Shown here one piece after another: positions 1 through 48,579 of a DNA stretch of 48,579 nt. Source of the DNA: an uncultured Clostridia bacterium. Lineage in GTDB: Bacteria; Bacillota; Dehalobacteriia; UBA4068. Within the stretch, counting starts at the first letter, position 1; each line of letters begins with the position of its first letter. The notes below the pieces were generated by a model. It was not told the origin of the DNA, ran no database searches, and was given only the letters and a program-made list of their open reading frames with translations. The stretch spans positions 1 to 48,579 of the forward strand of contig CALYAP010000024.1 in NCBI GenBank assembly GCA_944393575.1. The letters run 5' to 3'. Made by a program: the position numbers and the translations under genes.

Positions 1-385
1 TGATATCCTCGTTGGTGGTAGACAGTGTAAGGATTTCTAACAGTGCATCCGGTATCTGCAAAAGTATTTTCGGGTCTTCGGCAGAGGGTTTTCCGCCAAT
101 ATAATCCGTCCACTCCTTATTGCTGGCACTGGTCATCGTCAACACATTCCCGGAAACAGAAATATCGTAATACTCCTTGCTGTTTTCAGAATATTCGATA
201 TGAACCTGTTCGTCCTCGGACAGCGATACTTCAATTTCTCTATCCTGTACATCAAGATTGATTTCATTGATCTGTGTATCTGGCGTGTAGCTTTTTTCCT
301 CAAATGGCTCGCTGCTATTCGAACAACCCACCAAAATGAAACCGCCCAACACAAGGCACAATAGCAGTGAAATGATTTTCTTCAT
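1..385 (-). CDS. putative lipoprotein, DUF4097-like, truncated by the window edge
   Basis: This reading frame starts at an ATG at 385 behind a GGAGGA ribosome site and stays open to the left edge, so only about 128 N-terminal codons are visible. It begins MKKIISLLLCLVLGG and has a lipobox (LVGC), giving a secreted protein lipid-anchored on the outer face of the membrane. The mature part is rich in alternating polar and hydrophobic residues and reads like a beta-strand-repeat domain of the DUF4097 kind (QINEINLDVQDREIEV, HIEYSENSKEYYDISV). DUF4097 proteins often accompany PspC or anti-sigma modules, but the neighbour that would show this lies outside the window. The lipoprotein signal is clear; the family call is an inference. 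Confidence 0.7.
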   Translation of the reverse strand, partial: MKKIISLLLCLVLGGFILVGCSNSSEPFEEKSYTPDTQINEINLDVQDREIEVSLSEDEQVHIEYSENSKEYYDISVSGNVLTMTSASNKEWTDYIGGKPSAEDPKILLQIPDALLEILTLSTTNEDI

Positions 386-806
386 AGTGATTCCTCCATA
401 ATTTTATAGATTAGAATTAAAACTATAACTCATAGTCGCATTTAGTTTTATTAATCTTCCTAGTGAGGCGGCAGACGAAAAAAAGATGTGGAATCTTCGC
501 ATTTTCATTTTTGTTATCTATCATTAAGACTAATGCTTGGATTCAAGATGGATATTGTTATTGTCTCTCCGTCAACTTAAATAATGCCGTTTGTAATACT
601 TTAATGCCCTGCAATGGATTTATGGCGTTATTTTACCAATACCATTTTTGCTAAACAAATAATAAATCTCCAATGCATCAATTGACGAAGTAATGCTTTT
701 ATTACAGTTCGGTCTATACTGCTTTATTACTTGTTTGAGTTCTAGCATACAGCAGTCCTTGAGTTTAGCGTACAGCAATGCGCCTAAACAGCATTGAATA
801 TCTATA
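386..806. other. gene-free stretch between divergent genes
   Basis: About 420 bases with no convincing gene separate the lipoprotein start from the merR promoter. It holds an imperfect direct repeat (737-754 and 761-777, both beginning GAGTT and ending TACAGCA). Short open frames on both strands lack ribosome sites and a family look. It could be a decayed gene or a long regulatory region. Confidence 0.4.
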
Positions 807-808
807 CA

Positions 809-837
809 TTGCTTCCTGCAATGTCCTATGCTAAAAT
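809..837 (+). promoter_or_regulatory. promoter of the merR-family gene
   Basis: A TTGCTT -35 (809-814), 17-bp spacer and TAAAAT -10 (832-837) preceded by an extended TG (829-830). Transcription should start near 843. An inverted repeat, ACATTGC-TTCCT-GCAATGT (806-824), overlaps the -35 and could be an operator or chance. Confidence 0.6.
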
Positions 838-846
838 TAATTGTAA

Positions 847-867
847 ACCTTTGTGTAACACAAAGGT
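847..867. promoter_or_regulatory. 9-bp perfect inverted repeat, probable autoregulatory operator
   Basis: ACCTTTGTG-TAA-CACAAAGGT is a perfect dyad just downstream of the predicted transcription start and 18 bases before the merR start codon. MerR-family proteins bind dyads of about this size. Its position after the start, rather than between -35 and -10, suggests repression of its own gene rather than classical MerR activation. Confidence 0.5.
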
Positions 868-885
868 CAATAGGAGAAAATAAAA

Positions 886-1668
886 ATGAAGAAATATTTT
901 TCAGTTGGAGAAGCTGCAAAGGCTGTCCATACAACAAGCGAAACACTACGGCACTATGACCGCATTGGATTAGTGAAGCCAAGCAAAAAAGATGAATGGA
1001 CGAAGTATCGCTACTATACTGAGCAGGACATTGTTCGCCTGAATACGGTGCGTGCTTTACAACTTATGGATCTATCTCTGCAGGAGATAAAAAAAGTTTT
1101 AGAATATGACGATCTTGAAAAAATTATCGACTTTTTAGCACAAGCAGAGAAAAAGGCCGATGAAAAAATTGCAACATTGCAATACAGTAAATCAAAAATT
1201 CAGCTAGCAAAAGCGGACTATGAAAGGAAATTGCAGGGGCGTGAAAATCTAAATGGTATTGTTCTCAAAGATATTCCCAAGCGCGTTATTTTGCTGTCAG
1301 ATACATTAGAAGAGCCAACGCTTGATAATCTTTGGAATTATCTTAGTCATTTCTACGATAAAGTTACTCCTGCTTTAAAAGAACAATTTTCCTTTGAAGA
1401 TTTAGCGGGCATATACACCGCCAACGGAATGACCAGGCTCTTTGCAGTCTGCACTCGCTATGTGAATATAGACGGATTAAAAGTATTGCCAAAAGGAAAA
1501 TACCTGTGCGCTAACTGTACTGAAGAAAATAGGGAACAAATGTTGCGTGAGTTAATACACATCGCCCAAACAAAATATGGAGTAGAACCGGAATTTACCG
1601 TACAGCTAATCGTCGTATCAGGTATTTTGCAATGGAATTATGAAGTACAGGTTTATGTTGATGGGTAA
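886..1668 (+). CDS. MerR-family regulator with GyrI-like effector domain
   Basis: This 260-aa protein has a MerR winged helix at residues 1-70 (FSVGEAAKAVHTTSETLRHY), a dimerising coiled coil at about 75-120, and a C-terminal region at about 125-260 resembling the AraC effector-binding/GyrI-like fold of BmrR and BltR. That architecture is known for sensing hydrophobic, often cationic drugs and switching on an efflux pump. The expected length for a BmrR-type protein is 260-280 aa, so it is complete. AGGAG at 872-876 supports the start. No drug pump is adjacent; the nearest downstream genes are convergent, so its target is elsewhere or it regulates only itself. There are no Cys ligands of a metal-type MerR. 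Confidence 0.85.
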   Translation: MKKYFSVGEAAKAVHTTSETLRHYDRIGLVKPSKKDEWTKYRYYTEQDIVRLNTVRALQLMDLSLQEIKKVLEYDDLEKIIDFLAQAEKKADEKIATLQYSKSKIQLAKADYERKLQGRENLNGIVLKDIPKRVILLSDTLEEPTLDNLWNYLSHFYDKVTPALKEQFSFEDLAGIYTANGMTRLFAVCTRYVNIDGLKVLPKGKYLCANCTEENREQMLRELIHIAQTKYGVEPEFTVQLIVVSGILQWNYEVQVYVDG

Positions 1669-1787
1669 AAAAACATTAATAAATAGAGAAAATTTTTAAT
1701 CTGCTTTCAACCTTTTGCATCTTTAGCAAGGGAAAACGCAACAAATGAGCCGCGCCTTCTTTTTATCGGTAGCTGGCAGTTAGCCGG

Positions 1788-1964
1788 CTAAAAGCCGACC
1801 ACGATAATTTTTACTACCAGGGCAATAATGATAACTGCCCCAATCACAATGAAAACAGAATAAACCTTTCGCGACTGAGCGTCACTCTTATCCTTAATCA
1901 AGTAATAAATGCCGGCGATCAAAATAGCCAGCCCAGCCAATAACCCTATAATCGTGCCAATCAT
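1788..1964 (-). CDS. small two-helix membrane protein coupled to the P-type ATPase
   Basis: A 58-aa protein, nearly all membrane: one helix (IGTIIGLLAGLAILIAGIYYL), a short charged loop (KDKSDAQSRK) and a second helix (VFIVIGAVIIIALVVKIIVV). The start at 1964 is preferred over an ATG five codons earlier because GGAGGA lies inside the last codons of the ATPase gene at the right distance. The stop of the ATPase and this start share a base (TAATG), so the two are translationally coupled. There are no metal-binding residues, so it is more likely a subunit or stabiliser of the pump than a chaperone. The family is not recognised. Confidence 0.7.
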   Translation of the reverse strand: MIGTIIGLLAGLAILIAGIYYLIKDKSDAQSRKVYSVFIVIGAVIIIALVVKIIVVGF

Positions 1965-3832
1965 TATTTTTTCCTCCATTTCAATAATAAAGATGAATTG
2001 ATAATCACTAATACTGATCCTGCATTATGGACCAACGCGCCAACTACGGGGTTCAAAATACCGCTGATCGCCAAAATGATCGCCACAAAATTCAGCAACA
2101 TGGAGAAAGTCAAATTAGCTTTAATAGTGGTCATCATTCTTTTAGCCAAATACAGCAAATGCGGCAATTCTTTAATATCGTCATCTACCAGCACGATATC
2201 TGCGGCATCGACTGCGATATCACTGCCCACACCGCCCATAGCAATGCCAACATAAGCTTTCTTTAGCGCCGGGGCATCATTGATGCCATCGCCGATCATG
2301 CAGACTTTTTGGTTATTTTGTTGGTAAGCCTCAATACATTGCAATTTATCCTCTGGCAAGCACTCTGCTCGGACTTCATGGATCTGTAGCTGGCTAGCAA
2401 TATTCTGCGCGGCATTCTGATGATCACCAGTCAGCAGAACCGGAGTTACCCCAGCCCGCTCAACCTCCAGGATCATATCCTTAGCATTTTCTCTCAAGGT
2501 ATCAGACAGGGCTATCACCCCTGCCAAAGACCCTTCGACAGCCAGATAGATAATAGTACATCCCTGAGATAGGTATTGGTCTGCTAAAGCAGACTGATCC
2601 AAATTAAGAGTAATATGCGCTGCTGTCAGCATTTCCCTGTTTCCTGCCATCACCTTTTGACCTTCGATCATAGCCTCTACTCCGCGTCCGGGATGCATCT
2701 GGAACTGCTCCGCTGCCAATAATTCACCCTGATTTGCATTGCGATAGGCAGTCACCACTGCCTTCCCCAGCGGATGCTCGGAATAAATCTCTACACTGGC
2801 GGCATAAAGCAACAACTTATCATGAGACCACTCTGCGTTAAAGCTATGGATAGCCGTAACCTCTGGTCGGCCATAAGTAAGGGTACCTGTTTTATCAAAG
2901 GTAATTTTAGAGACTTGAGCTAAGCGTTCCAGCGCATCCCCTACACTGACCAGAAAACCATGCTTAGTAGCATTACCAATAGCCGCCATAATAGCTGTTG
3001 GGGTAGCCAAAACCAAGGCACAGGGACAAAAAACAACAAGAATAGTAACTGCCCGAATAATCTCTCCGCTGATGATCCACGTCAAGGCAGCAGCTGTCAG
3101 AGCAATGACCACGATCCAAGTGGCCCAACGGTCTGCAATACCGACGATTTTAGCCTTGCCAGCATCAGCAGACTGTACCAGGCGGATCATTCTCTGGATA
3201 GAACTGTCCTCGCCAACCTTTGTCGCCTTCATTTCAAAAGCGCCAAATTGGTTAACCGTACCACTGGAAACACTATCACCAACGCTTTTATCCACGGGCA
3301 AAGATTCGCCAGTCATCACGGACTGGTTGATCGAGGTTTCACCAGCTATGATTTCACCATCAACGGGTATGGTCTCGCCGGGCAAAACCCGTAGGATATC
3401 ACCGACATTCACCAGCTCCGCAGCAATGATTTCTTCTCTGCCGTCAAGTAAGCGGCGTGCCGTTTGTGGAGTCAGATGTACTAGCTTCTCTATCCCGGCC
3501 CGCGCCTTAGCCACAGTCAAATCTTCCAGCAAAGCGCCCAGCTGCATAATGAAAGCCACCTCACCGGCAGCAAAATCCTCGCCAATAATCACTGAAGCGA
3601 TCAGAGCGATAGATACTAGGACATCAGCCTTGATATCAAAAGCTGTTACCAGCCCAATGATTGCTTCCAAAATGATGGGAATGCCACATAAAACAATGGC
3701 AATCCAAGCAGCATCAAAGGGCAGGGGTATTAAATCGAAGATACTGATGATCAAAGCTATGCCAGAGATAACCAGACAGCAGATATCCTTCTTGACCCCG
3801 CCCCATTCTAGAAAAGCTTCTAGTTTATCCAT
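1964..3832 (-). CDS. heavy-metal P1B-type ATPase lacking an N-terminal HMA domain
   Basis: A 622-aa metal efflux ATPase. It shows the transmembrane metal motif CPC (C269 and C271, in FCPCALVLATPTA), the phosphorylated Asp in DKTGTLT (D313), TGES, TGDHQNAA and GDGINDAPAL. There is no N-terminal CxxC metal-binding domain; the protein starts almost directly at the first membrane helices. The last helix carries HNAGSVLVIINSS (H602), not the YN and MxxSS pattern of Cu(I) pumps, nor the DxG of classic Zn/Cd pumps. The nearby CsoR and CsoR-like operator argue for copper, so the substrate is uncertain. The start at 3832 is chosen over an ATG at 3859 because the latter lies inside the operator and the former has AAAGGACGG before it. 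Confidence 0.88.
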   Translation of the reverse strand: MDKLEAFLEWGGVKKDICCLVISGIALIISIFDLIPLPFDAAWIAIVLCGIPIILEAIIGLVTAFDIKADVLVSIALIASVIIGEDFAAGEVAFIMQLGALLEDLTVAKARAGIEKLVHLTPQTARRLLDGREEIIAAELVNVGDILRVLPGETIPVDGEIIAGETSINQSVMTGESLPVDKSVGDSVSSGTVNQFGAFEMKATKVGEDSSIQRMIRLVQSADAGKAKIVGIADRWATWIVVIALTAAALTWIISGEIIRAVTILVVFCPCALVLATPTAIMAAIGNATKHGFLVSVGDALERLAQVSKITFDKTGTLTYGRPEVTAIHSFNAEWSHDKLLLYAASVEIYSEHPLGKAVVTAYRNANQGELLAAEQFQMHPGRGVEAMIEGQKVMAGNREMLTAAHITLNLDQSALADQYLSQGCTIIYLAVEGSLAGVIALSDTLRENAKDMILEVERAGVTPVLLTGDHQNAAQNIASQLQIHEVRAECLPEDKLQCIEAYQQNNQKVCMIGDGINDAPALKKAYVGIAMGGVGSDIAVDAADIVLVDDDIKELPHLLYLAKRMMTTIKANLTFSMLLNFVAIILAISGILNPVVGALVHNAGSVLVIINSSLLLKWRKK

Positions 3833-3854
3833 GAATGTTACCGTCCTTTCTATA

Positions 3855-3895
3855 CCCATAGGGGTATAGGCATATTATACCTATACCCCTATGGG
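3855..3895. promoter_or_regulatory. 41-bp perfect dyad with CsoR-like sites over the ATPase promoter
   Basis: CCCATAGGGGTATAGG (3855-3870) and its exact complement CCTATACCCCTATGGG (3880-3895) flank a 9-bp centre that contains the -10. Each arm is itself a CsoR-type imperfect dyad (TATACCC-ATA-GGGGTATA). Known CsoR operators have G/C tracts flanked by TA in this way. Two CsoR tetramers could bind face to face and occlude the promoter. Confidence 0.75.
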
Positions 3896-3903
3896 ATTGT
3901 CAA
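3874..3903 (-). promoter_or_regulatory. promoter of the metal ATPase gene
   Basis: On the minus strand a TTGACA -35 (3898-3903) and TATAAT -10 (3874-3879) are separated by 18 bp. The spacer is filled by one operator arm. An 18-bp spacer with consensus boxes suggests a strong promoter kept off by the repressor. Confidence 0.75.
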
Positions 3904-3907
3904 GAAA

Positions 3908-3944
3908 AATATAAACCCCCGGCTCTCATAAAACCGGGGTTTAT
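3908..3944 (-). terminator. terminator, probably of csoR
   Basis: AAACCCCCGG pairs with CCGGGGTTT around an 11-base loop (3912-3942), with one extra C in the left arm. Read on the minus strand it is followed by a TATATTTTT tract. It lies about 155 bases past the csoR stop and just before the ATPase promoter, insulating the two units. Confidence 0.6.
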
Positions 3945-4097
3945 TTAAATACCGCGTATTATCTTTTCATTGATGAATGCCAGTAAAAAGCTAGGGTTCT
4001 GAATCACATTTCACCATATGGGAGACTCATATGAAACGTAATTTTTCTGTTATGATAAATCCATGTAACTAATTTATTTGGATTACTATAGACAAAA

Positions 4098-4373
4098 CTA
4101 AGTCATATTAGCAAAACGTTCTACAGCCTTAGTGAAGCTTTCAATCGTTTTATCGGCATCGCCATTTTCGATACCATCACGCACACAGTGTTTAATATGC
4201 CCTTCTAAAACCACCTGGCCCACCTTGTGTAATGCCGACTTGGCTGCATTGATCTGCAATAACACATCTTCGCAGGGGATATCCTCATCAATCATACGGT
4301 CAATGGCCTGAACCTGTCCGATGATTTTTTTTAAACGGCGATGCAAATTATCAGCATCCATACATTGTCTCAT
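4098..4373 (-). CDS. csoR: CsoR-family copper-sensing repressor
   Basis: A 91-aa all-helical repressor. It has the Cu(I) ligand set Cys34, His59 and Cys63 (PCEDVL and GHIKHC) with the 25- and 4-residue spacings known for CsoR, which separates it from the RcnR and FrmR branches. CsoR releases DNA when Cu(I) binds, derepressing copper export. The start has GGGAGGGG seven bases upstream. The gene lies upstream of the ATPase but in its own unit with its own promoter; the ATPase promoter carries CsoR-like sites, so it is the likely target. An extra Cys at position 4 has no obvious role. Confidence 0.88.
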   Translation of the reverse strand: MRQCMDADNLHRRLKKIIGQVQAIDRMIDEDIPCEDVLLQINAAKSALHKVGQVVLEGHIKHCVRDGIENGDADKTIESFTKAVERFANMT

Positions 4374-4406
4374 TGCAGCCCCTCCCCTGCTGTAAAGCTA
4401 TAAAAT

Positions 4407-4435
4407 ATTATCTATTAAATGCTCTGATTTGTCAA
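4407..4435 (-). promoter_or_regulatory. promoter of csoR
   Basis: On the minus strand TTGACA (4430-4435), a 17-bp spacer and GATAAT (4407-4412). No CsoR-like G/C dyad is visible here, so csoR itself seems not to be autoregulated in the same way as the ATPase. Confidence 0.6.
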
Positions 4436-4472
4436 GGATAGGTACCTAGACAAGGCATGTGCAGAATAAACA

Positions 4473-4515
4473 ACAAGCAGAACAGCATCGCCAGAGGCCA
4501 TACCGTCCTGCTTGT
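4473..4515 (-). terminator. possible long-loop terminator after the Cys/Pro-rich gene
   Basis: ACAAGCAG (4473-4480) pairs with CTGCTTGT (4508-4515), with a weak inner GGC/GCC pairing. The minus strand then continues TGTTTATTC. The stem is short and the loop long, so the call is tentative. Confidence 0.35.
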
Positions 4516-4528
4516 CAATTAGCTTATC

Positions 4529-5128
4529 TTAGCAGCTAATCTGTACCGGCAGTTTGGTTTTCAGACAGCAGCCACAGATCTCAAACTCCAGTCCTCCGGC
4601 AATGGTAACCGTTGGATCACCATTTCCCGGCTTAATATCAGCACAGGAAGTGCGGATACATTTACTGTATTCACACAACATCCCACAGCAATTGATATAG
4701 CATACTATTACCTTATAGCAAATAACTAAACGGCAGTTGTTCCAATACCAATCGGTCAATTCGGCACAAACTCTTTTAACACAACGATGGCGGGGAATAC
4801 GAAACTCAGCAAATAAGTTATAGTTTACCACCCGAGGACAACATTCAACATCTGCACACACCATATTACATGGTGAGGGCGGACAAGGTTGGGGTGGACA
4901 TGGCGGCGGGCAAGGCGGTGGACAGGGACGGGGCGGACAGGGCTCCGGCTTAGGCGGTGGACAAGGGCGGGGTGGACACGGTTCTGGCCGCGGCTGGCCG
5001 CAGGGGATATCGCATTCACACCACCGGGATGGCTTAGTACAGATAAAAGGCAAGGGCAAGCATATCATAGGGAAGCCATTATGACAGCTTTGGTCATTGC
5101 CCCAAAAATTGTCACAACTAAAGGACAT
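4529..5128 (-). CDS. Cys/Pro-rich protein with CPP repeats, possibly a spore-coat component
   Basis: A 199-aa protein of no recognised family. About residues 38-90 form a low-complexity stretch of repeated C-P-P, P-R-P and P-E-P units; the C-terminal half (about 90-199) is a Cys-rich domain with many CC and CxxC pairs and a hydrophobic core (RLVICYKVIVCYINCCG) that ends in ICGCCLKTKLPVQISC. There is no signal peptide or membrane segment. The start at 5128 follows AAAGGAG; an ATG 14 codons earlier has no ribosome site. Dense Cys with a Pro-rich linker recalls cross-linked coat or exosporium proteins of spore formers, which fits the gpr and ylbJ genes in the window, but this is inference. Confidence 0.75.
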   Translation of the reverse strand: MSFSCDNFWGNDQSCHNGFPMICLPLPFICTKPSRWCECDIPCGQPRPEPCPPRPCPPPKPEPCPPRPCPPPCPPPCPPQPCPPSPCNMVCADVECCPRVVNYNLFAEFRIPRHRCVKRVCAELTDWYWNNCRLVICYKVIVCYINCCGMLCEYSKCIRTSCADIKPGNGDPTVTIAGGLEFEICGCCLKTKLPVQISC

Positions 5129-5195
5129 TGTATCAGCTCCTTTCAAATCATCCTTATACATCTTATTCAATAAAGGACAAAGGGTGCAGACACGC

Positions 5196-5223
5196 TTGAC
5201 AAGAAGTGTTTTTATGATAGACT
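5196..5223 (+). promoter_or_regulatory. possible promoter of the methyltransferase gene
   Basis: TTGACA (5196-5201) and TAGACT (5218-5223) are 16 bp apart. The -35 is consensus, the -10 weak. It sits about 80 bases before the start codon. Confidence 0.4.
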
Positions 5224-5306
5224 GAGATTATACTTAAAGCAGAATATAATTGCCTCACTGATGGAGAAGACTGATAAAGAAAATTTGCCAAGGAGTAAAC
5301 CAACCT

Positions 5307-6068
5307 ATGAAATGTTGGGAGCAAACTACTTTACGCTATTACTATGAAGGGCTGGCATGGGGGGATTATCCCAGACTGATCATGCAACGCATCATACATG
5401 AGCCTAACTCTTGCCACAGTCTGCTTGATATCTGCAGCGGACCAGGAGCTTTTTCTCTCTATTCACTGCAACAAGGGTGGGAAACCACTGCAGTCGATCT
5501 TTCTGATATTGCATTATCTGCATTAAGGGAAAAAGCTCTGGAATATCCGCGAAGCTGTTTTCATGCGGTATATGATGATTTTATTAATGCCTCACTGCCG
5601 CAGGCAGACATCGCTGTAGCTGCCTGCTGTTTTTATGAGCAAATGACCACAGATACGGCACTGCAAAAAATTATTGACAGCGCTAAGCAGATCGCGTTGT
5701 TTGTCCAACATCAAGATCCCTCTCACCCAGAATTTTTAACCGATGGACTGCCGATTGATCCAGAAAAGAAACCGGTTCGCTGGAACAACTATCCTATTGA
5801 AGAAAAGCTGCAAAAATTGGCTGATGCTCAGGGGCTAACACTTTATAAGGATAGCCGGGAATGCGATTTTGGCTGTCTGTACACGCCAGATGATGAAATT
5901 TTGCTTGATTTTGTCAGCCGTAAAACAGGGGTCACCGACCGGCAGCTGCTGCGGAACCATCTCCAAAAAATAGCTATACCAAAGGGAGACCACCTTTGGT
6001 TGCCTAATCCACGAGCTTTCATCTTTTTCTGGCTCAATAAAACGGCTATAACTGTTGCCAATGATTAA
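5307..6068 (+). CDS. class I SAM-dependent methyltransferase
   Basis: A 253-aa cytoplasmic protein. Residues 39-50 (LLDICSGPGAFS) are the glycine-rich SAM-binding motif I, followed by VDLSD (motif II acidic residue) and a motif around QADIAVAACCFYEQM. The C-terminal third is not a standard RNA, DNA or quinone methyltransferase domain and contains several Cys and Trp residues. The substrate cannot be told. The start has AAGGAG eleven bases upstream. It stands alone between its own promoter and a strong terminator, so context gives no further clue. Confidence 0.8.
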   Translation: MKCWEQTTLRYYYEGLAWGDYPRLIMQRIIHEPNSCHSLLDICSGPGAFSLYSLQQGWETTAVDLSDIALSALREKALEYPRSCFHAVYDDFINASLPQADIAVAACCFYEQMTTDTALQKIIDSAKQIALFVQHQDPSHPEFLTDGLPIDPEKKPVRWNNYPIEEKLQKLADAQGLTLYKDSRECDFGCLYTPDDEILLDFVSRKTGVTDRQLLRNHLQKIAIPKGDHLWLPNPRAFIFFWLNKTAITVAND

Positions 6069-6104
6069 CACCAATAACAAAGCAATAAATTAATTTATAG
6101 ACAG

Positions 6105-6140
6105 AAACTCCCCTTTTGGAACAAAAGGGGAGTTTTTATT
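6105..6140 (+). terminator. rho-independent terminator of the methyltransferase gene
   Basis: AAACTCCCCTTTT (6105-6117) and AAAAGGGGAGTTT (6123-6135) form a 13-bp perfect stem followed by TTTTATT. Confidence 0.9.
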
Positions 6141-6291
6141 GTCTTAATTATTAAACAAATGATCAAGTCATAAATAGCCATATTATACATACTCTGTACT
6201 GTATCTTAGTGAGTACGAGCACCAATATAGATAAGGTTTATGAATTTTTCCACAAAATATTATTAATTTTTGCTAAAATTTCATTTTATGA

Positions 6292-6320
6292 TTGACACAG
6301 CTCACACTATATGATACAGT
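6292..6320 (+). promoter_or_regulatory. promoter of the ABC/adaptor locus
   Basis: TTGACA (6292-6297), a 17-bp spacer and TACAGT (6315-6320). The -10 is the left half of a palindrome, so binding of a regulator would directly compete with polymerase. Confidence 0.55.
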
Positions 6321-6345
6321 GCTACTGTACTAAATGCTTTAGTAC
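6315..6345. promoter_or_regulatory. two overlapping palindromes, probable operator
   Basis: TACAGT-GCT-ACTGTA (6315-6329) and GTACTAAA-TGC-TTTAGTAC (6327-6345) are both perfect and share three bases. A looser relative of the second (TGTACT and AGTAC flanks) lies near 6196-6216, about 130 bp upstream, which could allow looping. No regulator gene lies beside it. Confidence 0.55.
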
Positions 6346-6397
6346 ACTAATCACAGGGGTATTTTACTCAGCAAAACTAAACTTAAGGAGAATGGCT

Positions 6398-8719
6398 ATG
6401 AAAAAGAAAACACTTCTTGTCCTCTGCATAGCAATGCTTTTAGCCATGTGCATGCTCGCTATGGCTGGTTGCGGCGGCGGTGGGGACGATATACAAACTG
6501 GTTATGTTTATGTTCCTGAATACATAACTATGCCGGATGAAGTCGAATCGATCGACCGCGCCTTCTACCATAATGGCACAATCTATTTTACTTCCTATGG
6601 TAAAACGGGTGAAAGGACTCCTGCAGAAGGGGAACCCCAGCCGGGAGATGCCGATTATTATGAAGGCATGTATGATATCTATGGCTCTACATTTTATAAA
6701 ATAAATAGCGATGGCAGCAATTTTTCCCAACTTTCAGGATATGTTGCTCCAACCATTCCAGCTGATAAACAAGGTTATTGTAATACTAGCGGAATGACTA
6801 TGGACGCAGAAGGCAATATCTGGGTGGTAGAAACCTATAACTATGAGTATGTAGATAGCAACGATAACTGGGTCAATGATGGCATGGAAATTTTTCTCCG
6901 CCAGCTAGATGGCAACGGAACCGAAATCAATAAATTCGATCTCAGTCAATTAGCTGAAGGAAAAGATTACTTTTATCTCTCCACTCTTATAGCTGGTCAG
7001 GACGGCTACCTTTATACCACTGATGGGGAAACCTCAGTTTACGCTATTGATAAAACCACTGGGCAGATCGCCTTTACCTTGGAAGTTTCCAATTGGATCA
7101 ACAGTCTCAATATGCTTGCCGATGGAACAGTGATAGCATTGACTTATGAGGATAGTGGTACGGTCATGAAGCCAGTCAACAGCGCCTCTAAAGCCTGGGG
7201 AAATAATATTGAGGTACCTGACCGTGTCTATAACATCTATGCAGGCAGTGGAGATTATGATTTCTATTATAACGATAGCTCTAACCTCTATGGTTATAAA
7301 CTCTCCGGCAATGTTGAGGAAAAACTAGTCAACTGGATCGATTCCGATATGGCCGGTGATGTTAATAATCTCTTTGCACTGGATGACGGCCGTTTTCTCT
7401 GCTTAGCCTATAATTATGAAAATGGCGGTACCGATATGGTGGTTCTGACCAAGACCGACCGCTCTCAGATTACCCCCAAAACGACCTTATCTTTAGCTTG
7501 TCTCTATATGGATTATGATGTTCGTGCTCAGGTGCTCAAATTCAATAAAACCAACAACGAATACCGTATCCAGGTCAAAGACTACTCCGAATATAATACT
7601 GACGAAGATTATAGCGCAGGCCTGATGAAGCTCAATACTGAGATCCTTTCCGGTCAGGTGCCAGATATTATCTTAGTCGATACATCTTTGCCAATCAAAC
7701 AATACGTAGCTAAAGGGCTGATCGAAGATCTCTATCCCTACATTGAAGCAGATACTGAACTTGGAGGACGCGAAGCATTAATGCAACAATTCTTTGACGC
7801 TATTGCGGTTGGCGATACCCTCCCCTATATCTCTTCTGCATTTAGCATTAATACTACCATGGGCGCTACCAGAGTAGTTGGCGAAGAATTAGGCTGGACT
7901 ATTGACGAGATGAATGCTGTTTTAGCTCAGATGCCTGAAGGTTGCCGGCTCTTCTCCTATGCGACGCAGGCAGATATGCTTTCATATATCATGAGCGTCA
8001 ATATCGATAATTATGTTGATTGGAGTACAGGCGAATGCAACTTTGATAACGAAGGCTTTGTTAAACTACTCGAATTATGTAAAACCTTCCCCGCGACAAT
8101 CGATTATGACAACTGGGAAACCATGCCCTCCGAAGATGAACTGATTAAAAACGGTATGGTATTATTAAGCCAGATAGCTCTCTCTGATTTTGAAAGTCTG
8201 GGATGGACGAAAAGCTATTTCGGTGAAGATTATACTTTCAAGGGATATCCAAGCGAAAGCGGCATCGGCAGTGCTTTTATTGCCAATAATGGTTTAGCGA
8301 TGTCATCTAAATGCGAACATAAAGATGTCGCCTGGAGCTTTATCCGCTATCTCATCACTGAGGATTATCAAGAAGAAAATAGCTGGTATGGCTTCCCTAC
8401 CAACAAAGCTATTTTTGACCAAAAAGTTAACAATGTACTGAATCCTGAAAACAGTGATGCCAGCGGCGGTGTAGTGATGTATAGCTCTAGTAGTGATATT
8501 ATTGATACCAGCGCAGATCAATTCCGAGTCACCCAAGATGATGTTGATAAGGTCTTAGAGCTGATTGACAATATTGACATCACCATGAGCTATGATACCT
8601 CGATCATGAATATCATTACCGAGGAAAGTTCTACGTTCTTCGCTGGACAAAAGAGTGCCGAGGATACCGCCAGAATTATCCAAGACAGAGTACGTACTTA
8701 TGTCAGCGAGCAGAGCTAA
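6398..8719 (+). CDS. lipoprotein fusing a propeller-like domain to an ABC solute-binding domain
   Basis: A 773-aa lipoprotein. Residues 1-25 are a lipoprotein signal (LAMAGC, Cys25). Residues about 35-360 are made of repeated strand-turn units (GTIYFTSYG, GNIWVVETY, GYLYTTDGETSVYAIDKTTG, GRFLCLAYNY) that read as a beta-propeller. Residues about 362-773 are a family-1 extracellular solute-binding domain (VRAQVLKFNKTNNEYRIQVKDY, GQVPDIILVD, SAFIANNGLAMSSK). Sugar-binding proteins are normally about 400-450 aa, so the N-terminal half is an addition. The start at 6398 has AAGGAG seven bases upstream; earlier ATGs do not. The following genes encode MalF/MalG-type permeases, so this is their likely binding partner. 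Nothing shows the ligand. Confidence 0.85.
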   Translation: MKKKTLLVLCIAMLLAMCMLAMAGCGGGGDDIQTGYVYVPEYITMPDEVESIDRAFYHNGTIYFTSYGKTGERTPAEGEPQPGDADYYEGMYDIYGSTFYKINSDGSNFSQLSGYVAPTIPADKQGYCNTSGMTMDAEGNIWVVETYNYEYVDSNDNWVNDGMEIFLRQLDGNGTEINKFDLSQLAEGKDYFYLSTLIAGQDGYLYTTDGETSVYAIDKTTGQIAFTLEVSNWINSLNMLADGTVIALTYEDSGTVMKPVNSASKAWGNNIEVPDRVYNIYAGSGDYDFYYNDSSNLYGYKLSGNVEEKLVNWIDSDMAGDVNNLFALDDGRFLCLAYNYENGGTDMVVLTKTDRSQITPKTTLSLACLYMDYDVRAQVLKFNKTNNEYRIQVKDYSEYNTDEDYSAGLMKLNTEILSGQVPDIILVDTSLPIKQYVAKGLIEDLYPYIEADTELGGREALMQQFFDAIAVGDTLPYISSAFSINTTMGATRVVGEELGWTIDEMNAVLAQMPEGCRLFSYATQADMLSYIMSVNIDNYVDWSTGECNFDNEGFVKLLELCKTFPATIDYDNWETMPSEDELIKNGMVLLSQIALSDFESLGWTKSYFGEDYTFKGYPSESGIGSAFIANNGLAMSSKCEHKDVAWSFIRYLITEDYQEENSWYGFPTNKAIFDQKVNNVLNPENSDASGGVVMYSSSSDIIDTSADQFRVTQDDVDKVLELIDNIDITMSYDTSIMNIITEESSTFFAGQKSAEDTARIIQDRVRTYVSEQS

Positions 8720-8753
8720 AAACAGTCTCGGCAACAGCTAAACCAGCAAATAT

Positions 8754-8793
8754 CTTTCCTACTCAAGGTCTTTAATGGCCTTGAGCAGGAAAG
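8754..8793 (+). other. strong hairpin between binding-protein and permease genes
   Basis: CTTTCCTACTCAAGG (8754-8768) pairs with CCTTGAGCAGGAAAG (8779-8793), 14 of 15 bases, with a 10-base loop and no T run after it. In malE-malF operons an intergenic stem-loop protects the binding-protein message so it is made in excess; this hairpin is in the same place and may do the same. It may also be an attenuator. Confidence 0.6.
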
Positions 8794-8878
8794 ACCATAT
8801 TTACTATTCAAGCAATAACTTCACCCACTAATCAACATAAAGACAGCTGGCATAGACCAGCAGGTTAGGAACCAAGCT

Positions 8879-9823
8879 ATGAAAAAATTAGCGCTAAAAG
8901 CTATTAGCCTGCCTAAAGTACATAAAGAAAAACCGCGCTTCACCCTACCCCAGGGCATCAAGATTCCTGACCGGGAAAAGCTCGTGAGAATGGCCTTCCT
9001 GTGGCCAAGCCTTCTCGGTGTTGGTATTTTCTTTCTGCTGCCGATGCTGGTTGTGCTATATTATTCGCTGATCGATAATCCGATCAGTCATAACTTCGTT
9101 TTTCTCGATAATTTTATCGCCCTATTTAATAACGACGCTTTTAAAACAGCTGCTACCAATACTCTTACCTTTTCAGCTATTGCTGTTCCTTTAGCGGTAA
9201 TCCTGGCCATGGGACTGGCAATTTTGCTGGAGGCTAAAATACCGTTTAAAAGCCAGTTTAGAACCTTCTTCCTCTCGCCAATGATGGTGCCAGTAGCATC
9301 AGTGGTGCTCATTTGGCAAGTTTTATTCAGCCATACTGGTGTTTTTAATGATTTTCTATCCATATTTGGTGTTACGCCGATAGACTGGCTCAAATCTGAA
9401 TATAGCCAGATCGTGGTAGTCTTATTATTCTTATGGAAAAACCTGGGCTATAATATGATTCTTTTCATGGCAGCTCTTTCTAATATTCCCCGTGATCTGC
9501 TGGAAGTCGCAGATATGGAAGGCGCCAGTCCCTGGTTTAAATTTGTGCAGGTGAAGCTGCGCTTCTTATCACCGACCATTCTTTTTGTCACTATCCTTTC
9601 CCTGATCAATTCATTCAAAGTTTTCAGGGAGGTTTATTTGCTCACCGGAGATTATCCCTATGGCGGGCTATATATGCTACAACATTTCATGAACAACACC
9701 TTCCGGTCCCTGGATTACCAGAAACTGGCGTCAGCGGCGATCGTCATGGCTATTGCAATGGTGATCATCATCGGCGTTCTCTTCATCATTGAGAACAAAT
9801 TCGGAAAGGACGTGGAAGGATGA
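8879..9823 (+). CDS. ABC transporter permease, MalF-like
   Basis: A 314-aa integral membrane protein with about six helices and the binding-protein-dependent transport signature: the EAA loop at roughly residues 202-232 (IPRDLLEVADMEGASPWFKF), which docks on the ATPase. The N-terminus has about 40 extra polar residues (KAISLPKVHKEKPRF) before the first helix. It forms a heterodimer with the next permease; overlap of stop and start codons (ATGA) couples the two. The large periplasmic loop of enteric MalF is absent, as is usual in Bacillota. It follows the binding-protein gene after 159 bases that hold a strong hairpin. Confidence 0.9.
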   Translation: MKKLALKAISLPKVHKEKPRFTLPQGIKIPDREKLVRMAFLWPSLLGVGIFFLLPMLVVLYYSLIDNPISHNFVFLDNFIALFNNDAFKTAATNTLTFSAIAVPLAVILAMGLAILLEAKIPFKSQFRTFFLSPMMVPVASVVLIWQVLFSHTGVFNDFLSIFGVTPIDWLKSEYSQIVVVLLFLWKNLGYNMILFMAALSNIPRDLLEVADMEGASPWFKFVQVKLRFLSPTILFVTILSLINSFKVFREVYLLTGDYPYGGLYMLQHFMNNTFRSLDYQKLASAAIVMAIAMVIIIGVLFIIENKFGKDVEG

Positions 9824-10707
9824 TGCTCAAGAAAAAATATTTCAGCCGTGGTGCGCTTACTGTTATCGCCGCCATCTTTGCCATTACCTTTCTGCTGCCG
9901 ACTGTGTTGACGGTGACAAACTCGTTCATGTCCCAAACCGAGCTCTCTGCTAACTATGGACCAGTTTTTGACTCGCTAAAAGGTGGTGCTACTACCTATG
10001 TGGCGGATAAAGTGACCTTAAAATTCATTCCGGACACAGTGAGCTTTAGCCAATATGCTACTGTGCTCTTCAAAAGCCCAGAATATCTGCTCAAGTTCTG
10101 GAACTCGGTTATTCTGGTGGTACCGATCGTTATCGGCCAGGTGGCGGTGGCAGCGCTAGCGGCTTATAGCTTTATGCGCTACCGGGGTCGGGCCAGAGAG
10201 ATCCTCTTCTTTGTCTATATCATCCTAATGCTCATGCCCTATCAGGTAATGCTAGTACCTAATTACCTGGTGGCAGACTGGACAGGACTGCTCAATACCC
10301 GATGGTCGATCATCCTGCCGGGCATCTTTGCCCCCTTCTCAGTCTTTTTGCTGACCAAATTCATGCGGCGAATACCCTCGTCGCTGATCGAAGCGGCTAA
10401 ACTGGACGGAGCCAGCGAGTGGCGTATTTTTACCCGCATCTGCCTACCTCAATGCCGCAGTGCTCTCTATTCAATAGCGATCTTAGTCTTTATTGATTAC
10501 TGGAATATGGTTGAGCAACCGATCATTCTGCTCTCTGATCCGGATAAGCAGCCGCTCTCCGTCTACCTATCAACGATCAATGCCGGCGAGGTAGGGATCG
10601 CCTTTGCCGTAGCTGTCATTTATATGATTCCATCCCTGCTGATCTTCCTGCATGGCGAGGAATATCTCGTCGAAGGTATCACTCACTCAGGCTCAGTAAA
10701 AGGGTAA
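9820..10707 (+). CDS. ABC transporter permease, MalG-like
   Basis: A 295-aa membrane protein, partner of the preceding permease, with six predicted helices and an EAA loop (LIEAAKLDGASEWRIFTRICLP). The segment of about residues 40-80 between the first and second helices is an extracellular loop longer than in many MalG proteins (TELSANYGPVFDSLKGGATT...). The start overlaps the upstream stop by four bases. It is followed after 78 bases, which hold a small CCGCG/CGCGG stem, by the adaptor gene behind a strong AGGAGG, so the operon seems to continue. Confidence 0.9.
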   Translation: MMLKKKYFSRGALTVIAAIFAITFLLPTVLTVTNSFMSQTELSANYGPVFDSLKGGATTYVADKVTLKFIPDTVSFSQYATVLFKSPEYLLKFWNSVILVVPIVIGQVAVAALAAYSFMRYRGRAREILFFVYIILMLMPYQVMLVPNYLVADWTGLLNTRWSIILPGIFAPFSVFLLTKFMRRIPSSLIEAAKLDGASEWRIFTRICLPQCRSALYSIAILVFIDYWNMVEQPIILLSDPDKQPLSVYLSTINAGEVGIAFAVAVIYMIPSLLIFLHGEEYLVEGITHSGSVKG

Positions 10708-10785
10708 TCAGCATCAATACAAACACGAGCCGCGTCCAGCGCGGATGACATATTAGTTCTTCCATTCCATCAGGAGGTTTTAATC

Positions 10786-12357
10786 ATGGCTGAAGAAAAA
10801 AAATTTAAAAGAGGTTGGGTAAAAAATGTAGCAATCATCTTTCTGGCAGTATTGCTAGTCCTGACCTTTTTCTCCAACACCATCATGAACCGCTCCTTGC
10901 CGGAGGTAGCTGTGCAATACACGCAGTCTGGCACTATTACCGCTAAGGTACGCGGCTCAGGAACTATCACTGCTAATTCGTCCTATAATGTTACCTTGGA
11001 ACAGACCCGTGAAGTAGCGACAGTAGCAGTCAAAGTCGGCGATACTGTATCTGCCGGGGATCTTCTGTTCACTCTCGCTGATACGGAAAGCGAAGAACTA
11101 AAAGCAGCCAGAGAACAGCTAGATGCGCTTAATCTGCAATACCGCATCGATACTATCAATGCCAATGCTGCTTACAGCGATGACCAAAAGGCTATTGCTG
11201 ATGCACAGGACGCCTTGAATAAAGCTATTGCCAAGCGCGAGCAATATAGCGGATCCTCCTCAGTAGAAATAGCAGCGATGAAAAGCGAGATTGCTGATCT
11301 ACAAGAAGAGATCAACAGTTTGAAGAACAAACAAGCCGAGACTGGCTACAGCGGCGTTACAGAGTCTATGCTCAAAGAACAAGAACGGGCAATAGAAGAT
11401 AAAGAAATTGAGATACGTAACGCTTCGTCAGAACAATTACCTGCTTTAGAATTAGATTTAGACCGTCTTAACGAAGATTATGACGATATGAAAGATGCCG
11501 CCAGATACGGCGAGAAAATAACTGATGCAGAAAATGATTTAGCACAAGCACAGGCTATCCTGGAACAGTTGCAAGCCAATTCTACCAGTTGGGCCGAAGC
11601 AGATGCGGAAGTCGCAACAGCGCAAAAGGCATTGAATGATCTCGTTTACCAATTGGAACAAAAACAAAAAGTCGACGGCAGCATTACCAATCTCAATTTG
11701 GAAGCCTCCCGCAAAAAAATAGCCGAACAACAAAAGGTGGTCAATGAGCTCCTGGCAGAATCTGTCAATGCGGAGATAACAGCACCGATGGCCGGTATTG
11801 TAACCACTATCAATGTTGCTGCTGGTCAAACTACTAGCGCTGACCAGCCACTAGCGATCATTGAAGCTGATGATCTTGGTTATTCTGTCAGCTTCTCGGT
11901 CACCACTGAGCAAGCTAAAACCTTAACCTTGGGCGATCAAGCAGAAGTCAGCGGATATTATTGGGGGCCAGAAATCAAAGCGGTATTGACCTCGATCAAA
12001 AACGATCCGGAGAACCCTGGTAAAAATAAAATCTTAAACTTCACAGTAACTGGTGATGAAGTTACTGCTGGCAGCCAGCTCTCACTCTCTATTGGCCAAA
12101 GGAGCCAGGATTACCCGACTATTGTCCCCAACAGTGCAGTACGCAATGATAGCACCGGTGATTTTGTCTTGATCGTAGAAGCTAAGAGCACCCCTCTGGG
12201 CAACCGCTATATCGCCCGTAGAGTTGATGTTCAGGTACTGGCCAAAGATGATATCAATTCTGCAGTCAGCGGTGGTCTTACTACTTCAGACTATGTCATC
12301 ACTACCTCATCTAAGCCTCTGGAACCGGGAATGCAAGTGCGCTTAGTGGAAAACTAA
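10786..12357 (+). CDS. HlyD/RND-type adaptor protein with long coiled coil
   Basis: A 523-aa membrane-fusion-type protein. A single N-terminal helix (NVAIIFLAVLLVLTFF, about residues 14-30) anchors it with the rest outside the membrane. Lipoyl half-motifs at about 70-98 (VKVGDTVSAGDLLFTLADTE) and 328-362 (APMAGIVTTINVAAGQTTSA) flank a coiled-coil hairpin of about 220 residues; a beta-barrel region follows (GDQAEVSGYYWGPEIKAVL). Such adaptors bridge export pumps. In Bacillota they pair with MacB/FtsX permeases, as YknX does with YknYZ. Here the only permeases are MalF/MalG type, which is the oddity of this locus. AGGAGG supports the start. Confidence 0.88.
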   Translation: MAEEKKFKRGWVKNVAIIFLAVLLVLTFFSNTIMNRSLPEVAVQYTQSGTITAKVRGSGTITANSSYNVTLEQTREVATVAVKVGDTVSAGDLLFTLADTESEELKAAREQLDALNLQYRIDTINANAAYSDDQKAIADAQDALNKAIAKREQYSGSSSVEIAAMKSEIADLQEEINSLKNKQAETGYSGVTESMLKEQERAIEDKEIEIRNASSEQLPALELDLDRLNEDYDDMKDAARYGEKITDAENDLAQAQAILEQLQANSTSWAEADAEVATAQKALNDLVYQLEQKQKVDGSITNLNLEASRKKIAEQQKVVNELLAESVNAEITAPMAGIVTTINVAAGQTTSADQPLAIIEADDLGYSVSFSVTTEQAKTLTLGDQAEVSGYYWGPEIKAVLTSIKNDPENPGKNKILNFTVTGDEVTAGSQLSLSIGQRSQDYPTIVPNSAVRNDSTGDFVLIVEAKSTPLGNRYIARRVDVQVLAKDDINSAVSGGLTTSDYVITTSSKPLEPGMQVRLVEN

Positions 12358-12380
12358 CAGGATAACATTAGCGGAGAGAT

Positions 12381-13406
12381 ATGGTGAAAAAAGCACGGTT
12401 CAAAAAAAAGCAGCTGATCTTGTTTATCGTCAATGCCCTGCTCATTATCGGCGTAGTGATCTGCCTGATCATCTATAAAAGCACAGCTTCTGCGCTTAAC
12501 ACGCAAGATGCAGCCAAACGCTGGGCAGGAACAAGCGAGTTGAATTATACCCAGCTTTCTTGCTTTATCGATAAAGCAGCAGCTCCTAGCCTTGAAACTA
12601 TTCATAGCTTTGCCAGCACAGTAAATGAGTCTTTAGTTGCCGCCTCCTTAGAAGCCCCAATTAACGGCAGTCTCTGGACACAGGCATACTCCAGTGAAAC
12701 GACACTTCAAGTCTCTGGCGATTATGGCTCAGCTGATGCTACAGTTTGGGGAGTGGGAGGAGATTTCTTCTTGTTTCACCCGCTGATCCTACGGGCAGGG
12801 AGTTATATTGCTGATGACGACTTCATGGACGACCGGGTAGTTATCGATGAAGATCTCGCCTGGAGGACCTATGGTTCGATCGATATCGTTGGTCTCAGCG
12901 TTACTATCAACGGTCAGCCATATCAAATAGCAGGAGTTGTCTCGCGCGAAGATGATAGCTTTTCCACGAAATCCTATCAAGGCGGCCCCAGACTATATAT
13001 GTCATACTCCGCCCTGGCCAAAATAAATCCGGAAGCACCTATCACCTGCTACGAAATTGTGATGCCAAACCCTGTCTCTTCCTTTGCCCTGGGGGTAATC
13101 CAGGAGAACTTCCTCAAAGAGCAGCAGGAGAATAATACGGCAGAAGTAGTAGAAAACACTGGGCGTTTTACCGTAGAGCCGATCATCCATGTGCTAACCA
13201 ACTTTAACGAGCGGACGCTACAAGAAGATGGGATCGCTTATCCGTACTGGGAAAATGCCGCACGGTTAGTAGAAAACCAACTGGCCTGGACACTTTTATG
13301 CGGCTTTATCTTCTCCCTCTTCCCCTTGGGATGCCTCATCTATCTGATAGTTAAGGAGATCAAACATGTCAAGCATTACCTTAAAAAATTTAAAAAAAGT
13401 ATATGA
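12381..13406 (+). CDS. MacB periplasmic-core-like protein with only two membrane helices
   Basis: A 341-aa protein with one helix at each end (about residues 11-32 and 297-322) and an extracellular body between. The middle reads like a MacB periplasmic core domain: a variable region, then PLILRAGSYIADDDF, VVIDEDLAWRTYGS, VGLSVTINGQPYQIAGVV. True MacB/FtsX permeases have four helices, with three clustered at the C-terminus; here only one C-terminal helix is present before a basic tail (KEIKHVKHYLKKFKKSI). It could be a partner of the HlyD-like adaptor rather than a transporter. The 3' end overlaps the ATPase gene by 41 bases in another frame, so the two are tightly linked. Confidence 0.75.
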   Translation: MVKKARFKKKQLILFIVNALLIIGVVICLIIYKSTASALNTQDAAKRWAGTSELNYTQLSCFIDKAAAPSLETIHSFASTVNESLVAASLEAPINGSLWTQAYSSETTLQVSGDYGSADATVWGVGGDFFLFHPLILRAGSYIADDDFMDDRVVIDEDLAWRTYGSIDIVGLSVTINGQPYQIAGVVSREDDSFSTKSYQGGPRLYMSYSALAKINPEAPITCYEIVMPNPVSSFALGVIQENFLKEQQENNTAEVVENTGRFTVEPIIHVLTNFNERTLQEDGIAYPYWENAARLVENQLAWTLLCGFIFSLFPLGCLIYLIVKEIKHVKHYLKKFKKSI

Positions 13407-14667
13407 TGGAGAGGTTTTAGCGGTTAATGGGTTCTCCATGGATATTCAGGATAAGGAATTCATCGTTCTCGTCGGCCCTTCTGGTTGCGGTAAATCAACG
13501 GTTTTGCGGATGATCGCCGGTCTGGAAGAAATCACTGAGGGGGAACTATATATCGGTGATAAAAAGATGAATGATGTTCCGCCCAGAGATCGCGATATTG
13601 CCATGGTTTTTCAAAACTATGCCCTCTACCCGCACATGACGGTCTATAAGAATATGGCTTTTGGCCTGGAAAACCGCAAGCTGCCCAAGGATCAGATCGA
13701 TGCCAAAGTCAGGGAAGCAGCCAAAATTCTTGATATCGAGGACCTACTGGATCGTAAGCCCAAAGCCATGAGCGGCGGTCAGCGCCAGCGGGTGGCTTTA
13801 GGACGGGCGATGGTTCGTGAACCAGCAGTTTTTCTGCTTGATGAACCGCTTTCCAATCTTGATGCCAAGCTTCGTACCTCAATGAGAACAGAGATCATCA
13901 AGCTACATAAACGGCTGGGAACAACCTTTGTTTATGTTACCCACGACCAGATAGAAGCAATGACAATGGGTGACAGAATCGTGGTGATGAAAGAAGGAGT
14001 TATTCAACAAATCGGTACTCCTGCTGAAGTCTACCACCAGCCAGCAAATATTTTTGTCGCCGGCTTTATCGGTACTCCGCCAATGAACTTTCTGGATGCT
14101 TTGATAAGGCATGATGCTAACGGCTTTTATTTGGAGCTGGCAGACGCTTATATCCGGCTGCCAGAGCACGACCAATATTTCACTGCCGACTCATTAGCAC
14201 AATACGTGGATAAAGAGGTGCTCCTTGGCATTCGCCCAGATAATATCAGCATCAGTGATAAAGGCCTGCCCGCCAGAGTTGATGTGGCCGAGGCATTAGG
14301 TGGCGAGACTTATCTTTATTTGGAATGCTGTGATGCCAAGATCATTGTCAAGCTTCAAGGCACGGTAACTAAACAACCGGACGAGATGGTCAATCTCTTC
14401 TTCCGGCCCGAGCATATCCATCTTTTCGATAAAGAAAGCGGACACAATATCAATCTTCCGCTGATAAAAGCTCCTGCCGCTACACTGCCAGCAGACGAGG
14501 TTACTGGTAATGTCACAACAGAAGCAGCTGGGGCAGAACCACCAACAGATCTTTCTTCAGCTGCAGAGCAGCTGACTAACGAGGATAATAAAAAGGAAAA
14601 AATAAGAAAGAGGCTACTGCCCAAAAATCTTTTTCCGCATAAAAAGAAACCAACTAAAGAAGAATAA
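13366..14667 (+). CDS. ABC transporter ATPase, MalK/MsmK type, with extended tail
   Basis: A 433-aa ATPase. Walker A GPSGCGKST, Q-loop MVFQNYALYPHMTV, signature MSGGQRQRVALGRA, Walker B VFLLDEPLSNLD and the H-loop THDQIEAM are intact. A C-terminal OB/TOBE region (LGIRPDNISI...FFRPEHIHLF) marks the sugar-importer branch that energises MalFG. After residue about 365 comes a 65-residue tail that MalK lacks: Ala/Thr/Pro/Glu-rich, then strongly basic (KKEKIRKRLLPKNLFPHKKK). AAGGAG before the start lies inside the upstream gene. Sugar ATPases of this type can serve several transporters, so it might also drive other importers. It ends at a strong terminator. Confidence 0.92.
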   Translation: MSSITLKNLKKVYDGEVLAVNGFSMDIQDKEFIVLVGPSGCGKSTVLRMIAGLEEITEGELYIGDKKMNDVPPRDRDIAMVFQNYALYPHMTVYKNMAFGLENRKLPKDQIDAKVREAAKILDIEDLLDRKPKAMSGGQRQRVALGRAMVREPAVFLLDEPLSNLDAKLRTSMRTEIIKLHKRLGTTFVYVTHDQIEAMTMGDRIVVMKEGVIQQIGTPAEVYHQPANIFVAGFIGTPPMNFLDALIRHDANGFYLELADAYIRLPEHDQYFTADSLAQYVDKEVLLGIRPDNISISDKGLPARVDVAEALGGETYLYLECCDAKIIVKLQGTVTKQPDEMVNLFFRPEHIHLFDKESGHNINLPLIKAPAATLPADEVTGNVTTEAAGAEPPTDLSSAAEQLTNEDNKKEKIRKRLLPKNLFPHKKKPTKEE

Positions 14668-14674
14668 AACGCTC

Positions 14675-14703
14675 AGGACAGACACACGGTGTCTGTCCTT
14701 TTC
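14675..14703 (+). terminator. terminator ending the ABC/adaptor locus
   Basis: AGGACAGACAC (14675-14685) and GTGTCTGTCCT (14689-14699) form an 11-bp perfect stem with a 3-base loop and a short T run. Confidence 0.88.
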
Positions 14704-14732
14704 ATATGATAGCGTATAAAGGAGGGTTGAAT

Positions 14733-15173
14733 ATGCAGGGTATGCAGGACATACTGGGGATGTTAGGTAGTCTCGGCGGCCTTGGTGGAGGCACAGAGGG
14801 ACTTGGGGGACTCGGTGGTTTAGCCGGCGCCCTCGGAGGCTTAGGTAGCTTAGGTAATATGTCCGGGACAGCAGGTGAAAATAATCCCTTGGCAATGTTA
14901 TCCATGCTCAGCACCCTTTCACAGCTTGGCAAGGGAGGAAATGGCATCGGTGATCTCGGCGATATTTTAGGTTCCTTTACCGCCGGAGACAGCGATAACG
15001 AATTTGCTGATGATAATGACGAGGAGTCTATTGAGGTGAGTTCGCATGACAATAACCCGCAACCACCAGCAGACCCGTGTAGTCATTGCCGAGTTCGCTG
15101 CGACCGGGCAGGGCTTAGCCTCCCGCCTTATGAAGATGTTCGCAAGATGGCAGCGAATTGGTACCGCTATTAA
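14733..15173 (+). CDS. Gly/Leu-rich protein with a C-terminal CxxC tail
   Basis: A 146-aa protein of unknown family. Residues 1-75 are built from Gly-Gly-Leu and Leu-Gly-Ser units (MLGSLGGLGGG and similar), residues about 85-110 are strongly acidic (GDSDNEFADDNDEESIE), and the end carries CSHCRVRC and a Tyr-rich terminus (NWYRY). The start is at 14733, eight bases after GGAGG, not the ATG at 14706 that precedes the ribosome site. It follows the terminator of the ABC locus, so it is probably a separate unit with the next small gene. A structural, perhaps spore-surface, role is possible but not shown. Confidence 0.75.
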   Translation: MQGMQDILGMLGSLGGLGGGTEGLGGLGGLAGALGGLGSLGNMSGTAGENNPLAMLSMLSTLSQLGKGGNGIGDLGDILGSFTAGDSDNEFADDNDEESIEVSSHDNNPQPPADPCSHCRVRCDRAGLSLPPYEDVRKMAANWYRY

Positions 15174-15219
15174 CTACCTCTGCCGGGACACAGCAAAATT
15201 ATTTTAGGAGGAATAAACC

Positions 15220-15420
15220 ATGGGGAACAATATGCCGCAAAAGCCGCAAAACGCAGCAGATCTCAAAAAGCTGTTGAAGCAATATAATAATATTTTAACT
15301 CCACAGAATAAACAATTTATCACTGAATTGATCCAAAGGCTAGAAAACGGCAGCGATAAAGCAGGATTGCAAGATCTAGCCCAAAGGATGCAAAGAGCAG
15401 CTAAACAAGCTAAAAAGTAA
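15220..15420 (+). CDS. small helical protein of unknown function
   Basis: A 66-aa basic protein made almost only of amphipathic helix (DLKKLLKQYNNILTPQNKQF and IQRLENGSDKAGLQDLAQRM). It has no membrane segment, Cys or signal. AGGAGG precedes the ATG. It lies 46 bases after the Gly/Leu-rich gene and is followed by a strong terminator, so the two probably share a transcript. The family is not recognised. Confidence 0.75.
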   Translation: MGNNMPQKPQNAADLKKLLKQYNNILTPQNKQFITELIQRLENGSDKAGLQDLAQRMQRAAKQAKK

Positions 15421-15438
15421 TACTATATAATACCCTAT

Positions 15439-15470
15439 GCCCTGCCTGAAAACAGGCAGGGCTCTTTTAT
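15439..15470 (+). terminator. terminator after the small helical protein gene
   Basis: GCCCTGCCTG and CAGGCAGGGC (15439-15462) form a 10-bp stem with an AAAA loop, followed by TCTTTTATT. Confidence 0.9.
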
Positions 15471-15524
15471 TGTCAAGGGATAAAAAGTTCCTAATGCTAC
15501 TATTCGCAGAGGAAGGGCCATAAT

Positions 15525-15555
15525 ATTAAAAACGGGGCTGGCAACCGCCAGCCCC
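15525..15555 (-). terminator. terminator for the two small Gly/Cys-rich genes
   Basis: GGGGCTGGC (15534-15542) and GCCAGCCCC (15547-15555) with a 4-base loop; read on the minus strand it is followed by GTTTTTAATATT. Confidence 0.8.
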
Positions 15556-15653
15556 AGTCGCCGCCCTGCGGCAGCCAAGGAGGATTTGCGCATCGAAGAG
15601 AATTAGCGCATCCGATAAAATCATTGAGACTAAAACCATTTATCCTGGCTGCA

Positions 15654-15690
15654 TCCCCACAGCCACCTCAATCCTTAGGCTCTGTGGGGA
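15654..15690. repeat. 9-bp inverted repeat in the 3' untranslated region
   Basis: TCCCCACAG (15654-15662) and CTGTGGGGA (15682-15690) with a 19-base spacer. It lies between the small minus-strand gene and its terminator. It may stabilise the 3' end of that message. Confidence 0.5.
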
Positions 15691-15725
15691 GCAGCTAATT
15701 AATTGCGACTAGGAAAAGGCTCTAC

Positions 15726-15908
15726 CTAGCACATATCACAAGTCGTATTGCACAGGATCTGGGTGAGGAACTGCAACACCACCAAGATGATTATCAGGTT
15801 AATGATGCAGGCAAAGCTATTGCCTCCTCCGCAAAAACCATTGTTCGAAGCACAGGCGTTCTGGGTGTTATCCATTGCCGGTTGGGAATAAGCGTTGTAG
15901 CATACCAT
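15726..15908 (-). CDS. small Gly/Cys-rich tail-anchored protein, copy B
   Basis: A 60-aa protein: a polar N-terminus with Gly/Asn/Cys (ACASNNGFCGGGNSF), one hydrophobic helix (CIINLIIILVVLQFLTQIL) and a Cys-ending tail (CNTTCDMC). The layout recalls very small Gly-rich membrane-tail proteins of the YjcZ kind found in sporulating Bacillota, but the Cys content is unusual. GGAGG stands eight bases before the start. It lies just after a paralogue with the same plan (copy A), sharing the NLIIxxxVLxFL core, so the pair arose by duplication. Confidence 0.75.
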   Translation of the reverse strand: MVCYNAYSQPAMDNTQNACASNNGFCGGGNSFACIINLIIILVVLQFLTQILCNTTCDMC

Positions 15909-15923
15909 AAGTTATTCCTCCCT

Positions 15924-16076
15924 TCAGCAACCAGTGCCGCAGCTGAGACCATTATTGCCGCTGATGATATTGCAGAGAAATTCTAATACGATGAAAAGAA
16001 TTATCAGATTGAGCAGGCAGCTCCACAGCTCGCTACCGCCGCATGCGTCACCACAGCCATTACCAAAATTGAACAT
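15924..16076 (-). CDS. small Gly/Cys-rich tail-anchored protein, copy A
   Basis: A 50-aa protein starting MFNFGNGCGDACGG, then one helix (LLNLIILFIVLEFLCNII) and a Gly/Cys tail (GLSCGTGC). The start at 16076 is set by AAAGGAG; a longer frame to 16229 has no ribosome site. It is a paralogue of the downstream copy with 15 bases between them and likely the same transcript. Paired Cys residues at both ends of a single helix suggest disulfide cross-linking or metal binding at a membrane face. No characterised family is recognised. Confidence 0.75.
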   Translation of the reverse strand: MFNFGNGCGDACGGSELWSCLLNLIILFIVLEFLCNIISGNNGLSCGTGC

Positions 16077-16257
16077 TGTCATCTCTCCTTTAGCCTTTAT
16101 ATATTTTTTGTCCTGGGCTCCTGCGGTTACGGCGTTGCGGTACAGCCAATATCCTAGGAGGGAGCGCGGCCTTTCCGGTCGCCGTGTTGTAATTTCCGGA
16201 ACCACAGGCTTCGCCCAGTCATAGTACATGATATGCAGAGGCCAGAGAATGGGTGTA
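16077..16257. other. non-coding stretch between divergent units
   Basis: No gene is supported here. It should hold the minus-strand promoter of the small Cys-rich pair; no clear sigma-A boxes were found, which would be in line with a sporulation sigma factor but does not show it. Confidence 0.35.
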
Positions 16258-16286
16258 TTGTCTTTTGGAGAAAAAGCGGGTAAAAT
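16258..16286 (+). promoter_or_regulatory. promoter of the nucleoside kinase gene
   Basis: TTGTCT (16258-16263), a 17-bp spacer and TAAAAT (16281-16286). About 100 bases of leader follow with no obvious strong structure. Confidence 0.5.
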
Positions 16287-16388
16287 ATTTATATCTTACT
16301 CAGGTAATATCTGATAGCTCTTGCTGCGAATATACGGATTTTTTATCGTACTACAGGAAAGAATAAAGTTAGCGAAAGGCGGCTGGAA

Positions 16389-18068
16389 ATGAATCAACCA
16401 TCAGATAAAATCAATATCATTTATGATAATAACCAAACTATACAGACTATCAAAGGCACTACATTGAATGATATCTTAGCACTGATCCCCCAGCGCAATT
16501 ATGCTCCGGTAGGAGCTATTGTCAATAATGAGCTTCAGGAGCTTGATTATCCGCTTTACACTGATAGCACAGTCACCTGGGTTGATATCAGCACCAGTAC
16601 CGGGTGGCTGATCTACCGCCGCAGTCTGACTTTCTTGCTATTACTGGCTGTACATGAATGCTTTCCCGATCATCACCTGTGGGTTAGCCACAGCTTGGCA
16701 GAAGGGCTTTTCTGCTGGGTGGAAGATGAACAGAAGAACCGTCTCTCTGCAACTGAGATAGCTGTTCTCGAGAAAAAGATGAACGAATATGTAGCAGCAG
16801 ATATGCCGATTCAACGAGTTACCGTAGCCAAGGAAGATGCGGTATCCTTCTTCAAAAATGAAGGGAAGGACAATAAAGCCAGCCTACTGATGCGGAGGAC
16901 TCAGCAATATCTTAGTCTATATAAGGCCCATAACTTCTCTGATTATCTTTTTGGGCGAATGGCCACCCATGCCGGCATGCTTAAAGATTTTCGGCTGATC
17001 CCTTTTGAAGACGGCTTTGTACTGTGCCTGCCCTGCCGCGAATATCTGGGCATCAGAAAAACAGTGGAGCTGGAACCGCGCAAGTTACAAGCATGCTTAA
17101 GAGATTACCAGGAATGGACCAGTCTGCTGCACATCAAGACCGTTAGTGATCTTAATGCCATCGTCGATCAGGGACGTAAGGATTTCAGCGAGTTGGTACT
17201 GATCTGTGAAACACTCCAGGAACGAATACTGCATAATATTACCGACCAGATAGAACGCCACTTTCCCGAGGTACGCCTCATTCTCATGGCAGGTCCTTCT
17301 AGCTCTGGCAAGACGACAACTGCTCATCGGCTCTGTATCCAATTGCGCTCGGTAGGTATCCGGCCGGTAATGATCTCTATGGATGATTATTTTCTAGATA
17401 TAGGGGTAACACCGCTTAATGAACGGGGCAATCCAGACTATGAAGGCCTCGGAGCAATGGATCTAGAGCTATTCCACCAAAATATGGACGATCTACTGGC
17501 TGGCAAATCAGCCAGCATCCCCCTTTATGATTTTAAAAATGGCAAAAGTATCCCTGGCCACCGAAACATCAAACTGGAAGACGACCAAATCTTGATAGTA
17601 GAAGGTATTCATGCTATTAATGAAGTTGTCAGTGCCAATATCGCTAAAAAGAATAAACGGAAAATCTTCATCTCCGCTCTAACCCAAATCAATCTTGATG
17701 AAAATACTCCTTTCTTTACCTCTGATAACCGGCTGATCCGTCGTATTGTCAGAGACGCCAGCTCCAGGGGGTTAAGCCCGATAACTACCCTCAACCACTG
17801 GGATGAAGTAAGGCGGGGAGAACATTGCAATATCTTCCCCTATCAGGAAGAGGTGGATTTCTTTGTCAATTCGGCGCTTCTCTATGAGCTGCCGGTGCTG
17901 CGACCGCTGATTGAGGATCAACTGGCGGCAATCGGGCCAGAGGAGCAATGTTATTTGGAGGCTAAACGGATATTGCAGCTAATCCGCTATTTTAGTCCTG
18001 CTGACTATGACTTGGTACCACGTAATTCAGTGCTTCAGGAATTCATCGGCCATAGCATTTTTTCCTAA
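16389..18068 (+). CDS. uridine-kinase-like nucleoside kinase with ThrRS-like N-terminus
   Basis: A 559-aa cytoplasmic enzyme. Residues 1-70 look like a TGS domain, about 75-280 like the second additional domain of threonyl-tRNA synthetase, and about 295-490 are a P-loop uridine-kinase/phosphoribulokinase domain with Walker A AGPSSSGKTT (residues 301-310), the DDYF substrate motif and VEGIHAI. Proteins of this three-part plan and length are common in Bacillota and usually annotated as nucleoside or uridine kinase; the physiological substrate is not settled. A weak AAAGGCGG precedes the start. It stands alone, upstream of the CNNM gene unit. The N-terminal likeness to ThrRS is not linked to the thrS gene further on. 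Confidence 0.85.
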   Translation: MNQPSDKINIIYDNNQTIQTIKGTTLNDILALIPQRNYAPVGAIVNNELQELDYPLYTDSTVTWVDISTSTGWLIYRRSLTFLLLLAVHECFPDHHLWVSHSLAEGLFCWVEDEQKNRLSATEIAVLEKKMNEYVAADMPIQRVTVAKEDAVSFFKNEGKDNKASLLMRRTQQYLSLYKAHNFSDYLFGRMATHAGMLKDFRLIPFEDGFVLCLPCREYLGIRKTVELEPRKLQACLRDYQEWTSLLHIKTVSDLNAIVDQGRKDFSELVLICETLQERILHNITDQIERHFPEVRLILMAGPSSSGKTTTAHRLCIQLRSVGIRPVMISMDDYFLDIGVTPLNERGNPDYEGLGAMDLELFHQNMDDLLAGKSASIPLYDFKNGKSIPGHRNIKLEDDQILIVEGIHAINEVVSANIAKKNKRKIFISALTQINLDENTPFFTSDNRLIRRIVRDASSRGLSPITTLNHWDEVRRGEHCNIFPYQEEVDFFVNSALLYELPVLRPLIEDQLAAIGPEEQCYLEAKRILQLIRYFSPADYDLVPRNSVLQEFIGHSIFS

Positions 18069-18104
18069 GCAATAAATAAACCCTAACTAAACAATACTCA
18101 TTGC

Positions 18105-18133
18105 TTGACAGCAGCAGTGCTTTCTGATAAACT
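18105..18133 (+). promoter_or_regulatory. promoter of the CNNM transporter leader
   Basis: TTGACA (18105-18110), a 17-bp spacer and TAAACT (18128-18133) with an extended TG two bases before the -10. Transcription should start near 18140, giving a leader of about 185 bases. Confidence 0.75.
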
Positions 18134-18170
18134 ATATATTAATCATTTAAGAAAGGGTTCTTACAGCAAG

Positions 18171-18245
18171 ATGGAAGACGCCGACCCGAGCGGTAATCGA
18201 CGAATAAACTATAGACAAATTTTTGGGGACATGGCCATCCGGTGA
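18171..18245 (+). CDS. candidate leader peptide of the CNNM transporter gene
   Basis: A 24-codon reading frame lies wholly inside the leader. It begins MEDADPSGNRR, an acidic/Pro N-terminus followed by Arg, and ends FGDMAIR. Its last codons form the left arm of the terminator and its stop lies in the hairpin loop, so a ribosome reaching the end would block the terminator. The ribosome site is weak (AAAGGG, 13 bases before the ATG). The Salmonella MgtL leader also opens with an acidic/Pro stretch followed by Arg, and such stretches destabilise the ribosome at low Mg2+. Coding is not proven; conservation of the peptide would be needed. Confidence 0.5.
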   Translation: MEDADPSGNRRINYRQIFGDMAIR

Positions 18246-18267
18246 GGCGGTTTGGCATGTCCTTTTT
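18225..18267 (+). terminator. leader terminator before the CNNM gene
   Basis: GGACATG (18227-18233) pairs with CATGTCC (18256-18262), extended by CC/GG after a bulge, and is followed by TTTTT. It lies between promoter and gene, so it must be regulated to allow expression. Confidence 0.75.
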
Positions 18268-18324
18268 GTGTTGGAAAGAAACCTTGATTCAACAATGCAC
18301 TATCAATTAAAGGAGTGAATAGTC

Positions 18325-19698
18325 TTGACAGACGGACCCATAGGTCTTCAATTATTAATCGTATTTCTCTTAATTTTAATCAATGCTTTTTTTGCAGCGT
18401 CAGAAATTGCAGTTATTTCTCTCAATGAAAACAAAGTCAGGCGCGAAGCAGAAGAAGGCAATAAAAAGGCCAAAAAACTGCTTAAACTGGTGGATAATCC
18501 AGGAGCATTTCTTTCCACCATTCAGATCGCCATCACTTTAGCTGGATTCTTAGCCTCCGCTTTTGCAGCTGACAGTTTCTCGGAACGGCTGGTCAATTGG
18601 TTGGTCTATGACCAAGGTTTTAATGCGCTCAGCCCATCTACCCTTAATACCATCTGCATCATCGTGATCACTTTAATCCTTTCTTATTTCACTTTGGTGT
18701 TGGGCGAATTAGTACCGAAAAGACTGGCAATGAACAACCCAGATAAAGTGGCTTCATTTGTAGCAGGCGTTATTCTCGGGACCGGCAAAATCTTTCGTCC
18801 TATTGTCTGGTTGCTTGATAAATCGACCAATGGTATGCTACGTTTGCTGGGGATCGACCCTAATAAAGAACCGGAAGAGGTCTCTGAAGAAGAGATCCGT
18901 ATGATGGTTGATATCGGCGAAGAAAAAGGTGCGATTGAGCCTACGGAAAAGATGTTTATTGAAAATATTTTTGAGTTCAATAACATCACTGCAGAGGATG
19001 TGATGATCCACCGCACTGATATGAAAGTAGTCTGGCTCGATGACAGCAGGGAAGAAATCATGCAGCTGATTACTGAGAGTGGACTTTCCCGTTTTCCGGT
19101 CTGTGGCGATGATATTGATGATGTTATCGGCCTCTTGCGCACCCGTGAATACTTGCTTAATGCTCAAAGTGAACAGCCCAAACCCCTGCGCGAGCTATTG
19201 GCACCGGTCTATTTCGTGCCGGAATCCGTCCCCGCAGATAAGCTCTTTCGCGATATGCAGCAAAAAAAGACCCATATGGCAGTAGTTGTGGACGAATACG
19301 GCGGCACCAGCGGATTAGTGACCCTGGAAGACCTGCTGGAAGAAATCGTCGGCAATATCTATGATGAATTTGATCCACTTGATACACAGGAGATCATCAA
19401 ACTCGAGCCTAATTTGTGGCGGATGCGCGGTAGTGTCGAGATTGAGACTCTCCAAAATGAATTGAATATCGAGCTTCCTGAGGACGATGAGGAGCATGAT
19501 TTCCATACCTTGGGCGGACTGGTCTTTAGCCAGCTTTCAGAGATACCGCCAGATGGTGCTCAACCAGAACTTGATGCCTATGGACTGCACCTGAAAGTAG
19601 AAGTTTTTGCGGAAAGGCGAGTGGAATGGGTATTAGTCAGCAAAATAGAAACCGCGGAAGAAGACGAGCAGGAATCAGCCCCAGAGAAAAACGACTAA
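18325..19698 (+). CDS. CNNM/CorC-HlyC family transporter, putative Mg2+ efflux
   Basis: A 457-aa membrane protein. Residues 1-190 are the DUF21/CNNM domain with about four helices and the conserved SEIAVISLNENKVR and GELVPKR motifs; 210-335 are a CBS pair (VMIHRTDMKVVWLD, VVVDEYGGTSGLVTLEDLLEEIVG); 350-440 are the CorC/HlyC domain. CNNM proteins move Mg2+; the B. subtilis member MpfA exports it and is controlled by its CBS domains. The start is a TTG at 18325, nine bases after AAAGGAG; no ATG fits. It has its own promoter, a candidate leader peptide and an internal terminator. The annotation hemolysin often used for the family is misleading. Confidence 0.9.
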   Translation: MTDGPIGLQLLIVFLLILINAFFAASEIAVISLNENKVRREAEEGNKKAKKLLKLVDNPGAFLSTIQIAITLAGFLASAFAADSFSERLVNWLVYDQGFNALSPSTLNTICIIVITLILSYFTLVLGELVPKRLAMNNPDKVASFVAGVILGTGKIFRPIVWLLDKSTNGMLRLLGIDPNKEPEEVSEEEIRMMVDIGEEKGAIEPTEKMFIENIFEFNNITAEDVMIHRTDMKVVWLDDSREEIMQLITESGLSRFPVCGDDIDDVIGLLRTREYLLNAQSEQPKPLRELLAPVYFVPESVPADKLFRDMQQKKTHMAVVVDEYGGTSGLVTLEDLLEEIVGNIYDEFDPLDTQEIIKLEPNLWRMRGSVEIETLQNELNIELPEDDEEHDFHTLGGLVFSQLSEIPPDGAQPELDAYGLHLKVEVFAERRVEWVLVSKIETAEEDEQESAPEKND

Positions 19699-19714
19699 AC
19701 AAGCATTAAATAGC

Positions 19715-19750
19715 AAAAACAGGATCAGGTATAAACCTGGTCCTGTTTTT
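19715..19750. terminator. bidirectional terminator between convergent genes
   Basis: AAAAACAGGATCAGGT and ACCTGGTCCTGTTTTT form a 16-bp stem with one mismatch and an ATAA loop, with T runs on both strands. It serves the CNNM gene and the metallophosphoesterase gene. Confidence 0.9.
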
Positions 19751-19773
19751 GTTTATTCAAAAAAGGGTATTAT

Positions 19774-20601
19774 TTATTCGGCCGGTACTAAATGGATAAC
19801 AGCTATTTCTGGTCTGTTAAACAGGCGGAACGGTAGCGGATAATTGCCTAGTCCGCTGGAGATAAAAAGCTGATGCTCTTCGTCACTGTAGAGACCTTTG
19901 GTATACTCAGCTTCACCATTATCAGCAGCAGTCATCTCTGGAAACCAGACGCCCCTATTATTAAGTGCGCCAATAAACGGCAGCCTGATCTGGCCACCAT
20001 GAGTATCGCCGCATAAGGATAAATCAATGCCAAAGTCGGAAAAAGCAGCAAAGTTAGAAGCATGGGCTAAGAGAATATTATATTTTTCCGGATCCAAAGT
20101 GAACTCATTGGCCAAATCAAAGGTGGGAGAATAATACATATTGTTGATGCCATAAAGGCATAGCGAGGTCCCATTCACCACTATCTCCTCAACCCGATAA
20201 TTCAAAACATGAACTCCATTCGCTACCAAATCCTGATGAAAAGCTTCGTCGTTATCATGCTCGCCATTGACATAATAAACCGGATATTCATCAGCCAAGG
20301 TTGCCAATAACGCCAAAGCTGTAGCTTGACCAGCATTGTCTCCAGCAGAATACATATCACCCGTCACTGCTATCAAATCAGGCTGAGCTTCCGCTATCTT
20401 ATCAATCAATTGCTGATTGTTTTGGCCAAAAGAAGCCCCATGCAGATCTGTTATCTGAACAATAGTCACAGCTCCCTTAATCTTATCATCTGCGATGCTA
20501 ATAACGTTCTGAGTCAAAGTAAAGGTATTGAACCACCAGCAACCAACTAATAGCACCATGATAATAAGTAAAATCAATAACCGGCGTCTGCGTTTTTTCA
20601 T
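19774..20601 (-). CDS. membrane-anchored metallophosphoesterase with altered metal motifs
   Basis: A 275-aa protein of the YkuE-like calcineurin superfamily. An N-terminal basic cap and helix (LLILLIIMVLLVGCWWF) anchor the catalytic domain outside the membrane. The five metal motifs are ITDLHG, TGDM, NGEHD, LAHASN and CGDTHGGQ. In the family the third is GNHD and the fifth GHTHGGQ, so two metal ligands are replaced (Asn by Glu, first His by Asp). Both substitutes can still bind metal, so metal choice or activity may differ. YkuE-type enzymes act on cell-envelope phosphoesters or phosphonucleotides; the substrate here is unknown. It stands alone with its own promoter. Confidence 0.85.
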   Translation of the reverse strand: MKKRRRRLLILLIIMVLLVGCWWFNTFTLTQNVISIADDKIKGAVTIVQITDLHGASFGQNNQQLIDKIAEAQPDLIAVTGDMYSAGDNAGQATALALLATLADEYPVYYVNGEHDNDEAFHQDLVANGVHVLNYRVEEIVVNGTSLCLYGINNMYYSPTFDLANEFTLDPEKYNILLAHASNFAAFSDFGIDLSLCGDTHGGQIRLPFIGALNNRGVWFPEMTAADNGEAEYTKGLYSDEEHQLFISSGLGNYPLPFRLFNRPEIAVIHLVPAE

Positions 20602-20647
20602 CTCTACCTCTTGACAATTACTATATAGTTAACAGCGACTTTTCCTC

Positions 20648-20676
20648 AGTGTAATCATGACTAGAGTAAAAGTCAA
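20648..20676 (-). promoter_or_regulatory. promoter of the metallophosphoesterase gene
   Basis: On the minus strand TTGACT (20671-20676), a 17-bp spacer and TACACT (20648-20653). Confidence 0.5.
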
Positions 20677-20746
20677 CCAACCTTAGCAAATCATCATCAC
20701 TCCTTAAGCAATTCTTTAGAAAACGGCTATTTTAACATTTATCGGG

Positions 20747-20753
20747 CATACTA
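20747..20753 (+). promoter_or_regulatory. possible forespore-type -10 box of the DUF1540 gene
   Basis: CATACTA fits the sigma-F/sigma-G -10 pattern CATnnTA and lies 24 bases before the DUF1540 start, giving a short leader with AAAGGAGG. No good -35 for these factors is evident (best GGCTATT near 20725). An almost identical CATACTAAA box stands before gpr. Confidence 0.35.
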
Positions 20754-20776
20754 AAGAACGCAAAGGAGGTGAGATA

Positions 20777-20923
20777 ATGTCCAAAATCAAATGCCTGGTA
20801 GAAGAATGCAAATACAACAATAACTGCAACTGCGATGCTAATGGCATCGAAGTTCGCAGCTGCGGCTGCAAAGCTGTTTCTTGTCCGGATGAAACAGCCT
20901 GCGAGACTTTTGAACACAGATAA
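20777..20923 (+). CDS. DUF1540 small Cys-rich protein
   Basis: A 48-aa protein starting MSKIKCLVEECKYNNNCNCD. The CLVEECKYN opening, the later CxC and the CETF ending are the DUF1540 signature; these are small proteins of spore formers, perhaps zinc-binding, of unknown role. AAAGGAGGTGAG gives a strong ribosome site. Eight Cys in 48 residues suggest a metal-bound or disulfide-rich fold. It is a single-gene unit between a divergent metallophosphoesterase and a hairpin terminator. At this length it is easily missed by ORF cut-offs. Confidence 0.88.
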   Translation: MSKIKCLVEECKYNNNCNCDANGIEVRSCGCKAVSCPDETACETFEHR

Positions 20924-20934
20924 CCTCCCATAGC

Positions 20935-20964
20935 AAAGCGGAACGGCTTCAGCCATTCCGCTTT
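20935..20964. terminator. hairpin after the DUF1540 gene
   Basis: AAAGCGGAACGGC and GCCATTCCGCTTT with a TTCA loop and one mismatch. T runs are short on both strands; it lies between convergent genes and may serve both. Confidence 0.65.
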
Positions 20965-20991
20965 ACATAATATAAACTTCTTTATTAGCTA

Positions 20992-21678
20992 TTAAAGATC
21001 CAGCTCATCACCGGTAGATAAGACCACACATTGTGCCGTGGTCTGAGCTTCAACTGCTTGCTTAAACTGTTGGGGATCCTGTTTGATAACCGGGAAAGTA
21101 TTATAATGCATCGGGATCACGATATCTGCCTTGAGCCAGTCTGCCGCTGTAACAGCATCTTCCGGGCCCATTGTATAGAAACCGCCGATTGGCAATAAAG
21201 CGCAATCAATGCCATACCGAGAAATAACCATACCCATATCGCCAAAAAGGCTGGTATCACCGGCATGATAGACTTTTTTCTGACCATCATCAATAATATA
21301 ACCGCAAGCTACTCCTCCATATAACGGGCCTGCGGCACTACTGACAGTACTGCCATGCCAAGCCGGTACCATAGTGATTTTAAATGGAGCAAAATCAAAA
21401 CTGCCGCCCAAATTAAAGGCCACATTGTCAATTCCCTGGAGATCAAGTGCATTAAGCAAATCTACCTGAGCAGCCAAGGTAGCATGATTTGACCGCGCCA
21501 TCGTCAAGGCATCACCCAAATGGTCACCATGACCATGTGTCAACAATATTAAATCAGGTTTAAATTCAGCTGCTTTTTTGCCGGCTAAAGGATTGCCGCT
21601 GATATAAGGATCGATAATAATCTCTTTTCCTTCACTTTGAATCCGGAAACAGGCATGTCCCTCATAAATGAGCTTCAT
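20992..21678 (-). CDS. UPF0173 metal-dependent hydrolase, metallo-beta-lactamase fold
   Basis: A 228-aa hydrolase of the YtkL/UPF0173 family with THGHGDHLGD (zinc ligands), DTSLFGDM and the C-terminal PMHYNTFP. It resembles UlaG-type hydrolases in core but the substrate is unknown. The start at 21678 is taken because GGGAG lies ten bases upstream; a GTG three codons earlier would be only one base from it. Length is normal for the family (225-230 aa). It lies between the DUF1540 gene (convergent) and a small membrane protein gene. Confidence 0.88.
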   Translation of the reverse strand: MKLIYEGHACFRIQSEGKEIIIDPYISGNPLAGKKAAEFKPDLILLTHGHGDHLGDALTMARSNHATLAAQVDLLNALDLQGIDNVAFNLGGSFDFAPFKITMVPAWHGSTVSSAAGPLYGGVACGYIIDDGQKKVYHAGDTSLFGDMGMVISRYGIDCALLPIGGFYTMGPEDAVTAADWLKADIVIPMHYNTFPVIKQDPQQFKQAVEAQTTAQCVVLSTGDELDL

Positions 21679-21730
21679 TGTCTTCACGCTCCCTGTTAAT
21701 TATGATATCTTTATGATAACACTTTAGCTG

Positions 21731-21922
21731 CTAACAGTAAAGAATAGCCCATAAAAAGAGACCGAAGAGCGCTAAGGCGATCAATATTGCCGGGCTTAGC
21801 ATCAAGGAAATAATCAAAATAGCTACTACAACGAGGAGAATGATATTAGCGATATTCTGAAAAAAGGTGTTGTCTAAAGCCTTATTAACCGAGCATTTAC
21901 ACTTATCAATAAATTTGGACAT
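21731..21922 (-). CDS. small membrane protein of unknown function
   Basis: A 63-aa protein: about 23 polar residues with two Cys (MSKFIDKCKCSVNKALDNT), then a long hydrophobic stretch of about 40 residues forming two helices (ANIILLVVVAILIISLMLS and LIALALFGLFLWAIL) ending in YC. The start at 21922 has AAAGGAG; an earlier ATG is too close to it. It lies 52 bases upstream of the UPF0173 gene on the same strand, perhaps one operon. No family is recognised. Confidence 0.65.
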   Translation of the reverse strand: MSKFIDKCKCSVNKALDNTFFQNIANIILLVVVAILIISLMLSPAILIALALFGLFLWAILYC

Positions 21923-22044
21923 AATTAGCGGCTCCTTTAGCATACTTCTCTACCAGTACCGGCTTGCGGCTAAGCACATGGCTAATATTTAACATATGCA
22001 GCCAAAGAGCCAAAGGTGCCTTATTTCAACAAAAAATTTTATAT

Positions 22045-22073
22045 AGCTAAAGCCCAGCCAACAGGCTGGGCTT
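22045..22073 (-). terminator. terminator of thrS
   Basis: AAGCCCAGCC and GGCTGGGCTT (22050-22073) form a 10-bp stem with an AACA loop; the minus strand continues TTAGCTATATAAAATTTTTT. Confidence 0.8.
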
Positions 22074-22154
22074 CCATTTATTTTCATAGAATTAATCGTG
22101 ATTTAATATCATTAATTTCACAGGCAAATTAGCGCTAGGCCGATTATCCGCTGC

Positions 22155-24062
22155 TTAGTCCTTCACCTTATCGGCAATTTCCTGTTTAAGACGAGGAATG
22201 AGATCATCGATATTCATTGCACCCAAATCTCCCTCGCCACGTTTACGCACGGCCACAGTAGCTGATTCCATCTCCTTATCACCGATGACCAGCATATAAG
22301 GGATCTTCTCAGTCTGAGCAGCGCGGATCTTATAGCCGATCTTCTCATTACGGTCGTCAACCTCTACCCGGATGCCGGCATCGCTGAGTTTGGCAGCGAT
22401 TTCCTTAGCATAATCGAGCTGACGATCAGTGATCGTGAGGATTTTAGCCTGAACAGGAGCAAGCCATAGCGGGAAAGCTCCGGCAAAATGCTCGATCAGG
22501 ATACCAATGAAACGCTCGATGCTGCCAAACAGCACACGATGAATCATGACCGGGCGGTGCGGCTGATTATCTGGGCCGATATAATTCAGATCGAACTTCT
22601 CCGGCATCTGGAAATCCAGCTGAATGGTACCGCATTGCCAGGTACGGCCCAGGCTATCTTCCAGGTGGAAGTCTAGCTTAGGACCATAGAAAGCACCATC
22701 GCCTTCATTGATGACATAGTCCATGCCCATCTCATCCATAGCATCAGCCAGCGCTTTTTCTGCGATATCCCAAACTTCCGGATCGCCCATTGAATCTTCG
22801 GGACGGGTAGATAGCTCCACATGATACGGGAACCCGAAAAGACTATAAAAACTGTCGATCATTTTAGCCACGCCGATGATCTCATCTTTGATCTGGTCTG
22901 GAGTCATGAAAATATGTGCATCGTCCTGGGTAAAGCAGCGTACCCGCATCAAACCATGCAATACGCCGGAAAGTTCATGACGGTGAACGATGCCCAGTTC
23001 GCCTAAGCGTAAAGGCAGCTCCTTATAACTATGGGGCTTTGATTTATAAACCAACACGCCTCCTGGACAGTTCATCGGTTTAATGGCATAGTCCTCATCA
23101 TCTATTTTGGTGAAATACATATTGTTCTTATAATGATCCCAGTGGCCGGAGCGTTCCCACAGCGCCCGGTTAAGGATAATCGGGGTACGGATCTCCTGAT
23201 AACCATGTTTAGCATGCTCTTCACGCCAGAATTTCTCCAACTCATTACGCAGAACCATTCCTTTGGGCAAGAAGAAGGGGAAGCCAGGCCCCTCTTCCAT
23301 CAGCATGAACAGCTCCAATTCCTGTCCCAGCTTGCGGTGGTCGCGGCGTTTAGCTTCCTCCAAACGGAAAAGATAGGCATCGAGCGCCTCACGATTCGGA
23401 TAAGAGGTAGCGTAGATGCGCTGCAGCATCTTATTATTGCTATCGCCATGCCAATAGGCTCCGGCAACACTCATCAGCTTGATGGCTTTGACCATGCCTG
23501 TGCTAGGCAAATGCGGGCCCGCGCATAGATCGGTAAAATCTCCCTGCTTATAGAGCGAGATCACGGCGTCCTCGGGCAAGCGTTCGATCAGGTCGACTTT
23601 ATAAATTTCATCTTTGCCTCCAAAATAGGCCAGAGCTTCTTCTCTGCTGACTTCACTACGCTCAAATTTATAATTGGCCTTGACAATCTTTTTCATCTCT
23701 TTTTCGATTGCCGCCATATCTTCATCAGTAAAAACGTGCTCGCTATCAACATCATAATAAAAGCCGTCTTTGATAGCCGGGCCAATACCGAATTTGGTAT
23801 CAGGGAAAAGATGCTGGATCGCCTGGGCCATGATATGGGCGCTGCTATGCCAGAAAGCATGGGAGCCATCAGGGTCATCAAAAGTGAGAAATTCCAATTT
23901 ATCGCCATCCTGCGGCTGATAGAACATTTCTTTGGCTACACCATTCACCTTGACCATACAAAAAGTTTTGGCAGCATCTTTATCCACTTCTTTAGCTATC
24001 GCTATGGCTGGTAGACCATCCTCAAATGATTTAATACCATAATTAACAATATCCAGATTCAT
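22155..24062 (-). CDS. thrS: threonyl-tRNA synthetase
   Basis: A 635-aa class II synthetase that charges tRNA-Thr. Residues 1-62 are the TGS domain, about 65-220 the editing domain with HSSAHIMAQA and CAGPHLP, about 240-530 the catalytic core (motif 2 VHRHELSGVLHGLMRVRCFTQ region, zinc ligands MNCPGG and MIHR), and about 535-635 the anticodon-binding domain. All editing and zinc residues are present. GGAGG stands seven bases before the ATG. A T-box leader precedes it. Its end is followed by a strong terminator, so it is monocistronic. Confidence 0.97.
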   Translation of the reverse strand: MNLDIVNYGIKSFEDGLPAIAIAKEVDKDAAKTFCMVKVNGVAKEMFYQPQDGDKLEFLTFDDPDGSHAFWHSSAHIMAQAIQHLFPDTKFGIGPAIKDGFYYDVDSEHVFTDEDMAAIEKEMKKIVKANYKFERSEVSREEALAYFGGKDEIYKVDLIERLPEDAVISLYKQGDFTDLCAGPHLPSTGMVKAIKLMSVAGAYWHGDSNNKMLQRIYATSYPNREALDAYLFRLEEAKRRDHRKLGQELELFMLMEEGPGFPFFLPKGMVLRNELEKFWREEHAKHGYQEIRTPIILNRALWERSGHWDHYKNNMYFTKIDDEDYAIKPMNCPGGVLVYKSKPHSYKELPLRLGELGIVHRHELSGVLHGLMRVRCFTQDDAHIFMTPDQIKDEIIGVAKMIDSFYSLFGFPYHVELSTRPEDSMGDPEVWDIAEKALADAMDEMGMDYVINEGDGAFYGPKLDFHLEDSLGRTWQCGTIQLDFQMPEKFDLNYIGPDNQPHRPVMIHRVLFGSIERFIGILIEHFAGAFPLWLAPVQAKILTITDRQLDYAKEIAAKLSDAGIRVEVDDRNEKIGYKIRAAQTEKIPYMLVIGDKEMESATVAVRKRGEGDLGAMNIDDLIPRLKQEIADKVKD

Positions 24063-24099
24063 AAATAAGCCTCCTAAATTATAATTATCACTGAATACG

Positions 24100-24357
24100 C
24101 ATCACAGAGAAACAAAAAAGCTTCATCCCAACGGGATGAAGCTTAGCTCCATGGTTCCACCCGAATTATATCATCAATAAGTGCGGTGATGATATCACTC
24201 TTTGCTTTAACGCAGCATCACGGCAGAGGTTCGCCTCCACACTCACCGGTGGTAAACTATCGTCCGTATCCACTGCGTTTTCAGCTAAGCGCAGCTCTCT
24301 GTAGGACCTAAAGACCATAGCTCATGTCCGGATCAACGTTTTGCATTTTTTAATTGT
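24100..24357 (-). promoter_or_regulatory. T-box riboswitch leader of thrS
   Basis: A leader of about 250 bases holds the T-box sequence GGGTGGAACCATGG (24149-24162, minus strand), which pairs with an uncharged tRNA acceptor end, and a terminator directly after it. The 5' part contains GAGAGCTGCG (stem I) and a TTTACCACCGG segment near 24246-24256 where ACC, a Thr codon, could be the specifier. Uncharged tRNA-Thr would stabilise the antiterminator and turn thrS on. Confidence 0.9.
24114..24144 (-). terminator. T-box terminator hairpin of thrS
   Basis: AAGCTTCATCCC (24118-24129) and GGGATGAAGCTT (24133-24144) form a 12-bp perfect stem with a 3-base loop, followed on the minus strand by TTTTTT. 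Confidence 0.92.
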
Positions 24358-24363
24358 GAATTG

Positions 24364-24392
24364 ATAATATCATCAGCTGCAAAGATTGTCAA
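24364..24392 (-). promoter_or_regulatory. promoter of the thrS T-box leader
   Basis: On the minus strand TTGACA (24387-24392), a 17-bp spacer and TATTAT (24364-24369). Transcription starts near 24357. Confidence 0.85.
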
Positions 24393-24394
24393 GA

Positions 24395-24472
24395 GCCAAT
24401 AGATCAGTCATTATTGCCAACATTGGCCAACCAGATTTGGCATTGGCAAAATGATTCAGAAATGCCAAATCT
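24395..24472. repeat. cluster of TTGGC/GCCAA half-sites with a 12-bp inverted repeat
   Basis: Six or more TTGGC or GCCAA elements occur in under 80 bases, and AGATTTGGCATT (24433-24444) is the exact complement of AATGCCAAATCT (24461-24472). It lies between the rnc stop and the thrS promoter. No T run follows on either side, so it is not a clear terminator. Confidence 0.6.
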
Positions 24473-24501
24473 ATCAAAGAAGAATACTCGTTATTGCAGA
24501 A

Positions 24502-25251
24502 CTAGACAATATCCTTGATCCATTTTTCCTTATCTTTAAGAGCTGCCCCGGCAGCAGCAACCTCGCTCTCTTTCTTGCTGCCTCCTTCTCCTTTGCCCAA
24601 CAACAGCTTACCGCAATAGACTCCGGACTCAAAATGCGGCTGATGATCCGGTCCGCTATGCGATAAAACTTTATAGACGACCCCATGCGGAGTTTTGGAC
24701 TGAACCAATTCCTGCAAAAGGCTTTTCTTATCTTCATACTCCTCTGGAGAAAGCTTGTCCATTTGCTCTCCCAGCAGTTCTAAAAGCAACTGTCTGGTCT
24801 GCTGATAGCCCTGGGTAAGAAAAACCGCACCGATCACTGCTTCAAAGGCATCAGCCTGCACTGAAGGACGATAGCGGTCGCCGCCAGACTCAGCACCGCG
24901 CCCCATCCGCAAACGCTTTTCCAGACCCAGTTGCTTAGCTACTGCCGATAGGGATGCTTCACAAACTAAATAAGCGCGCATCTTAGAAAGCTCCCCTTCC
25001 CGAGCTTCTGGATAGCGGTGGTAGAGCTCTTCGCCAACAATCAGATCCAGGACAGCATCCCCCAAGAACTCCAACCGCTGATTATCATCATCACCGGTTT
25101 TGCTGCCATGGCGGCTGCCTTCAAAATAGGTAGAATGAGTCAAAGCCAAGCGAAGAACAGCAATAGTATCTTCTGTAAAGCCTAGCTTTTTACCTAGCTC
25201 ACGCAATGCTTGAGGATCTTCTTCCTGTTTGCGCTGATATTTACCGTTCAT
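24502..25251 (-). CDS. rnc: ribonuclease III
   Basis: A 249-aa double-strand-specific RNase that matures rRNA and mRNA. The nuclease domain (about 15-165) has the signature NQRLEFLGDAVLD and the second acidic site ADAFEAVIGAVFL; the C-terminal about 70 residues are the double-stranded RNA-binding domain (KSLLQELVQSKTP, KKESEVAAAGAALKD). The start at 25251 overlaps the acpP stop by 11 bases with GGAG in acpP, so the two are coupled. Order plsX-acpP-rnc matches Bacillota, but fabD, fabG and fabF are absent between them. Confidence 0.96.
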   Translation of the reverse strand: MNGKYQRKQEEDPQALRELGKKLGFTEDTIAVLRLALTHSTYFEGSRHGSKTGDDDNQRLEFLGDAVLDLIVGEELYHRYPEAREGELSKMRAYLVCEASLSAVAKQLGLEKRLRMGRGAESGGDRYRPSVQADAFEAVIGAVFLTQGYQQTRQLLLELLGEQMDKLSPEEYEDKKSLLQELVQSKTPHGVVYKVLSHSGPDHQPHFESGVYCGKLLLGKGEGGSKKESEVAAAGAALKDKEKWIKDIV

Positions 25252-25480
25252 CCCTGATCGTCTCCAATATATAATCACACATTTCGCCCATAGTCTCCAT
25301 CTTTTTCAGCTGGGCATCATCAAGAGAAATATCAAACTCTTCCTCAATAGTTACCAATAACTCCATCAATTCCAATGAATCTATAGCTAAAGAATCGATG
25401 CTGACATCACGATCGATACTATTTTCATCTAATTTAAGTTGCTCCATTAAAATCTCTTTTATTCTTTCTTCCTCAGACAT
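25241..25480 (-). CDS. acpP: acyl carrier protein
   Basis: A 79-aa acidic helical carrier of fatty-acid synthesis. The 4'-phosphopantetheine attachment site is Ser35 in IDSLELMELL. A second DSL triplet at 29-31 is not in the right structural position. AAGGATG upstream is an adequate ribosome site. It lies between plsX and rnc on one strand. Confidence 0.95.
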   Translation of the reverse strand: MSEEERIKEILMEQLKLDENSIDRDVSIDSLAIDSLELMELLVTIEEEFDISLDDAQLKKMETMGEMCDYILETIRDER

Positions 25481-25594
25481 AATTCCACATCCTTTTGCTT
25501 GATAGGCGAAGCAAAATAGCGAAACAGCTAAGCCTTCGCGTCAAAATGATAAAAAATGATTATATCAGTTAATATGCTCTAAATATGGTTATGG

Positions 25595-26563
25595 TTACAG
25601 CGCTGTCGCCAACTTATTGACAAAATCATGCTCAAAACACTTTTTAGCCAACTGGCTGGCGCTGACAATGCCCTTCGCATCAGAATTACCATGACAGACA
25701 ATGCTAATGCCTTTGACCCCCAACAGGGGAGCGCCGCTATTATTATCCTGGGAGAAAGTCTTTTTCATCCGGGAAAGCCCATTTTTGACCAACATAGCCC
25801 CTAGTTTAGTTTTCAACGATGAGGTCAATTCCTTTTTGAGCATGCCCATCAGAACCAAAATCGCACCTTCCATGCTCTTGATGGCGATATTGCCGCTCAT
25901 CCCATCACAGACCATAACATCATAGCCGCCTTTGAGAATATCTCGGCCTTCCTTATTGCCGATAAAATTCAATCCCGCCTCTTTCAGCAAAGCATGCGCC
26001 TCAATAGTTAATTTATTGCCCTTATGTTCCTCTGTACCGTTGCTTAGCAGCGCTACCCGTGGATTGGGCAGATCAAGCAACTGCTCCGCATAAACAGCGC
26101 CCATTTTGGCGAAAGAAACCAGCATCTGCGCAGAACAATCAGCATTGGCCCCAGCATCGAGCAAAAGCTTGCCGCCTTCCTGAGTAGGCAACACAGTGGC
26201 AATAGCCGGTCGCTCACAGCCCTTCAAACGCGAGAGCAATAAAGTAGCCGCCGTCATTTGGGCGCCGGTACTGCCGGCAGAAATAATGGCATCTGCCTCT
26301 CCTTTTTTGACCAGATCAGTAGCGACCCAAATCGAGCTATCTTTTTTCTTCAGCAGGTTGCGCACATCCTCATCCATTGCCATTACTGAACCACATGACA
26401 CAAACCTGACATTTGCCGGTAAAGCAGACTCCTGGGCTACTGCTTCAGGCAAACCAACCATTATCAGCTCGTCCTGGGGAGAAGAGCCGGCCAGGGCTAA
26501 AACCCCCTCGATAATGGCGGCAGGAGCATTATCCCCGCCCATAATATCAAAAGCTATTCTCAT
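25595..26563 (-). CDS. plsX: phosphate acyltransferase PlsX
   Basis: A 322-aa peripheral enzyme that makes acyl-phosphate from acyl-ACP, the first step of phospholipid synthesis in Bacillota. It starts MRIAFDIMGGDNAPAAIIEG, the family N-terminus, and contains ISAGSTGAQM, LDAGANADC and VCDGMSGNIAIKSMEG. Length is normal. GGGAG precedes the ATG. A strong promoter upstream drives plsX, acpP and rnc. fapR, often next to plsX, is not present and no clear FapR operator was found. Confidence 0.96.
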   Translation of the reverse strand: MRIAFDIMGGDNAPAAIIEGVLALAGSSPQDELIMVGLPEAVAQESALPANVRFVSCGSVMAMDEDVRNLLKKKDSSIWVATDLVKKGEADAIISAGSTGAQMTAATLLLSRLKGCERPAIATVLPTQEGGKLLLDAGANADCSAQMLVSFAKMGAVYAEQLLDLPNPRVALLSNGTEEHKGNKLTIEAHALLKEAGLNFIGNKEGRDILKGGYDVMVCDGMSGNIAIKSMEGAILVLMGMLKKELTSSLKTKLGAMLVKNGLSRMKKTFSQDNNSGAPLLGVKGISIVCHGNSDAKGIVSASQLAKKCFEHDFVNKLATAL

Positions 26564-26646
26564 AAATTTTCTCCCAACTAAATTGTTGTCCCAAAGAATT
26601 ATATTAGCTATTTTTCCTGGTGAGAAGCTATTATATAAGACAATTA

Positions 26647-26675
26647 ATTATACCCTGCTTTTAGTAAATCGTCAA
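26647..26675 (-). promoter_or_regulatory. promoter of plsX-acpP-rnc
   Basis: On the minus strand TTGACG (26670-26675), a 17-bp spacer and TATAAT (26647-26652), about 85 bases before plsX. Confidence 0.75.
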
Positions 26676-26737
26676 TTGATATAACACACTTCGACAGAAA
26701 GCTTAACCTTTTCTTAGTCTTTTATTGCTAATAAAGC

Positions 26738-26779
26738 AAAACACCTCCTAATCCCTGTAGAAAGGGTAAGAGGTGTTTT
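26738..26779 (-). terminator. terminator after rpmF
   Basis: AAAACACCTC (26738-26747) pairs with GAGGTGTTTT (26770-26779), with an inner CCCT/AGGG pairing. The minus strand continues TTTGCTTTATT. It separates rpmF from the plsX unit. Confidence 0.75.
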
Positions 26780-26811
26780 ATTTAGCCAATAAATTATTGT
26801 TTATTAAGGAC

Positions 26812-27003
26812 TTATTCAGCCTTTTCTTTTTCTACTACTACAGGCACGCCCTTATAGTAGCCGCATTCCGGGCACACATGATGCGGAAGCTTGATTGCAT
26901 GGCACTGCGGGCATTCGCTCATTGCCGGACCAGCAAGCGTATATCTGGCTGCTCTGTTCATCCTTCTATTAGCCTTAGAGGTTTTCCCCTTTGGTACGCC
27001 CAT
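26812..27003 (-). CDS. rpmF: 50S ribosomal protein L32, zinc type
   Basis: A 63-aa ribosomal protein starting MGVPKGKTSKANRRMNRA. Two CxxC knuckles (CPQC and CPEC) show it is the zinc-binding form. The C-terminal tail VVVEKEKAE is slightly longer than usual. AAAGGAG precedes it. It follows yceD at 17 bases, the usual order in bacteria. Confidence 0.97.
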   Translation of the reverse strand: MGVPKGKTSKANRRMNRAARYTLAGPAMSECPQCHAIKLPHHVCPECGYYKGVPVVVEKEKAE

Positions 27004-27020
27004 TTTTTAGCACTCCTTTC

Positions 27021-27545
27021 TTACTCGTCACCATTAAACTTAAAATATGCGAGCTTTTCCCAACGCGGGTCTATCTGCTCTTTAGCGCAGGAACAAGCGT
27101 CATGATTTAGATCTGTGCCGCATTCCGGGCATAAACCGCGACAATCCTCTTTGCAAAGCGGCTGCATCGGCAGCGCAAAACTGATTTCGCTGAGCAAAAG
27201 TTCATCCAGTTCAATATTATCGCCACTAAAAGAATGGACAGCCAGTTCTCCATCTGCATCCTCATGTGGAGAGGAGCCATAGAGAGCAGTAATTTCACCG
27301 GCAACCGGCAATTCAAAAGGACTGAGACAACGGCTGCAAATCAATTGAAGCTTAGTCTGATAGCTGCCACAGACCTCGAACAAACCATCACCATTATTGA
27401 TGACTCTACCAGTAAATGATACCGGTTCGGATAAACGAAAATCAGTATATCCGTAAGCAGTAGGGTCTAATTGGTCATCAACCAACTGATACTGCTGTAC
27501 AGCAGAGGGCTGTTGTTTGATTTTAGTAATGCTAAGTCGCATTGT
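27021..27545 (-). CDS. YceD/DUF177 family protein
   Basis: A 174-aa protein of the DUF177 family that nearly always precedes rpmF and has been linked to 23S rRNA accumulation. It contains CSRCLSPFELPV and CKEDCRGLCPECGTDLN, a Cys cluster that probably binds zinc. The start at 27545 has GGAG before it; the longer frame to 27593 starts in sequence lacking a ribosome site. It is co-transcribed with rpmF. Confidence 0.9.
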   Translation of the reverse strand, partial: TMRLSITKIKQQPSAVQQYQLVDDQLDPTAYGYTDFRLSEPVSFTGRVINNGDGLFEVCGSYQTKLQLICSRCLSPFELPVAGEITALYGSSPHEDADGELAVHSFSGDNIELDELLLSEISFALPMQPLCKEDCRGLCPECGTDLNHDACSCAKEQIDPRWEKLAYFKFNGDE

Positions 27546-27612
27546 CCCAACTCCATACCGAAATATTATACAGATTAACAACTCGGTTGTCAACAGCCAA
27601 AGTGAGGATAAC

Positions 27613-28809
27613 TTATTTTACGCTTTCAGCCAAAGCTTTGGTATCACGGGCAATCATCAATTCTTCATTAGTTGGAATGACGAAAACACGTACTTTAGAA
27701 CCGGCCTTGCTGATCTCGACCTCTTTACCACGGCAATCATTAGCCTCGGCATCGAAATCAACACCCAAATAGGTCAGGTTAGCACAGATAGCGGCACGCT
27801 CCAAAGCAGAATTCTCACCGATACCTGCGGTAAAGACGATAGCATCAACACCGTTCATCTCAGCGGCATAGGCGCCGATGTAACTGACAACTGTTTTTCT
27901 AAAAACGTCCAATGCTATCTTAGCACGTTCATTGCCCTGATCAGCAGCTTCCTCAACATAGCGCATATCGGAGCTAACGCCGGAAATACCTAGCAAGCCG
28001 GATTTCTTATTCAAAACAGCATTCATGCCGGCAGTATCCAGACCTTCTTTATCCATGATATAGGTTACGATAGCCGGATCGATATCGCCAGAACGGGTGC
28101 CCATCAAGACACCGGCCAGAGGGGTAAAGCCCATTGAAGTATCGACAACCTTGCCATGATCCACGGCAGAAAGGGATGAACCGTTGCCCAAGTGGCAGGT
28201 AATGATTTTTGCGTCATCGCGGCCTAAAAGTTCAGCACAACGGGAGGAAACGAAACGGTGCGAAGTGCCATGGAAGCCATAACGGCGGATTTTATATTTT
28301 GCATAATATTCATAAGGAAGACCATATAAATAATTAGCGGCTGGCATCGTCTGATGGAAAGCAGTATCAAAAACACCAACCATCGGCACGCCAGGGATCT
28401 TCTCACAGCAAGCACGGATACCAAGAATGCTGGGCGGATTATGCAGCGGAGCCAGCTCGGACAAAGTTTCCAGATCAGCCAGTGCCTTTTCATCGATAAT
28501 GCAGGAAGCGGAAAACATCTGCGCACCATGAACGATACGGTGGCCAACAGCGTCGATCTCACGCATATCAGAAATCACACCATGCTCTTTATCCAACAAA
28601 GCGGCAGTTACCATCTCGATAGCTACACCATGGTTGGGGATATCAGCCTCAATTTTGACCTTATCTTTACCTTGGGGCTGATGAGTCAGCTCAGAATTGC
28701 CCAAACCGATTTTCTCTACCAAGCCCTTAGCCATAACGGACTCATCGTCCATATTGAAGAGCTGGTATTTCAAAGAAGAAGAACCGCAGTTTAAAACCAA
28801 GATTTTCAT
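27613..28809 (-). CDS. ackA: acetate kinase
   Basis: A 398-aa cytoplasmic kinase that makes ATP and acetate from acetyl phosphate, the last step of acetate fermentation. It starts MKILVLNCGSSSLKYQLFN and shows the ASKHA motifs VGHRIVHG, FDTAFHQTMP, CHLGNGSSLSAV and FTAGIGENS. Length is normal. GGAGG stands eight bases before the ATG. pta is not adjacent. A fermentative lifestyle is implied. Confidence 0.97.
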   Translation of the reverse strand: MKILVLNCGSSSLKYQLFNMDDESVMAKGLVEKIGLGNSELTHQPQGKDKVKIEADIPNHGVAIEMVTAALLDKEHGVISDMREIDAVGHRIVHGAQMFSASCIIDEKALADLETLSELAPLHNPPSILGIRACCEKIPGVPMVGVFDTAFHQTMPAANYLYGLPYEYYAKYKIRRYGFHGTSHRFVSSRCAELLGRDDAKIITCHLGNGSSLSAVDHGKVVDTSMGFTPLAGVLMGTRSGDIDPAIVTYIMDKEGLDTAGMNAVLNKKSGLLGISGVSSDMRYVEEAADQGNERAKIALDVFRKTVVSYIGAYAAEMNGVDAIVFTAGIGENSALERAAICANLTYLGVDFDAEANDCRGKEVEISKAGSKVRVFVIPTNEELMIARDTKALAESVK

Positions 28810-28867
28810 AAAACTAACCTCCGCCGTAATAATAATATTTATTTATAAATAACATAGGCTAAATTAT

Positions 28868-28895
28868 ATTATATCACATTTTTAATAAGGGGCAA
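28868..28895 (-). promoter_or_regulatory. promoter of ackA
   Basis: On the minus strand TTGCCC (28890-28895), a 16-bp spacer and TATAAT (28868-28873). The -35 overlaps the ribosome site of the divergent ylbJ-like gene. Confidence 0.6.
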
Positions 28896-28903
28896 AGAGA
28901 ATT

Positions 28904-30031
28904 TTGACTAAACATGGCAATAAAACTAATAAAATCCTACTTATCCTGCTTATCGGACTAACCATCTCGATGGTGGCTCAGCCTAGCCTGGCTTATCAAT
29001 CAGCTACCAGAGGGCTTGAGCTATGGTGGACTGTCGTCACCCCTGCGCTGTTGCCTTTCTTCTTTATCAGTGAGCTTTTGATGGAAATGAACATTTCCCG
29101 CTATCTCTCATATGCCATGAGTCCTCTAATGCGTCCACTGTTCAACCTACCCGGATGCGCAGCTCTGGCAGTGGCCTTAGGCTTCTGCTCCGGGTTTCCC
29201 AGCGGAGCATCGATCACGGCTTCGCTGCGGCGAAAAAATGAGATCACCCGTGCTGAGGGAGAGCGAATGATCTGCTTTACTAATAATGCCGGTCCGCTAT
29301 ACATATCCGTAGCAGTAGCAGGAGGGTTGTTGCATTGTCCAAAGGCAGCTATTATTTTAGCAATCGTCCATTATGGAGGGAATCTGCTGATCGGAATCTT
29401 ATTAGGATTGGGCGCACGCAAACGCAAACGGAGCGAGAGGCAAAAAGAGATTGTCAGTGCTCCCGCGGCAGCCAGCGAGAGCATTGGCAACCATGATATT
29501 GGCCGCATCCTAAAAGCGGCAGTTTCCCGCGCTGCCGCTAATATCATCACTATAGGATGTCTAATGATCTTTTTCTCAGTGATCAGTGGCAATATTTCTG
29601 CCTTGAACCTACCAGGGACACCACAAATACAAGCCTTTTTCCAAGGATTTTGGGAGATGAGCTTAGGCATCAATGTCCTGGCAGACAGCTCACTCAGTCT
29701 CCAGCAAATCATTCCCGTCGCTGCAGCGATCCTTGGCTTTGGCGGCATATCAGTACAAATGCAGGTATTAGCCATGGTCGGTGATACGGATATCCGCATC
29801 TTCCCCTATCTAGCCTGCCGGATCGGGCATGCTGTTTTTTCCTACCTGGCTGCCACGTTGCTTTGCTCCTGGATATCTTTGCCAGTATCAGCTATCACTA
29901 TCACCACAGGAGAGATCAACTTTTTCCTCTCATCGCTACAACTCTGTTGTGGTGCTCTAGCTATATTAGCAGGAATTTCTCTAGTGCTAATCGCTATTCG
30001 GCCGCTTTATCTGTATCATCATAAAAGCTGA
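28904..30031 (+). CDS. ylbJ: sporulation integral membrane protein, YlbJ-like
   Basis: A 375-aa polytopic membrane protein with about eight helices of the nucleoside-recognition/Gate type. It carries WWTVVTPALLPFFFISELLM and GFCSGFPSGASI, typical of YlbJ, which is needed for spore cortex formation and dipicolinate transport in B. subtilis relatives. The start is a TTG at 28904 with only a weak AAGGGG upstream. Its 3' end overlaps the convergent coiled-coil gene by 38 bases. It supports a spore-forming host. Confidence 0.85.
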   Translation: MTKHGNKTNKILLILLIGLTISMVAQPSLAYQSATRGLELWWTVVTPALLPFFFISELLMEMNISRYLSYAMSPLMRPLFNLPGCAALAVALGFCSGFPSGASITASLRRKNEITRAEGERMICFTNNAGPLYISVAVAGGLLHCPKAAIILAIVHYGGNLLIGILLGLGARKRKRSERQKEIVSAPAAASESIGNHDIGRILKAAVSRAAANIITIGCLMIFFSVISGNISALNLPGTPQIQAFFQGFWEMSLGINVLADSSLSLQQIIPVAAAILGFGGISVQMQVLAMVGDTDIRIFPYLACRIGHAVFSYLAATLLCSWISLPVSAITITTGEINFFLSSLQLCCGALAILAGISLVLIAIRPLYLYHHKS

Positions 30032-30488
30032 ATTTTTGTAAATCTTCACGGTTGCGGCGAATATTGGACAACATCTTTTCTAAAGTAGCCTCTAACTGGC
30101 CAAGGACATCATCACAATAACGGATTGAATCGCGGCGCAGCTGTACAGAAGCCTCCTCTGCTTGAGCTACCAAGGCATCTGCCCGGGCCACAGCCTCCTG
30201 ATAGACTACAGATTCCTGTGTCATCATATCAGCCTGCTCTTTAGCCTCGGCAATGATCCGTTGACTTTGGCCTTCAACATTTTCCAATAATTTATCGCTT
30301 TGTTCCAGGACTCTCTGGGCATGCTTGATCTCATCAGGCAAAGCAGCATAAATGCGGTCTACACAGCCGATGATCGCATCTTCGTTCACCATCACCTTAT
30401 TGGTCAGCGGAACCCTGCTGCCATTGATAACAGCATCTTCTAATTCTTTAAGTATTGTGGCCAGGCCGAGATTTTCATTAGCGTCCAT
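29994..30488 (-). CDS. coiled-coil protein of unknown function next to rsmD
   Basis: A 164-aa soluble, acidic protein. After about 40 residues (LATILKELEDAVINGSRVPLT), residues 50-150 are continuous heptad coiled coil (AQRVLEQSDKLLENVEGQSQ, AEAKEQADMMTQESVVYQEA). Proteins like it, often labelled ATPase or V-type subunit E/H-like, sit beside rsmD and coaD in Clostridia. No nucleotide-binding motif is present, so the ATPase label is not justified. GGAGG precedes the start. It follows rsmD on the same strand at 34 bases. Confidence 0.75.
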   Translation of the reverse strand: MDANENLGLATILKELEDAVINGSRVPLTNKVMVNEDAIIGCVDRIYAALPDEIKHAQRVLEQSDKLLENVEGQSQRIIAEAKEQADMMTQESVVYQEAVARADALVAQAEEASVQLRRDSIRYCDDVLGQLEATLEKMLSNIRRNREDLQKFSFYDDTDKAAE

Positions 30489-30522
30489 TATTCATCCTCC
30501 TTGATTGCCTATTTGGTGCGCA

Positions 30523-31086
30523 TCATTCGCTATCATCAGTTAAATAATAAAACCGGATCATTGTATCGCCATATTTCTTTTCCTTTTGTAAACGACAGAA
30601 AGGCAAATCGAGTGGCGGCGTGCTCGCAGCTGTTTCAGCAATAATAATGCCGCTATCAGCCAATAAAGCATGATCTTTGATAATCTGTACTGTACGGATA
30701 AGCAAGTCTCCCCGATAAGGCGGGTCTAGAAAAATTAAGTCAAAGCAAAGCTCAGGCTTGTCCATGCGTAGACGGGGTAAAAGAGTTAGCACATCACCAA
30801 CCAACAGATGGGCCTTTTCAAAGGCACAATCAGCAATATTCCTAGCACAGACCTGTGCTGCCGCACGATTATGTTCACAAAACCATGCCGAATCCGCCCC
30901 GCGAGAGAGTGCTTCTAAGCCTAAAGCTCCGCTACCAGCAAAAGCATCTAGCACCTTGGCGCCAGCCAGATAAGGAGCCAGCACGCTAAATAAAGCCTCC
31001 TTGACCCGGTCCGCTGTCGGACGGGTATTATCCCCTTTTAATGTATGAAGCTTTCTGCCTTTGCAGCTACCAGCAATAATCCTCAT
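30523..31086 (-). CDS. rsmD: 16S rRNA (guanine(966)-N2)-methyltransferase
   Basis: A 187-aa Rossmann methyltransferase that modifies 16S rRNA during 30S assembly. It starts MRIIAGSCKGRKLHTLKGDN, with NTRPTADRVKEALFS, the SAM motif VLDAFAGSGALGLEALSRGA and the catalytic FLDPPY. All family motifs are present. The start overlaps the stop of the zinc-ribbon gene (TAATG). coaD, usually downstream, is missing here and replaced by the coiled-coil gene. Confidence 0.95.
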   Translation of the reverse strand: MRIIAGSCKGRKLHTLKGDNTRPTADRVKEALFSVLAPYLAGAKVLDAFAGSGALGLEALSRGADSAWFCEHNRAAAQVCARNIADCAFEKAHLLVGDVLTLLPRLRMDKPELCFDLIFLDPPYRGDLLIRTVQIIKDHALLADSGIIIAETAASTPPLDLPFCRLQKEKKYGDTMIRFYYLTDDSE

Positions 31087-31250
31087 TATTTATGATCTTT
31101 AGCCTTTTTACGGCGTGCCGAATGGCTAATTTTTTTGGAACATTTTTCGCAGATAAATACCGATGATGGATTAGCTGCTAATTTGTTATAATCCTTGTGC
31201 AGTTTGCTGATTTCATATTCCTTTCCACAAGTCATACATCTAACTTTCAT
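31086..31250 (-). CDS. small zinc-ribbon protein coupled to rsmD
   Basis: A 54-aa protein starting MKVRCMTCGKEYEISKLHKD. Two CxxC pairs (CMTC and CEKC) about 30 residues apart form a likely zinc ribbon, and the C-terminus is very basic (ARRKKAKDHK). It resembles the DUF2197/YlaI-type small zinc proteins of Bacillota. GAGGTG precedes the ATG. Its TAA shares its last base with the rsmD ATG, so translation is coupled; a role near the ribosome or RNA is an inference. It is too short for most ORF cut-offs. Confidence 0.82.
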   Translation of the reverse strand: MKVRCMTCGKEYEISKLHKDYNKLAANPSSVFICEKCSKKISHSARRKKAKDHK

Positions 31251-31345
31251 CTCTGCTCACCTCTATAATTAAATAATTTTCGCCTTTTACAGACGTACTT
31301 CCTGCATTTGCCAGCATTTCCCTTTATTTATATTTACCTTTTGCG

Positions 31346-31352
31346 CATACTA
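31346..31352 (+). promoter_or_regulatory. possible sigma-G-type -10 box of gpr
   Basis: CATACTA followed by AAAGC and then the gpr ATG. It matches the forespore -10 pattern CATnnTA, and gpr is a known forespore gene, but it would put the transcript start at the ATG itself. No good -35 was seen. Treat as tentative. Confidence 0.35.
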
Positions 31353-31357
31353 AAAGC

Positions 31358-32353
31358 ATGAAAAAGACAGTTGACTTTTGGGAAAATCTACAAGGTTGTT
31401 CAGCTCTTGCTGCTAGGTTAGATCTGGCAATAGAAGCCAATGCCCTGCTCCGTGGCACTGCTAATATTGAGATACCTGGTGTTGCAGAAGAGGTACAACA
31501 GTCCAGCGGCGTGATCATCCATATTATCACCGTGCTCGATGAGCGGGGAGAAGAAGCCCTGCATCGGCCGCAAGGCAAATATATCACCCTCGATATTCCC
31601 CCGGTAGAAAATGAAGAAACCATTGCTGATATCGCCTCAGTAGCAGCTAAACAACTCAGCAGTCTCCTACCAGTCACCGGCACCTTCAGCCGGCCGATCC
31701 TAGTGGTAGGGCTAGGCAATAATAACGCCATTCCCGACGCGCTTGGACCCCGTGTTATAGATCTAACTTATGCTACCCGTCACATTTTTCAGAACGGACA
31801 AAAGCCAGCCGGATTAGCGCCGGTATGTACGATAGCGCCAGGAGTATTAGGAAATTCCGGCATCGAAACCGCAGAGATCATCATGGGGATCTGTGAGCAT
31901 ATCCACCCAGCTGCACTGATCGTTGTCGATAGCTTGGCTGCCGCCTCAGTCACCCGGGTCGGCACCACCATCCAGATATCGGATACCGGCATCAAGCCTG
32001 GCAGCGGCATTGGCAACCGCCGTAATGGCATTGATGAAGACATGGCTGGATGTCCGGTGATAGCTATTGGCGTACCCACAGTAGTAGACACCGCCTCTAT
32101 CATCTCCGAGACCGTCAAAAGTCTGGACCGCTACTGGGAAGGAAAAGCCCAGTTATTCCCAACTAAAATCGATGAAGGCGCCTGTCAATTTGCGGAAAAA
32201 CAATTATTGGAACGCTTCCGGGGGCGGCTGATGGTTACACCTAAAGATATCGACGAGCTGATCGCTGATGATGCCGAAATCATCGCTTCAGCCATTGCCA
32301 TCACTATTCACCCGGGGGCGGACAAGAATAACTACCATGATTTTATCAGATAG
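31358..32353 (+). CDS. gpr: germination protease GPR
   Basis: A 331-aa aspartic-type protease that degrades small acid-soluble spore proteins at germination. It has the RxDLAIEA-like N-terminal core (ARLDLAIEANAL), GLGNNNAIPDALGP, APGVLGNSGIETAEI and the GVPTVVDTASI region; C-terminal VTPKDIDELI matches family ends. About 16 residues before ARLDLAIEA would be the propeptide removed on activation. No ribosome site is visible before the ATG at 31358. The gene proves spore formation in the lineage, or recent loss of it. Confidence 0.93.
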   Translation: MKKTVDFWENLQGCSALAARLDLAIEANALLRGTANIEIPGVAEEVQQSSGVIIHIITVLDERGEEALHRPQGKYITLDIPPVENEETIADIASVAAKQLSSLLPVTGTFSRPILVVGLGNNNAIPDALGPRVIDLTYATRHIFQNGQKPAGLAPVCTIAPGVLGNSGIETAEIIMGICEHIHPAALIVVDSLAAASVTRVGTTIQISDTGIKPGSGIGNRRNGIDEDMAGCPVIAIGVPTVVDTASIISETVKSLDRYWEGKAQLFPTKIDEGACQFAEKQLLERFRGRLMVTPKDIDELIADDAEIIASAIAITIHPGADKNNYHDFIR

Positions 32354-32383
32354 CTGATACCGGCCCGAATCTCCGGGCTGTAC

Positions 32384-33505
32384 TTAAACAAATTGCATAA
32401 AGACCTCGTTGCCCAGCAAAACACCACGCCGGGAAAGATACATCCCCTTTTCGTTAACCTCCAAAAGTCCAGCCTCAGCCATTTTACGGATCTGTTTACG
32501 ATATCTCTTTAATGGGTTCACGCCATACTGCTCGGCAAAAGACTTGAAATTGATCCCTTCAGCCAAACGCAGCCCCAGGAAGATAGCTTCGCTCATCACC
32601 TGGTCAATAGTCAGGTGTTCCTCATCAAAGACAGGCCGTTGGCCTTTCTCAAGCATTGTTTGATAAGCAGCTAAGGTACGGTGATTATAATAGCGATAAT
32701 TGAGCATGCAGCCGGCGGCCGCTACACCAAGTCCCAAATAATTTTCCCGCCGCCAATAAGCCAGATTATGCTGACTCTCAAAGCCGGGGCGGGCAAAATT
32801 GGAGATTTCATAATGCCGGTAGCCAGCAGCAGCTAAGGCGTCAATAGCATATTCCAACATATCGGCACTTAAATCTTGATCTGCTGGGCAAATCAGGCCA
32901 TCACGCTCCATTTGCCACCAAGGCGTTCCCTCCTCCACTGTCAGACTATAGAGGGAAATATGTTCTGTCCCTAAAGCCAGAGCATCAGCAATATCCTCCT
33001 GCCAATCCTGCAAGTTCTGGCCAGGGAGTCCATAGATCAGATCAATATTAATATTAGCAAATCCAGCCCGTCTGGCTGCTGCTACCATCGCCTGGGACTG
33101 CTCTGAAGTATGTCCTCTACCCATAGATGTCAATAACTGCGGTTTGAAGCTTTGAACGCCAAGACTCAAGCGGTTGATGCCAGCCTGATAAAAAGCCGCT
33201 AATTTGGCCTCATCAAGCGTTTCTGGATTAGCCTCTAAGGTGATTTCAGTCGCTGCCGGAAAGGCTGCCAGTAGCTGTGATATCTCCGCAGCCTCTAGTA
33301 TCGATGGCGTGCCACCACCAAAATAAATCGTGCGTAAAGGGGAAAAATCCAACTCCTCGCGGTAAAGTTCCAGCTCCTGCAACACTAGCTGGGGGTAATG
33401 CCCCCGAACGGTACTGCAATCAGCCAGTGGATAAGAAACGAAATCACAATAATTGCATTTCCGCAGGCAAAAAGGGATATGAATATAAACGGATGCTATT
33501 TTCAT
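32384..33505 (-). CDS. hemW: heme chaperone HemW (radical SAM, coproporphyrinogen-oxidase-like)
   Basis: A 373-aa radical SAM protein. IHIPFCLRKCNYCDF holds the CxxxCxxC that binds the 4Fe-4S cluster, followed by YFGGGTPS and LGVQSF. HemW, not the true oxygen-independent oxidase HemN, is the usual identity for this size; it inserts heme into respiratory proteins. The start at 33505 has AAAGGAG six bases upstream. holA ends 11 bases before, so the genes run in one unit. Confidence 0.9.
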   Translation of the reverse strand: MKIASVYIHIPFCLRKCNYCDFVSYPLADCSTVRGHYPQLVLQELELYREELDFSPLRTIYFGGGTPSILEAAEISQLLAAFPAATEITLEANPETLDEAKLAAFYQAGINRLSLGVQSFKPQLLTSMGRGHTSEQSQAMVAAARRAGFANINIDLIYGLPGQNLQDWQEDIADALALGTEHISLYSLTVEEGTPWWQMERDGLICPADQDLSADMLEYAIDALAAAGYRHYEISNFARPGFESQHNLAYWRRENYLGLGVAAAGCMLNYRYYNHRTLAAYQTMLEKGQRPVFDEEHLTIDQVMSEAIFLGLRLAEGINFKSFAEQYGVNPLKRYRKQIRKMAEAGLLEVNEKGMYLSRRGVLLGNEVFMQFV

Positions 33506-33516
33506 TTTCTGCTCCT

Positions 33517-34560
33517 TTACATAGCGCAAATGCGCAGGATAGCTACTTCCAGTAAGTCGGACAAATCTCCCTCGCCTCTTTTTTGGGCAATATCAGCATT
33601 AAGCAATAACTCCAGCGCTTTGGAAAGCTGGCGGTTAGTATAACGCCGGGCTTGGGCAGCGCATTTCTGAGCAGCATAAGGGTTCATGGATAGCCGTGAA
33701 GCAGCCTCTTTGGCAGTATAACCACGGCTTAGCATATCTTTGACTGCCAATGTATTATGATATTGAGTTCCCAGCATCGCCAGCAGCTTCTGCGCAGCTT
33801 CTCCTTGCAGCAATAACCGCCGCAGAACTGCTACAGCTTCTCCTCCCTGTTTCTCCGCCATCCGATCGCTGAGATCAAAAACACCGGCGATCGAGCCGCC
33901 ACTGACGATATCTCTGGCATCTTCCATAGTGATCGCTGTTTTGCCCTCGGTATAAAGGATCAGTTTATCGGCCTCGCTCTTAGCAGCCAACAAGCCGTCG
34001 CCGCTCATCAGAGCCAGATAAGGGATCACGCCCCGCTCCGGGGCTTTGGCAGCTGCTTTCAAATATGATGCCAGCCAACGCTCCTTCTCCATACCTTTAA
34101 GGGCTGCGAATTGCACTGCCCTGCCGCCCTTATTAACCGCCTTGAGCAGACGGCTATTGCTAGGCACAGCACCATTGACCATCAGGATCAATACGGTATC
34201 CGGGTTAGGATCAGCCGCATATTCGATCAATGATTCTAAATCCACTCCAGAAGTTATCTCAACATCTCCCTCAGATTGACTGTTGTCTTTAGCTTTTTTC
34301 CCTCTTTTGAGCCAAGTAATATCGCGGACAATAATTACCCGCCGCATTCCCATAAAGCCGCCGCTACCGGCTGAAAGCACAATATCATCCGGAGAAATCT
34401 CGCTGGCTTGATAAACCTCGCGGTTCCATTCTTCGCCAGCAGGGGAAGCTAGCGCGCAAATCTGCTCTGCCATTTCTTCCATCAGCAAAGGCTCATCGCC
34501 GTAAAAAAGATAGACAGGAGCCAGCATACCTAGTTGTAATGAATGTTGCAAATTACGCAT
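33517..34560 (-). CDS. holA: DNA polymerase III delta subunit
   Basis: A 347-aa clamp-loader subunit. It starts with PVYLFYGDEPLLMEEMAEQI, the family N-terminus, then a region with VLSAGSGGFMGMRRVIIVRD and C-terminal helices (LLLNADIAQKRGEGDLSDLLEVAILRI). It opens the beta clamp for loading. Two bases separate it from comEC, so they are co-transcribed, as in many Bacillota. rpsT, often next, is missing. Confidence 0.92.
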   Translation of the reverse strand: MRNLQHSLQLGMLAPVYLFYGDEPLLMEEMAEQICALASPAGEEWNREVYQASEISPDDIVLSAGSGGFMGMRRVIIVRDITWLKRGKKAKDNSQSEGDVEITSGVDLESLIEYAADPNPDTVLILMVNGAVPSNSRLLKAVNKGGRAVQFAALKGMEKERWLASYLKAAAKAPERGVIPYLALMSGDGLLAAKSEADKLILYTEGKTAITMEDARDIVSGGSIAGVFDLSDRMAEKQGGEAVAVLRRLLLQGEAAQKLLAMLGTQYHNTLAVKDMLSRGYTAKEAASRLSMNPYAAQKCAAQARRYTNRQLSKALELLLNADIAQKRGEGDLSDLLEVAILRICAM

Positions 34561-34562
34561 GG

Positions 34563-36914
34563 TTAATAATAGGTCGAAATCTGATACTCAGCGCCGTTAG
34601 TATAAATAACTACTGAGCCGTCTAGATCAGTACGGTAGACTTCGCCATACTCCTGCCAATATTCTACCACTTTTGCCGCCGGATGGCCATAGCTGTTATC
34701 TTCACCCACAGAAATCACTGCTACCTCACTGGCCAAAATTTCAGCCAATTCCTCGTCATACCCGGTCTTACTGCCATGATGCGGCAGTTTAATAATCTCC
34801 GCTTCCACCGCATATTGATCGCAAACAGTAGCCAGCAATTCCCCTCCGATATCACCGGTGAACAGAAAATCAATCTCCCCTATGCTGACCTCACAAACCA
34901 ATGAGGCATCATTAGCATCAGCATCATCTCCAGAGAGAGCTTCCCAACTATCATCAGGGTGATAAAAGGATAAATGCAGATAGTCACCGAGCGGATAACT
35001 GTCACCAGCCGCTACAGGCACGATCTCAGCTCCATTATTCTCGGCAGCGGTGAGCAAACGCTGATTGATCCCATCATCAGCCCATAAACCGCTGCATAAC
35101 AGCTGTTCTGTATCCAGATATTCCAGCACACTCAATAGGCCGTCAGTATGGTCGTCATGAGGGTGACTATTGATCATCATATCAATATGGTCAATCCCCC
35201 GACTCTTCAGATAAGGCAATAATGAATATTCACCGATCGAACCGGGATTATTGGTGATGCCGCCGCCGTCAATCAGCACTGTCTTACCATCTGGGGCAAC
35301 GATCAACGCACAATCCCCTTGGCCAACATCAATAAAAGTGACCTCAGCCACTTTGCCATTCAAATTATGTCCAGGGAAAACAGTACGTGGAGCCACCAGC
35401 GAAAAGAGCAATACCAGGACGATTATCGCTGAAGAGGTTGCTATTTTACCGCAACGCTTCAACAAATAAGGCAAAAAGGCAATCAAACAGATAAAAACGA
35501 TCACCGTCCAGGCCGGTACCGCACCGGTCACACTGGCTGCTGGGCGCCAACTGCTGACCCATTCGCACAGCCAATACACAGGCTCAATAGCATAAGCAGC
35601 TGCCTCTAACAAGATACCAGCTAACCAAGGGGAAAAGATAGCCAGCAAAACACCCAAAAAAGAGAGAATCACTGTAGCGCCAGCAGCCAAAATTACCGCT
35701 GGAGACAAGATCCATCCCAGCCAGCTGATATGATAGAAATAATAGCATACCAGCGGCAGAGTGGCCAGTGTGGCAGCAAAAGTGACGGAAAAGAAGCCAT
35801 TGATGCCTGCGGGCAAACGGGAAAAGAGCTTGCCAAACATCGGGGTAAAGGCAATAATGCCACCTGCTGCGGCAAAAGAGAGAAGAAAACCGGCAGAAAA
35901 AAGCCATCTAGGATGGATAATCAAACAGATCAATGCTGCTAATGATATAGCGGTAACCCGGTCATCCTGTTCATTGAACAATGATGCCGCCAGCAAACAA
36001 ACGGACATGATCGAAGCCCGCAGCACAGAAGGTACGGCACCGGTGAGGCTGATATACACCAGCAACATCACCACACATAATACAAAACGCAATATGCGCC
36101 GGCGGTAAGAGTTACCAGCAAGCAAAAGGGCTAAAGCAACAATATAGCCAACATGCAGACCAGACACAGCAAAGGCATGCAATGACCCAGTTAGCCCCAG
36201 AGCGTTTTTCATCTGATAATCCAGCCCGCTTTTATCTCCCAGGAAGACGCCATAGACCAAAGCTTTTTGCAAATCATTTAAGCCTGCAGCCGCCTGGTCA
36301 AATCCATCACGCAGCCATTCGCCAATCTTAGCCGGATAAAAACTTGGCCCGGCGCTAAGGACAGTAACCTTACCGGTAAACTGAGTGCTCACTGATCCGG
36401 CAATACCATTTAGCGTAAGATAATCGTTATAATCAAAAGCATTGGCATTAGCATATGGTTCCGGAGAAAAGACAGTACCCCTGGCTTCAATAGTACTGCC
36501 GACTCCTGGCGGAATCCCCTCTCCATAGAGATAAATATCAGCACAATGCACCGTCGCCCCATCAATCGAATCCACTGCCAGCTGGGCACGCCAATTCTCT
36601 TCCCGTTCGTCCATCGCAACGATTTTTCCACAGACGATAATATTATTGCCGTCCTCATAATCAAAAGCAGCTACCGCGGCCTTATCACCACTGCACATCA
36701 ACATGCCCAGCGACAAAGCAAGCGGTAAAAAGATAGCTAAGCCGCCCCAGCGGAACAACAGCAAAGATAGTAACAGTGCTGCTATGGCAATCCAGCCAGA
36801 CACTGCCAAGGATATCCCGCTAAACTCGGCGATAACTATCCCCACGATAAAAGAAAGGAGCAGCGATAAAATCATCCTGCCCCGCAAAAAATCAGGTATT
36901 AGCTTACTCCACAC
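34563..36914 (-). CDS. comEC: competence DNA channel ComEC/Rec2
   Basis: A 783-aa membrane protein that carries single-stranded DNA into the cell in natural transformation. N-terminal helices and a DUF4131-like region (about 1-220), the competence membrane domain (about 220-480, LVYGVFLGDKSGLDYQMKNA, GLTGSLHAFAVSGLHVGYI), and a C-terminal metallo-beta-lactamase domain (FIDVGQGDCALI, SHPHDDHTDG, LPHHGSKTG) are all present. The start is taken as a GTG at 36914, seven bases after GGGAG and overlapping comEA by 11 bases; ATGs at 36965 and 36875 lack a spaced ribosome site. All domains are intact, so competence is possible. Confidence 0.92.
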   Translation of the reverse strand: MWSKLIPDFLRGRMILSLLLSFIVGIVIAEFSGISLAVSGWIAIAALLLSLLLFRWGGLAIFLPLALSLGMLMCSGDKAAVAAFDYEDGNNIIVCGKIVAMDEREENWRAQLAVDSIDGATVHCADIYLYGEGIPPGVGSTIEARGTVFSPEPYANANAFDYNDYLTLNGIAGSVSTQFTGKVTVLSAGPSFYPAKIGEWLRDGFDQAAAGLNDLQKALVYGVFLGDKSGLDYQMKNALGLTGSLHAFAVSGLHVGYIVALALLLAGNSYRRRILRFVLCVVMLLVYISLTGAVPSVLRASIMSVCLLAASLFNEQDDRVTAISLAALICLIIHPRWLFSAGFLLSFAAAGGIIAFTPMFGKLFSRLPAGINGFFSVTFAATLATLPLVCYYFYHISWLGWILSPAVILAAGATVILSFLGVLLAIFSPWLAGILLEAAAYAIEPVYWLCEWVSSWRPAASVTGAVPAWTVIVFICLIAFLPYLLKRCGKIATSSAIIVLVLLFSLVAPRTVFPGHNLNGKVAEVTFIDVGQGDCALIVAPDGKTVLIDGGGITNNPGSIGEYSLLPYLKSRGIDHIDMMINSHPHDDHTDGLLSVLEYLDTEQLLCSGLWADDGINQRLLTAAENNGAEIVPVAAGDSYPLGDYLHLSFYHPDDSWEALSGDDADANDASLVCEVSIGEIDFLFTGDIGGELLATVCDQYAVEAEIIKLPHHGSKTGYDEELAEILASEVAVISVGEDNSYGHPAAKVVEYWQEYGEVYRTDLDGSVVIYTNGAEYQISTYY

Positions 36915-37548
36915 AGATATGCTCCCGTATCTTTTCAAAAGTGGCATTACCAATGCCGGAGACATTCATAATCTGCTCGATAGTCACAAAAGGACCATTC
37001 TGCTCCCTGTGCTCAATAATCCGTTGTGCTTTAACTTCACCGATACCGCTTAATTGCTGCAGTTCTTCAACCGTTGCGGTATTGATATTGATCATCCCGA
37101 CCATAGCTGCAGTAGTGCCGGTAGTATCATCGGCAGTATCACTGCCATAATAAATCCCGCCGCGACTCTGAGCCAGTTCATTCCAATCGATCTCCCCACT
37201 TTGGTAGGGCACGATCAATTCAGTGCCGTCCACTAATATTGCGGCCATATTGAGCAGCCCCGTTTCAGCATTGCTAAGCTCTCCAGCTGCCGCCAGGGCA
37301 TCAGCTACCCGGCTACCCTCTAGAAGATCATAAAGACCTGGGTTGGCAACGGCACCTTTTATGTCCACTTTCAACATGCCAGGAGCAGTCTCCTCACCGA
37401 CTACAGGAGCGCTTTGATCATTACTCAGATAAACGCCAAAGCGAGCACCGGCAGCAAAAAAGATCAGCACTAATACCACACCGATAATTATCTTCTGCAT
37501 ATTAAGTGATGACTGCCGTTTAGTTTTTTTATCTGCTTGTTTATCCAT
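36904..37548 (-). CDS. comEA: competence DNA receptor ComEA
   Basis: A 214-aa membrane-anchored protein that binds DNA outside the membrane and passes it to ComEC. One helix (IIIGVVLVLIFFAAGARFG) is followed by a SLBB-like domain (VDIKGAVANPGLYDLLEGSR) and a C-terminal double helix-hairpin-helix (MININTATVEELQQLSGIGE and VSGIGNATFEKIREHICVE). A low-complexity linker (DTADDTTGTTAA) joins the two. GAGG precedes the start. Confidence 0.93.
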   Translation of the reverse strand: MDKQADKKTKRQSSLNMQKIIIGVVLVLIFFAAGARFGVYLSNDQSAPVVGEETAPGMLKVDIKGAVANPGLYDLLEGSRVADALAAAGELSNAETGLLNMAAILVDGTELIVPYQSGEIDWNELAQSRGGIYYGSDTADDTTGTTAAMVGMININTATVEELQQLSGIGEVKAQRIIEHREQNGPFVTIEQIMNVSGIGNATFEKIREHICVE

Positions 37549-37688
37549 GACGACCTCATCTGATGCATCTGGAGACTACCGATAGCGCCAAAAGTTTGGA
37601 CACAATGGACAGGATACAAAGCATTTTCTTAGTTAAAATCTTACATGATTATAGAAGAAATTGCAATAATTTTCTAAATCCGAGCATT

Positions 37689-37721
37689 TACGACAAAGAC
37701 ATATTGAGTTCCGACGACAAA
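37689..37721. promoter_or_regulatory. two Spo0A-box-like sites before the lipid kinase promoter
   Basis: TACGACAAA (37689-37697) and GACGACAAA (37713-37721) resemble the reverse 0A box TTCGACAAA at eight and seven of nine positions and are 24 bp apart, upstream of the -35. Short degenerate sites arise by chance, so this is tentative. Confidence 0.3.
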
Positions 37722-37736
37722 TAAACAAAAAAAATG

Positions 37737-37765
37737 TTGAGATATAGACCTGTAAATAATATAAT
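37737..37765 (+). promoter_or_regulatory. promoter of the lipid kinase gene
   Basis: TTGAGA (37737-37742), a 17-bp spacer and TATAAT (37760-37765), 24 bases before the start codon. Confidence 0.75.
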
Positions 37766-37789
37766 ATATGCTGATTAAGGAGGCTGCAG

Positions 37790-38710
37790 ATGAAAATACA
37801 CGTCATAGTCAATCCTAATGCTGGCAAACGGATAATACAACGCAATCTGGAACAAATTATTGGCAAACTAATCCTGGACGGTACAGCAGAGTCGATACGG
37901 GTTACCAGAACAGAAAAGACCAAAGATGCAACACAGGCTGCGGCAGCATGTACTGCTGCTGATACTGATCTGATCATCGGCTGCGGCGGTGATGGCACTA
38001 TTAATGAGATCGTTAACGGTATAATGGAATCTGGAGAGGATATTCCTTTAGCAATCCTGGCTGCCGGTACCAGTAATGATTTTGCCTCCAGCCTACGTCT
38101 GCCAGATGAGCCAGAAGAATTTTGTCAAATGGTTCGCGACGCTCATTACCGCCGGATCGACTTAGGCTTAGCCAATAATGGCACTTATTTTGTCAATGTA
38201 GCGGCTTTTGGCATGTTTACCAATGTTGCCCACACTACTAACCGTAACGCTAAAAATACCCTGGGGCGCTTGGCCTATTATCTTCAGGCAGCAGCTAGCG
38301 TAAGAGAACAGCTCGTCCAAGTAATGCCGTTGGAGATCGAAGTTGATGGAGAAAAATTGACCGGAAATTTTCACCTATGTTTGGTAGTAAATTCTAAAAG
38401 CGTTGCTACTTTCCGTAAATTGATGGAAAAGGCTGATGTTAGTGATGGGGTTTTTGATATTTTACTGATGAAAAAATTGAATATTTTCTCATCAGCAGCA
38501 GAAATATCTAACCGCATTCTCTCCGGTGACTTTTATAAACTGCCCTCTATCCAATATCTCCAGGGCAAAGCAATCACCTTTCAATCACCTAAAAATGAAG
38601 ATATCGAAGTCGATATCGATGGTGAGTGCTTTGGCACTCTTCCATTGACTATTAGTGTGTGTCATGAAGCTATTAGATTGATGGTTCCTGAGGCATCGCT
38701 GACACTCTAG
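37790..38710 (+). CDS. diacylglycerol kinase-like lipid kinase (YegS/DgkB family)
   Basis: A 306-aa cytoplasmic kinase. It starts MKIHVIVNPNAGKR and has the nucleotide loop GCGGDGTINEIVNG near residues 64-77, LAAGTSNDFA and the C-terminal half with DGEKLTGNFH and IEVDIDGECFGTLP. The family phosphorylates diacylglycerol or similar lipids for recycling into phospholipid. GGAGG is well placed. It is preceded by a strong promoter and is monocistronic. Confidence 0.9.
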   Translation: MKIHVIVNPNAGKRIIQRNLEQIIGKLILDGTAESIRVTRTEKTKDATQAAAACTAADTDLIIGCGGDGTINEIVNGIMESGEDIPLAILAAGTSNDFASSLRLPDEPEEFCQMVRDAHYRRIDLGLANNGTYFVNVAAFGMFTNVAHTTNRNAKNTLGRLAYYLQAAASVREQLVQVMPLEIEVDGEKLTGNFHLCLVVNSKSVATFRKLMEKADVSDGVFDILLMKKLNIFSSAAEISNRILSGDFYKLPSIQYLQGKAITFQSPKNEDIEVDIDGECFGTLPLTISVCHEAIRLMVPEASLTL

Positions 38711-38770
38711 AGAATTCATTACCTTGATACTTAACCTGACTAATTTCAGTGGTAAAGTTCTCTTATCTCC

Positions 38771-38799
38771 TTGCCCTTGCCCTATAATTATGATATAGT
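38771..38799 (+). promoter_or_regulatory. promoter of the tRNA-Ser gene
   Basis: TTGCCC (38771-38776), a 17-bp spacer and TATAGT (38794-38799), 21 bases before the tRNA. Confidence 0.65.
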
Positions 38800-38820
38800 A
38801 ATGCGGTAAATAATTCGTTT

Positions 38821-38912
38821 GGAGTGGTATCGAAGTGGTCATAACGGGGCTGACTCGAAATCAGTTTGCCGGTAACTCCGGCACGTGGGTTCGAATCCCA
38901 CCCACTCCGCCA
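38821..38912 (+). tRNA. tRNA-Ser (anticodon CGA)
   Basis: The acceptor GGAGTGG pairs with CCACTCC, followed by the encoded GCCA. The anticodon arm GCTGA-CTCGAAA-TCAGT gives anticodon CGA, reading UCG. A long variable arm (GCCGGTAACTCCGGC) marks a class II tRNA, and the T arm is GTGGG-TTCGAAT-CCCAC. Confidence 0.96.
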
Positions 38913-38950
38913 AGCAGGCGCGAACAAGATAATGTTCGCGCCTGCTTTGA
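38912..38950 (+). terminator. terminator after tRNA-Ser
   Basis: AGCAGGCGCGAAC and GTTCGCGCCTGCT form a stem of 13 bp or more with an 8-base loop, followed by a short TTTG. It starts right at the tRNA 3' end. Confidence 0.75.
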
Positions 38951-39201
38951 TAAAAGTGAGCTACCTTTAATTTTGTTACATCTCTTTTTATCCCAAACCA
39001 TCTATGTTAAACAACTATTTAAACCAGGGTGTCAGTTAAAGATCATGACTTTACATTTTCCTCTCCAAGATGTATATTGTTGCTGTAACACATAACATAT
39101 CCTATAAAATCCGCAAATTTGATTAACAATCATTACATAAAGGAAAGGGGAATGACCGTCTCAGCACTAGGTATCCATTTCAACATAAAGGAGGAACCAA
39201 T

Positions 39202-39633
39202 ATGGAATTCAAAAATGCAACTATGGATGATTTTGATGTAGCTTTTGACTATATTGAGAAACTATGGACCTATAATACCTATGATAAAGAAGTCATCCGT
39301 CAGGTATATGCAGATGTCATCAATGATCCCAACAGCTTTGCTTTTTTTCTGATGGATGGGAATGAATACCATGGGTTCTGTCATGGCGCCTATTTTAATA
39401 CTTTCTGGCTTTCCGGTATGACCTGCTATCTTTCCAGTATCATCACCAATGAGGATGAACGTGGCCAGGGAAATGGCATTAAACTGATGGATCATGCCAA
39501 AGAACTAGCTAAGGCTAGAGGCTGTAAAGCCATTGTTTTGGATTCCGGTTTTCCACGTACCGGTGCACACCGCTTTTATGAAATCTACGGCTTTGAAAAA
39601 AGCTGCTATGGGTTTGATTTAACCTTGGATTAG
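39202..39633 (+). CDS. GNAT-family N-acetyltransferase
   Basis: A 143-aa acetyl-CoA-dependent acetyltransferase. The acetyl-CoA loop is EDERGQGNGIKLMDHAKELA, preceded by a beta strand (YLSSIITNE) and followed by RGCKAIVLDSGFPRTGAHRFYEIYGF. The substrate is not apparent. AAAGGAGG precedes the start. A 29-codon frame overlaps its 5' end (39152-39241) but looks incidental. It ends at a strong bidirectional terminator. Confidence 0.88.
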   Translation: MEFKNATMDDFDVAFDYIEKLWTYNTYDKEVIRQVYADVINDPNSFAFFLMDGNEYHGFCHGAYFNTFWLSGMTCYLSSIITNEDERGQGNGIKLMDHAKELAKARGCKAIVLDSGFPRTGAHRFYEIYGFEKSCYGFDLTLD

Positions 39634-39673
39634 AGTCATGCTATTTGCTAAATAACAATATCTAAAAATAATA

Positions 39674-39707
39674 AAAAGCAGCTTAGCGACAACGCTAAGC
39701 TGCTTTT
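39674..39707. terminator. bidirectional terminator between GNAT and TVP38 genes
   Basis: AAAAGCAGCTTAGCG and CGCTAAGCTGCTTTT form a 15-bp perfect stem with an ACAA loop and T runs on both strands. Confidence 0.92.
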
Positions 39708-39776
39708 GCAAATCTCTCGCTTTTTATAGTTATATTTTTACCTGATTTTCTGCTCTACCCTGTTTAGCAATATCTT

Positions 39777-40643
39777 CTATTGCTCTTTCCCTGATAGGTT
39801 TGCACAATCAGACAGCTCATGCTCATCATCAACCTGACTATTCTCTGCTGCCATAGCTATCACCTGGCTTTTGCCTTCTGCTTGTTCAAGTTGCACGGGC
39901 TGTTCTGCTGCAGCATCTGCTGCGGCTTGCCGCTCATTAAGACGTTTGCTCATATGCCGATAGATTAAAATACCAGTCACACTAACAACAATGGTAAAGA
40001 TAAAAGCGATAATCGCAAACTGATAATCCTGGATGCCCAAAGCGTTTCCGCCGATAGTCGAGGTAATCACCGAAGGGATACGGGCAATGCTGGTAATAAG
40101 CAGACAGGCACTTAATTTCATATTGGTAAGACCCAGTACATAGGTCATGATATCCTTAGGGGTACCGGGAATAAGGAAAAGGATAAAGACCAACAAATGC
40201 AGGCGCTTGCTGTTGCGGAAAAACTTCATGGAAAGGATCTTTTCCCGCGGGTAAAAGCAATCCACTACTTTGATACCAAAATACCGAGTAAACAGAAAGA
40301 TGATCGTCGTGCCGATCAAAGCACCGACAATACATAACAAGGTACCCTCAAAAGCGCCAAAAGCATATCCAGCACCGATCTCTATCGGTTCCCCAGGGAT
40401 AATGGCAACAATGACCTGGAGCACAACCATGCCGATAAAAGCTAACCTACCCCAAATACCATGACTATCTACCCATAGGCGAAAACGCTCTGGTTCGGAA
40501 ACAAATTCAATCAACGGCCGGCCAACGAACCAACAGATAGCAGCGCTTAGGGCAAGGAAAATAATGATTGAAATAATGCTGACAATCCGCCGCCTTTTGA
40601 TTGTAGCAGCATCTTCAGCAGTTAGAGAAAAATTATCAGGCAT
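39777..40643 (-). CDS. TVP38/TMEM64 (DedA-like) membrane protein
   Basis: A 288-aa polytopic protein with five or six helices and the VTT/DedA core (PGEPIEIGAGYAFGAFEGTL, FLIPGTPKDIMTYVLGLTNM). DedA relatives are lipid scramblases or flippases. The last 55 residues are an unstructured acidic/Gln-rich cytoplasmic tail absent from most homologues. Ribosome site strength is moderate (AAAGAG). It stands alone. Confidence 0.85.
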   Translation of the reverse strand: MPDNFSLTAEDAATIKRRRIVSIISIIIFLALSAAICWFVGRPLIEFVSEPERFRLWVDSHGIWGRLAFIGMVVLQVIVAIIPGEPIEIGAGYAFGAFEGTLLCIVGALIGTTIIFLFTRYFGIKVVDCFYPREKILSMKFFRNSKRLHLLVFILFLIPGTPKDIMTYVLGLTNMKLSACLLITSIARIPSVITSTIGGNALGIQDYQFAIIAFIFTIVVSVTGILIYRHMSKRLNERQAAADAAAEQPVQLEQAEGKSQVIAMAAENSQVDDEHELSDCANLSGKEQ

Positions 40644-40700
40644 AAATACTTACTCTTTCTGGCCATCAGGTAGCCGTATTATTACATACATGAGTATAAC

Positions 40701-40781
40701 AGAAGTTTTTCGCAAAAGCATCCCCTTTAAACACAGTTTAAAGAGGTTTTAAAAATTATTAATAATTGCGAAAAAACTTCT
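40701..40781. repeat. nested palindromes upstream of the TVP38 gene
   Basis: An outer inverted repeat (AGAAGTTTTTCGCAA at 40701-40715 and TTGCGAAAAAACTTCT at 40766-40781, one extra A) encloses CTTTAAAC-ACA-GTTTAAAG (40725-40743) and abuts the self-complementary AATTATTAATAATT (40754-40767). The inner hairpin with its T run could end the DUF188 transcript; the outer arms are unexplained. Confidence 0.6.
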
Positions 40782-40836
40782 AATAGTATCCCCAAAGTTA
40801 CTAACTAATAAAGACTCTGCTTGCCGCCAAGTTCTG

Positions 40837-41310
40837 TCAAAGCTTAGCAGCAAAACCATCATCTTGTAGCGGTCTTACATAAAGTTGCAGCAGTGATAGC
40901 AACTTCTGCTCAAAAGCAATATCTTGTCCATGATCGCGTTTATGCGGCCCTTTTAATTTTCCGCCGCTACGGCGCACCTTTTGCGCGGTATGGCGGGCTA
41001 AGAGCAAACTATCTATATTATCTGCCGTATACTGCAGACCATTTTGATTGATAACCAATGCCTTTTTGGCCAAACACATAGCAGCCAGGCCATAATCCTG
41101 AGTAATCACGATATCCCCGGAATGCAGTAAGTTGACCAAAGCAAAATCAACGCTATCTTTGCCTTTAGCAAAAGTTAATGTACTGGCACCCTCACGCTCG
41201 ATCAGATGTGCCGTATCACAGAGGATAAGCACTTCCACTGCAAACTGTTGCGCTAGGCGGATGGTGAGATCGACAACGGGACAACCGTCAGCATCGATAA
41301 GAATACGCAT
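40837..41310 (-). CDS. UPF0178/DUF188 family protein (YaiI/YqxD-like)
   Basis: A 157-aa protein starting MRILIDADGCPVVDLTI with VITQDYGLAAMCLAKKA and the GPHKRDH motif. The fold is PIN/NYN-like with Asp residues at the presumed nuclease site; the function is unknown. AGGAG precedes the ATG. Length is normal (150-160 aa). It stands alone. Confidence 0.9.
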   Translation of the reverse strand: MRILIDADGCPVVDLTIRLAQQFAVEVLILCDTAHLIEREGASTLTFAKGKDSVDFALVNLLHSGDIVITQDYGLAAMCLAKKALVINQNGLQYTADNIDSLLLARHTAQKVRRSGGKLKGPHKRDHGQDIAFEQKLLSLLQLYVRPLQDDGFAAKL

Positions 41311-41560
41311 GTCAACTCCTATAATCTGCGCCTTAGTGCATCTAGTATACCATAACTAGGCGAATCTTTTAACTTTTATGTAAAAGAATTTTTAGGCAAA
41401 GAATTCTCAGCAAATTTCTTGTATTAGACAATAACCGCGGCTATAATATTATTCGGCCATTTGGCTGAGTACTAATAACTTTTTGTTCTTTTTGGCCAAG
41501 CCTTGTTGCGGCAAAGCGATTAGGCTACCTATCTCTTACCCTATGCAAAGGAGTTTCTTA

Positions 41561-42502
41561 ATGTCTAAAGGCCCTCTCTATGTAACGCTTTGTTATGTTT
41601 TCTGGGGTTTGTTGCCCATTTTCTGGAAAACTTTAAATAGCCTTGATTCTTTGTATGTTTTAGCCAGCAGGGTTTTCTGGTCGCTCCTTTTCTGCACTAT
41701 TATTCTCCTAGCCCGTAAAAACTGGGGGCAGCTTAAAACGGTCTTTCAAGACAAAAAGCAGCTACTGAAAATTGCTATCTGTGCTATTCTCATCACTATC
41801 AACTGGGGCAGCTATATCTGGGCTGTCAATGCCAATCATATCATTGACGCCAGCCTGGCCTATTATATGGAGCCGATCATCGTTATCTTCATTGGTGCTG
41901 TTATTTTCAAGGAACGCTTAACCAAGCTGCACTGGGGATCCGTAGCTCTGGCAGCGCTGGGAGTGATCGTCCCGATCATTTATTATGGCGAGTTTCCCTT
42001 CATCGCTCTGGTCATTGCAGTGACTTTTGCGGTCTATGGTGCACTGAAGAAAACCATTAACATTGATGGATTACTGTCGATCTTCATGGAAACATTAATA
42101 ATGGCACCTTTAGCGCTAGGATTTATTATTTATATGGAAACCAGGCAATTAGGGGCCTTGGCTATTCTTGACGGATGGCAATATCTTTTGCTGCCGCTAA
42201 GTGGAGTTGTCACCAGTATTCCCTTAATCCTTTTTAGCCATGGCATCAAGGAGACCCCGTATAATTTAAGCGGTATCCTGATGTATATCAATCCAACTAT
42301 CGAGCTTTTGGTAGGGGTGCTGCTCTTCCACGAGCAATTTACCGCAGTCCAAGGAGTTACTTTTGGCTTTGTCTGGATAGCTATTATTGTTTATCTAGTG
42401 GCCAACAGGAGCCAACTAAAAAGCCCTGATTCCGCATCTATCGCAAGTATATCTGATATCAAAAATGTATCTAATAAGGCAACTACGAAAAGCAGTAAAT
42501 AG
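41561..42502 (+). CDS. rarD: RarD-type EamA transporter
   Basis: A 313-aa membrane protein with ten helices. It starts MSKGPLYVTLCYVFWGLLPI, the RarD N-terminus (YxxWGLxPxYWK), with LNSLDSLYVLASRVFWSLLF and the family end GVLLFHEQFT. First named for chloramphenicol sensitivity, the substrate is unknown. The start at 41561 has AAAGGAG seven bases before; the longer frame from 41483 does not. The C-terminal tail (about 30 residues) is Ser-rich. Confidence 0.9.
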   Translation: MSKGPLYVTLCYVFWGLLPIFWKTLNSLDSLYVLASRVFWSLLFCTIILLARKNWGQLKTVFQDKKQLLKIAICAILITINWGSYIWAVNANHIIDASLAYYMEPIIVIFIGAVIFKERLTKLHWGSVALAALGVIVPIIYYGEFPFIALVIAVTFAVYGALKKTINIDGLLSIFMETLIMAPLALGFIIYMETRQLGALAILDGWQYLLLPLSGVVTSIPLILFSHGIKETPYNLSGILMYINPTIELLVGVLLFHEQFTAVQGVTFGFVWIAIIVYLVANRSQLKSPDSASIASISDIKNVSNKATTKSSK

Positions 42503-42560
42503 TGAGGTTAGCTCACAGCTTTCGTAAGCATTCAAGCAGAATATTGCAAACTGTTGCATA

Positions 42561-42592
42561 ATAAAAAGCGGCTAGGATTTCACCTTGCCGCT
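42561..42592 (-). terminator. terminator after the nitroreductase gene
   Basis: AGCGGC (42567-42572) and GCCGCT (42587-42592) with a 14-base loop; the minus strand continues TTTTTATTATG. It also follows rarD on the plus strand. Confidence 0.65.
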
Positions 42593-42635
42593 AATCGATT
42601 TAGTAGACAATTTCTGGTAACCAGTCTAGCTGCTG

Positions 42636-43301
42636 TTACTGCCAGATCAGGTGATCCTTGCCCGACCCAAGCTCAAAATGGTATTTGACAATACCAAGAT
42701 CGATCTTAGTGTAAAACCCTCTTCTGGCTTTAGCTATTACCTTATCAGTGCGATAAGACAGCATAAATTTTTGTTGATTCATAGCAGTGGGAGCAAGCAA
42801 CGCCGCCTCAACTCCTCTCCTAAACCACTCCGGAGAAGTATCATCAATATTGCTTACGTCTTCCATGGGCTTAGAGTTGTGCGCTATGCCTGGTGTTTGG
42901 CCGTATCCCAGCGCAATAACAACCGTTAATTTCTCCCCGCTGCCTATTTGAAAAGCAGCAGGGATTTTCTTGTAGGTCATTGCCACCCAGCAGCTATTGA
43001 GCCCAAGCTGTTGTGCCTTTAACACCAGCCTCTCTCCATAATAGCCGCATAGTTCTTCCAAATGATCGCTCTTTGGGCCGATCAATGCCAGATAATTGCT
43101 GACACCGCTGAATTTACCATAATGCGCCATTAGGCTATTGAAGGCCTGGGGTTCATTTTTGACCAGCTGAATATGCAGACCTCCCTCTTTATTACAAGCA
43201 TCGATTTCCGCCTCCAGGGCTGCCAAACATTCAGCGTCAATAGGCTGATCTATATATTGGCGCACGCTATGACGATTTTGCATTGCTTCCATAATTTCCA
43301 T
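42636..43301 (-). CDS. nitroreductase-family flavoprotein
   Basis: A 221-aa FMN protein. It starts MEIMEAMQNRHSVRQYIDQP, the family N-terminus, with ALGYGQTPG and a C-terminal region with PTAMNQQKFMLSYRTD. The gap of the first part to the dimer helix is normal. GGAGGGG precedes the ATG. It lies 23 bases after an ArsR gene, so the pair is probably one operon and the ArsR protein its regulator. Confidence 0.87.
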   Translation of the reverse strand: MEIMEAMQNRHSVRQYIDQPIDAECLAALEAEIDACNKEGGLHIQLVKNEPQAFNSLMAHYGKFSGVSNYLALIGPKSDHLEELCGYYGERLVLKAQQLGLNSCWVAMTYKKIPAAFQIGSGEKLTVVIALGYGQTPGIAHNSKPMEDVSNIDDTSPEWFRRGVEAALLAPTAMNQQKFMLSYRTDKVIAKARRGFYTKIDLGIVKYHFELGSGKDHLIWQ

Positions 43302-43324
43302 AAAAACCCCTCCGATATTAAATA

Positions 43325-43675
43325 TTAACTCTTCTCGCCACTTCTGTCCGGTAAGCTTTCCATAATTTCTTTTGCAAGGGCAAGCATTCGTAGCAGCCGG
43401 TCCATTGCCTCGCTATCAGCATCAAAATAGTAATAATTTTTCGTGCCTTCACGACGCATTTTTATTAAGCCTGCTTCTTTCAATATTTGCAGATGATGCG
43501 AGACAGCAGGACGTGACAAATTTGTCTTGGCAGTGATCGCCCCTACCCGAACCCCATCGCATTCTCCCATCTGCATCATTTCTACAATCAAATGTTGACG
43601 GTTAGCATCTCCGAGAGCCAGCAGTATTTTTTGGCATGCCTTAAATTCCTCTGCTAAATGTTTGATATCGTGCAA
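43325..43675 (-). CDS. ArsR-family winged-helix regulator
   Basis: A 116-aa repressor with the ArsR winged helix (ILLALGDANRQHLIVEMM, TAKTNLSRPAVSHHLQILKE, REGTKNYYYFD). The CxC or His/Asp metal sites of ArsR/SmtB sensors are not present, so it probably senses something other than metal. The start is a TTG behind AAGAGG. It precedes the nitroreductase gene and likely controls it. Confidence 0.87.
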   Translation of the reverse strand: MHDIKHLAEEFKACQKILLALGDANRQHLIVEMMQMGECDGVRVGAITAKTNLSRPAVSHHLQILKEAGLIKMRREGTKNYYYFDADSEAMDRLLRMLALAKEIMESLPDRSGEKS

Positions 43676-43764
43676 AACAAGACCTCTTTTCGTCTATCAG
43701 TTTAAACCATTATACAATATAAATTTAAAAAATGCCGCTTGGTAAAGAAAATCGAGACGAATAA

Positions 43765-43812
43765 AAACCGAATAATAGCCAAGAAACAACTTAGCTATTA
43801 TTCGGTTTACCC
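43765..43812 (-). terminator. terminator of the LysR gene
   Basis: AAACCGAATAATAGC (43765-43779) and GCTATTATTCGGTTT (43794-43808) form a 15-bp perfect stem with a 14-base loop; on the minus strand the stem runs into TTTTTATTC. Confidence 0.85.
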
Positions 43813-43903
43813 CTAGGCAGCAACATGGAAGCTAGCTTAACTAGAAAATAATAGGCTTATAAAAATATTTCATACAAGAATTTACTGCTGGTCTTACATT
43901 CTG

Positions 43904-44788
43904 TTAGTCACCCTCTTGCAAATCGGCAAACAGCTCCTGATAATAATCAGCAAAGATGCTGCCCCGCCGCCACAAAAAAGTAAAATCATGACTGACGTGG
44001 AAATCGCTTAGCTCAATCTGGCGCAAGCGGTTTTCTTGTAATTCCTTGGCTACAGCCTTCTCATAAAAAAAGGCAATACCGCAATCCAACTCTACCAGTG
44101 ATTTGATAGCCGGGATATCATTGATCTCCACTAAACTAGCAAAATCCTTGACCGAAAAATTTCGCTCCTCTAATTGTTTTTCCAAAATCTCTCTGGTTCC
44201 GGAACCAGGCTCACGTAAAATCAGCCTTTCGCCAAATAAATGCTCTAAACGCCGGGGCTTTTTACTAAATTGATGTTGGGTACTGCAAACAGCGATATAT
44301 TTTTCTGTCGCATAGATACGGTACTCATACTCATTTTTAGAAAAATACCCCTCAACCAGAGCAAAATCGATCTCCCCGGCATCAAGCTGCTTGAGCAGCT
44401 CTTGGGTATTCGCCACTACCATATGGATATGTGTTTGCGGATATTTGCGCAAATAAGCTGCTAAATGCTGCGGCATCACAAAAGAACCAATGGTGAGGGT
44501 AACACCAAAAATCAATTCTCTTTTTTCCTGAGCCAAATGAGCTAAGTGATCATGCAGGTGGATAGAGTCATGTTTCATCGTCGTAGCAGCACGTAAAAGC
44601 TCTTCTCCCTGAGGGGTCAAGGTCAGCTTCTTAGCATGGTACTCAAAAAGCTTAGCCTGATAAGCTTCTTCTAAATAATGAATATGCTGTGATACTGCTG
44701 GCTGCGTGATATTTAGCTCCTGAGCAGCTTTGGTAAAATTCATATATTTACAGACTACCAAAAAAGTATCCAAACGAAAATCTAACAT
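43904..44788 (-). CDS. LysR-family regulator, probable controller of the YeiH gene
   Basis: A 294-aa protein with a LysR helix-turn-helix (FTKAAQELNITQPAVSQHIHYLEEAY) and a C-terminal periplasmic-binding-like effector domain (GEIDFALVEG, LILREPGSGTREILEKQLEE). The GSGTRE loop is common in CysB/CysL/YeiE-type members that bind small anions. It is transcribed away from the yeiH-like gene 117 bases upstream, the same arrangement as yeiE-yeiH in enteric bacteria. An AT-rich palindromic segment near 44805-44830 could be its site. Confidence 0.88.
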   Translation of the reverse strand: MLDFRLDTFLVVCKYMNFTKAAQELNITQPAVSQHIHYLEEAYQAKLFEYHAKKLTLTPQGEELLRAATTMKHDSIHLHDHLAHLAQEKRELIFGVTLTIGSFVMPQHLAAYLRKYPQTHIHMVVANTQELLKQLDAGEIDFALVEGYFSKNEYEYRIYATEKYIAVCSTQHQFSKKPRRLEHLFGERLILREPGSGTREILEKQLEERNFSVKDFASLVEINDIPAIKSLVELDCGIAFFYEKAVAKELQENRLRQIELSDFHVSHDFTFLWRRGSIFADYYQELFADLQEGD

Positions 44789-44905
44789 ACATTACCCCCA
44801 ACAATAAATTAATTTTATATATAGATAATAATTTATAATTTTTCTTTATTTGATCTTTATGTTATACTCAAAAGGCAAAAATCTTTGGAGAAGAGGTCGC
44901 TACTC

Positions 44906-45913
44906 ATGAACTTCATCAAAAATAATGGTTGGGGAATTTTATTGTGCTTACTAATTGCTATCCCTTGCTGGTTTCTCGGTCGACTAGTGCCAGTAGTTGG
45001 CGGACCAGTATTCGCCATTCTCATAGGGATGGTCATTACCATTTTTATCAAGGACAAGCCTCATACCCAGACTGGTATTAATTACACCTCTAAAAAAATA
45101 CTGCAATTCGCCGTAGTACTGCTGGGCTTTGGCATGAATCTAACCGATATCTTGCAAAAAGGACAGCAGTCGCTGCCAATTATCATCTCTACAATAACCA
45201 CATCGCTGCTTATTGCCTTTGTGCTCTACAAGGCTTTGAAGATGCCATCAAAAATATCTACGCTCATCGGCGTGGGCTCTTCAATCTGCGGGGGCTCAGC
45301 TATCGCCGCTACAGCACCGGTTATCGGCGCCAATGATGAAGAAATTGCCCAATCAATCTCTGTTATTTTTCTATTCAATGTTATTGCAGCACTAATTTTT
45401 CCTACCTTAGGAGGAATGTTAGGTCTTTCTAATGAAGGATTCGGTCTTTTTGCCGGAACAGCGATCAATGATACATCTTCTGTTACTGCTGCCGCAGCAG
45501 CCTGGGATGGCATACATCATAGCAATACGCTTGATTCTGCCACTATCGTCAAACTCACCAGGACACTGGCGATCATCCCTATTACCTTAGTTTTAGCCTT
45601 TTACCGCACCAGAAAAGAAAAGCATCAATCTAGCAGCAAAGTCAGCTTAAAGAAGATCTTCCCTTTTTTCATTCTCTTTTTTGTTCTGGCATCAGTGGTA
45701 ACAACGGTCTTCAACCTGCCAGCAACTATCACCAACCCCTTAAAGGAACTCAGTAAATTCTTCATCATCATGGCAATGGCAGCTATCGGCCTTAATACCG
45801 ATATTGTCAAATTAGTCAAGACTGGGGGAAAACCCATTTTCATGGGATTATGCTGCTGGGTAGGAATCGCCGCAGTCAGCTTACTGATGCAACATCTCTT
45901 AGGCATTTGGTAA
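44906..45913 (+). CDS. YeiH/UPF0324-family putative sulfate/anion exporter
   Basis: A 335-aa membrane protein with ten or eleven helices. The start at 44906 is eight residues in from a TTG frame and has AGAGG nine bases upstream. Motifs include [34 protein letters not shown] and [14 protein letters not shown], typical of YeiH. The family is annotated as putative sulfate exporters; substrate is unproven. A TATACT -10 at 44863-44868 lies before it with a weak -35. Confidence 0.9.
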
Positions 45914-46302
45914 AACAAACTTTGCTACAACAACTATTCTCCATTATCTTTTAAGACCCATTTTCTGCTCATAAGGAGGAGGAAATGGGTCTCAGTATAA
46001 TTATCGCCATGCCGTAGCCTACAGCGAAATAAAAGAACGACCGATAAAGGCCGCCATAAAAAAGCTACGTATACAGTGAATTGGCAACTGGCTGTCATAC
46101 ACTAATGGATGAAGCCTCATTAACTTTGCGCCACCAGCTTTCGTTGGGTTAGGCCGATACTTGCTAGATACTTGCTATTAATTTTTATATTTTATTCTAT
46201 CCTATTTTTATATTTTTAGCAACCTTCAAGCTGAACCATTCGCATAAACCACCATGAGTAAGTATCTGCTGATACTAAAACGCCTCACCAACAAATACTA
46301 TA
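45914..46302. other. gene-free stretch with hairpin and tandem repeat
   Basis: About 390 bases without a supported gene. It holds an inverted repeat AGACCCATTT (45954-45963) and AAATGGGTCT (45983-45992) around a GGAGGAGG sequence with an ATG in the right arm (an 11-codon frame, 45985-46017), and a perfect 11-bp tandem repeat GATACTTGCTA at 46156-46166 and 46167-46177. Part could be decayed coding sequence. Confidence 0.4.
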
Positions 46303-46335
46303 TTGACATTCGGTCAACAAATTGTCAGATAACCC

Positions 46336-46364
46336 TTTACAATCAGTTAATTTTAATTTATCAT
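46336..46364 (+). promoter_or_regulatory. promoter of putP
   Basis: TTTACA (46336-46341), a 17-bp spacer and TATCAT (46359-46364). A small dyad, TTGAC-ATTCG-GTCAA (46303-46317), lies just upstream and could be an operator. Confidence 0.55.
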
Positions 46365-46416
46365 AATTAAATACGTCATTATTAACATCATTATCAATTC
46401 TTCAAGGAGAACTACT

Positions 46417-47994
46417 ATGAATGCAGATTCTGTACAAATCCTTATTGCGATGATCGTTTATATGATCATTGTTTTAGGCATTGGTGTCTATTTTACCCGT
46501 CGCGCCCAGACCAATACCGAAAATTACTTTCTGGGCGGACGTACGCTTGGCCCCTGGGTAACCGCTATGAGCGCCGAAGCATCGGATATGAGCGGATGGC
46601 TGCTGATGGGGCTTCCTGGCGTCGCCTATTGGTGCGGAGTTGCCGATGCTGCCTGGACCGCTATTGGCTTGGCTCTTGGCACCTACATAAACTGGCTAAT
46701 CGTAGCCAAAAGATTACGCCGTTATAGTATTAAAGCCAATAATTCTATTACGCTGCCAGAATTCTTTTCCAACCGCTTTCATGAAAAAAGCAAGGTTATT
46801 CTCAGTATCGCAGCGGTCTTTATTCTGATCTTCTTCACTGTTTATGCAGCTAGCTGCCTGGTAACCTGTGGGAAGCTCTTCAGCACTTTGTTTGGCACCT
46901 CTTACGTAGCAATGATGATTCTAGGCGCTATCTTCGTCCTGCTTTATACCCTGCTGGGCGGTTTCTTGGCGGAAAGCGCCTCTGACTTTCTGCAAGCGAT
47001 AGTGATGATCGTAGCCTTAATTTTAATCATCGTTGCCGGCAGCAATGCAGCCGGTGGTTTTGGCGCAGTAATAGATAACGCTAAAAATATCCCCGGCTTT
47101 CTTGATTTCTTCGGCATCGCTACCCCAGTTGTCGAAAACGGTGCTCAAGTTGTGACTAATGGTGCCCCAGTCTTTGGTGAAGGAGCCAGCTACAGCGTTA
47201 TTTCGATAGCGTCTGCTCTGGCCTGGGGCTTGGGCTATTTCGGTATGCCACAGGTACTGCTGCGTTTCATGGCTATCAATAGTGAGAAAAAATTGACCAT
47301 GTCCCGCCGCATCGCTACCGTATGGGTAGTCATCTCTCTGGCTGCGGCAGTCTTCATCGGAATCATCGGCCGTGCGCTCTTCCCCACCGCTCTGCTGACC
47401 TCGGCTTCTGCTGAAAATATTCTTATCATCATGGCCACCAGTCTGCTTCCTGCTCTGCTGGCCGGTCTGGTAATGGCTGGCATCTTAGCAGCTACCATGA
47501 GTTCTTCTGACTCCTATCTCCTCATCGCCGCTTCCGCATTAGCAAAAAATATTTATCAGGGTATCTTCAAAAAAGACGCTTCGGATAAACAGGTGATGGT
47601 CGTCTCCAGAATCACTCTGCTGCTGATTACTGTCATCGCTATGCTGATCGCTATCGATGAGCAAAGTGTTATCTTCCAAATCGTCTCCTTTGCCTGGGCT
47701 GGTTTTGGCGCCACCTTTGGCCCACTGATGCTGTTCTCACTCTTCTGGAAACGCATCAACCGCCAGGGAGCGATCGCGGGAATGATCTCCGGTGGTGTGA
47801 TGGTTTTCGTCTGGAAGCTGCTGATCAATCCTTTAGGCGGCATTTGGGGCATCTACTGCCTATTGCCGGCATTCTTGATTTCCTGCATCTTCATCGTTGT
47901 CGTCTCGTTGCTGACTGCGCCGCCATCTGAGCAAATCGTCCGCGAATTTGAGGATGTTCGTGATAAAAAGAACTGCTCTCTAGAAGAAGCCTAA
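46417..47994 (+). CDS. putP: sodium/proline symporter
   Basis: A 525-aa sodium/solute symporter with about thirteen helices that takes up proline with Na+. It shows RAQTNTENYFLGGRTLGPWV, SAEASDMSGWLLMGLPG (the sodium site Ser/Asp residues), LPEFFSNRF and ATMSSSDSYLLIAASALAKN (second sodium site). Those residues are conserved in PutP over other SSS members, which supports proline. Helices 6-7 are separated by a somewhat long loop (VVENGAQVVTNGAPVFGEG). AAGGAG precedes the ATG. It ends at a strong terminator. Confidence 0.93.
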   Translation: MNADSVQILIAMIVYMIIVLGIGVYFTRRAQTNTENYFLGGRTLGPWVTAMSAEASDMSGWLLMGLPGVAYWCGVADAAWTAIGLALGTYINWLIVAKRLRRYSIKANNSITLPEFFSNRFHEKSKVILSIAAVFILIFFTVYAASCLVTCGKLFSTLFGTSYVAMMILGAIFVLLYTLLGGFLAESASDFLQAIVMIVALILIIVAGSNAAGGFGAVIDNAKNIPGFLDFFGIATPVVENGAQVVTNGAPVFGEGASYSVISIASALAWGLGYFGMPQVLLRFMAINSEKKLTMSRRIATVWVVISLAAAVFIGIIGRALFPTALLTSASAENILIIMATSLLPALLAGLVMAGILAATMSSSDSYLLIAASALAKNIYQGIFKKDASDKQVMVVSRITLLLITVIAMLIAIDEQSVIFQIVSFAWAGFGATFGPLMLFSLFWKRINRQGAIAGMISGGVMVFVWKLLINPLGGIWGIYCLLPAFLISCIFIVVVSLLTAPPSEQIVREFEDVRDKKNCSLEEA

Positions 47995-48074
47995 GCAAAT
48001 TATAAAAGTTGTCTTCTTCTGCATTATCCAAAACGATAAGCCAACTATATCCAAAAATCACCCCATAGTATAAC

Positions 48075-48107
48075 AAAGGGCTGCTTTAATAGCAGCCCTT
48101 TTATTTT
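48075..48107 (+). terminator. terminator of putP
   Basis: AAAGGGCTGCT (48075-48085) and AGCAGCCCTTT (48091-48101) form an 11-bp stem with a TTAAT loop followed by TATTTT. Confidence 0.9.
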
Positions 48108-48147
48108 GGCAATATAAAATCTGCAAGATAAAAAACATCTATCACTC

Positions 48148-48579
48148 TTACATATGGTCAAAATCTTTGCTATGAATCTTCTCCAGATCCATCGAGCAAA
48201 TGATCTCATCCATTTTTTCCAAAACTAGCTCTTTATCCTCAGTCCATCTCGCCACCAAGGGCAAGATATTGGAAAAATGATTGCCATAGACCAGACAATT
48301 CTCTACTGTTAAATTTTTCAGCAGCAGCCGTTCTTCCAGAATGGTTTTCCAAGGGGGCAGCTGATGAAAACGTCCGGCCTGGATATCCGCAAGCATAGTA
48401 GTCCCCTTCTCCGGAGAAAGAGTCATCAAGCGGATCGATTTAGGATGCACCTGATTATAAAACTCCGCTGTTTTGGTCGCATGTTCCCAGGCGAGCTCTT
48501 CGCCACCCAGACCTATAATAGAGCTTAAGGAATAGGTTAATCCGACTTCATCAAGCAGCTGCAGCGCCTTTAACATCTG
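48148..48579 (-). CDS. radical SAM protein, C-terminal part, cut by the window edge
   Basis: The frame is open to the right edge, so only the last about 143 codons are visible. The part seen (LKALQLLDEVGLTYSLSSII, GLGGEELAWEHATKTAEFYN, IRLMTLSPEKGTTM) reads like the second half of a radical SAM barrel of the Elp3/HemN-like or YgiQ-type group, followed by a short C-terminal helix region. The CxxxCxxC motif would lie outside the window. The substrate cannot be said. The putP terminator lies on the other side, so it is convergent with putP. Confidence 0.8.
   Translation of the reverse strand, partial: QMLKALQLLDEVGLTYSLSSIIGLGGEELAWEHATKTAEFYNQVHPKSIRLMTLSPEKGTTMLADIQAGRFHQLPPWKTILEERLLLKNLTVENCLVYGNHFSNILPLVARWTEDKELVLEKMDEIICSMDLEKIHSKDFDHM

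What the first reader, a model, noticed from the sequence alone, without database searches (positions are those of the whole stretch)
4529..5128. Cys/Pro-rich 199-aa protein with CPP repeats
A run of CPP/PRP/PEP units joins a short N-terminal part to a Cys-dense domain with many CC pairs. This composition is rare in a cytosolic bacterial protein without a signal. Spore-coat or exosporium material, or a metal-binding sink next to the copper locus, are both possible.
Basis: partly seen in the sequence, partly recalled or inferred. Interest (0 to 1): 0.55.

Follow-up and report, generated by a model that had tools for sequence, protein, structure and literature searches.

The report
Likely cysteine-rich spore-surface protein
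A small bacterial protein full of cysteine and proline is a real, conserved gene in a group of uncultured spore-forming Clostridia, and the evidence points to a cross-linked building block of the spore's outer shell more than to a part of the neighbouring metal-transport genes.

Summary
In detail: window 4529-5128, minus strand, encodes 199 aa with 32 Cys and 36 Pro, with a Shine-Dalgarno and no signal-like N-terminus. It has a short N-terminal part, a 45-residue Cys/Pro linker and a C-terminal domain predicted with confidence as all-beta (pLDDT 91.9). Homologues of the same layout occur in 10 of 20 genomes of its family (6 of 13 genera). There is no meaningful Pfam, NCBIfam or PDB match. Outside the family only 2 weak hits appeared in a 398-genome phylum sample. 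The adjacent metal locus is not conserved. The genome carries GPR, a YlbJ-like protein, SpoIVA, SpoIIGA, SigE and SigK. Seven of nine upstream regions carry a SigK-type promoter (AC-N15..18-CATA) against 8 of 103 control ORFs; the window's own copy is degenerate. Best reading: a lineage-specific, SigK-controlled, disulfide-cross-linked spore coat or exosporium protein that works like CsxA, CotY or ExsY, with no homology to a named family found. No expression or spore data exist.

The parts
4529..5128 (-). CDS of the 199-aa Cys/Pro-rich protein (stop codon included)
   Evidence: open frame; homologues in 10 of 20 family genomes
5000..5128 (-). N-terminal part, residues 1-43, 7 Cys; contains ICLPL (residues 22-26); mostly low-confidence in the model
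4865..4999 (-). Cys/Pro linker, residues 44-88 (PEPCPPRPCPPP...), low-confidence in the model
4532..4849 (-). C-terminal domain, residues 94-199, predicted seven-strand all-beta fold
   Evidence: pLDDT 91.9, pTM 0.81; family alignments A2, A3, A7
5137..5143 (-). Shine-Dalgarno AAAGGAG
   Evidence: purine-rich equivalents upstream of homologues
5159..5185 (-). candidate SigK-type promoter, AC-N16-AATAAGATG (degenerate -10: AATA in place of CATA)
   Evidence: same place as the congener's AC-N16-AATACAATA; on its own not above shuffles (p about 0.57)
5307..6068 (+). divergent methyltransferase-like gene, also beside the congener ortholog
31358..32353 (+). GPR germination protease (shows a sporulating lineage)
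   Evidence: TIGR01441 309 bits, above cut-off
28904..30031 (+). YlbJ-like sporulation membrane protein
   Evidence: TIGR02871 258 bits, below its cut-off of 304.65

Best explanation
It is most likely a structural protein of the spore coat or exosporium, made late in the mother cell under SigK. The C-terminal beta domain is the building block. The flexible Cys/Pro arm and N-terminal part reach out to neighbours. The many thiols form disulfides between molecules once the layer assembles, giving a tough cross-linked layer. Shown here: the gene, its layout, its conservation, the domain prediction, the sporulation genes of the host, and a SigK-type promoter shared by most of the family. Inferred: expression in the mother cell, place on the spore, self-assembly and disulfide cross-linking.
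For: Homologues with Pro/Cys-rich arms of different sequence and the same C-terminal domain in 10 of 20 genomes of the family; 9.1-18.6% Cys in the ten sequences measured, two of them partial. Host has GPR, SpoIVA (32 of 35 order genomes), SigE, SigK and SpoIIGA. AC-N15..18-CATA lies within 100 nt upstream in 7 of 9 family members against 8 of 103 other ORFs of the same loci (Fisher P 5.6e-6). In C. difficile the SigK -35 is AC where SigE has ATA, and one SigK promoter reads CATATAAT (PMC3789822, section 8 and passages). This genome's SigE and SigK differ by Gln/Arg in a way that resembles the -35 contact reported there. No hydrophobic N-terminal signal. CsxA, ExsY and CotY show that unrelated Cys-rich proteins build disulfide-linked spore layers inside the mother cell (PMC7333573).
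Against: The window's own promoter lacks the C of CATA, scores 8 of 10 and is not above shuffles by itself. The divergent spacer has another conserved CATAAAA that could be the homologous -10 but has no AC at the right distance. 10 of 20 family genomes lack a recognisable homologue though nearly all of them have SpoIVA. One genome with a homologue, G012, gave no SpoIVA match (83% complete). Four of ten loci have a metal or oxyanion transporter nearby. No proteomic or expression data.
Confidence: 0.64

Rival explanations
1. A cytosolic thiol metal sink or metal-handling protein, here controlled with the adjacent CsoR-like repressor and P-type ATPase.
For: A CsoR-family repressor (PF02583) and a heavy-metal P-type ATPase (TIGR01525) lie directly downstream on the same strand; 32 Cys. 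A CopA-type ATPase lies about 1.3 kb from the G013 gene, FeoB about 0.8 kb from the G008 gene and a chromate-transporter pair about 0.5 kb from the G003 gene.
Against: The transporters differ from locus to locus and no metal gene was recognised by eye near the other six (G001, G002, G009, G012, G017, G018; whether 4 of 10 is more than chance was not tested). No metallothionein or other Pfam/NCBIfam match. No Cys column is common to all ten homologues, which suits cross-linking better than a defined metal site.
Confidence: 0.13
2. A mother-cell or spore protein with a non-structural task, for example a Cys-rich chaperone-like coat factor built on an alpha-crystallin-type sandwich (as recalled for Bacillus CotM).
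For: The listed VIA-align rows are alpha-crystallin, CS or p23-type domains, best Z 5.0, rmsd 3.9, 71 aligned.
Against: Z under 8 may mean only a common arrangement (note); Foldseek gives no match at E <= 0.001; no sequence link to HSP20 (hhalign probability 0.9%).
Confidence: 0.1
3. A secreted or vegetative cell-surface Cys-rich protein unconnected with spores.
For: No direct spore data here; Cys-rich proteins outside spores exist (general knowledge).
Against: No strongly hydrophobic 15-residue stretch near the start in the sequences measured; SigK-type promoter in most of the family.
Confidence: 0.09

Closest known systems
CsxA (Clostridium sporogenes/botulinum exosporium)
   Same: Cys-rich protein of a clostridial spore former; disulfide-linked assembly inside the mother cell is what is proposed here (PMC7333573, sections read)
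   Different: CsxA has 25 Cys and forms hexagonal sheets, shown by experiment. No CsxA sequence was at hand, so homology was not tested. The csxA cluster carries collagen-like and glycosyltransferase genes; the only G-x-y run in the window is the Gly-rich ORF at 14790-14861.
CotY / ExsY / CotZ (Bacillus)
   Same: Cys-rich self-assembling spore-surface proteins
   Different: No Pfam match of that kind for this protein
F-ENA (DUF4183) spore appendages
   Same: Small beta-rich head with an N-terminal extension; F-ENA hooks have a hydrophobic-hydrophobic-x-Pro motif, loosely like ICLPL here (PMC11952670, passages)
   Different: No DUF4183 match; this protein has a Cys/Pro arm and many Cys; the motif is not in all homologues
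SipL/SPOCS domain (PF12673)
   Same: Domain of clostridial spore-coat proteins with a similar strand pattern by eye
   Different: No PF12673 match in this genome, none over cut-off in 43 class genomes; hhalign probability 0.5%
Alpha-crystallin / CS domain
   Same: Nearest solved folds by VIA-align
   Different: Weak Z, no sequence relation

Membership tests
Cys-rich self-assembling spore-surface proteins (a functional kind: CsxA, CotY, ExsY, CdeC) | high Cys content without a signal peptide | tested here: met
   16.1% Cys; 9.1-18.6% in the ten homologues; no strongly hydrophobic N-terminal stretch by a simple hydropathy window (no signal-peptide program was run)
Cys-rich self-assembling spore-surface proteins (a functional kind: CsxA, CotY, ExsY, CdeC) | sporulating host | tested here: met
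   GPR, SpoIVA, SigE, SigK, SpoIIGA
Cys-rich self-assembling spore-surface proteins (a functional kind: CsxA, CotY, ExsY, CdeC) | mother-cell (SigK/SigE) expression | tested here: inconclusive
   AC-N15..18-CATA in 7 of 9 family members vs 8 of 103 controls, but the window copy has AATA; no transcript data
Cys-rich self-assembling spore-surface proteins (a functional kind: CsxA, CotY, ExsY, CdeC) | presence in the spore layer and disulfide-linked assembly | not testable with these tools
   needs spores or recombinant protein
CotZ/CotY/ExsY sequence family | Pfam/NCBIfam profile match | tested here: not met
CsxA sequence family | sequence similarity to CsxA | not tested
   no CsxA sequence was fetched
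SPOCS/SipL (PF12673) | profile match or profile-profile match | tested here: not met
Small heat-shock / alpha-crystallin (PF00011) | HSP20 profile match | tested here: not met
   no PF00011 match; hhalign 0.9%
Small heat-shock / alpha-crystallin (PF00011) | alpha-crystallin fold | tested here: inconclusive
   best Z 5.0
Metallothionein / copper chaperone | profile match | tested here: not met
Metallothionein / copper chaperone | conserved linkage to metal genes | tested here: inconclusive
   4 of 10 loci have a metal or oxyanion transporter near, each of another kind; the congener ortholog has none
F-ENA (DUF4183) | DUF4183 profile match | tested here: not met

The most novel reading that the evidence does not exclude
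A new, lineage-specific spore polymer: each subunit's N-terminal hydrophobic-Pro segment (ICLPL) adds a strand to the beta domain of the next subunit, as F-ENA hooks dock. The Cys/Pro arm between them is a disulfide-locked spacer whose length is free to vary, so a fibre or lattice forms and is then welded by cross-links. The full-length model gives residues 21-25 as the only strand outside the C-terminal domain, at low confidence.
Probability: 0.12. Interest if true: 0.65.

Novelty: new member of a known kind. Interest (0 to 1): 0.4.

Why it matters
Spore coats evolve fast, and many clostridial coat proteins cannot be found by similarity to Bacillus. This shows a Cys-rich protein family without a Pfam or NCBIfam model, confined as far as sampled to one family of uncultured Clostridia, tied to sporulation by a shared SigK-type promoter, and with a confidently predicted domain that lacks a clear structural match. 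If confirmed it supports the proposal (PMC7333573) that unrelated Cys-rich proteins have been used again and again to build spore shells.

Tried and rejected
Pfam and NCBIfam scans of the protein and of nine domain members gave nothing meaningful. The PDB sequence search gave nothing with the profile and only marginal hits with the single protein (best E 0.043, SP15 protein, residues 99-139), taken as chance. Foldseek against PDB and BFVD: none at E <= 0.001. VIA-align: only weak alpha-crystallin/CS-type rows; no SPOCS or ENA structure among the 50 shown, which excludes nothing. hhalign against 11 HSP20 and 24 SPOCS sequences from other genomes: negative, no better than HSP20 against SPOCS. 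Viral and phage relatives: none. I first suspected a SPOCS-like domain from the strand pattern; the tests did not bear it out. I first held the metal neighbours to be unique to the window and G013; one search corrected this to four of ten loci.

Hits dropped before counting: L013 (stops inside), L015 (33 of 102 positions) and L017 (inside a 455-aa frame); G015 (E 0.28, two stops) and a second G018 hit (E 0.51); G120 and G209 (E about 0.007, short). E-values of rows that were themselves in the profile are circular; G017 (1.9e-20) is the independent recovery. G001 has no upstream region (contig end), so 9 of 10 upstreams were used. The sigma consensus was fixed before I saw most of the upstream regions (the window, its congener and short stretches had been seen); the forms CATAT[AG]NT and [CA]ATA were chosen afterwards, and the spacing of 15-18 was widened. 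Pairs from one genus (window/G002, G012/G018, G009/G017) are not independent. Control ORFs were picked by a script and may include non-genes. The CATA control hits include two conserved Gly-rich genes that may be sporulation genes themselves.

Taxon: records of two congeners are titled Clostridia MAGs.

Full report
Observation. It has 199 residues, 32 Cys, 36 Pro and three CC pairs. An AAAGGAG stands upstream of the ATG. The layout is an N-terminal part (1-43), a linker with 26 Pro and 8 Cys in 45 residues (44-88) and a Cys-rich C-terminal part. No other window ORF of 150 aa or more comes near its Cys fraction (15.2% counted from an upstream in-frame ATG, next 5.2%).

It is a conserved gene. 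A single-sequence search found it in both other genomes of its genus. The G002 ortholog is 168 aa, and 66 of 97 residues match over the C-terminal domain; codon-position changes of 22/14/57 and dN 0.20, with dS not computable and taken as saturated, point to purifying selection on the protein. The G001 copy runs off its contig. A profile of the C-terminal domain found further members in other genera, and the enlarged profile recovered a new one, G017, at 1.9e-20. In the final search 10 of 20 genomes of the family have a clear member, from 6 of 13 genera; one more (G015, E 0.28, with stops) was discounted. In the class search 10 of 43 genomes have it, all in the same family. In a phylum sample of 398 genomes only four same-family members and two weak short hits appear. 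Members differ greatly in the arm: CPP/PRP/PEP here, CRPEPP repeats in G003, CPAYPCPTSPGR units in G012, HPCPPHPCPPPPPWP in G009. They keep the order of parts and hold 9.1-18.6% Cys. G018 has little Pro repeat.

Neighbourhood. In the window the next genes on the same strand are a CsoR-family repressor and a heavy-metal P-type ATPase. Beside the G002 ortholog there is the same divergent methyltransferase on one side but an EamA transporter on the other; G001, G012 and G018 also have an EamA-like neighbour. G009 and G017 have the gene beside a type II dehydroquinase. Three more loci have a transporter of metals or oxyanions near: CopA-type in G013 (about 1.3 kb, a patatin-like gene between), FeoB in G008 (about 0.8 kb) and a chromate-transporter pair in G003 (about 0.5 kb). 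So the window's metal locus is not a conserved partner, but 4 of 10 loci have something of the sort; whether that is more than chance was not tested.

Sporulation. GPR and a YlbJ-like protein are in the window (YlbJ is below its curated cut-off). SpoIVA occurs in this genome and in 32 of 35 genomes of the order. SigK (NF004471 above its cut-off, TIGR02846 just below), SigE (above cut-off) and SpoIIGA (208.6 bits against a cut-off of 209.55) are present. The aligned SigE and SigK differ by Gln to Arg in GIS(Q/R)SY, the kind of change that PMC3789822 links to ATA versus AC at -35 (section 8). That this is the same position is my reading.

Promoter. With a SigK-type consensus, G013 matched 10 of 10 positions and G002, G003, G012 and G018 9 of 10 (shuffle p 0.007 to 0.09); the window, G008, G009 and G017 scored 8 (p 0.47 to 0.57). 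Taken together, AC-N15..18-CATA occurs within 100 nt of the start in 7 of 9 members against 8 of 103 other ORFs of the same loci (P 5.6e-6), and the form with CATA or AATA in 9 of 9 against 18 of 103 (the second form was chosen after looking). The -10 sequences read CATATAATA, CATATATTG, CATATAGTG, CATATGATG and CATATACTG, like the CATATAAT of a C. difficile SigK promoter (PMC3789822 passage). The window and G002 have AATA instead, with the spacer well conserved between them. An alignment of eight upstreams leaves open that a conserved CATAAAA further up is their -10. So the promoter evidence is strong for the family and weak for this copy.

Structure. With three sequences AlphaFold2 gives the C-terminal domain a mean pLDDT of 91.9 and pTM of 0.81: seven strands, no helix. 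In the full-length model residues 1-97 are mostly below 50 to 60, and the only strand outside the domain is residues 21-25. Foldseek finds nothing convincing. VIA-align lists only alpha-crystallin and CS/p23-type domains, best Z 5.0, which by the tool's own note may be no more than a common arrangement. Sequence profiles do not link it to HSP20 or to SPOCS.

Interpretation. The most likely account is a SigK-controlled structural protein of the spore coat or exosporium that cross-links by disulfides. PMC7333573 (abstract, passages, sections 15 and 17) reports that CsxA, ExsY and CotY, without common sequence, do this, and proposes that many Cys-rich proteins of spore formers do likewise. This protein fits that kind by composition, host, lack of a signal and family promoter. 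No Cys column is shared by all ten homologues, which suits cross-linking better than a fixed metal site. Localisation and assembly remain inferred. It is not placed in any named sequence family: those that I could test are not met, and CsxA similarity was not tested.

Novelty. The sequence family has no Pfam or NCBIfam model at the sensitivity used. My paper searches were not aimed at it by name, as it has none, and their listings showed no description of it. As a kind of system it is known.

Noticed in passing
window 14686-15173 (+): Gly/Leu-rich protein (MQGMQDILGMLG..., ending PCSHCRVRCDRAGL...WYRY) with a near-consensus SigK-type promoter, AC-N15-CATATGATA (14686-14711), and a congener ortholog (L005:46-405, minus) whose upstream region also matches; no Pfam or NCBIfam match. 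A second candidate spore-coat gene.
   Followed up: partly
window 15726-16229 (-): Two small adjacent ORFs with a Cys/Gly-rich head, one hydrophobic stretch and a Cys-containing tail; they recall small YjcZ-like sporulation proteins (recall only); no NCBIfam match.
   Followed up: partly
window 1964-3859 (-): The P-type ATPase shows no Pfam heavy-metal-associated (HMA) domain and scores better on the general and cadmium models than on the copper model, so 'copper locus' is not established.
   Followed up: no
L033:8566-9524: The G013 homologue has a long Pro/Tyr/Asn-rich repeat arm and a run of N inside the gene, so its arm length is unknown.
   Followed up: no
G000 and its class: PF12673 (SipL/SPOCS) is found in 115 of 199 phylum genomes over cut-off but in none of 43 genomes of this class over cut-off, though SpoIVA is common in the order: the SpoIVA partner may be replaced or very diverged here.
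   Followed up: partly

Follow-up and report, generated by a model that had tools for sequence, protein, structure and literature searches.

The leader described here lies in a 48,579-nucleotide stretch of DNA from an uncultured Clostridia bacterium, which is referred to below as the window. Upstream of the leader region there is a kinase-like gene ending at 18068, and downstream of it a CNNM/CorC-type transporter gene is located on the forward strand (18325-19698, 457 aa, TTG start). The leader, on the same strand, begins with a strong sigma-A-type promoter at 18105-18133, which consists of a -35 element TTGACA (18105-18110), a 17-nt spacer and a -10 element TAAACT (18128-18133) with an upstream TG (extended -10), and agrees with the consensus in 10 of 12 positions. 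It is followed by a Shine-Dalgarno (SD) sequence, GAAAGGG (18151-18157), situated about 13 nt 5' of the ATG at 18171, and by a leader ORF of 24 codons and a TGA stop (18171-18245). The encoded peptide, MEDADPSGNRRINYRQIFGDMAIR, starts with MEDADPSGNRR and carries acidic residues at positions 2, 3 and 5. An intrinsic terminator occupies 18226-18267 and comprises a hairpin (18226-18263), GGGACATGGCCATCCGG-TGAGG-CGGTTTGGCATGTCCT, of about -20 kcal/mol, and a T run (18263-18267). The left arm of this hairpin is the 3' end of the leader ORF, and the TGA stop is inside the loop. Both the SD sequence of the leader ORF and that of the CNNM gene, AAGGAGTGA (18310-18318), were read directly. Direct reading also bore out an earlier note on this DNA, in which a promoter, a 24-codon frame and a terminator with the end of that frame as its left arm had been described.

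The SD spacing of about 13 nt is long; spacings of 12-15 nt also occur in relatives of this leader, and SD sequences of the AAAGG or AGAGG type stand at a comparable distance from the start codon at five related loci (L033, L034, L004, L005 and L007). A simple terminator scan of the window did not report the hairpin 18226-18263, and folding of the complete window leader showed no unusual stability (z -0.18), single-sequence folding statistics being uninformative here. Since the window leader alone was unremarkable in the folding test, the leaders of orthologues were compared.

The product of the gene 18325-19698 contains a CNNM transmembrane domain (PF01595, E 6e-55), a CBS pair (PF00571) and a CorC_HlyC domain (PF03471), i.e., the domain set of CNNM/CorB transporters, and matches the solved structure 7m1t, 'Hemolysin, contains CBS domains', with E 5e-45. 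Members of the CNNM/CorC family have been linked to Mg2+ export and to the tolerance of high Mg2+, namely MpfA (PMC6711546) and CorC, MgpA and CorB (PMC12421838), and by analogy with such members as MpfA and CorB the gene probably encodes a Mg2+ exporter. Neither an M-box nor MgtE was found in the genome from which the window comes (97% complete), while the M-box controls from B. subtilis and L. lactis were detected.

CNNM genes were gathered from 61 relatives, from 398 genomes of the phylum and from three more sets of 61 genomes, these collections overlapping in part, and the DNA upstream of each gene was read in the correct orientation. Comparable leaders were found 5' of CNNM orthologues in about 44 genomes belonging to 16 families, as listed by the search tool; these counts are inflated by common ancestry within families, and the spread is still wide. 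The same layout recurs before the CNNM gene across much of the phylum, and promoters with at least 10 of 12 consensus positions stand 5' of 27 of 35 homologous leader ORFs, with the -10 element ending 20-59 nt before the start codon. A direct DNA similarity search with the leader retrieved only copies from the same genus (G002 and, in part, G001) and a marginal match in G008. The leader family is visible only at the level of peptide and architecture.

The distribution is not uniform. No leader was detected in Dehalobacterium formicoaceticum DMC (G037), a member of the same class as the window, or in the fairly close relatives G109 (64% identity), G015, G243 and G397. In Syntrophobotulus glycolicus FlGlyR (G396), the leader MDDNPGDRRSCMVLWCRLLKTSNRLKPFFYRRP precedes one of two close CNNM genes (locus L126, G396:C1:1467261-1468020), and none is present at the other (L110, CNNM gene at G396:C1:1663040-1664332), which provides a natural internal control. 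In a third species of the window's genus (L034, G001:C223), a shorter leader, MDDADPSGTKLNCN, stops about 8 nt short of the presumed left arm, and the contig ends there. The start of the CNNM gene in G012 (L005, reverse strand), TTGGAAGGGCATTAG, contains an in-frame stop after four codons as compared with TTGGACGGGCATTTAGG of G018; the apparent one-base deletion is due to misassembly or else marks a broken start.

For an unbiased count, an acidic short ORF was defined as an SD-led frame, 8-70 codons long, whose residues 2-10 include three or more D/E, and the close CNNM subfamily was delimited at about E < 1e-100 (56 leaders). Such ORFs were found in 34 of the 56 close CNNM leaders, the mean and maximum over 40 dinucleotide shuffles being 3.9 and 8, and in 17 of 208 other genes taken as controls from the window and 20 other stretches, with the window's own leader excluded. 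With a stricter threshold of at least four D/E, the figures were 16 of 56 vs. 2 of 209 controls. Distant CNNM paralogues were near background (4 of 32 vs. 1.5 expected). An acidic signal in the own N-terminus of leaderless CNNM proteins was also considered and rejected, as proteins with and without the leader did not differ (D/E in residues 2-9, mean 0.95 vs. 0.78, p=0.38); acidic CNNM N-termini may be a mere consequence of membrane topology.

The peptides themselves were compared in 44 distinct curated leaders, a set selected in part by acidity, so that the unbiased test is the above comparison of 34 of 56 with shuffles and controls. Besides MEDADPSGNRR of the window, the starts include MDEADPDHAG, MEDADSPEG, MNDDTEAGRSSS, MDDSPFPEQ, MEDPGDFD, MDDDIGDEGSSR, MEENAGDIRSS, MDDNPGDRRS and MDDIPGDIGSSS. 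Among residues 2-11, 35% are D/E, as compared with 4.8% in the remainder of the peptides (8% in control SD-led short ORFs); for K/R the figures are 5.7% and 16.6%, basic and hydrophobic residues coming after the acidic start, beyond residue 11. Both residues 2 and 3 are acidic in 33 of 44 leaders, and at least one of them in 43; counted separately over 35 leaders, an acidic residue stands at position 2 in 28 and at position 3 in 32. At these two positions D and E, with all four of their codons, replace each other, and in codons 2-11 of 12 close pairs 20 synonymous codon changes were found vs. 24 nonsynonymous ones, with 19% synonymous expected (p=7e-5). The comparison indicates that charge, not nucleotide or residue identity, is kept at the leader start. 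The leaders range from 17 to 64 aa, and from family to family neither this length nor the C-terminal sequence is kept, apart from what the terminator imposes. The MgtL-like start proposed in the earlier note, acidic/Pro and then Arg, has stood in its acidic part, the D/E pair at residues 2-3 being constant, and has not stood in its proline, which is not constant; a description as acidic with Pro/Gly/Ser fits the start better.

The same note had called for a comparison of orthologous CNNM leaders for a short ORF ending in the terminator. A hairpin was detected in 40 leaders, a set that includes G428 with a doubtful assignment (terminators were weak or undetected in G016, L121, G205, G316 and G428), and in 39 of them the ORF reaches the left arm or stops no more than 12 nt before it; shuffling of the DNA from codon 11 to the hairpin gives an expectation of 19.1. 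Of these 39 leaders, 16 have their stop in the left arm, 4 within the loop, 6 in the right arm, 10 past the hairpin and 3 just before it. In many members of the f27, f73 and f97 groups the left arm contains the stop codon, which accounts for a peptide end of ..RP or ..RL. Among G141, G275, G376, G420 and G462, which form another group, the frame passes through the whole hairpin (..GNF.LSLLLCVF..); at L101, L103, L113, L114, L120 and L191 the leader ORF runs through the entire terminator, including the U tract, and ends with ..GNF.LSLLLCVF.., the same DNA being both protein code and hairpin. The solutions vary, and their outcome is shared, in that on completing the peptide the ribosome sits on the terminator. 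In G042 (L012; CNNM match at 1501), the leader ORF passes the terminator and extends right up to the CNNM gene, and translational coupling may add to attenuation there or replace it.

Conserved RNA structure is confined to the terminator. The hairpin is conserved in three of four family groups by alifold; the f1 set is too divergent to align well, and its two closest members conserve the hairpin. The hairpin of the window is kept in its closest relative, with an alifold energy of -18.1 as against -1.7 after shuffling of the columns. In the four family groups no conserved structure was found 5' of the terminator (alifold energy about 0), and these groups have no conserved helix there that could serve as an antiterminator mutually exclusive with the terminator. 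Direct occlusion of the terminator by the ribosome would make such a helix unnecessary. The check suggested earlier, i.e., whether the ORF or the RNA structure is conserved, has come out in favour of the ORF, whose acidic start is kept across families, and the reading of the region as a leader-peptide attenuator gains support from conservation in 16 families. The proposed polarity follows from the anatomy: since the leader ORF overlaps the terminator, completed translation keeps the CNNM gene on.

Summarizing these data, we consider it probable that the leader is a translation-dependent transcription attenuator of the CNNM Mg2+ exporter gene, which would be on at ample Mg2+ through intrinsic ribosome destabilization (IRD). 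Transcription would start about 30 nt before the leader ORF. A ribosome translating the leader up to its stop would cover the left arm during the passage of RNA polymerase through the U tract, and transcription would extend into the CNNM gene; a ribosome aborting within the first ten codons would leave the left arm free, so that the terminator would form and the gene would be off. Two to five Asp/Glu residues together with Pro/Gly/Ser in these ten codons would destabilize the ribosome when Mg2+ is scarce. The sensor would be the ribosome itself, and the output, an exporter expressed when Mg2+ is ample, would have the opposite sign to MgtL/mgtA. We infer that ribosomes drop off on the leader, that they do so in response to Mg2+ and that the product exports this ion.

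The Mg2+-dependent abortion of translation is proposed because the conserved early charge is the signature of IRD. For MgtL it is established that translation aborts at low Mg2+ by IRD at an acidic/Pro N-terminus (described in PMC11282234, PMC11552253). In mgtQ, acidic residues lower translation of the ORF, which supports IRD (PMC8092293), and the N-terminus of E. coli CorC has an IRD sequence, expression above a Mg2+ threshold having been proposed (PMC12421838). The timing of the ribosome has also to be considered, as RNA polymerase of B. subtilis outruns the lead ribosome (runaway transcription, cited in PMC9226507). Unless there is a pause, the leader ribosome might therefore come too late. 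Ribosome-mediated attenuation does operate in B. subtilis, and NusG-dependent pausing takes part in it. No demonstrated case of IRD in Bacillota is known to us.

The main rival explanation, which we regard as unlikely, is that the same attenuator anatomy senses general translation capacity, i.e., ribosome inhibitors, ribosome number, the status of bL31 or of ABC-F proteins, or growth rate, and not Mg2+. The anatomy fixes only that completed translation keeps the gene on; the ABC-F protein EttA modulates MgtL translation (PMC11282234), and the leader ORF of B. subtilis vmlR senses translation inhibitors (PMC9226507). However, a general sensor need not track a Mg2+ transporter, whereas the leader was found with one CNNM subfamily, the distant paralogues and the 208 control genes showing lower rates. 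It is very improbable that the leader ORF encodes a small functional protein and that the terminator only tunes a bicistronic mRNA; its start is indeed conserved at the protein level, but its length and C-terminus vary among families in the way described above.

Hardly any weight can be given to a classical amino-acid attenuator responding to charged tRNA(Asp/Glu/Pro). A short ORF rich in a few residues does precede an intrinsic terminator, but D and E interchange, Pro comes and goes, and the exchange of D, E, P, G and S leaves no repeated pathway codons; in addition, the downstream CNNM gene is not biosynthetic, the four family groups do not conserve an antiterminator helix, and early stalling on an ORF that enters the terminator would switch the gene off, not on. 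Metal-ion transporter genes are often preceded by Mg2+ and Mn2+ riboswitches, but a metal-sensing riboswitch with an incidental open frame is just as poor a candidate here, because an Rfam covariance-model search of the leader gave no match at the gathering score and no convincing one at a relaxed threshold, no conserved structure lies upstream of the terminator, and the ORF shows synonymous bias and conservation at the amino-acid level.

The preferred reading, an attenuator that reports ample Mg2+ through completed translation of the leader, may be compared with several known systems. MgtL, the leader of mgtA in Salmonella and E. coli, resembles it in the acidic/Pro start of a short ORF before a Mg2+ transporter gene and, on the proposed mechanism, in that completed translation would report ample Mg2+. 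No sequence homology between the two is claimed. When MgtL is translated, an importer is repressed by way of Rho-dependent termination and RNA structures that switch, whereas translation of the CNNM leader, found in another phylum, would keep an intrinsic terminator from forming and turn on an exporter. The CNNM leader is not a member of the MgtL system, since it does not share its Rho-dependence, alternative folds and importer target.

The N-terminal IRD of CorC (YbeX) and the YoaL-MgpA leader of E. coli/Salmonella are similar in that they concern CorC-domain proteins implicated in Mg2+ resistance, for which a sensing at the level of translation, with higher expression at high Mg2+, has been proposed (PMC12421838). 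However, the IRD of CorC is within the protein itself and the YoaL leader acts on MgpA translation, whereas the CNNM leader is a separate ORF fused to an intrinsic terminator. In mgtQ, before mgtB of Salmonella, acidic residues 2 and 5 lower translation of the ORF and set the expression of a Mg2+ transporter (PMC8092293), but it works on translation of an importer and promotes it at low Mg2+. With an SD-led ORF between a promoter and an intrinsic terminator before the CNNM gene, the leader has the anatomy of the ribosome-mediated attenuators of Firmicutes (bmrCD, vmlR), in which the position of the ribosome on a leader ORF sets readthrough of an intrinsic terminator. Unlike vmlR, which uses stalling and antiterminator/anti-antiterminator helices, it has no conserved alternative helix, and the terminator arm itself is translated.

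In the open-access literature covered by our search, no published description of a leader peptide before CNNM/CorC/MpfA genes in Bacillota was found, and the regulation of mgpA and corC has been stated to remain unclear (PMC12421838). The sensing of Mg2+ excess and the induction of exporters in bacteria are poorly known. In our opinion, the balance tilts slightly towards a phylum-wide class of Bacillota leaders, in which Mg2+ sufficiency would be read through the stability of the translating ribosome, this ribosome would occlude an intrinsic terminator, and the Mg2+ exporter would be switched on; it would be a counterpart of MgtL that is on at high Mg2+, with a different termination mechanism and a probably independent evolution. 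If this is true, ribosome destabilization by acidic nascent chains serves as a Mg2+ sensor outside Enterobacteriaceae, with the opposite output. The approximately 44 natural leader sequences are a resource for reading the determinants of ribosome destabilization, and the reading proposed here can be tested in cultured organisms, for example, in Syntrophobotulus glycolicus.

Elsewhere in the window, on the reverse strand, a T-box leader (RF00230, 24129-24345) was recognized with 93.6 bits, the gathering score being 93, upstream of a threonyl-tRNA synthetase-like ORF (22155-24062, reverse strand).
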